From the NCBI GenBank assembly GCA_001460835.1, contig CYKH01001749.1, positions 3,578 to 34,203 on the forward strand: 30,626 nucleotides of DNA, in the 5' to 3' direction. A model generated the notes under the pieces. The model was not told the origin of the DNA, did no database searches, and worked only from the letters and a program-made list of their open reading frames with translations. Position numbers and translations under genes: made by a program. This stretch comes from Bodo saltans (taxonomy: Eukaryota; Euglenozoa; Kinetoplastea; Eubodonida; Bodonidae). Of the stretch, positions 1 through 30,626 are shown piece by piece (the stretch's first letter is position 1; each line of letters opens with the position of its first letter).

Positions 1-288
1 GACTTCAAAACAAACACCTTCAGCTCAACTCTATTCAAAAAACCCATAATCATGTTTTTTTTTTCAACGAGAAAGAAACAATCAAAGAAAATAAAACAAC
101 AACAAGAACAAAAACAACAACAACAAACAAGAAAGCCTTTGAACACACGCGGATGGATAAACGCGAAGAATGTGAAATCAGCATTCGCACACACAAACCG
201 CCCAAAAAAGAAACAAAAAAATCACCCAGCAACAGATAGGACTTCAAAACAAACACCTCTCAACTCTATTCAAAAAACCCATAATCAT
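1..288. repeat. Direct repeat of about 50 bases, copies at 1-53 and 240-288
   Basis: The two copies share the beginning GACTTCAAAACAAACACCT and the ending AACCCATAATCAT. They differ by one 4-base insertion in the first copy, so they are 53 and 49 bases long. The first copy begins exactly at base 1, so the repeat may extend beyond the window. Confidence 0.85.
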
Positions 289-609
289 CGATGGATGCAA
301 CGCAAACAAAACAACCAACACCAAACTAAAAATGAACAGAACAAAGAAAATAAATGAGAAGAGAAAAAACACACACAAAAAAGCCGTGTGCGTTTACCTT
401 TGATGACCACCAACGGTTCTTGATTGACAAACGCTTTCCTATCACGTTGTTCTCATACATACACACGACAGGGAAGGGTCCATTATTGTCTACAATAATT
501 TGGACAACTAATTCCCGTCTTGCACAAAAACACACAAACAGCCACATCAAACAAAAATACCGCTGGATCTCAGCCGAAACGGACTCAAGTTGAATCTTGT
601 GAGTCCGAA
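1..609. other. A-rich leader region without a supported gene
   Basis: This stretch is rich in A and CAA-type runs and ends at the first ATG of the carrier gene. An ATG at 52 opens about 100 codons, but the product is almost only K, Q, N and T, so I treat it as a composition artefact. A roughly 50-base direct repeat lies inside (1-53 and 240-288). It probably holds the end of an upstream transcript and the 5' leader and splice-acceptor region of the carrier. No tRNA, rRNA or spliced-leader gene is visible. Confidence 0.5.
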
Positions 610-1710
610 ATGTTGTCACAATCTGTTGTTGTTGATTTCCGGTGCTCTGAGACCCACGCTGTCCTAGCGCACAGTGGCACTTCCATGAGGCGCTTCGCCG
701 CAGCGTTCGCCTCTCGCTCAACCGAGATGAAAAAGACTCTGTCTACCTCTCCCCTGCTGCAGACGGTAGTGGCAGGTGGATGTGCCGGCGCTGTAAGTCG
801 CACGCTGACTGCTCCTCTGGATCGTATGAAAGTACTTGCGCAAGAAGGAAGAGTTCTTCGCCACATCCAACAAGGGTCCTCACCATACGGCGGTGCTGCC
901 ACCAGCGTTGGAGCCAAGGAGCTGTTCTTGTACTTGTACCGCACTGGGGGTGCTGCCGCTTTTTGGCGCGGCAACGGCGTGAACTGCTTGAAGGCGGGCC
1001 CTGAGCAAGCTGCGGCGTTCACTGCGAGACAGTTCTACCTCCCACTTGTGTGCGCGGATGTCTCGAAGCCAACCTTTGGTGAGAACTGCGCCGTTGGTTC
1101 CCTCGCTGGACTGTCTGCTCAAGCCCTCCTGTATCCTATGGAGGTGGTGAAGACACGCATGGCCGTTGCAGATGCACACGAGTACGGCGGCATTATGGAC
1201 TGCTTCCGGCAAAGCATCCAACGAGGAGGCGTCCGAGATTTGTACGTGGGACTGTTCGCCAACGCTGTTGGTATCATTCCTCACCGCGGTTTGGAGATGG
1301 GAACCTTCTTCACCCTCGAGCGGATCGTTCGCCAACGTTATTTCTCCTCGCCACGACATGAAGTTTCCAACACCACCAAGTACAGCAGCAAATCGTCATC
1401 GTCATCATCCAATCACAAGTCGACACCTCTGCCCATCTATGCGACTCTTGGCATCAGTTTCACGGCATCTCTTGTCAGCCAAGTTGTCACCTACCCACTT
1501 AACCTCGTCAGAACGAAGCTGCAGACACAAGGCGTGAATGGGAGGCCAGTGTTGTACAAGGGGATTGCAGACTGCGTCACCCAAGTGTGGCGAGAGGAGG
1601 GCGCCCGAGGCTTGTTCTCCGGCATCGTGCCCAACATGATGAAATCACTGCCAGCATCCATGTTGATGTACTTGACGTTCTCGTCGGTGATGAACGCCCT
1701 CCAGCAGTAA
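610..1710 (+). CDS. Mitochondrial carrier family protein, ATP-Mg/Pi (SCaMC/SLC25A24)-like
   Basis: This is a solute carrier of the mitochondrial inner membrane (SLC25 family) of 366 residues. The three family repeats are visible by their matrix motifs: PLDRMK at about residue 69, PMEVVK at about 176 and PLNLVR at about 296; the third has N in place of the usual acidic residue. A WRGNGVN motif after repeat 1 and the YPLNLVRTKLQTQ context resemble calcium-regulated ATP-Mg/phosphate carriers and relatives such as the CoA carrier, but no EF-hands are present, so the substrate is not settled. A serine-rich insert follows residue 255. The first real ATG of the frame is at 610; 685 and 727 are also in frame, and 685 would leave only about 23 residues before helix 1. 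A strong hairpin follows the stop at 1734-1778. Confidence 0.85.
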   Translation: MLSQSVVVDFRCSETHAVLAHSGTSMRRFAAAFASRSTEMKKTLSTSPLLQTVVAGGCAGAVSRTLTAPLDRMKVLAQEGRVLRHIQQGSSPYGGAATSVGAKELFLYLYRTGGAAAFWRGNGVNCLKAGPEQAAAFTARQFYLPLVCADVSKPTFGENCAVGSLAGLSAQALLYPMEVVKTRMAVADAHEYGGIMDCFRQSIQRGGVRDLYVGLFANAVGIIPHRGLEMGTFFTLERIVRQRYFSSPRHEVSNTTKYSSKSSSSSSNHKSTPLPIYATLGISFTASLVSQVVTYPLNLVRTKLQTQGVNGRPVLYKGIADCVTQVWREEGARGLFSGIVPNMMKSLPASMLMYLTFSSVMNALQQ

Positions 1711-1733
1711 AAAGCAGCCAAAATGGCCGTACC

Positions 1734-1778
1734 TCTAGAATTGGCAAACCAAAACTTCGCAGGTTTGCCTTTTCTAGA
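1734..1778 (+). other. Stem-loop just downstream of the carrier stop codon
   Basis: Arms 1734-1750 and 1762-1778 are complementary at 15 of 17 positions (TCTAGAA and GGCAAACC blocks pair, with two T-T mismatches between them) around an 11-base loop. It starts 24 bases after the stop codon, so it would lie in the 3' UTR. Kinetoplastid genes are largely controlled after transcription through 3' UTRs, so an RNA structure here could matter; that role is inference. Confidence 0.6.
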
Positions 1779-1822
1779 ACAAGAAAACGAGAACTTCCCG
1801 CTCTTTTCGCTTTTTGCAAGTT

Positions 1823-1860
1823 AATTTTCTCTTTGTTTGCCCCCCTCTCTTGAATTTTAG
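1823..1860 (+). promoter_or_regulatory. Candidate trans-splice acceptor (pyrimidine tract + AG)
   Basis: A long, nearly pure pyrimidine tract runs from about 1823 to 1855 and ends with the AG at 1859-1860. It is one of the best acceptor-like signals in the window, and the next ATG downstream (1897) opens the 88-codon ORF. Given kinetoplastid trans-splicing, it suggests a transcript starts here. Confidence 0.45.
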
Positions 1861-1896
1861 ATTTTGTAGACCACTAGATTACACCAGAACAAGAAA

Positions 1897-2163
1897 ATGC
1901 GAAAGCTACAATCGCATACAAACATACTACGCGTTTCGCATCAACGTCTTCATTTATTTTTTCTTAATTTCCGCCTCCCTTCGACTTTGGTGTCCCTGTT
2001 TTATTTGGGTGGCTTGCTCGTTTCACTTGGCCTCAATCCTCTTCTTTCGAAGCGCGGAATCGTACAACACTTTCGCGGTACTGTGCGGCATGTGCAATGT
2101 TATTGGAGGAAAATTTATCAATTGCTGGAGGCTGATTTCAAGGCAACGCTAACGAAAAAGTGA
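1897..2163 (+). CDS. Possible small hypothetical protein (88 aa)
   Basis: This ATG-started ORF of 88 codons is the first ATG after a strong acceptor-like site (AG at 1859-1860), which is the main argument for it. The product is basic with a hydrophobic central stretch around residues 25-50, which could be one membrane segment. A hairpin with an 8-bp stem lies 21 bases past the stop, similar to the placement behind the carrier gene. Against it: the DNA is T-rich, a second frame is open over the same bases, and I recognise no family. It could simply be spacer whose base composition avoids stops. Confidence 0.3.
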   Translation: MRKLQSHTNILRVSHQRLHLFFLNFRLPSTLVSLFYLGGLLVSLGLNPLLSKRGIVQHFRGTVRHVQCYWRKIYQLLEADFKATLTKK

Positions 2164-2184
2164 CAAAGAGATACTCGAGCAGGT

Positions 2185-2203
2185 CCAGATGGCATCCATC
2201 TGG
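2185..2203 (+). other. Perfect 8-bp hairpin with 3-base loop
   Basis: CCAGATGG at 2185-2192 and CCATCTGG at 2196-2203 are perfectly complementary around the loop CAT. It sits just downstream of the possible 88-codon gene. It may be a 3' UTR structure; function unknown. Confidence 0.5.
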
Positions 2204-2983
2204 TATAGAAATTTGACCTTACTCCTTGAGAAGCGTCATATATTTTCACGCAAAAAAACACAACATAACAAACGTTTGTTTTGACTGATAGAGATGCTCG
2301 CTCTTTATGTTTCGTTTCGTTAGGTCCGTGCAAGATGAATGCAAAGATATTTTCCCCTGACGTGCACATTTGCTAGTAGTGGTTAACGTGTTGTCGCGCA
2401 CCTTTGAGGAGGAGGAGTGACGTCAAACAACGTAGCTTTGCCAAGATGGAGTACTTCACTTTTTAATTCTTTTTCATCATTTTTTTTCCCCGAATGATGC
2501 AGGGTAGAGAGTTTAGATGCGTGCTTTTGAGTGGTTGTTTTGGTGACTTTTTTTTCCATTTGGGGGATCAGTTTTTTTTTTCTTCGCTGCGCACTGTACT
2601 TCAAAGCAGAGTTCGTCCCCTCTCCCGTCTGTGACACGTTATCGCAATTTCTTGTTTTTTCCGTTCGTGGAGAAACCACACAAAAGAAACGAGAAAACAC
2701 TTCCTTTGAACGAATGAACAAGAAATTGAGTGGCACAGCAACAGTTTTCTCCCTTTCCCACAATAACACAAACAAAACAAACAATCATTTTAAAACCGCG
2801 CAAAACCCCCCAAAGAAAACACTGCTCAAAAGAGTTATTAGACCTGGTAAAATGAAATGAAAAAAATTACACAAGCGCCGAAGGTCAATGATACAGCGAT
2901 TCTTAACTCTTTTGCATTACAATGCCTTCTCTTGGGGTTTTCGCTCAAGGGCAGCATCAAAGAAAACAAAATACCTTGTGTGT

Positions 2984-3964
2984 ATGCCTCCAGCACAATC
3001 CGACGAGGATATCATCTTACAGGATGCACTTCGTAGCGCCACGCAGTTGCAATCGACGTTTCGGACGGTGAAGGACTACATCGATTTATACGAAGCCGCC
3101 GGTTGTCCCCGCGAACTTCTTGTCAAGCGCATCACTGGTGTTCCATCGTTTCGCCTATCCTCAAGCGCCAAGCGTCGGCGACGACGTGAAAGTGTTGCCG
3201 CAGGAGAGGCGACATCGCCAGAGCGAAATGATCAGGAGGGTGAGACCGAAGACCCTCCACGATATCACGTTGCAGTTCCTCGCGACCCTCTCCCATGCGC
3301 TAGTGTGCAGTGCCGCAGCAAAGTAGTATTGGATGGTGGTACTTCACTTTCAGGAGGGGCGATCGTTGAGAAGCGAGTCGATCTTGAAGCAACACTCGAG
3401 AAACTTCGTCTCACTGAGTCGGCACCATACAAGGAACGATGGCTTCAACAGGTGCACGAGGAGGGTCGAGCGTCCGATATTGTGCGGACAAGCAGCGCTC
3501 AACCTCACGCCATGAATGCAACAGAGCGTGAGGTGTACTTGACACTGAAGCGGCCCGATGGACGAAGAACAAAGTTCGAAGCGATTGCAAGCGAGCGGAG
3601 CCTGGCTCGCCCTGTTGCTGTGACGTTACAACGGCGTAACCCAACCAATTGCCATCGAAGCCAACACTACCCCACAGCACCATCGTCCGCGCGTCTTGAA
3701 AAACTTCCCTTTCCTGATCGGCCAAAGCCCCCTGTTACTTTGAGCGGACAAACCACATTGTCGTCACCACCGCCATCACGTCAGCCTTCCCAGAGTGGCA
3801 GTCCTTCAAAGTCCCCGTCGACCGAAGTGCAGAAGTGGAGGCAGCACATGGGCCTTGTGACGACTGAAGCGCCGTTGTACACGATTGTGGCAAAAGAGTT
3901 GGATCTTGAAAAGTCCGCGCAGGATGAGCTCTTGAAGAGCGTTGCCTCGCTGTTACGCCTTTGA
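2984..3964 (+). CDS. Hypothetical protein, basic, proline/serine-rich tail
   Basis: I do not recognise this protein of 326 residues. The N-terminal 50 residues look helical and ordered. A basic run (KRRRRRE) at about residues 62-68 could be a nuclear localisation signal. The middle is charged, and residues about 250-285 are rich in P and S and probably disordered. A short predicted-helical end follows (ELDLEKSAQDELLKSVASLL). An ATG at 2888 is in frame, but the pyrimidine stretch and AGs at about 2930-2955 lie between it and 2984, so a trans-spliced mRNA would start after 2888; I therefore prefer 2984. The next gene begins 123 bases downstream. Confidence 0.6.
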   Translation: MPPAQSDEDIILQDALRSATQLQSTFRTVKDYIDLYEAAGCPRELLVKRITGVPSFRLSSSAKRRRRRESVAAGEATSPERNDQEGETEDPPRYHVAVPRDPLPCASVQCRSKVVLDGGTSLSGGAIVEKRVDLEATLEKLRLTESAPYKERWLQQVHEEGRASDIVRTSSAQPHAMNATEREVYLTLKRPDGRRTKFEAIASERSLARPVAVTLQRRNPTNCHRSQHYPTAPSSARLEKLPFPDRPKPPVTLSGQTTLSSPPPSRQPSQSGSPSKSPSTEVQKWRQHMGLVTTEAPLYTIVAKELDLEKSAQDELLKSVASLLRL

Positions 3965-4024
3965 CGCCCCGGCAGAGTTATTTTTTGTTCCCTCCTATGA
4001 TGTTGTGTACAATTCACTGTGCTT

Positions 4025-4037
4025 CCTTTAAACACAG
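4025..4037 (+). promoter_or_regulatory. Candidate splice acceptor followed by a short upstream ORF
   Basis: T/C-rich sequence from about 3978 to 4030 ends in ACAG with AG at 4036-4037. If used, the first ATG of the mRNA (4056) opens only four codons before a stop, ahead of the ankyrin protein start. An alternative acceptor is the CAG at about 4100-4102, which would select the ATG at 4112. Confidence 0.35.
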
Positions 4038-4087
4038 ACCTTTTGAACGCGAGATATGAACAGAATGTGAGATCGTTTTCCCCTTCG

Positions 4088-5890
4088 ATGGTAGTGTGTC
4101 AGATCGCAAACATGTCGTCGAAGGCTTCTTCTCGATCATCATCGCAGCACAGTAACGACAGCCGAGACTCTAATGACAGGACACGCGACGTAGAAGAAGT
4201 CGATGCAGCAATTCGTGTCACAACACTACCTGAAGCGCCGGATAACGCCTCTCAGTTGCTGCTGCTCGTGCTCAACGCTAGGGCACCAGCCCTTGCGGAC
4301 TTTGTATCGCAGGTTGGGCCGGCGAGATGTGCGGAGCTGTGCAGCGTAGAGCACGAACATGAAGGGAAGAAAGGAACCGTCTTCTATTTCGCTGCAAGGA
4401 AAAATGAGCGCGCGGTGCTTCGAACGCTAGGAACGGGATGCTGTGGAACAAGTCCATCGTCGCCGACGGCACAAAACTTCAACCCACCCTCACCTATGAA
4501 TAACAACAGCAATGCTGCTTACTTTCCAGCTGATGCAGCAACTGTTCTCGCCCCACTTGTCATGCCTGCCGTTCGTAAAATGATCGAAGAGGAAAAGTAT
4601 TCCGTTGTTGTGTTTCTCCTCAGTTTATGCCCTGCGGTCAGTTGTCAGTTGGTGAATGCCGAGAAGGGCGACATAATCCTACACGCATTGTGCCGCTGCC
4701 CATCGGTGCCATCATGGTGCATTCAAGATGTGCTAGCTCTTCACGTGGGGCTGCTGCCACCAAAGGGCAGCAGCGACGGCCGAAGCCCAACTCCATCGTC
4801 ATTCAATAACACGATGCGCTCATCGAATCATGGGCGGAGCGTGTCCCCAACTCGCGCCGCTTCACGAGCGGGAGCTGCTGGACTTTCGTCGCCAGCGCAT
4901 AAAGCTCGAAAGCTGCCTCACATCAACCAGTTGAATGCGAAGGGCCTTTCTGCTTTGCACATTGCGGCGACGCACATCAAAGGACTGGCTGGTGGAGAAA
5001 TCGCAAACATGTTGTTGCGCCACGGTGCGGATGAGAAATTATTGACACCTGACGGAAAAACGGTTCTTCACATTTGCCTAAACGGCCACATCCGTGCGCA
5101 GCTCGGCATTGTGCGATCCCGTCATCGTGGCATCGAGGCGACACTGGACGACGAGGTGAAGCAAAAGATTGATGAATGCCCGAACAGTGATGCATTCCCT
5201 GTGCTGCCTGACATCGTAGAGGAGGAAACCCCGCCTGGTGGAAATGCTGGCACCAAGGCAGCAGCAAGTGAGGCAGCAGCAGCAAATGAGGACGATGAGG
5301 GTGGGAGGAAAAAAGGAGATCCCCTTTCTGCGGAGGATGAAGAGGCGCTGGTGCAACGGTTGTACGACCAGAGCATCCGCTCCAAATCCAACTGGTTCGA
5401 TGGAAAATATCGCGAAATTGAAGAACTGGACCAGCAACGCTACCACGCCAAGCAGCTTGCGGCGGATGAGGTAGAAGCCTCTGTCGCTCGCTTGTATCAA
5501 GAATCTATTGACAAACAAGCAGAAACGGTCTCAGGGCTCAATGAGAAGTACCTGAAGGAACGACCCCCAGGGCCTGCCATTGAGCCAGAAGAGTTAGAGG
5601 CCGCGTGCCAGCGATTGTGCCAAGGGTCGTTGGACAAGAAAGTCACCATTCGAAAAGAACTCCAAGACAAGTTTTACCCTCCCGCAGAGCGGAAGAAGCT
5701 GAGCAAGAGCACCATGGCGGACTCTGCCCTTCGCTTGTGCACTGCTAGTCAAGAGAAGACCGCTCAGGAGATGACAAAGCTGCACGAGACGTACTGCGGA
5801 GGCGCGAAGGGACGATTTAACGGTGGAAACGGACCACTGTCTAAGGACCAAATCAAAGCTTTAGGTGATCGCTTGTCCAAGAAGGCGTAA
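4088..5890 (+). CDS. Ankyrin-repeat protein with four C-terminal RLY-type repeats
   Basis: The product has 600 residues from the first in-frame ATG (4088); an ATG at 4112 is equally plausible. After a low-complexity S/D/R-rich start comes a degenerate ankyrin-like region. Two clear ankyrin repeats lie at about residues 278-345 (GLSALHIAATH and GKTVLHICLNGH signatures). A Ser/Pro-rich insert and an acidic, alanine-rich linker (about 380-410) separate this from a C-terminal array of four degenerate repeats (about 410-575) of the form RLYxxSxxxK...L..KY, roughly 35-55 residues apart, probably helical. Ankyrin repeats bind proteins; the partner cannot be read from the sequence. I recall similar RLY-type repeats in conserved trypanosomatid proteins of unknown function, but I cannot name a family. 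Confidence 0.75.
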   Translation: MVVCQIANMSSKASSRSSSQHSNDSRDSNDRTRDVEEVDAAIRVTTLPEAPDNASQLLLLVLNARAPALADFVSQVGPARCAELCSVEHEHEGKKGTVFYFAARKNERAVLRTLGTGCCGTSPSSPTAQNFNPPSPMNNNSNAAYFPADAATVLAPLVMPAVRKMIEEEKYSVVVFLLSLCPAVSCQLVNAEKGDIILHALCRCPSVPSWCIQDVLALHVGLLPPKGSSDGRSPTPSSFNNTMRSSNHGRSVSPTRAASRAGAAGLSSPAHKARKLPHINQLNAKGLSALHIAATHIKGLAGGEIANMLLRHGADEKLLTPDGKTVLHICLNGHIRAQLGIVRSRHRGIEATLDDEVKQKIDECPNSDAFPVLPDIVEEETPPGGNAGTKAAASEAAAANEDDEGGRKKGDPLSAEDEEALVQRLYDQSIRSKSNWFDGKYREIEELDQQRYHAKQLAADEVEASVARLYQESIDKQAETVSGLNEKYLKERPPGPAIEPEELEAACQRLCQGSLDKKVTIRKELQDKFYPPAERKKLSKSTMADSALRLCTASQEKTAQEMTKLHETYCGGAKGRFNGGNGPLSKDQIKALGDRLSKKA

Positions 5891-6213
5891 AGAAGACGGA
5901 TGTAGACTTCCCTGTGAGGAGAAAGATCGTCCACCGCAAAATAGCAGGTAGATGTTTGATATCTGTGGGTGCAGCTCAGAATGGCTGCCGTTTTTGTACT
6001 TTATAGGAGTTCACCGCTCAATCGTTGATCTGTTTGTTTTCGTTTTTTTTGATGAAACCCAACTAAACACGAAAACCTTCCGTGTGTGTGCTGTACAATC
6101 CCGCAATCATTCGTTGGTTGAGAGATCTCTTTTGGGTCCCTCTGACGACGTTATAGTGCCACATTTATCTCAATGGTTGTTCGATAGGATCTGCACACAG
6201 TTTAAAGAAGAAA
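5891..6213. other. Intergenic region, 5' leader of the THADA-like gene
   Basis: This spacer holds T-rich tracts (about 6028-6050) and an acceptor-like ACAG at 6197-6200. An ATG at 5952 opens 89 codons that overlap the next gene by a few bases; it spans the tract and resembles no family, so I do not call it. Confidence 0.5.
6197..6200 (+). promoter_or_regulatory. Candidate trans-splice acceptor of the THADA-like gene
   Basis: AG at 6199-6200 is followed by only 13 bases, without any ATG, before the start codon at 6214. The T-rich tract lies well upstream, so the branch and tract placement are less convincing than at other genes. Confidence 0.35.
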
Positions 6214-9200
6214 ATGACTAACACTGAAGTTGACTTCGCTGCTGAGCGCCGCCAACTTCGCCGCCCAGATGGGTCGACCATCACGCTCCCTCCACAGTTG
6301 CAGGACAGACTTGAGACATGCGTGCAGCTGCTACGCAATGCCAGTGAAGGCGAGCATTCGTCATCACTAGCACTGTCTTTGATATTGGATGAGATCGTCA
6401 GCGCGACATCGGCCGACGTTCACATCAAGAAGATCTCCCAACTCTCACCGCACCTTCAAGCGCTGAGCAGCAGCAATGCCTCCACGGCAATGGCTGCTAT
6501 TGCACGTTACTTCGTATTTTCTTGGCTGCTGGACTGCCGTGTGCGGTACGCCCATAAAGCCCTCATCGGCATCGCTAGGACGTTCTTCTTCTCCAATGTT
6601 CACGACAGCCCTTTCAACTTGCTGATTGAGGAGCTGTTCACCCTCGACATCATTCGCGCGTCCAAGGAGATGATTGTGGCCTGTCGTACTGCACCCACGC
6701 TCAATGCAGAGACGTTGTCGAGTCACCGTGATGCCTTCGTGCATCTCATGAATTGCATGGATTCTATCACTGTGACCCTCGTCCCAGTGTACCGGAGTGT
6801 CTTCGAGCGGTGCTTCGCTGCGACGTTGCCGCTTCTGGGTGAGTCTGTCAACTGGGCACTGAACTCAGCGCTTGTGAACGCTGCGTCAACCGCTCCGACA
6901 ACAACGAGTACCAATAACAATAACAAGCGTAGTCGATCACCTGATCGCGAAGAGGGCAGAGAAGACACAGCGCCGAGCGGCGGTAGCAACGCCACAACTG
7001 TTGTCCTAGCGCGTGTTTTCGGTGAGGATGTCGATTTGCTTCGCTTTTTTGTTCGAGTGACAGCGACTCACGTGCATAAGTTTATGCAGTTGCCTCACTG
7101 CGTAGCACCGCTGTTTGACGAGTCGTCCTCATCGACCATCGAGTCCCAAGATGGACTCACTGGCGTCCTCTGTGGCGCTGCTCGCATGCTCTCCACTCCC
7201 ATGCTTCCCAAAGACGTCCTCAACGCTGCAGGGTTACTTGTCGCTTCCACGTTGACACTACGTTCGTTGAACATCGCCGTTATTCGCTCTGCATGTGAGG
7301 CGGCATGTGCTCACCGTGTGAATCCGCTTTCCGAGGGAGGTAGCGTCACAGCTTACAATTGGTGGCGCCAGCACTCACGCGCGGCCCTGTTGTCATTGGT
7401 ATCGACAGCAACAACAACAACAACAGGTGTTGCTGTTCACGATGGTGGCGCGGCACATCTTTTTACGGAGGACCTTGCGGCGCTGTTCTCGCAGTTTAGC
7501 AACATCGGACGCTTTGCGTTTTTCAAAGGACTCCTGTCACACTGCCAAGCACCGATTCAAGGATCCATGGAGACCCTTCCTATGCTGCTGTTGTCCGACG
7601 ACAATGAACATCAACAACATGCGTCGTCCATCAATATTGTGCACGACGTCATTGCAGCCAACGCCGTGAGCTACACCACCGAGGTGCAAGAGCCTGATGT
7701 GCGTTTTATGGCGATTCAAACATTGGATCATGTCGTTCGGCACATCGCTGGTGTGTTGAAGTGCATTGCAGCTGAGGCGACGCGCGTGGCTGCTGCGGGA
7801 AGCACATTGAACGATTCCCTCAAGCGTTCCTTTACTCAAGTATGCTGTGCGTCCCCAAAACTAAGGACCACAGTTCAGGCCACAGTAGGGATGATCATGG
7901 CGCTGTGGGACGACCCCACTCAACAGGTATCTGGTCCCTTGTACGACACGTACCGAATCGTGCTCTCGATCAATGAAGGCATTGCCGCATGTCGCACAGC
8001 ATTGGGCGTTGCTGTTGCCTCCAACGATGAAACCGACGCTCACTTGGTGCTGAGCCCAGTCGAGGCATTGCAACAAGTGCTCGCAACCCAAAACGACCGC
8101 CGCGGGAAATACCACGCCCTCCTCGCCCTTGTAGACGTGCTACCACTTGAGGCGCTTCTGTCGCATGGAACGTCGGCTATGTCAGCGGATGCGGATGACA
8201 GCAGCAAGATGAGAGAGGCGTCGCGTATTCGTGAGTTCTGTGCTCCACTCATTGCGGGGTCGTGCAACTCAAAAATTAGCAGCGTCTGCGGTGAAGTTCT
8301 CGCCGCCATCGCGAAGAAGTCGATCGACACGTGGAATGCAGAGGACGCTACCACAACAGCATTTGACGCCTCTCGCCACAAGGACCTCGTGGAATTCTGG
8401 AGGGTTGCGTTCATGTTGCCGATTGTAGAAGCAGCTGCTGGGGGAGCGGCCTCGTTCCGCGGGTTGAACGTCTCCTCTACCCAGGCCGTCTCTAACGTCA
8501 TTGCCCACATGATGGTGCCGCTGCTCAAGCGGTGGCCAACGTTGTCGTTGGATGTCGCACTGCAGTGCGTCGTGGAGCGAGCGTCGCAAACATCATCATC
8601 ATCATCATCTGAAGGAGGATCCAACTGGACTCAAGTCGCCATTGAGGCGCTGTTTCGAGCCAGGACGTGTTTTATTGACACGTGTGCAGTGGTGCAACCC
8701 AGCAATACAACCATTTACCCACTGGTCTCCGAGGCGCTCCAGTCATACGACTACGAGTTGCGGATGACCGCATTTGGCATTGCGGCGTTGTCATTACGAG
8801 GCGCAGAACCGGTCACACCTTGGCAATGCGTCCTCGTGGAGCGGTTCATTCTGCTGAATCTGCATCAAGGCGGAGATAGCACCGCCCGGGGAGCGTTCCT
8901 ACAGAACATCGGCAAGTGGATCCGGCGATTGTCGGACAGCATCACAAGTTCCAAGACACGCACCGGCATCCCTGCAGATCCGAAGAAACAGAAACAGATG
9001 CGCAAGGCTGGTGCACAAGCACCAACGGCGGAACAAGCGCAAGCCATTGAGGCGGGCTTTCAAGTCTATGTTCACACCGTCTACGATCATGTGACGAGGT
9101 TAGTGGCGTTGTTTGCTGCGCACAGTGGAGCAACAACTGTAACGACTGCGGATGGTGCGAGCGACAACACACAATCCTTGTCCCTGGAGCGTCGCTTTGC

Positions 9201-12200
9201 AGCACTCACGGCGTATGCAACTCTTCTTGACACACTCTTGCCAATCTTTTCACTCGATGGACAAGAATCAACATCCGCATCACCGTCGTCATTCCACATC
9301 GCTGCGGCGATGAAGGTGCACCCTGTTGTCGCCGGGAATGATGCGGCGATCACCACTGCATTGCTGCCCCTCTCTATGGTCGAGCCCCTTCTCGTGACGG
9401 TGTCTGAGGGGTGGGATAAAATCCGCCTCGTTGCTGAATCACTTCTTGAACAATTTGTACATCACAATCCTCAGGCCGTTCAGTACCACCTTGCCGCTGA
9501 GATCTCTCTCGTCACCTCGCCGCAGTTCGCCAACATTTTGTTTCCCGTCTCATCTACAACAGAGGACAACGGGTCATCATCGGCAAAGCTGAAGCGTGTC
9601 GTGAAACAGCTTCAGTCTGCACGTTTCAAGGACTGCGAGGGTGTTGTGAGAAAAATTCTTCTTGCCGCTCGTCTCACGAAAGTTCCCCGTGAAACAATTG
9701 CCTCCCACCTTAGTCATCTTACCGCATCCATGATGGCACGATGCACGGAGCTGAAGCACATGGGGACAATGGATGTCTATCGTGCGATCCAAGCACGTCC
9801 TCTCCACGGACCATTGTCGCTATGTGCAGCACTTTTTACCCAAGTGTTGCAGAGTGGGTCACAGAACGAAGGTGCAGGAGCAAGTAGCAACAATGGTGGT
9901 CGACGTGTTCAACGAGCGGCGCCTTCTGACAGTGGTGCTTCCCGCGATCCTCTCGTGGTAGAGCGGACGTTTGCCGCCCTTCAAGTGTGCAGTGAGATTC
10001 TGACTGTGTGTTCTAAGCTCGTGTCCTCTATAGGAGGCGCTGATGAAGACGAAACATCGTCTGGCACAGACCAAGGTCGCATTGATTGCCGTGGTCACGT
10101 GTACCACGTTGCTGCAGTAGCTGGTGAGGAGTCAGACAGCAACGCCGCCGCGTTGATCGCCGACACTGAGGCACTGTCTCGTGTGGTAGTGAACAACAGC
10201 TGGCTCGGCATTCGTGCGGCCACATCCTTTGTCGAACACATTGTCTTAACAGCACCAACGCAAGCGCTCCCCCGTGATGAAATTTCGGACACAGTATCCA
10301 CCTTAATTGACACTCTACTGCGCACAAAGCACAATGGAGTCATGAGCAAGTGCCGCCAAACGTTGAAGTCGATCTGTTCTGCGCTGCTGCGCTCTAAGCA
10401 GTCCACGTATTACTCCATTCCGGCGAACGCGCTGGCCATGCTTCTGGGAGAGTCTGGCGTCACATCCAGCGACGAGGCGCGTGTGCTTCGTCGAAGCCAA
10501 GGCCTTCCTCATGCAATCTTACCACTGCTCGAGTCAGAGGACCCCACCGTTCCTTTCGCTCTCTTTCCGATGACAATGACGTGTCTCTTTTCTGCGATGT
10601 CGCAGGATCCAAGTGCCACGAGTGGATTGGCAGTTGCCCACCGCGTCAACGCGCTTAACGTGCTGAAGTTTATCTTCGACGATAAGATTCTTGGCGGCCG
10701 TGTTGTGCCGTACATCCAGGATGCATTCGTAGGAGCCGCATCAGGGTTTCGCCACGTGCACTGGGCAGTGCGTAACAGCTCACTGATGCTGTTCTCTTCC
10801 GTCCTCCATCGCTTTATCGGTGACCACCCGTCCACCGGTGGAGGCGGCGCGAACACTTCCTTCCATGATGTCGCCTCGCGTATTCCACGAGGCATCGCGT
10901 TTGTCCTCGAGGCACTTGAGTCCGCTGTGATTGAGACGGAGAAGACGAACTTTGTGCAACCAGCGTTGTTCCCGGTTCTTTTGATGTTGTCAATGCTCAC
11001 TCCTGACGCTCCACATGTCACAACTCACGTGGCGGGCAGCAGCGGCACGCGGACAGCAGAGTCTGAGACAGCGCGCGATGACAATGCTCACGCGATGCAA
11101 TTGGTGCAACGCTGTCGCTCTATTCGCAATCTTATGGCCCGAGGGGCCAGTGCCGGTGCCCTGTGTGGCCTCGTGCCTGTTGAGAAACTTTCGAACACCA
11201 TTCATGAACTGGGCCAAGAGATGAAACGTGCGTCGCTCGGTGGAGAAGGTCGCAACGCCCTTCATGGGGCCCTTCTCCACATTCATCGCCTCTTCGGGCA
11301 CTACGTCGGCACAATTCACATTGACGCACCTATCCGCCCGAGCAGCCGTTTCCACCCGACGCTTGCACTGTCTGTCATTGCAGCTACCCTCCGTGCGCTT
11401 TCATTTGCTCGCGAAGAGCTTGTTGTCGCCGCCAAGTGCCCCACCGTTGCGGATGTGTATCTTCGCATCACGTGCGATGTGCTGTACTACAGCTCCATTC
11501 ACGGCATCGTTGTTCAGACAGGAGAGCAAGAGTCATCGGTAGAACTGATGTGCCTGCGGAACACGTTGTCGTGCGCACTGACTGTTTCCCGCCACTTGTG
11601 CGAATCATCCCAGCTCACGCACAGCAACGCTGATGTGGTCGCTAGTAAGTGTCGTGTCGGCCTGTTCATAGCCTTAGTGGGATCCCACGGACGCCCTGTA
11701 GCTGCCGACGACATTGCAGAAGAGCACGTTCAGGTGATTCTACGCACCGAGGCACAAAGGATATCAAACCTTGCTACCATCTCGAACCGATGGAATGCAC
11801 TCCTATGGATCGGTGAAGCTCTTGCCACTCGATGCGGTGTCAACGTTATTGGCGTCACGCCCAACAGGTACCATCGTGACCTGTTCAGTACCGAACAGGC
11901 AGCAAAGACGATCGCTTGGCTCGACACACTGCTCTTAACTCCTCGAACGACTCCCTACCAACACGCTCCCCTGCATCCTGAAAAGTTCAAACACACCATC
12001 GCGGCATCGAATACAGTGGCCACTGGCCCGCTCTCAGCTCTCTTGATTTCCACTGCATCGGCAATTCTTGGAGCTCACAATTCGCAAGAAAGCGTGTCAG
12101 CAGTGCGGAAGTGGAGCATCGCTGCCTTCGAGAATATCACCACTATCTTACAATTTGCTCTTACGTTCCGTGTTTGGGATACCAGCATTCTTTCCCATAC

Positions 12201-13041
12201 CGCATCATCAGGGCCGCATTCTTTGAGTATGTCCACGTCAGAACTTTCGGCATTTGGCGCTCTGTTGTACCACATTTTGGAAACAGTCCCCTACAGCAAC
12301 GCAAAAAGCTTATCCGTTCAGTGCTTGGCGCGTCTACAAAGTGTGACCAGCATCGCAGCGGTGGCATCCGCATCTCAATCGTTTGTGAACGTGGTGAGAT
12401 CTTGTGCATCGTCAGAGATGCCTGCCGTCGCGCGGCACAGCGCTGTCACCGCCGTGGAACAATTTTTGCATTCGAGTCCTACTCTTACCGCGACGCCATC
12501 GACGGTTGCACTCCTGGCCACGCACTTCCGACTGCTCTTCGACGACGAAGAAGCCATTCGACGACACGCCTGTGAGGCGACAACTCGCATCGCGGCCCGA
12601 TTTCAAGGCCAGACGACGACGACATCTGTTGGTGCTCCTCGTGCTTACTGTCAAGTTTCATGCGCGTACGTGCTTCACTCACTGCTTCGTGGACTGCTGC
12701 AACAGTCGAATCACGATGCTACCCTTGTGAAGTTGGTGCACAGCGTGCTACTTGAGAATTGTGACGTCGAGCCACAACAACAAACCATCGCTGCAAGTGA
12801 AGGGAATCAGACACAACCTACTGGTGCTGATGTTACTGTAACCGATGATGTGGAGGTGGATGAAGATGACGATGAAGAGGTGTTATTCGAACGTGAAGCG
12901 GCAAACATGTTCGAGGAGGAGTTGGCGATGCAGCAATGGTACTCGCTGATTGCATCAACGACAACAACGTCGACGACATCCGCAAAGCTTTTTTTCGAGA
13001 CGCTCGCCCAAGTGAATGCGACCGCGTTCTTTGCGCTTTGA
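6214..13041 (+). CDS. TRM732: THADA/Trm732 family protein (DUF2428), tRNA 2'-O-methylation partner
   Basis: This giant protein (2275 residues; human THADA is about 1950) matches the THADA/Trm732 family in its most conserved block (DUF2428). RRSQGLP at residues 1426-1432 corresponds to the family's RRSAGLP. It is followed by HRVNALNVLKFIFDD, VVPYIQDAF and WAVRNSS at 1517-1523. The rest is helical repeat sequence of HEAT/armadillo type, with disordered inserts (S/T/N-rich at about 225-265, and an acidic stretch near 2210-2230). In yeast, Trm732 works with the methyltransferase Trm7 to methylate the 2'-O of position 32 in the tRNA anticodon loop; the human pair is THADA with FTSJ1. The same job here is inference. 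Coding microsatellites (CAA and CAT runs near 7405 and 8590) do not break the frame. The start is the first ATG after an AG at 6200. Confidence 0.85.
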   Translation: MTNTEVDFAAERRQLRRPDGSTITLPPQLQDRLETCVQLLRNASEGEHSSSLALSLILDEIVSATSADVHIKKISQLSPHLQALSSSNASTAMAAIARYFVFSWLLDCRVRYAHKALIGIARTFFFSNVHDSPFNLLIEELFTLDIIRASKEMIVACRTAPTLNAETLSSHRDAFVHLMNCMDSITVTLVPVYRSVFERCFAATLPLLGESVNWALNSALVNAASTAPTTTSTNNNNKRSRSPDREEGREDTAPSGGSNATTVVLARVFGEDVDLLRFFVRVTATHVHKFMQLPHCVAPLFDESSSSTIESQDGLTGVLCGAARMLSTPMLPKDVLNAAGLLVASTLTLRSLNIAVIRSACEAACAHRVNPLSEGGSVTAYNWWRQHSRAALLSLVSTATTTTTGVAVHDGGAAHLFTEDLAALFSQFSNIGRFAFFKGLLSHCQAPIQGSMETLPMLLLSDDNEHQQHASSINIVHDVIAANAVSYTTEVQEPDVRFMAIQTLDHVVRHIAGVLKCIAAEATRVAAAGSTLNDSLKRSFTQVCCASPKLRTTVQATVGMIMALWDDPTQQVSGPLYDTYRIVLSINEGIAACRTALGVAVASNDETDAHLVLSPVEALQQVLATQNDRRGKYHALLALVDVLPLEALLSHGTSAMSADADDSSKMREASRIREFCAPLIAGSCNSKISSVCGEVLAAIAKKSIDTWNAEDATTTAFDASRHKDLVEFWRVAFMLPIVEAAAGGAASFRGLNVSSTQAVSNVIAHMMVPLLKRWPTLSLDVALQCVVERASQTSSSSSSEGGSNWTQVAIEALFRARTCFIDTCAVVQPSNTTIYPLVSEALQSYDYELRMTAFGIAALSLRGAEPVTPWQCVLVERFILLNLHQGGDSTARGAFLQNIGKWIRRLSDSITSSKTRTGIPADPKKQKQMRKAGAQAPTAEQAQAIEAGFQVYVHTVYDHVTRLVALFAAHSGATTVTTADGASDNTQSLSLERRFAALTAYATLLDTLLPIFSLDGQESTSASPSSFHIAAAMKVHPVVAGNDAAITTALLPLSMVEPLLVTVSEGWDKIRLVAESLLEQFVHHNPQAVQYHLAAEISLVTSPQFANILFPVSSTTEDNGSSSAKLKRVVKQLQSARFKDCEGVVRKILLAARLTKVPRETIASHLSHLTASMMARCTELKHMGTMDVYRAIQARPLHGPLSLCAALFTQVLQSGSQNEGAGASSNNGGRRVQRAAPSDSGASRDPLVVERTFAALQVCSEILTVCSKLVSSIGGADEDETSSGTDQGRIDCRGHVYHVAAVAGEESDSNAAALIADTEALSRVVVNNSWLGIRAATSFVEHIVLTAPTQALPRDEISDTVSTLIDTLLRTKHNGVMSKCRQTLKSICSALLRSKQSTYYSIPANALAMLLGESGVTSSDEARVLRRSQGLPHAILPLLESEDPTVPFALFPMTMTCLFSAMSQDPSATSGLAVAHRVNALNVLKFIFDDKILGGRVVPYIQDAFVGAASGFRHVHWAVRNSSLMLFSSVLHRFIGDHPSTGGGGANTSFHDVASRIPRGIAFVLEALESAVIETEKTNFVQPALFPVLLMLSMLTPDAPHVTTHVAGSSGTRTAESETARDDNAHAMQLVQRCRSIRNLMARGASAGALCGLVPVEKLSNTIHELGQEMKRASLGGEGRNALHGALLHIHRLFGHYVGTIHIDAPIRPSSRFHPTLALSVIAATLRALSFAREELVVAAKCPTVADVYLRITCDVLYYSSIHGIVVQTGEQESSVELMCLRNTLSCALTVSRHLCESSQLTHSNADVVASKCRVGLFIALVGSHGRPVAADDIAEEHVQVILRTEAQRISNLATISNRWNALLWIGEALATRCGVNVIGVTPNRYHRDLFSTEQAAKTIAWLDTLLLTPRTTPYQHAPLHPEKFKHTIAASNTVATGPLSALLISTASAILGAHNSQESVSAVRKWSIAAFENITTILQFALTFRVWDTSILSHTASSGPHSLSMSTSELSAFGALLYHILETVPYSNAKSLSVQCLARLQSVTSIAAVASASQSFVNVVRSCASSEMPAVARHSAVTAVEQFLHSSPTLTATPSTVALLATHFRLLFDDEEAIRRHACEATTRIAARFQGQTTTTSVGAPRAYCQVSCAYVLHSLLRGLLQQSNHDATLVKLVHSVLLENCDVEPQQQTIAASEGNQTQPTGADVTVTDDVEVDEDDDEEVLFEREAANMFEEELAMQQWYSLIASTTTTSTTSAKLFFETLAQVNATAFFAL

Positions 13042-13295
13042 GAAGGAAAACACTACGAGATGAGAATAATAAGCAACACACAACAAGGCGATTAAATGTT
13101 TGCACAGTATTCAACACGTGTATTCTATTGTTTGCTTTCTTTGGTTGCTCTTGAATGTTCCCTTTGTTGTTTTCAACTTATTTCCCCCGAAGAGCTTCTA
13201 CCTTACATTCATATTGGCCGACATTTGGTGTCATCATCAAAGCTCACCCATAATCAAAACAGCGTCCGCGAAGCACATCATTAGCATCCTACACT

Positions 13296-14845
13296 ATGCT
13301 TCCTCGACAGGAAAGTTCTCGTCTGGTTGCGCCCCCTCCCATTGGGCAGCTTCTGGCGGATGATATCATGGCGCCTTTCCGCCACGTCGCGGCATTGGAG
13401 TCCAAACAGTTTCGTGGAGCACTAGTCGACGCGTTCGACGAGTGGCTGCACCTCCCACCAAGCGCTGCTGGTGAAGTCAAGGCTGTCGTGGAAATGCTCC
13501 ACAACGCATCGTTGATTGTGGACGACATTGAGGACAGCAGTAACCTCAGGCGCGGCGCTCGGGCAGCGCACCGAGTGTATGGGATGCCGTTGGCTCTCAA
13601 TGCAGCGAATACAGCGTACTTTGTGGCTCTCTCTCGACTCATGGGTGCATCGAGTGTTGTGACCACGGAGCTAGAGACAACAACGCAATCCTCCCGAGAG
13701 GACGATGATGCGCAGCGGCCCAAGCTTCATTCGTGGACGGATTGGGTGCGACGTTTAGATTTTTCCTTTGATGTGATTGCGGAGAATCATTTTTCCTTTG
13801 ATGTGATTGCGGAGCACTACCATCATGCAGCATCCTCCGGCACCAGCGCCACATCTTCATCGTTAACTCTAAAATTGTGTGAGATCTTCAGCCACGAGAT
13901 GATTGAGCTTCATCATGGCCAGGGGTTGGATATCTACTGGAGAGACATGGTGCAATGCCCAACCTTAGAGGAGTACGACGAAATGGTGCTGAAGAAAACA
14001 GGAGGGCTGTTCCGACTCGCGATTCGGTTTATGATTGCGCTTAGCCCTCTGCCAGCATGCATGAAGGAGGGGGAGGAGGATGCAAGTGACAGCAAGGCTG
14101 ATCATGTGAGGAAGGTGGGAGAGTTATTCGCCGCGTTGATTCCACTCGTGAATGACATTGGTGTATTCTTCCAAACACTGGATGACTATCTCAACGTGTG
14201 CAACGAGGACTACCACAAGAATAAGTCATACTGCGAAGATTTGACGGAAGGAAAGTTTTCGTACCCAGTCATTCACTGCCTTCATCATCAAGCGACCCGT
14301 GGTGATAAGACGCTCATGCACATACTTCGTCAGAGGCCGACGGACCACGAGGTCAAACGCTACTGCGTGGACATGATGCGCCAGGCTGGGAGTTTGGAAG
14401 CGTGCAAGCAACGAATCAATGTTCTTCACGCATCGATCATGAATCGCATTCAAGGGATTCATTACCGAGTGTCTACACTTTACGAAAATTCAGAAATGCC
14501 GCCTGCTGNNNNNNNNNNNNNNNNNNNNNNNNNNNNNNNNNNNNNNNNNNNNNNNNNNNNNNNNNNNNNNNNNNNNNNNNNNNNNNNNNNNNNNNNNNNN
14601 NNNNNNNNNNNNNNNNNNNNNNNNNNNNNNNNNNNNNNNNNNNNNNNNNNNNNNNNNNNNNNNNNNNNNNNNNNNNNNNNNNNNNNNNNNNNNNNNNNNN
14701 NNNNNNNNNNNNNNNNNNNNNNNNNNNNNNNNNNNNNNNNNNNNNNNNNNNNNNNNNNNNNNNNNNNNNNNNNNNNNNNNNNNNNNNNNNNNNNNNNNNN
14801 NNNNNNNNGATTGCGTGCATTGATAGAATGATGAAAATGGTTTGA
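13296..14845 (+). CDS. GGPS1: Geranylgeranyl diphosphate synthase (C-terminus interrupted by a gap)
   Basis: This trans-prenyltransferase makes geranylgeranyl diphosphate from farnesyl diphosphate and isopentenyl diphosphate, for protein prenylation and long-chain isoprenoids. It follows the animal/fungal GGPP synthase closely: MLHNASLIVDDIED with the first Asp-rich motif at residues 76-80, HGQGLDIYWRD, KKTGGLF, the second Asp motif DDYLN at 296-300, then KSYCEDLTEGKFSYP. An insert of about 65 residues sits between helix blocks at roughly residues 118-190 and contains a 30-base tandem duplication. After residue 404 the sequence enters 300 Ns. The frame that continues the ORF gives a short odd tail, but another frame gives IACIDRMMKMV ending at 14845, which resembles the end of human GGPPS, so I take that stop. 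The gap length must then be 1 modulo 3, not 300. Confidence 0.85.
13759..13820 (+). repeat. 30-base in-frame tandem duplication inside GGPP synthase
   Basis: The two units start at 13759 and 13789. Their first 26 bases are identical (13759-13784 and 13789-13814) and the last few differ. The product reads FSFDVIAENH followed by FSFDVIAEHY. It lies in the lineage-specific insert, not in the catalytic core. Confidence 0.9.
14509..14808. other. Assembly gap of exactly 300 Ns
   Basis: A run of N from 14509 to 14808. The round length suggests a scaffolding placeholder, not a measured distance. It falls in the last dozen codons of the GGPP synthase gene. Confidence 0.98.
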
Positions 14846-14899
14846 TTGTGTGTGCCCTGTGGACCCATCGGGGGGCGTCAGCTGCAAGTTTTGTTTTTT

Positions 14900-15048
14900 C
14901 TTTGTTTTTGTTGCGGTTGCCCTTGCTTGGATCTTGCATCACCCTTCACGTTGTTGCCTTTCCGAATTTTACGATAAGTGTGTGCATTCTCGTTTCTTCC
15001 CTCGTCGCCCTATCAACACTTATTAAAACATTTAATAAAGAAGAAGGG
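14900..15048 (+). promoter_or_regulatory. Candidate splice-acceptor region of the 6PGDH gene
   Basis: The segment from about 14890 to 15020 is strongly pyrimidine-rich. It is followed by AATAAAG with AG near 15040 and several more AGs before the ATG at 15086. The exact acceptor cannot be chosen by eye. Confidence 0.35.
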
Positions 15049-15085
15049 CCGCCTTTCTAACAAAACATATTCGGAGGAGAAAAAA

Positions 15086-16519
15086 ATGTCGTACGATTGT
15101 GGTATTGTCGGCCTCGGTGTCATGGGCGCTAATTTGGCCCTGAACATCGCCGAGAAAGGATTCCGTGTTGCTGTCTTCAACCGCACGTTCGCCACGTCCG
15201 AAGCGTTTATTGAGAAGAACAAAGCAGCTCCCTTTGCTGCGAACCTTGCTGCGTTTCCCACCATTGAAGCATTCGTTGCCTCTTTGATCAAGCCCCGCAA
15301 GGTGTTCATTCTCGTCCAGGCAGGAGGCCCCACCGATAGCACCATCCAGCAGCTTCGCAAGGCCATGGAGGCCAATGATGTGATTGTGGATACCGGAAAC
15401 GCGCACTTCAAGGACCAGGCTCGTCGTGCCGAGGAGCTGGAGGCCGCTGGCCTTCGTTTCTTGGGAATGGGTATCTCAGGTGGTGAGGAGGGTGCACGCA
15501 AGGGCCCTGCATTTTTCCCCGGAGGCACGCTGAGCGTGTGGGAGGAGATTCGTCCAATCATCGAGGCGGCATCTGCCAAGGCGGACGATGGCCGTCCATG
15601 CGTCACCATGAACGGCAGCGGCGGTGCGGGCAGCTGCGTCAAGATGTACCACAACGCTGGTGAGTACGCCATCCTTCAGATCTGGGGTGAGGTGTTCGAT
15701 GTCCTGCGTGCCTACGGAATGGACAACGAGACGATTGCACGAACCCTTGAGGGGTGGAAGGCCCGCGGCTTCCTCGCTTCGTACATGCTCGATATTTCTA
15801 TCGAGGCCGCCAAGGCCAAGGAGGCTGACGGTGGCTACTTGACGGAGCGTGTCAAGGACCGCATTGGTAGCAAGGGCACCGGCCTCTGGTCTGTGCAGGA
15901 GGCTCTCGAGGTTGGCGTCCCCGCACCCAGCCTGGGCGCCGCTGTGTACTCTCGCCAGCTGACCATGTACAAGAGCGAGCGTGAGACAAACGCCGCTCAG
16001 GTCGCTCTTACCGCTGCCCCCAAGGCTAGCAGCATCACTGACCCCAACGCCCCTGAGGTGGAAGATCTGTACCAGGCCACTCTCATTAGCATTATCGCTT
16101 GCTACGCCCAAATGTTCCAGTGCCTCCGCGAGCTGGACAACGTCTACAAGTTCGGCCTCAACCTCCCCGCCACAATCGCCACCTTCCGTGCTGGCTGCAT
16201 CTTGAAGGGATACCTGTTGAAGCCAATGACAGTTGCTTTTGAGCAGAACCCCAACCTGTCCAACTTGATGGTCGCCTTCTCGAAAGAAATCAGCGAGGGC
16301 ATCAATGGATACCGACGAAGCCTCGGCAAGATCACCGTCGAAACCTCTGTTGCCGTACCCGTTCTGTCGGCCTCTTTGGTGTACGTGAACGCGATGTTCA
16401 GCAGCACTCTGCGTTACGGGCAACTTGTGTCTCTGCAGCGCGATGTGTTTGGCCGCCACGGATTTGAGCGACTCGACCGTGAGGGCAAGGACAGCTTCCA
16501 GTGGCCCGAGCTCCAGTAA
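15086..16519 (+). CDS. GND: 6-phosphogluconate dehydrogenase, decarboxylating
   Basis: It oxidises and decarboxylates 6-phosphogluconate to ribulose 5-phosphate, making NADPH in the oxidative pentose phosphate pathway. The 477 residues match the family length. Visible features are the Rossmann motif GLGVMG (residues 9-14), the GISGGEEGARKGP substrate segment, the catalytic lysine K186 in SCVKMYHN and E193 in HNAGEYAI (equivalent to the trypanosome Lys185/Glu192 pair), and the family signature DRIGSKGTGLW at 258-268. The C-terminus ends in FQWPELQ, with no SKL-type peroxisomal signal. Overall it is strikingly like the Trypanosoma brucei enzyme. Codons end mostly in C or G, as expected of a highly expressed gene. 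The ATG at 15086 aligns with the family start; the upstream in-frame sequence has no ATG. Confidence 0.97.
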   Translation: MSYDCGIVGLGVMGANLALNIAEKGFRVAVFNRTFATSEAFIEKNKAAPFAANLAAFPTIEAFVASLIKPRKVFILVQAGGPTDSTIQQLRKAMEANDVIVDTGNAHFKDQARRAEELEAAGLRFLGMGISGGEEGARKGPAFFPGGTLSVWEEIRPIIEAASAKADDGRPCVTMNGSGGAGSCVKMYHNAGEYAILQIWGEVFDVLRAYGMDNETIARTLEGWKARGFLASYMLDISIEAAKAKEADGGYLTERVKDRIGSKGTGLWSVQEALEVGVPAPSLGAAVYSRQLTMYKSERETNAAQVALTAAPKASSITDPNAPEVEDLYQATLISIIACYAQMFQCLRELDNVYKFGLNLPATIATFRAGCILKGYLLKPMTVAFEQNPNLSNLMVAFSKEISEGINGYRRSLGKITVETSVAVPVLSASLVYVNAMFSSTLRYGQLVSLQRDVFGRHGFERLDREGKDSFQWPELQ

Positions 16520-16940
16520 AATCAGGCAGCTCGGCAACTCGTAACACAAACACAAAACAACGAGAGTGTGCGTGAAACATTGAGCGACTTTATCAAATAT
16601 CTTGCCAAACAACAATCCAATCATCGACGTGAACAAAGAGCGCGATGATTGGTTGAAGAAAAGAAGAAGCACCTTTATCTTGGGCGACTGCTGTTTGATG
16701 GCGACCTGCGTCGAATAAGAACCAGAGATTGAGCGAAATGAAAGTTTTCTTTTTTTTGCAATTGTTTTGCAAGAAATCAATTTAAGCAGTTATCCGCGAA
16801 TTTCTGCTTTTTGTCATTTCTACTTTGGGGGAAAAACATTCGCAAAGTGGAGCCGATCTTCACGTAGCGAGAGAGGAAACACAGATCAGATTCGAACAAA
16901 GTCAATTTCACGTGGACACTCACACACCAAAGATAGCGAT
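16520..16940. other. Intergenic region between 6PGDH and carrier, with hairpin
   Basis: The 421 bases hold a perfect 10-bp inverted repeat (16617-16652), a T-rich tract with a run of eight or more T near 16750, and several possible acceptor AGs between 16790 and 16890. An in-frame extension of the carrier reaches 16767 but begins with TTG, not ATG. No gene seen. Confidence 0.5.
16617..16652 (+). other. Perfect 10-bp stem-loop downstream of 6PGDH
   Basis: CCAATCATCG (16617-16626) pairs with CGATGATTGG (16643-16652) around a 16-base loop, 98 bases after the 6PGDH stop codon. It may lie in the 3' UTR; function unknown. Confidence 0.6.
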
Positions 16941-17984
16941 ATGCTGATGCTGACCACAGACAAAGCCAAATCACCCACATCAAAAGGAGAGGAGGAGCCG
17001 CCGCATCCAACGAATGCAGCAGAGGCAGCAAACACTGCTCTCCTCTCCCTCGATGAAACGGAAAGGCTCGATGCCCCACCCGTGCCGTGGATGCATGGTG
17101 CCGCGGGCATCCTAGGAGGCTCCATTTCAATGACGCTCTTCTACCCTTTAGACTTTTTACGCACGAGGATGCACACGTACGACGATAGCAAGAAGCACAA
17201 GCCGCTCGACGACTTTCGGAGCGTCCTCAAGCAAGAGGGCATTCGCGGGATGTACAAAGGTGTCAAGGTGGCCGTCGCTGCGCATAGTATCGGGTGGGGG
17301 TTGTACTTGACGTTCTTCCGATTTGCACAGCAGAACATTGCCGCTTTCCGCGGGCATTCCTCGACGCTGGGAGATTTTCTTGGCGCATGTTGTGCAGCCA
17401 TCACCACGGCCACACTAGTGACCCCGCTTAATCTCGTCAAGACCCGCACTCAACTTTCCAAAGGGGTGATTCCAGAGTCAGAGAGAGGATTTCGGCGCAC
17501 CTTAGTCCACATTGCACGAACCGAAGGTTGGAGTGCGTTGTTTCGCGGCGTTGGGCCGCAAATTCTGCTGTCATCTCACACCTCCATTCAAGTGGCACTC
17601 TATGAATGTCTGAAGCGCTGGATGTGGGGTGACGGCACCGACGCACCAATGATGGGCATTGCTTTGGTGTCTGGTTTCTCGAAAGCAGTCGCTGCGAGCG
17701 CGTGCAATCCTCTCGAAGTCGTGCGAACACGGTTGCAAGACAAGAAGAATCGTGAGAAGGTAGAATATCAAAGTATGTCTAACGCGTTCAAGCACATTTG
17801 GAAGTACGAGGGAGTTCGAGGCATGTACCGCGGCATTGGTGTGAATGTGTGCAGGGTTGTGCCCACGACCATTTGTGCGTTTGTTCTGTACGAGCAGTGT
17901 TTGAGAGTGATCAAGATGATGCATGGGAACCGCCAGCACCAAGCTGCTGCTGCTGCGAGGCGCCAGCAACAATCTGCAAACTAG
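16941..17984 (+). CDS. Mitochondrial carrier, SLC25A32/Flx1 (FAD/folate/NAD)-like
   Basis: This second SLC25 carrier has 347 residues. The three matrix motifs are PLDFLR (from residue 69), PLNLVK (162) and PLEVVR (257). The closest resemblance I see is to SLC25A32/Flx1 and related pyrimidine, NAD, folate or FAD carriers: SIGWGLYLTFF matches the family's LSWGLYFFFY after repeat 1, SHTSIQVALYE matches SHGALQFMAYE after repeat 2, and FSKAVAASACNPLEVVRTRLQD matches the third repeat. The substrate is therefore likely a nucleotide cofactor or folate, but it is not proved. A charged, probably disordered N-terminus (about 45 residues) and a Q/A-rich C-terminus flank the core. The first in-frame ATG is 16941, with 16947 next. 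Confidence 0.85.
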   Translation: MLMLTTDKAKSPTSKGEEEPPHPTNAAEAANTALLSLDETERLDAPPVPWMHGAAGILGGSISMTLFYPLDFLRTRMHTYDDSKKHKPLDDFRSVLKQEGIRGMYKGVKVAVAAHSIGWGLYLTFFRFAQQNIAAFRGHSSTLGDFLGACCAAITTATLVTPLNLVKTRTQLSKGVIPESERGFRRTLVHIARTEGWSALFRGVGPQILLSSHTSIQVALYECLKRWMWGDGTDAPMMGIALVSGFSKAVAASACNPLEVVRTRLQDKKNREKVEYQSMSNAFKHIWKYEGVRGMYRGIGVNVCRVVPTTICAFVLYEQCLRVIKMMHGNRQHQAAAAARRQQQSAN

Positions 17985-19335
17985 GGAGAAGGAAAATCAA
18001 ATTGTTAGAACGCTCCAAAAACTTTTTTTGGTTTTACCATTTGCGAACGCAATGAACTTCAAAAAAAAGAAAAGAGATTGAAAAAAGCCATCCAAATCAA
18101 CGTTGTGGTGGAAAACAATATGGCGGCACCATCAACACATCCACATCCACCATCCAAAGAACTCCAAACAAATACCTCGTTGCATTTATTACTGTCTCTC
18201 GTTCCAAGTCAGTCTTCTTTGCGCGCGTGTGTTTTTCCCCTTTCTAGAGTGTACGTGAGTTTTTTTCTTTTCGTTCTACTCCCAGCAACTCGTCCCCCAC
18301 AAACGCAACCTCCCTATGCAAGCAGCCAGGCAGGCTGGAGGAGTACACTAATGAACTGTGTGACGTTGTTCGTGAGGAGCGTCTATGGCGCCGCTCTCGT
18401 GCAATCCTCACCAGTACTTCATGCGCTGTACTTTTCCTCACACTCTCATTGCTATCTTTTCTCGACGTTGTTCTTTTTGTTTTTTTGTTTTTGCGAGCGT
18501 AGCCGCAATCGTGAATTTGATGTGCGCTGTGTGCTTTCTCCAGATGGCGTGAGCTCTGAAATCGCCTCAAAAGACCACCCACACTTCCATTTTTTCTCTC
18601 CTTTTTTAACTTTGCAAAAGAGGGATGTTACGCCATTCTCGAATCAATCACATTCGAAACTTCAACCACCCTCTCACTTTTTCTTTTTCCCTTCCCCGCA
18701 CTCCCTCTTTACCCCATACCTACCTCCAAAGTTAAGATTTTTAATTCTTCTTTCGCGCGTGTGTTAACAACAACAACAAAAAAATGTTGCAGTGGAAGGA
18801 TCCAGTAGAAAATAGTTGAGACTACACATCCCTCCCTCGTCGAGTAGGACAATGTGAAAAGCTGTTGCAACGGGACCACTTTTCAGGACCCCTCGCATCC
18901 TTTCGTGTCGTTACTCACAGCGCAGGCGGGAGACGGTCTCAAGCAAGTACATTTTTGTCTAGATGACTCCAACACAAAATGCAGTGAGGGGAAAACGGAG
19001 TCGCGTTGCGCCTGCTCCTCCTAAAAGGAGCCCGCGGCATTTTTGTTGCAATCCATTATCCTCACCTCCAAAGATTGAGACTTTCTTGTTCTGCTGCATT
19101 TCTTTTTTGGTCGTAACCGAATATGAGTGATGAAAAGGAGCTTTGAGTTGATGGTTGAAGGGGGATCTACGTTTTTTTTGTGTGTTTTTATTTTTGCCTT
19201 CGTGCGAACTTCTAATTTTTAGCAATAATGCGTATCTATGAAGATTGATTGTATTGAGCCCGCTATGTGCATCGTCCTGTTCACCGATTCGAAGAACATC
19301 ACTTGAACATCCAACACACAAGAGTAAAAACAAAA
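17985..19335. other. Long pyrimidine-rich intergenic region
   Basis: This is the longest gene-free stretch (1.35 kb). From about 18140 to 18750 the + strand is heavily C/T-rich, so stop codons, which need purines, are rare: an ATG at 18120 stays open for 215 codons, but the product is a P, F, S, L and H-rich artefact-like sequence. From 18770 to 19330 composition is mixed, with a T-rich tract ending in TTTTTAG near 19222. I see no RNA gene. It could hold transcription or processing signals inside the gene cluster. Confidence 0.5.
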
Positions 19336-20322
19336 ATGATGCGCCTTGCCACACGTGCTTCATGTGCTCAACAGCTTCATTCGGTGGCCATCCGTAGCAC
19401 CGCTGCTGCTGCCGCAGTGTCGGCAACGCCTGCCATTACCTCCTCTGCACCATTTGTGTCCCGTTTTGGGGCGTTCAGAACCTTCACCGATGAGCACCTC
19501 AACACATTTCACAATGACGGCATTGTCTGCATTCCTTCCTTCGTGCCCGCAGCCTACACAGACTATTTGCGTGCCTCGCTGGAAAAGACGGTAGAGGCCG
19601 AGGCCGAGCGTAGAAAGGCAGAGGGCGCATCCTCTCAGAAGGTGACGTCTTTTTCTGCCGAAGGTACCGCAAAGAACGCGTACCTTTCCGATGCTTACTT
19701 TCTGGAGTCTGGAGACAAGATCCGCTACTTTTTAGAGCCAGGACAGACTGAGGTCTCCGTTGGTGCTCTCAATAAAGTGGCGCACGCCCTTCACACCGAT
19801 GGGGGTGCATTCCAAGAATTCACGTCCCATCAGTCGTTCCGTTCCATTGCACGCCGTCTTGGCATTTCCCAGCCCTCCGTCGTGCAGTCCATGTACATCT
19901 TGAAGCCCCCACGCGTCGGTACTGCCGTGGGCGCTCACCAGGACTCCACCTGGATTCACAGCACACCTCTCAGTTGTGTGGCCATGTGGGTTGCGCTCGA
20001 CGACAGCACTATTCACAATTCCTGCCTCCTCGCACTGAAGGGATCACACAAGACCCACGTGCCGCTGTCGAGCAAAGCGTCCCTCATTAACGGAGAGAGT
20101 GTTCTCAGTGGACCACTCCCAAATGTCCCTCTGGAGGCAATGTCGCCGTTGGAGTGCCCCAAAGGCAGCCTCGTGCTGTTCACTGGGCAAACGGTGCACG
20201 GCTCGTTAGGCAACTTGTCGGATAAGCAGCGCCATGCGTACACGTTCCACATGGTGGACGATAGCGCTGTGTGGTCTGAGAATAACTGGTTCGGCAAGCA
20301 CCTCGCACGACTTGCGTTGTAG
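19336..20322 (+). CDS. Phytanoyl-CoA dioxygenase family protein, PHYHD1-like, mitochondrial-like leader
   Basis: This is a predicted Fe(II)/2-oxoglutarate-dependent dioxygenase of 328 residues. It follows PHYHD1 and not the classic phytanoyl-CoA hydroxylase: LESGDKIRYFLE, LNKVAHALH, VVQSMYILK and the ending RHAYTFHMVDDSAVWSENNW all have PHYHD1 counterparts. Iron ligands are H201 and D203 (HQD) and H288 (TVHGS); R299 is placed to bind 2-oxoglutarate. The first 35 residues are rich in R, A and S without acids, like a mitochondrial targeting peptide, which animal PHYHD1 lacks as far as I recall. The physiological substrate of the family is unclear. The ATG at 19336 is the first in frame; an AG at 19221-19222 would leave short upstream ORFs, so a nearer acceptor such as the AG near 19320 is likely. 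Confidence 0.88.
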   Translation: MMRLATRASCAQQLHSVAIRSTAAAAAVSATPAITSSAPFVSRFGAFRTFTDEHLNTFHNDGIVCIPSFVPAAYTDYLRASLEKTVEAEAERRKAEGASSQKVTSFSAEGTAKNAYLSDAYFLESGDKIRYFLEPGQTEVSVGALNKVAHALHTDGGAFQEFTSHQSFRSIARRLGISQPSVVQSMYILKPPRVGTAVGAHQDSTWIHSTPLSCVAMWVALDDSTIHNSCLLALKGSHKTHVPLSSKASLINGESVLSGPLPNVPLEAMSPLECPKGSLVLFTGQTVHGSLGNLSDKQRHAYTFHMVDDSAVWSENNWFGKHLARLAL

Positions 20323-20452
20323 AGACAATATCAAGGAGGAGTCTGGGGAAGTAATTCCCTTTGAACTTGAATGGGGTTGGTTCTGTGACACTGCTTCGGG
20401 AATACTTTTAGCGTTTGTTGTTGTTTCTTTTTCTTTCTGGTGCACAACGAAA

Positions 20453-20665
20453 ATGGAGATGCTTCTAGGTGAAATCCGGAACCTGCTTTCCAACGCGTCT
20501 AGAGAGCCTTCCTTTGTTAAGACACCCCAGGTGAGCGACGCGGCCAAAACACAAAAGCGAGAACTTAACGACAAAATTGAAAATCAGAATCGAATGAGGT
20601 ATCTTACCATTTCCTCTCTTTTGCTTTTATTTATTTTCCACTGCGTTTGTTTTTGCGACGAATGA
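20453..20665 (+). CDS. Possible small tail-anchored membrane protein (70 aa)
   Basis: The ATG-started ORF gives 70 residues: a charged, coil-like N-terminal 48 residues followed by a strongly hydrophobic stretch (YLTISSLLLLFIFHCVCF) close to the C-terminus, as in tail-anchored proteins. It follows a clear T-rich tract, but no AG lies between tract and ATG, so the acceptor would be AG at 20410-20411 or inside the first codons (20457-20458, selecting the ATG at 20459). The hydrophobic part is encoded by the next T-rich tract, so it may only reflect base composition. I recognise no family. Confidence 0.28.
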   Translation: MEMLLGEIRNLLSNASREPSFVKTPQVSDAAKTQKRELNDKIENQNRMRYLTISSLLLLFIFHCVCFCDE

Positions 20666-20757
20666 CATCGATGAGTGTTTTTCCCCCCTGAGTTATTTTG
20701 CTCAATCATTCACACTGTGATTGTTTCAACATTACTTGCTTATTTTACATGCGTCAC

Positions 20758-20759
20758 AG
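20758..20759 (+). promoter_or_regulatory. Candidate trans-splice acceptor of TRAPPC5 gene
   Basis: The AG of GCGTCACAG follows T/C-rich sequence and lies 19 bases before the start at 20779. It falls after an upstream in-frame ATG at 20749, which argues that 20779 is the real start. Confidence 0.5.
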
Positions 20760-20778
20760 TTGTAAGTGTGATTTTAAA

Positions 20779-21450
20779 ATGTCTCGACCTTCTAGCAATT
20801 ATCGTCCTCAACAAAGTCAGTCCATTGGTGGTTCCCAAGGTGCGGCTGCCAGCAGCGTCCTTGATCGACCACTCCGGATCGATGACAACGCAGCTCCAAA
20901 AGTGTCATTCTCAGCGTTTGCGTTTTTATTCTCGGAAATGTGTTCTCGAGCAAACCTTGTTCCCACGAAGGTAAAAACAGTCCTAGAGACGGAGGAGCGC
21001 CTTGCAACAATCGGTGTGCAAGCAGGCATCCGCAGCGTGCAACTTGCGGCACTTCGCGATCCCATCGGCTTTAAACAACGACCGTTAACGATGGAGGCAG
21101 TGTTGCGACTTATTGCCGAGAAGTTGTGGGTTCGGTGGTTTGGGAAGCAAGCCGATTTCCAGAAAGACACTGGCACGCCAAGATTCTTTATTACCGACGA
21201 CGACCCACTTATCATTCGCCACATTCACCCCACCCCCGACTACGTGGACTCTGCCAACCACAACACGTGGTTCATGTCTTACGCAAGCTTTGTCGCTGGC
21301 ATGATTCGGGGAGTTCTTCAAAGTTGTCAGTTTCCAGCGCAAGTTGCGACGTATCATCAGCCTGAAGAGGCAACGCCCCGGTGTACGTGGTACGTTGTGG
21401 AATTTGAAGAACACGTGTGGGATCGTGCTAGGAGGCTCAAGCAAGCTTGA
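20779..21450 (+). CDS. TRAPPC5: TRAPP complex subunit 5 (TRAPPC5/Trs31)
   Basis: TRAPP is the tethering complex and Rab1/Ypt1 exchange factor for ER-Golgi traffic; this subunit is part of its core. The 223-residue product aligns with human TRAPPC5 by eye: VSFSAFAFLFSEM, WVRWFGKQADF, RFFITDDDPLI, ASFVAGMIRGVL, FPAQVATYH and VVEFEEHVWDRAR, in the right order and spacing. The first 40 residues are a low-complexity S/Q/A extension not needed for the fold, and a short insert (about residues 157-163) precedes the WFMSYASF block. The start is the first ATG after the AG at 20759; an ATG at 20749 lies before that site. The next gene follows about 150 bases downstream. Confidence 0.92.
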   Translation: MSRPSSNYRPQQSQSIGGSQGAAASSVLDRPLRIDDNAAPKVSFSAFAFLFSEMCSRANLVPTKVKTVLETEERLATIGVQAGIRSVQLAALRDPIGFKQRPLTMEAVLRLIAEKLWVRWFGKQADFQKDTGTPRFFITDDDPLIIRHIHPTPDYVDSANHNTWFMSYASFVAGMIRGVLQSCQFPAQVATYHQPEEATPRCTWYVVEFEEHVWDRARRLKQA

Positions 21451-21583
21451 CAAAGCCTAGCTCCTGGCTCAAATTTTCTTTCTGCGAACATCATGATGCC
21501 TCTTGAGATTGTGTTGTTTGACAATGAAAGATATTTTCCCTTTAAAGAAACCTTTACTGGCCTTTTTTCTTGTCAAAACAAAA

Positions 21584-21604
21584 CAGATGCAAATCTTGGC
21601 ATGA
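21584..21604 (+). promoter_or_regulatory. Acceptor and five-codon upstream ORF overlapping the start
   Basis: A tract CCTTTTTTCTTGTC ends at the CAG 21584-21586. The very next base begins an ATG (21587) whose frame stops after five codons at 21602-21604, overlapping the double ATG (21601 and 21604) of the main gene. Such an arrangement could reduce translation of the main frame; whether it does is unknown. Confidence 0.4.
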
Positions 21605-23004
21605 TGAAACGTTTTTCATTTGCCCTTCTCAGCAACACTCCCTCACGAACGTCTTCGCTGTCGTCGTCGTTAATCTGCTCGTTGTTGATGTTCGGTCGAT
21701 TTGCAAGCAGCACCGTGTCCGCCCCAACCGCGTCTGACGTTGGAACGCAAGTGCAACGTATAATCCAACAGCATGTAGTTCGTGCCGTGTCCACGCCCAC
21801 CAACCAACCGTCCTACCTGCTTGTGAAAGATATCGCCAGAGACATTCCCGATGATGTCATGGAACGTATTTGCGAGCAGCACGGAGGACTTTCCGCATTC
21901 CTGCGCAGCAACACCAGCGGAGTTGGAGCCCACGAGAAGCGACACCTGGCCGCAGATGCCGATGGCAATCTTCACATCGTAAAGAGGGGCGGGATGGATG
22001 CACTACCACTGCTGCGTATTGGACCTGTTGTACTAGTTCCTCAAGCTCCAGCCTCCCCTCCAATGAGATCGAGTGCGTCGGCGTCACTCGTAGCGAATAT
22101 GTTGAGCCACAAACCTGCGCCAATTGTGGAAAAAGACTCCCTCATGCACCCTCGCGCATGGCATCGTATTTCTGACCTGACAGATGGTTCTGCCATCCCC
22201 CCGTCGCCCGACCTAATAGCGTCGGTGGGTAACGAGCTGCTTGGGCTGAATCCAGCGCCACGCTTAGTGCACTCCGAAAACGTCCTAGCATATTTAGAGT
22301 TGAGTAAAGATTATGCGCCAGATGTTGTGAAAGCATTGCGGCGCCTGAATCCAACATGTACCGTACTGACTCCTTCCCCACCACCTGCAGACTATGATGC
22401 CTTCCGACTTGCTCGATTTCTCTCAACAGAGACGTTTACGCCCCTATCGAGTCTTCGGCGCGCACCAGGGACTCTCCCCAGCGAAATCACTCACGACACG
22501 GATGTCAACGCGTTGCATTGCTGGGACGTCACACAAGAGGACCCTTTATGGATTGCATTGCATTTTCCCTCGATGTTTCTGCTAGATGACGCAGATAGGC
22601 CTAGTGCTCTCTTGTTTTTGTTAAATGAGGAGTATCGATCACGGCATTTATCAACAACTGGTTCAAAGTATCAAGCAATGACTATTGAACAGCTTGAAGA
22701 GGCTCTCGCTGCAGGTCGAAAGGAGCTCAAGAACCATAGCTACAAATTCTTGAAGGTACGCAAAGCGATCAAACGAGCGATGCAGCAGAAGAAGTGGCCG
22801 TTGGGATCCCCATTTCTCAATCAAGACGTTCTGGCGTACTATGTGTTCGACTTGCTACCCGAAGGTCAAGTGGTAGGGCTGGACGATGTTCGAACCAAAA
22901 TGATACCGGCCTCCATTCTTGAACGATGTGGAACGTTCTCAGACGCCGAAACGATGTGGAACGTTCTCAGACGCCGAGTTTATGAAATATCCGCATCTGT
23001 TTGA
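21601..23004 (+). CDS. Unknown mitochondrial-like protein, 5' part of a frameshifted gene
   Basis: I do not recognise the family. The start at 21601 is chosen because a leader rich in R, S, F and L without acids follows (MMKRFSFALLSNTPSRTSS), like a mitochondrial targeting peptide; 21493 is also in frame but lies upstream of the likely splice acceptor at 21586. The body shows repeated helical modules of the type LLxxLPxGxxVxLxDVxxxIP...FLxxxPxxF, which suggests small RNA- or protein-binding folds in tandem, as seen in several kinetoplastid mitochondrial proteins; this is weak inference. The frame is broken after about residue 450 by a perfect 28-base tandem duplication (22922-22977). The last 17 residues of this ORF are read in the wrong frame; the protein continues in another frame to 23341. 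Confidence 0.7.
   Translation: MMKRFSFALLSNTPSRTSSLSSSLICSLLMFGRFASSTVSAPTASDVGTQVQRIIQQHVVRAVSTPTNQPSYLLVKDIARDIPDDVMERICEQHGGLSAFLRSNTSGVGAHEKRHLAADADGNLHIVKRGGMDALPLLRIGPVVLVPQAPASPPMRSSASASLVANMLSHKPAPIVEKDSLMHPRAWHRISDLTDGSAIPPSPDLIASVGNELLGLNPAPRLVHSENVLAYLELSKDYAPDVVKALRRLNPTCTVLTPSPPPADYDAFRLARFLSTETFTPLSSLRRAPGTLPSEITHDTDVNALHCWDVTQEDPLWIALHFPSMFLLDDADRPSALLFLLNEEYRSRHLSTTGSKYQAMTIEQLEEALAAGRKELKNHSYKFLKVRKAIKRAMQQKKWPLGSPFLNQDVLAYYVFDLLPEGQVVGLDDVRTKMIPASILERCGTFSDAETMWNVLRRRVYEISASV
22922..22977 (+). repeat. Perfect 28-base tandem duplication that shifts the frame
   Basis: Units 22922-22949 and 22950-22977 are identical at all 28 bases. As 28 is not a multiple of three, the second copy shifts the reading frame. 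Both frames read the same phrase (RCGTFSDAE) on either side, which shows the coding sequence before and after is continuous when one unit is ignored. Confidence 0.95.
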
Positions 23005-23341
23005 TATGTCTATGTCCGTTGGAGCGACTATTCGGATCCGCCGACGTGAACAGGACGAGGAAGCCGATCCCACAACAATGCAATTGGAGGACTTGCAAAT
23101 CCTTGCGTTGATTCACGAAAGTTTGCCAAAGAATTTTGCCGGGGATCGAAGCATTTCTGCATCTTTTCTGGGATCTCGAATAGGGAGAGTTCACTCCAAG
23201 CAATGCCGAGCGTGGCTGGCGGCAACGTCATGGACGAAGTACCCAACCATATTCCAGCGAGACCCCAAGTTTCCATCTGATCTTCGACTTCTCATTAACG
23301 TCGCAGAGATGGTGCGAATTATTCAAGAACTGGTTGGGTGA
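22978..23341 (+). CDS. 3' part of the frameshifted unknown gene
   Basis: This segment continues the protein of 21601-23004 in the frame reached if one 28-base unit is skipped. It begins with FMKYPHLFDMSM, which fits the repeated module ending (yPxLF) seen earlier in the protein, and ends after about 120 residues with LRLLINVAEMVRIIQELVG. Only one inner ATG (22982) would allow separate translation, with no splice signal next to it, so it is not a likely independent gene. With one duplication unit, the whole protein would be about 570 residues from 21601. Confidence 0.65.
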
Positions 23342-23503
23342 GGCGATGTTCTGCTGTGTGATGGTCTCCTTGTTTGTTTGTTGAATTTCTTTTATCAGAT
23401 ACCTTCTCTCGTCGCGAGTTTTTTTGTGATGACACATATTTTCTTTGCATTGCTTGAAACCTAATTTCAAGGTTCGCATTAGACATGTTATTTCGATTCA
23501 TTT

Positions 23504-23505
23504 AG
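23504..23505 (+). promoter_or_regulatory. Candidate trans-splice acceptor one base before a start codon
   Basis: TTATTTCGATTCATTTAG is followed by G and then the ATG at 23507. If used, the mRNA leader would be the spliced leader plus one base. Confidence 0.5.
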
Positions 23506-23506
23506 G

Positions 23507-24190
23507 ATGTTACCTAAGTTTCTCATCGTGCTGAGTTTGCTGTGTTGTCTGTTGCATTGCCTCTTTGTCGGCACAGATGCAATTTCAAACATGGTCGTCA
23601 GCAACTACACGATTGCTGGCAATACAAGCCAATGGACCAACCACTATTTGTCGAGAATCGACCCTGCTGCTATCGCCGCGTACGTAGCAACTCTCAACAA
23701 CACGAATTTCTCTTCTGCTCCAAATGCGACGACACAAGCGCTGTTGTATGTTTGGTCTCAGTCTCCTCAGGCGCGAAGCATCGCGGCATTTGCAGCGTCC
23801 CCTCAATCACGTCTGACATCAAGCACTGTGACGGCGTGGACTGCCAACAGCTCGTCGAGCGGCGCGGTGTTTCTCCACACGTCCTACGCGGTGGTGTACC
23901 TTGACGGGTTGCTGCGAACAGGCAGCAGCCTTGACACTAACGTGTTTACTGTGAGCTCCTCTGGGGTTGACCGTGCATCGGTTATGATTTATCCGTCGTG
24001 CCCTTTTCAAACAGCGATCTTCAATGGTTCTACCATGACTGTCACACCTGAACAACAGCAGCTACCGATTATTTGTGTTCAGGCAACTGCTCTGTTAGCA
24101 GTGCAGTCTTCGCTGCTTCAGATTATCAGACTGCACTTGTTGATGCTTATGGACCAAGGATACCAGCTTTTCAATTTTATTGGCAGCTAA
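23507..24190 (+). CDS. Predicted secreted or surface glycoprotein, family unknown
   Basis: The 227-residue product begins with a clear signal peptide: K4, then a hydrophobic run to about residue 22 and a likely cleavage near TDA (residues 23-25). At least six N-glycosylation sequons follow (NYT, NTS, NNT, NFS, NAT, NSS, NGS), and the body is rich in S, T, A and N, as in a surface or lysosomal glycoprotein. The last 40 residues contain a hydrophobic stretch (LLAVQSSLLQIIRLHLLMLM) that could anchor it in a membrane. I recognise no domain. Another frame is open from 24052 to 24375 and looks protein-like up to about 24190, so a frameshift near the end cannot be excluded. Confidence 0.65.
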   Translation: MLPKFLIVLSLLCCLLHCLFVGTDAISNMVVSNYTIAGNTSQWTNHYLSRIDPAAIAAYVATLNNTNFSSAPNATTQALLYVWSQSPQARSIAAFAASPQSRLTSSTVTAWTANSSSSGAVFLHTSYAVVYLDGLLRTGSSLDTNVFTVSSSGVDRASVMIYPSCPFQTAIFNGSTMTVTPEQQQLPIICVQATALLAVQSSLLQIIRLHLLMLMDQGYQLFNFIGS

Positions 24191-24267
24191 AACGCGCACA
24201 TTCGTGTTTTTTTTTCGTGTGTGGTTATTTAAAGTTCGATTGTATCTTGAGGCACTCGCTTGCCAAC

Positions 24268-24288
24268 TTTCTTTGCTTTTTTGTCCAG
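24268..24288 (+). promoter_or_regulatory. Trans-splice acceptor candidate for CFAP410
   Basis: The tract CTTTCTTTGCTTTTTTGTCCAG ends with AG at 24287-24288. No ATG occurs in the 59 bases before the start codon at 24348. This is a textbook-like kinetoplastid acceptor. Confidence 0.55.
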
Positions 24289-24347
24289 GGTAAACGCAAC
24301 CAGAGCGCTTTTTTCAATTTGAAATTCATCACATCGTGCGGACCGCG

Positions 24348-25301
24348 ATGGCCGGCATTCTCACTGCAAACCTAGTCCTCCAGAAGACAAAGTTGGACAA
24401 CCTCAAACACGTTCGAAAACTTAACGTTTGTGGCGTCCACGTCAGCGACATCAGCGTCTTACGCGATGCCAAGTACGTTGAAGTGCTGTCGCTGAGTGTG
24501 AACGAAATTCAAGATCTCGAGCCGCTGTCTGCCTGCAGCAATTTACGAGAAATCTACCTTAGAAAAAACGACATTAGTGATATTGCTCAAATCTTGCATC
24601 TATCTCGATTGCCTTTTCTCTCATCCCTCACGCTGAGTGATAATCCTGTTTCCGTGGATCCAAGCTACCGCAAGTTCTGCGTTGCAGCACTTCCGACGTT
24701 AGTGAAGTTCGATGATGTCGATGTCAGTCCGGCTGAACGTGCGGATGCAGAGAGAGCCTTCCCCGACCTTGCCTATGCAACCCCACCTGCTCCCCTAGCT
24801 CCGCTGTCATCATCAACGGCTATCTTTGGAACGCCGCCGCGCCCTTCAACAGGAGCAAGAGATCGTAACAACTACAGTCCACCCGCCGCTCGAGGCAGCA
24901 TCGCATACGACATGGACGATGGGCCTTCACAACACAACTCCAATCGCCGAGGAGGCGGCAATGCAGCGGTGTCTGCTGGTGGGGATAGACTCGCCCGTAA
25001 GTTTCAAGAGTTGTCTTCCCAGTACGACGAGATGCCCGTCGGTGGCAGCCGTAGCAGTGGCGCCGTCTCTGCTCGTGGGCCTCGGTCCACTCCAGCAGCA
25101 TTTCAACAAAACTATGTTGCTGCACCAGCAGTTGGCCACCAACCACCTGCCACAGCTCGTGTCAGCAGTTCTCATTCATCTTCACCAGTAGTAGGAGGGC
25201 CTCGTGAGGAGGGTGTTGTTGCCGCAATCAAGTTGCTTTTAGATGAGCTATCGCCCGCTGCACTACTGGAAGTTCGTCGCTACATCGATGCCACTCGCTA
25301 A
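24348..25301 (+). CDS. CFAP410: Cilia- and flagella-associated protein 410 (C21orf2 family)
   Basis: The 317-residue protein has the CFAP410 layout. The N-terminal leucine-rich repeat domain (residues 1-140) carries the family lines VRKLNVCGVHVSDIS, EVLSLSVNEIQDLEPLSAC and LREIYLRKNDI, ending in a cap with RKFCVAALPTLVKFDDVDV. A long disordered linker rich in P, S, G and R follows. A short C-terminal helical domain (about 287-317, VVAAIKLLLDELSPAALLEVRRYI) matches the small oligomerising C-terminal bundle known from CFAP410. The protein works at the basal body and in flagellum assembly or maintenance, with NEK1-type kinases as partners in animals. The ATG at 24348 is the first after the acceptor at 24288 and aligns with the family start. 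Confidence 0.9.
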   Translation: MAGILTANLVLQKTKLDNLKHVRKLNVCGVHVSDISVLRDAKYVEVLSLSVNEIQDLEPLSACSNLREIYLRKNDISDIAQILHLSRLPFLSSLTLSDNPVSVDPSYRKFCVAALPTLVKFDDVDVSPAERADAERAFPDLAYATPPAPLAPLSSSTAIFGTPPRPSTGARDRNNYSPPAARGSIAYDMDDGPSQHNSNRRGGGNAAVSAGGDRLARKFQELSSQYDEMPVGGSRSSGAVSARGPRSTPAAFQQNYVAAPAVGHQPPATARVSSSHSSSPVVGGPREEGVVAAIKLLLDELSPAALLEVRRYIDATR

Positions 25302-25439
25302 AATCATTGCGATCAACTGGAATAAAATGTGCTGAACGTCTCTTCGGGCCCCCCACACACACTCAAAAAGAAAAGCAACTACGCACCACGCTTACGCTTA
25401 CTATTTAGATTTTAGACAGAGAATCAGAGAGGATCAAAT

Positions 25440-25503
25440 AAACACTTTTAAAATAAAGTGTTTGAGTTTACTCCAATCAATTAGTACTTCTATTGTAATT
25501 GAT
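25440..25503 (+). other. Two adjacent AT-rich hairpins upstream of the kinesin gene
   Basis: Hairpin 1 pairs AAACACTTT (25440-25448) with AAAGTGTTT (25455-25463) around a 6-base loop. Hairpin 2 pairs ATCAATTA (25476-25483) with TAATTGAT (25496-25503) around a 12-base loop. Both stems are perfect. They lie directly upstream of the likely splice acceptor at 25519-25520, in the CFAP410 3' UTR or the spacer. AT-rich DNA makes chance hairpins more likely. Confidence 0.45.
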
Positions 25504-25518
25504 GCTAAACGAAGCTAC

Positions 25519-25520
25519 AG
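25519..25520 (+). promoter_or_regulatory. Candidate trans-splice acceptor of the kinesin gene
   Basis: AG of GAAGCTACAG lies 29 bases before the ATG at 25550, with no ATG between. The upstream tract is only moderately pyrimidine-rich. Confidence 0.4.
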
Positions 25521-25549
25521 GAGAGCAAAATTTCTAAGAGAAGAGAAAG

Positions 25550-28500
25550 ATGTCGGCTCCGTTGATTGCAGTGTTTAGCGGGACCACACTCGAACCAATT
25601 GAAGGTGGCGCCCTTCTTCTCTTCTCATCCGTCACTCAGAGTGCCATGATCATAATAGAGACGACGTTGGAGGCCCGACAATTCAACAGTGCGGTGACGT
25701 TTGACATCAAGGTGACCCACCCCACTCATGTGCTTCCCACTCCAAGAGAAGGTGTGTTGAGGCAAGGCCTGAACCAAATCGAGGTCCACGTCAAGCTGCT
25801 GGAGCTGGAATCACTGGATACTGCTGAATTGGCGGCATCGCCTATTCGCCTCATGATTAGCGCAACTTGCTCAGAGCCGCATTTGAGTCACAAGACGAAA
25901 TTAATTTGTGATTCCGCAAGTGTGCAGCAATGCGCTGCCGCCGCCGCTGCTGCCTCAAAAAAGAATTCTCAGCGCTCCACAAGCTCAAAACCAACGTCAC
26001 GATCTTCAACGCCGTCGACTCCCACGCCGCATCTTCGTGACGATGTTGTGTCGCGTCGACAAAGTGGCCATAACGCTCGTGCACTGCCCTCAACGCAGCA
26101 GCATCATCAAGATCCATCTCATTCCATTGGAGCATTGAAGGTACCCGCCCAATCAACGTCAGCTGTTGGACTGTTTTCAATTCTGATGAAGTTAAAGGAA
26201 CTCCGCGTTTCGACTGCGCATGCGCTGGCTTTGTTTCCTCAAGGAACCATGTGCTGTGTGCAATGGAAGCGTGGCACGGAATACGGCAACACGCAGTGGC
26301 GCACGATGATAATTGGTAGCGGTCACCAACCCACTTTCAAGGGAGAGAGTGACGAGGTGTGCTGTTGTTCGTTTGAGTCTGAGGAGATCATCATTCCTAG
26401 GTGTGAGCCGTCACCGGATGGCAAGAGAATACTTTTAAGTCTTGGGCTGGCATTCACGAATCCGTCACCAAATAACGGAGCACCTGCCACCAGTATTCGC
26501 GGGACGCTTAAGCTTGATGCGTCGTTGCCCAGAGAGATGGACTTTGGGGACACACTATTTCCAGTTGCGATCGATGGCAATGCAGGTGCAGCGACGCTTG
26601 TGGCAAGTCTCTTGATGACACCCATCAAACAACAAGAATCACTCGAGAAATCCACCAAGCGCTCAACCACGTCAACGCCGACGACGTCAGCACCCTCAAC
26701 ACCCCCACCCCAGCAGTCCGCGGCACCAGCAGCACCACGGAGTTCCATTGTGCAGTCGCCTCCCCCTTCCCAAGTGGCGAATTTAGCAACGTCGTCGTCT
26801 TCCACATCGCTCACACCACCACCCCCTGTGATGGTTGGGGGAATGACGGGCAGCATTGCTCGATCTGCTACTGCCCACAGCTTGAACAACTTAAACAATG
26901 CTCGCTCGCAACTGGAGACATTGGACTCAACCCTACGCTCTGGTGGGGGCGGCGGTGGTGGTGCCTTGTCCCCGTCGGCCTTGGGAAGTCCATCGTCCGC
27001 CGCTGAGGCATCCCCGCTCCACGCCCTCAACGCATCGATGCGTATGGCAACGCCAACGAACGCAGGAGATGTATCCACAAACCCTCTCCGCTCGTTTGAG
27101 CGCCAGATGCCCAAGTCCAGCAACGTGCAAGTTGCGGTGCGAATTCGGCCGCGATTGCCCTTCGAGGCGGCCTATCAGTCGGAGGAAGCGTGGTCGCATA
27201 ACGACAATTCAATCACTGCCGCTTCCAATGATCGACAGTATCAATTCGACTATGTCTTCTCCCCTAGCACCAGCACAAGAAAAGTCTTTGATACGTTGTG
27301 CCCTGAGCTGATTGAGAATGCATTGTTCGGTGTGAATGGAACGATCTTCATGTACGGGCAAACAGCAAGCGGGAAGACACACACAATGTTTGGCAGTGAG
27401 CAGGAGATGGGAATCACGCCGTTGGTAATCGGGGCGTTGTTCCGGGAAATTGAAGCGAAGCGTAAAGAGCATCCTGGGATGGAGGCGCTGGTCACGGCTA
27501 GTTACTTTGAGATCTACAATGAAGAACTGAACGATTTGCTGGACCTTTCCAAGAAGAACCTTCAAGTACGGAGCGGCAGCGACGGAGGGTTCATCGTTGA
27601 TGTCAGCGGCGTGGGTGTTCGTACAGTGGACGAGGCAATGCAAGTGCTTGTGCACGGCTCTTACAATAAGAAGATGGGGCAGAGTCACCTCAATGATCGA
27701 AGCAGTCGTTCCCATTCAATCTTTAAGGTGATTGTGGAAGTGACTGGTATCGAGTTGACTGCTACGTCACATGCAACCACCAAGTCGCGTACCAAGTCTC
27801 AGAAAACGACAGCCGAGTTATGTTTGGTGGATCTTGCGGGGTCTGAAACCCTGCAAGAAAAAAGTGGCAGCTCTCAACGAAAGGAAACCACGAACATCAA
27901 CCTTTCACTGACGTACCTAAAGAAGGTGATTTGGGAACTTGCTCACAAAGAGCGTCACGTCTCTTACCGCAATAGTGCCCTCACGAAGGTTCTCAAGCAA
28001 GCGGTAGGTGGCAACTCACGCACTTGTGTCGTGTGCTGCATCACGGCCTCTCCAGAGCACTTTCGTGATTCCCGCAACACGCTGGCCTTTGGTACCACGG
28101 CGAAGTCTGTTGTGACGACTACAAAAGTCAATACAAGCGCGAGCCCCGCGGCAGACGCTGCTGAAGTCAAGCGCCTTCAGACAGAGCTGCAACGGTTGCA
28201 CACGATCATCGAGGCGTATGAGTCGACAGTGCACGCCTACGTTGTGATGGAAGACGACTTTAGAAAGGTATTAGAAGAGAATGGTACCATGGCTGACCGC
28301 ATTGATGCGCTTGAGGTGGAAAAGGTCACGCTCACCGAAGCGATTGCCAACCAACGCAACTCGACCTCGATGTCTGTTGTCGATGGCGTTGAAAGTGGTG
28401 CCGTGAGTGTTGCGACTCCTATTGCAGCTGGGGAATCGGTATCGAAACGATTCACAATGCCTAACGCAGTGCTGCGTGCCAACGCAGAGGAACATGCGGC

Positions 28501-29839
28501 GCTTCTCGAGGAGGCTATTTCTCGGCTGAATGAAGTCGCTGTCTCCGAGCCAGATACCTCACGCACCCCCACAGATGCTGCGGTTGTGTCTTATGAGGAA
28601 GGCACCCTTGATGAAGATGACGACATGTTCGATGAAGTCGATGATGACAGTCCGGCCGAGCAGCAGCGGGGGCGACGAGCTTCCGCAGCCCAGTCACCAA
28701 CACCAGGCATCCAACGACCAGCTGCTCCCCGCGTACGGCCTCCGCCGACAAAAAATAGACCTGTTGGCGGCATCACTGCTACTCGACCTCTCACCGCTCC
28801 CCGCACTGTGGAGAGTTTGCAGCTACAGTTGATCCAGCAAACCATCGACCACCGCCATGAGCTGCTGAAAAAGGATCAAGAAATCGAGCGGATTCACGCG
28901 CTACAAGTACGGCCTTCTGATGAAATCCCCGAGATCATGAAGAAAGAAGAAAAAGTCTGCGTCCTTCTTGACCAGCTCCACAGTTTTCTGCATCATGGCA
29001 CACCGATGCGACTCGTCTACACCGGCGACACGCAAATGTCCTCCACAGTTGACGTCAACTGGTCGGGTGCTAGTTTGCCTCGCACGGCCCCACGGATTGC
29101 TCGAGTGTTCATGTACCTTTACACATACCACCAAAAGGAAACATTTTTGTGCTTCTGCCTCGTGGATGCTGAGGGTAAATTACCGAAGCGCAGCTCCTGC
29201 TTCGAGAAGATTCTCATCAAGGACATCAAGCGCATTGAATTGGGGCAATACAGTGATTCCTTTGACAAGCTGAGGACTTGGAGTTCCAGCAACCCACCTG
29301 CTGCCAACAGCAGCACCTCGCCCACCACCACAGACTGGAATGCACCGCCAGCCTCAACCACTGCAGCCCTTGAGGCACATAAAAGCCTTTGCAAAGAAAC
29401 GTTGGACCGCAGAAGGATGTCGTTCACTGTAGTCGTGAAAAAAGGGAAGCAATTCGAGTGCGTCTGCGAAGACGAGGCGGATTTTGAGGCGTGGGTCATT
29501 GAGTTGAACAGACTACTGGGTACTTCCGCAGAATGGAAGAATCCGTTAGAAATTTCCAACATGGAGTTTTACGAAGTACTCGATGAGCAAGAACGACAAT
29601 TTTGCTCCACCATGCACATTCATCCAGATGAGTTCATGCGTGCGAAGCAGAAGATGTTGAGAAGAAAAGAAAAGTTTGTCACACTTTTTGACGTGAGGGC
29701 ACTTGCCCAGTTCGACTTGTACCACTCACAGCGTTTTTTCTACTTCTTGCGATGCCAAGGATGGGTGTCACAGGCAGCCCTGTTTTACCTGACCGACAAA
29801 TTTATCGAATCTGCACAGCCAAATTTAGACGACCTTTGA
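25550..29839 (+). CDS. Kinesin with MSP-like, NT-C2-like, PH-like and SWIRM-like domains
   Basis: The 1429-residue motor protein carries a central kinesin head at about residues 522-857. The P-loop is GQTASGKT (603-610, A replacing the usual G), switch I NDRSSRSH (715-722), switch II DLAGSE (761-766), then NINLSLTYLKKVIWEL and a YRNSALTKVL block; all nucleotide-binding residues are present, so it should be active. Before it are an MSP-like beta domain (about 1-110, VTFDIKVTHP...REGVL), an NT-C2-like domain (about 205-357, CCVQWKRG) and long P/S/T-rich linkers. After it come a short coiled coil (about 870-935), a disordered acidic region, a PH-like domain (about 1145-1325, ending FEAWVIELNRLLG) and a C-terminal segment like SWIRM (about 1343-1410, LDEQERQFCSTMHIHP...CQGWVSQ). 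The motor is internal, not N-terminal. Subfamily is not assigned; kinesin-7-like features are only suggestive. Side-domain calls are by eye. Confidence 0.9.
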   Translation: MSAPLIAVFSGTTLEPIEGGALLLFSSVTQSAMIIIETTLEARQFNSAVTFDIKVTHPTHVLPTPREGVLRQGLNQIEVHVKLLELESLDTAELAASPIRLMISATCSEPHLSHKTKLICDSASVQQCAAAAAAASKKNSQRSTSSKPTSRSSTPSTPTPHLRDDVVSRRQSGHNARALPSTQQHHQDPSHSIGALKVPAQSTSAVGLFSILMKLKELRVSTAHALALFPQGTMCCVQWKRGTEYGNTQWRTMIIGSGHQPTFKGESDEVCCCSFESEEIIIPRCEPSPDGKRILLSLGLAFTNPSPNNGAPATSIRGTLKLDASLPREMDFGDTLFPVAIDGNAGAATLVASLLMTPIKQQESLEKSTKRSTTSTPTTSAPSTPPPQQSAAPAAPRSSIVQSPPPSQVANLATSSSSTSLTPPPPVMVGGMTGSIARSATAHSLNNLNNARSQLETLDSTLRSGGGGGGGALSPSALGSPSSAAEASPLHALNASMRMATPTNAGDVSTNPLRSFERQMPKSSNVQVAVRIRPRLPFEAAYQSEEAWSHNDNSITAASNDRQYQFDYVFSPSTSTRKVFDTLCPELIENALFGVNGTIFMYGQTASGKTHTMFGSEQEMGITPLVIGALFREIEAKRKEHPGMEALVTASYFEIYNEELNDLLDLSKKNLQVRSGSDGGFIVDVSGVGVRTVDEAMQVLVHGSYNKKMGQSHLNDRSSRSHSIFKVIVEVTGIELTATSHATTKSRTKSQKTTAELCLVDLAGSETLQEKSGSSQRKETTNINLSLTYLKKVIWELAHKERHVSYRNSALTKVLKQAVGGNSRTCVVCCITASPEHFRDSRNTLAFGTTAKSVVTTTKVNTSASPAADAAEVKRLQTELQRLHTIIEAYESTVHAYVVMEDDFRKVLEENGTMADRIDALEVEKVTLTEAIANQRNSTSMSVVDGVESGAVSVATPIAAGESVSKRFTMPNAVLRANAEEHAALLEEAISRLNEVAVSEPDTSRTPTDAAVVSYEEGTLDEDDDMFDEVDDDSPAEQQRGRRASAAQSPTPGIQRPAAPRVRPPPTKNRPVGGITATRPLTAPRTVESLQLQLIQQTIDHRHELLKKDQEIERIHALQVRPSDEIPEIMKKEEKVCVLLDQLHSFLHHGTPMRLVYTGDTQMSSTVDVNWSGASLPRTAPRIARVFMYLYTYHQKETFLCFCLVDAEGKLPKRSSCFEKILIKDIKRIELGQYSDSFDKLRTWSSSNPPAANSSTSPTTTDWNAPPASTTAALEAHKSLCKETLDRRRMSFTVVVKKGKQFECVCEDEADFEAWVIELNRLLGTSAEWKNPLEISNMEFYEVLDEQERQFCSTMHIHPDEFMRAKQKMLRRKEKFVTLFDVRALAQFDLYHSQRFFYFLRCQGWVSQAALFYLTDKFIESAQPNLDDL

Positions 29840-29974
29840 AAACAACAGCACATGCGTCACACCAGAGTCTCATTTTCTCGGCGCACTCCGAAATTGTTAG
29901 AGTTAGATTCCATACTCACATTATATACAAACATGTTCTTTCCGAACTGGCAAATAGTTTGCTATTCAAACGCT

Positions 29975-30008
29975 TGTTTTTCTTCAAACACTTTTTAAAA
30001 GATTTTAG
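29975..30008 (+). promoter_or_regulatory. Trans-splice acceptor candidate of ribosomal protein gene
   Basis: The tract TTGTTTTTCTTC...CACTTTTT is followed by GATTTTAG with AG at 30007-30008, two bases before the ATG at 30011. A very short leader is typical of highly translated kinetoplastid ribosomal protein genes. Confidence 0.55.
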
Positions 30009-30010
30009 CT

Positions 30011-30549
30011 ATGGTTCGCGCTGGCATGAAGGGAAAGGTCCTGGGCAAGGAGAAGAAGCTCGCCCTCATCGCTGACCGCCAGAAGAAGGTCGAGGCTCGC
30101 CGCGCCAAGGATGACAAGCGCTGGAAGCGCGTGCTCGCCAAGATGAGCGAGGACAAGAAGAAGAAGTTCGCTGGCGTCGGCAACACGACCAAGAACTCCC
30201 GCGTCCGTGGCGCCACCCGCGCCTCCCTGCGCAAGCGCGAGGGCCGCAAGGCTGATGACGTCTCCTACGAAAGAAGCGCACCTTCCACAAGCGTGCCCCC
30301 CTCGCCGTCAAGAAGATCAAGAAGTTTGTCGCCAAGATGATGAAGACCACCGACAACCGCATTGACGCTTCCCTCAACACCTACTTGTGGCACAAGGGCG
30401 TGAAAGGCGTCCCCGGCCGCGTCCGCGTCCTTGTCCAGCGCAAGGTCGAGAACGTCGAGGGCTCCAAGCGCAAGCACTTCTACACCATCATCTCCAACGT
30501 CCCCGTTGCTTCCTTCAAGAAGCTGACCACCAAGGTCAACGCTCAGTAG
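30011..30549 (+). CDS. RPL31: 60S ribosomal protein eL31, frameshifted, with basic N-terminal extension
   Basis: eL31 sits near the exit tunnel of the large ribosomal subunit. The C-terminal two thirds (30271-30549) match it clearly: FHKRAPLAVKKIKKF, NRIDASLNTYLWHKGVKGVPGRVRVLVQRK, YTIISNVPVASFKKLTT. The N-terminal part (30011-30268) is a lysine/arginine-rich extension of about 85 residues, longer than in other eL31 proteins I know. The two parts are in different frames, joining near 30268-30271; the first frame alone would end at 30340. The family's first strand (VVTREYTIN-type) is largely absent at the junction, so a short deletion or misassembly of perhaps 26-29 bases is likely. Codons end almost always in C or G, as expected of a highly expressed gene, and both parts share this bias. 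Confidence 0.8.
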
Positions 30550-30626
30550 GAGGCTCCATGATTCGCAAGCAATTGATGTGATTTGATTTGTTTGATCATG
30601 ACAAAAAGAAATAAAAATGAAAAAAA

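Follow-up and report, generated by a model that had tools for sequence, protein, structure and literature searches.

A Bodo saltans kinesin with an internal motor and a PH–SWIRM-like tail belongs to a family of at least five proteins

Kinesins that join a motor to a C-terminal PH tail are familiar from Kinesin-3 proteins such as KIF1A/UNC-104, where the motor is N-terminal and is accompanied by an FHA domain, without MSP or SWIRM domains. Among kinetoplastids, TbPH1 of Trypanosoma brucei is reportedly the subject of Benz et al. 2022. The literature is cited here from excerpts, to which every statement attributed to it refers. TbPH1 is described as a kinesin-like protein with a PH domain that is found at the microtubule quartet (PMC13142502), and TFP122 of the same species as a protein of the transition fibres with a kinesin motor head and a C-terminal PH-like domain, whose RNAi knock-down leads to longer flagella (PMC11190437). 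The trypanosome kinesin set is expanded and most of it is of unknown function; KIN-E, an orphan kinetoplastid kinesin of T. brucei, has beta-sandwich targeting domains resembling m-calpain domain III (PMC5993322). The FAZ7 kinesins of Leishmania, in the 'Tryp2' family, are trypanosomatid-specific, and FAZ7B is targeted to the flagellar pocket region by its non-motor part (PMC8244899).

The gene described here lies in a stretch of 30,626 nucleotides of Bodo saltans DNA, which we refer to as the window. The genome looks kinetoplastid: this is supported by KMP-11, a kinetoplastid marker, in a search that took in 14 control genomes, and by a ribosomal protein match whose four listed entries are trypanosomatid; a spliced-leader pattern was looked for and not found. 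It is a single uninterrupted open reading frame, stop-free over 4.3 kb, whose ATG is the first in frame because an in-frame TAA stands four codons upstream (Table 1). As in KIF1A/UNC-104, a motor is combined with a C-terminal PH-like tail. The nearest published proteins, compared by description and not by sequence, are TbPH1 and TFP122. TbPH1 is likewise a kinetoplastid kinesin-like protein with a PH domain, and a relative of the window protein (C376, below) combines the PH–SWIRM tail with a motor that has decayed. The window protein itself differs in its internal motor, which is intact, and in additional regions at the N-terminus. TFP122 shares the kinesin motor and the C-terminal PH-like domain but the excerpt that describes it mentions no SWIRM, MSP or NT-C2 domain (PMC11190437). 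KIN-E differs in that its beta-sandwich domains are C-terminal to an N-terminal motor, with PH and SWIRM domains unmentioned in the excerpt (PMC5993322), and the FAZ7 kinesins in that the motor is near the N-terminus, with no such domain set mentioned in theirs (PMC8244899). The view of the initial annotation that no described kinesin has the whole domain set agrees with limited searches of the open-access literature, although kinesin-type PH proteins of T. brucei had already been described.

Table 1. Features of the kinesin gene, in window coordinates
Feature	Position	Strand	Evidence
Complete open reading frame (kinesin of 1,429 aa)	25550..29839	+	ORF, upstream TAA
MSP-like beta domain, residues ~1-110 (weak support)	25550..25879	+	hhalign; C141
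Possible NT-C2-like beta domain, residues ~205-345 (unconfirmed)	26162..26584	+	Pfam NT-C2 E 0.1-0.2
Kinesin motor domain, residues ~522-864	27113..28141	+	Pfam E 4.3e-87; PDB kinesins E 5.5e-53
P-loop GQTASGKT, residue 603	27356..27379	+	Motif reading
Switch I NDRSSRSH, residue 715	27692..27715	+	Motif reading
Switch II DLAGSE, residue 761	27830..27847	+	Motif reading
Post-motor stretch, coiled-coil-like by eye	28142..28354	+	Partly common to C141
PH-like domain, residues ~1138-1325	28961..29524	+	PH_12 match; leave-one-out profile
ADA2-type SWIRM-like domain, residues ~1332-1410	29543..29779	+	phmmer, profile A4, hhalign

The protein has the P-loop, switch I and switch II that define a kinesin motor domain, with the Pfam match covering residues 534-854 and PDB kinesins aligning from about residue 520. 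The intact internal motor read in the initial annotation is borne out by Pfam, PDB and the motifs, and from the motifs the motor would act as an ATPase. The seven families that Pfam lists for the whole protein at E up to 10 do not include FHA, a Kinesin-3 trait.

The tail that follows the motor is common to the window protein and at least four others encoded in the genome, designated C310, C376, C531 and C141; three of these are kinesins and the fourth, C376, has a decayed motor. Leave-one-out profiles were run on 24 proteins (the five with the tail and 19 other kinesins) out of 65 kinesin places. Within this set each tail was recovered by the profile of the other four at E-values from 5.2e-13 to 6e-35 (6.4e-31 for the window protein, residues 1213-1410), and none of the 19 other kinesins was recovered, the best E-value among them being 0.13. 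Searches at the BLAST level with the tails of the window protein, C310 and C376 gave mutual matches and also C531, but missed C141; the C141 tail matched itself alone in the genome, and a search with window residues 1-370 likewise returned the window protein and nothing else. One further weak match, C168 (E 0.02), has an internal stop and no long frame at that place and was dropped. In a tree of 23 motors C141 is the sister of the window motor with support 98/99, and the BLASTP alignment of the two proteins extends past the motor to window residue 917. The two branches that bear the tail and an intact motor stay apart in the unconstrained tree, although a single clade for them is not rejected (AU p 0.107).

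The first part of the tail resembles PH domains. Pfam PH_12 matches a window fragment at residues 1189-1324 with E 4.4e-4, scoring 21.1 bits where the cut-off is 27, and the whole protein with E 0.075; PDB matches of the region were not significant (GRK3, E 0.28). C376 exceeds the PH_12 cut-off both as a whole protein (27.9 bits) and as a fragment (35.7 bits), C310 passes the PH_31 and PH cut-offs as a fragment and not as a whole protein, and C531 and C141 stay below the Pfam PH-family cut-off. The earlier reading of a PH-like C-terminal region holds.

The regions before the motor are less clear. C141 has an MSP-type domain ahead of its own internal motor (Pfam MSP on the N-terminal fragment, E 2.8e-5, 24.4 bits against a cut-off of 25.9). 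In the window protein the resemblance to MSP is weak, and the domain is labelled MSP-like because the Pfam MSP cut-off is not reached. The MSP/VAP head proposed in the initial annotation stands in part: there is no Pfam MSP match to the whole protein or to the head, but the head does better than shuffled sequence and the sister gene carries the domain. With hhalign, comparing the head with a set of MSP sequences, C141 among them, gives a score of 20.9, which is reached by 1 of 200 shuffles and by none of 350 other segments; the score against VAPs alone is reached by none of 100 shuffles. The NT-C2 domain of the initial annotation stays a hint: its Pfam score of 11.8-12.7 bits falls short of the 25.2-bit cut-off, and a PDB search gave no match. 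NT-C2 is the only Pfam family proposed for that region.

It is conceivable that the motor and the PH–SWIRM tail are real while both N-terminal regions are unrelated segments, neither MSP nor NT-C2. In favour of this reading, the window head is absent from the eight genome matches to the MSP family; the hhalign probabilities are just 4 for the MSP set and 2 for VAPs; the heads of the window protein and C141 have no significant mutual match, 10 of 100 shuffles reaching the score; and single-sequence AlphaFold2 gives no usable fold for residues 1-121 (mean pLDDT 36.5) or 195-365 (37.1). The sole direct match of the head is a competing weak one to PPP1R21 (38-39 residues, E 0.03-0.1), which was set aside as an identity, being short and not significant. 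We nevertheless consider unrelated segments unlikely, if still deserving appreciable weight, since the MSP scores exceed those of shuffles and other segments at the expected place and C141 carries an N-terminal MSP. In the best explanation, the window gene lies in a branch with two known members, both of which carry an MSP-type beta domain ahead of an internal motor.

With moderate confidence we propose that the window gene encodes a kinesin that is linked to a membrane, works at the base of the flagellum and belongs to a small kinetoplastid PH–SWIRM family. The motor would walk on microtubules or hold them, and helical stretches after it may pair two chains. The PH-like and N-terminal beta domains could tie the protein to a membrane or a membrane-linked partner, and the SWIRM-like domain may serve as a protein-docking module. 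By analogy with TbPH1 and TFP122 the workplace is probably the flagellum base or its microtubules. More tentatively, a kinetoplastid-wide kinesin family that includes TbPH1 and TFP122 might have a PH–SWIRM tail whose SWIRM, of the ADA2 kind known from chromatin, was put to new use in docking at the base of the flagellum. One branch of it would have gained MSP, and perhaps C2, N-terminal to the motor as a link between microtubules and membrane. The tail, found in several kinesins of one kinetoplastid, offers a testable handle on motor targeting; it might explain proteins of the transition fibres and microtubule quartet of trypanosomes, and would be a case of a SWIRM-type domain in proteins other than those of chromatin.

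A nuclear workplace is improbable by comparison: the protein would be a chromosome- or spindle-linked kinesin, its ADA2-type SWIRM binding DNA or nucleosomes and its PH-like domain serving chromatin. SWIRM domains are, to our knowledge, otherwise known from nuclear proteins, and the match is specifically to ADA2, a nuclear coactivator and histone acetyltransferase subunit and not a motor; against this, MSP-like domains suggest partners at membranes or cilia. The kinetoplastid kinetochore proteins KKT17/18 have PH domains weakly similar to those of chromatin and membrane proteins (PMC8131943), which favours the nucleus, but the published kinesin-type PH proteins are placed at the microtubule quartet or transition fibres (PMC13142502, PMC11190437).

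Beside the proposed flagellar role, the SWIRM-like domain is itself the clearest of the domains flanking the motor, and the initial annotation was right to see it. In a phmmer search of the PDB the window tail matched the ADA2 SWIRM 2aqe with E 3.7e-5 over 78 residues; four of its five matches were ADA2 and the other was Rop (E 0.17). The ADA2 SWIRM entries that resemble the domain in sequence are 2aqe, 2cuj, 2elj and 9ynv. We write SWIRM-like, and not member, because the Pfam SWIRM cut-off is not reached. Whole-genome Pfam searches for SWIRM and NT-C2 gave no matches, with their controls silent too, and so say nothing about absence. That some generic fold, three-helix or winged-helix, came to resemble SWIRM here by convergence is quite improbable. 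None of the five tails reaches the Pfam cut-off for SWIRM or for Ada2b (the best relative, C310, has 18.5 bits for SWIRM against 28.6), the window and C531 tails match neither family at all, and the hhalign probability is just 34-48 for C310, C376 and C141. Against convergence, that probability is 96 for the window tail, reached by none of 100 shuffles, each of the five tails outscores all 100 of its own shuffles, and the four-row tail profile A4, run over 177,635 distinct PDB sequences, matches ADA2 SWIRMs alone up to an E-value of 1.

At the level of sequence, the window protein thus has a motor and a PH–SWIRM tail and belongs to a family of at least five, with a sister that bears MSP; it appears to be one of a small motor group, with membrane-contact, lipid-binding and chromatin-type parts, and not an accident of assembly. 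An assembly join of at least two genes, the outcome that would have undone the single gene of the initial annotation, might be suspected from the unusual domain set, the 300 undetermined bases at 14509-14808 and a ribosomal protein frame in the window that breaks after ~30.26 kb, but is very improbable given the length of stop-free frame and because C141, on a different contig, has a similar order of MSP-type head, internal motor and PH–SWIRM-like tail in one frame.

The motor of the window kinesin is internal, as proposed in the initial annotation: the Pfam Kinesin family covers residues 534–854 (E 4.3e-87), PDB kinesins align from about residue 520, and the nucleotide-binding motifs are intact (see table). 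With CENP-E (5.5e-53) and kinesin-1 (7.5e-53) as the best PDB matches, the motor is assigned to no particular kinesin family. An in-frame TAA lies four codons upstream of the ATG. A mis-joined assembly of two genes is an unlikely explanation of this architecture, since the frame is unbroken and a second kinesin of the same genome (C141) has, within a single frame on a different contig, a similar order of MSP-type head, internal motor and PH–SWIRM-like tail.

Features of the window kinesin, its neighbours and two related proteins of the genome
Feature	Position	Strand	Description
CFAP410-type leucine-rich-repeat protein	24348-25301		directly upstream of the kinesin; Pfam CFAP410_C 5.7e-19
Window kinesin	25550-29839	+	single unbroken ORF, 1,429 residues
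P-loop	kinesin residue 603		intact
Switch I	kinesin residue 715		intact
Switch II	kinesin residue 761		intact
Ribosomal protein frame	30011-30547		first 84 codons match four PDB sequences, E up to 1e-10
C141 kinesin	L028:1489-5256		MSP-type domain at the N-terminus; long inserts in the internal motor; PH–SWIRM-like tail
C376, PH–SWIRM protein	L017:1400-4324		decayed kinesin motor

For the C-terminal part, the PH-like and SWIRM-like readings hold up. Residues 1332–1410 match the SWIRM domain of ADA2 (E 3.7e-5); four of the five matches to this region are ADA2, the remaining one being Rop (E 0.17). A profile was built from four tails, namely those of the window kinesin, C141 and two further proteins of the genome, C310 and C376 (the tail of another, C531, was excluded for its long insert). 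Run against 177,635 distinct PDB sequences with an E limit of 1, it finds four matches, all of them ADA2. Aligned with three ADA2 fragments (hhalign), all five tails outscore 100 of 100 of their own shuffles, with probabilities of 96 (window), 87 (C531), 48 (C376), 36 (C310) and 34 (C141). With the Pfam families SWIRM and Ada2b, C310, C376 and C141 score below the cut-off, and the window and C531 tails have no matches. The PH-like part of the window kinesin reaches 21.1 bits with PH_12 against a cut-off of 27, and that of C531 is marginally below with PH_31 (28.8 against 29). C376 exceeds the cut-off both as a whole protein (27.9 bits) and as a fragment (35.7), C310 as a fragment only (PH_31 34.5, PH 25.4), and C141 is weak (E 0.019).

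Across the 934 contigs (29.3 Mb) of the source genome, 79 stretches match kinesin, counted as 65 places. The genome also has a match to the kinetoplastid marker KMP-11 (E 1.1e-51), which, together with the matches of the ribosomal protein frame in the window, makes a kinetoplastid the most likely source; a search for a spliced-leader pattern found none. Searching the genome with window residues 1131–1429 yielded C310, C531 and C376, and a weak match, C168, was dropped. C141, which single-sequence tail searches failed to pick up, was reached through the MSP search and then found to carry the tail. In a set of 24 proteins, leave-one-out PH–SWIRM profiles recover each omitted member (window 6.4e-31, C310 6e-35, C531 2.5e-21, C376 4e-30, C141 5.2e-13), and the best of 19 other kinesins, drawn from 20 fetched places with the stronger motor matches, reaches E 0.13. 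The family has at least five members, a lower bound because full sequences were not read for 41 of the 65 kinesin places.

A motor tree was built from 23 of the 65 places (window, C141, C310, C531 and 19 of the 20 fetched places, C673 being left out for want of a usable frame). In it the window and C141 motors are sisters (support 98/99), as are those of C531 and C310 (100/98); C141 forms a long branch. The AU test does not reject one clade for the four tailed motors (p 0.107), and the PH–SWIRM tail of these kinesins may therefore have arisen only once. C376 lacks the P-loop and switch motifs and resembles the motor profile only weakly (8.1 bits); judged by its sequence, it is a decayed motor bearing the same tail, and is perhaps similar to TbPH1 of T. 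brucei (Benz et al. 2022), a kinesin-like protein with a PH domain at the microtubule quartet, which PMC13142502 names as the PH protein there.

The N-terminal head is less clear. Pfam finds no MSP domain in the window kinesin, which is also absent from the eight genome matches to the MSP family. Compared with a profile of two VAP-type proteins of the genome and the C141 head, window residues 1–130 give a probability of 4, although their score is equalled by only 1 of 200 shuffles and by none of 350 other 130-residue segments from 24 proteins. With the VAPs as the only partners the probability is 2, and none of 100 shuffles equals the score; with just the C141 head, 10 of 100 shuffles equal it, and that comparison is not significant. 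Directly, the window head matches PPP1R21 alone, over a short stretch (E 0.03–0.1). The C141 head itself matches MSP at E 2.8e-5 as a fragment (24.4 bits, cut-off 25.9) and 5.2e-4 within the whole protein, its only PDB match being major sperm protein (E 0.24). The MSP-like reading of the window head is thus weakly supported. For residues 205–345, NT-C2 is the sole Pfam family proposed (E 0.1–0.2), a hint that they may form such a domain; a PDB search of them gave no match. AlphaFold2 models of the head regions from single sequences were not usable.

Among the open-access articles listed, titles and abstract beginnings reveal no evident kinesin with SWIRM, with a major sperm protein domain or with NT-C2. 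According to the parts of PMC11190437 consulted, TFP122 of T. brucei combines a kinesin motor head with a C-terminal PH-like domain and sits at the transition fibres, with a stronger signal on the old flagellum, and its knock-down leads to longer flagella. We infer that the window kinesin would act, probably at the flagellum base, as a motor whose chains pair through putative helical stretches, that the PH-like and N-terminal beta domains would tie it to a membrane or membrane-linked partner, and that the SWIRM-like domain would be its docking module. The same SWIRM-like domain points to the chief rival, a suggested nuclear or spindle role.

The gene immediately upstream of the kinesin encodes a protein of the CFAP410 type, a ciliary family, but neighbours in kinetoplastid gene arrays are not necessarily related in function. 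The PDB entries matched by the ribosomal protein frame, presumably from trypanosomatid ribosomes, are named L31 and have 169–188 residues. This frame, whose similarity was assessed over the first 84 residues, has stops at residues 110 and 111, perhaps through a sequencing or assembly flaw. Elsewhere in the window, 300 undetermined bases (14509–14808) fall within a frame at 13296–14831 that by eye resembles prenyl-diphosphate synthase, and frames 610–1710 and 16941–17984 resemble mitochondrial carrier proteins, likewise by eye.
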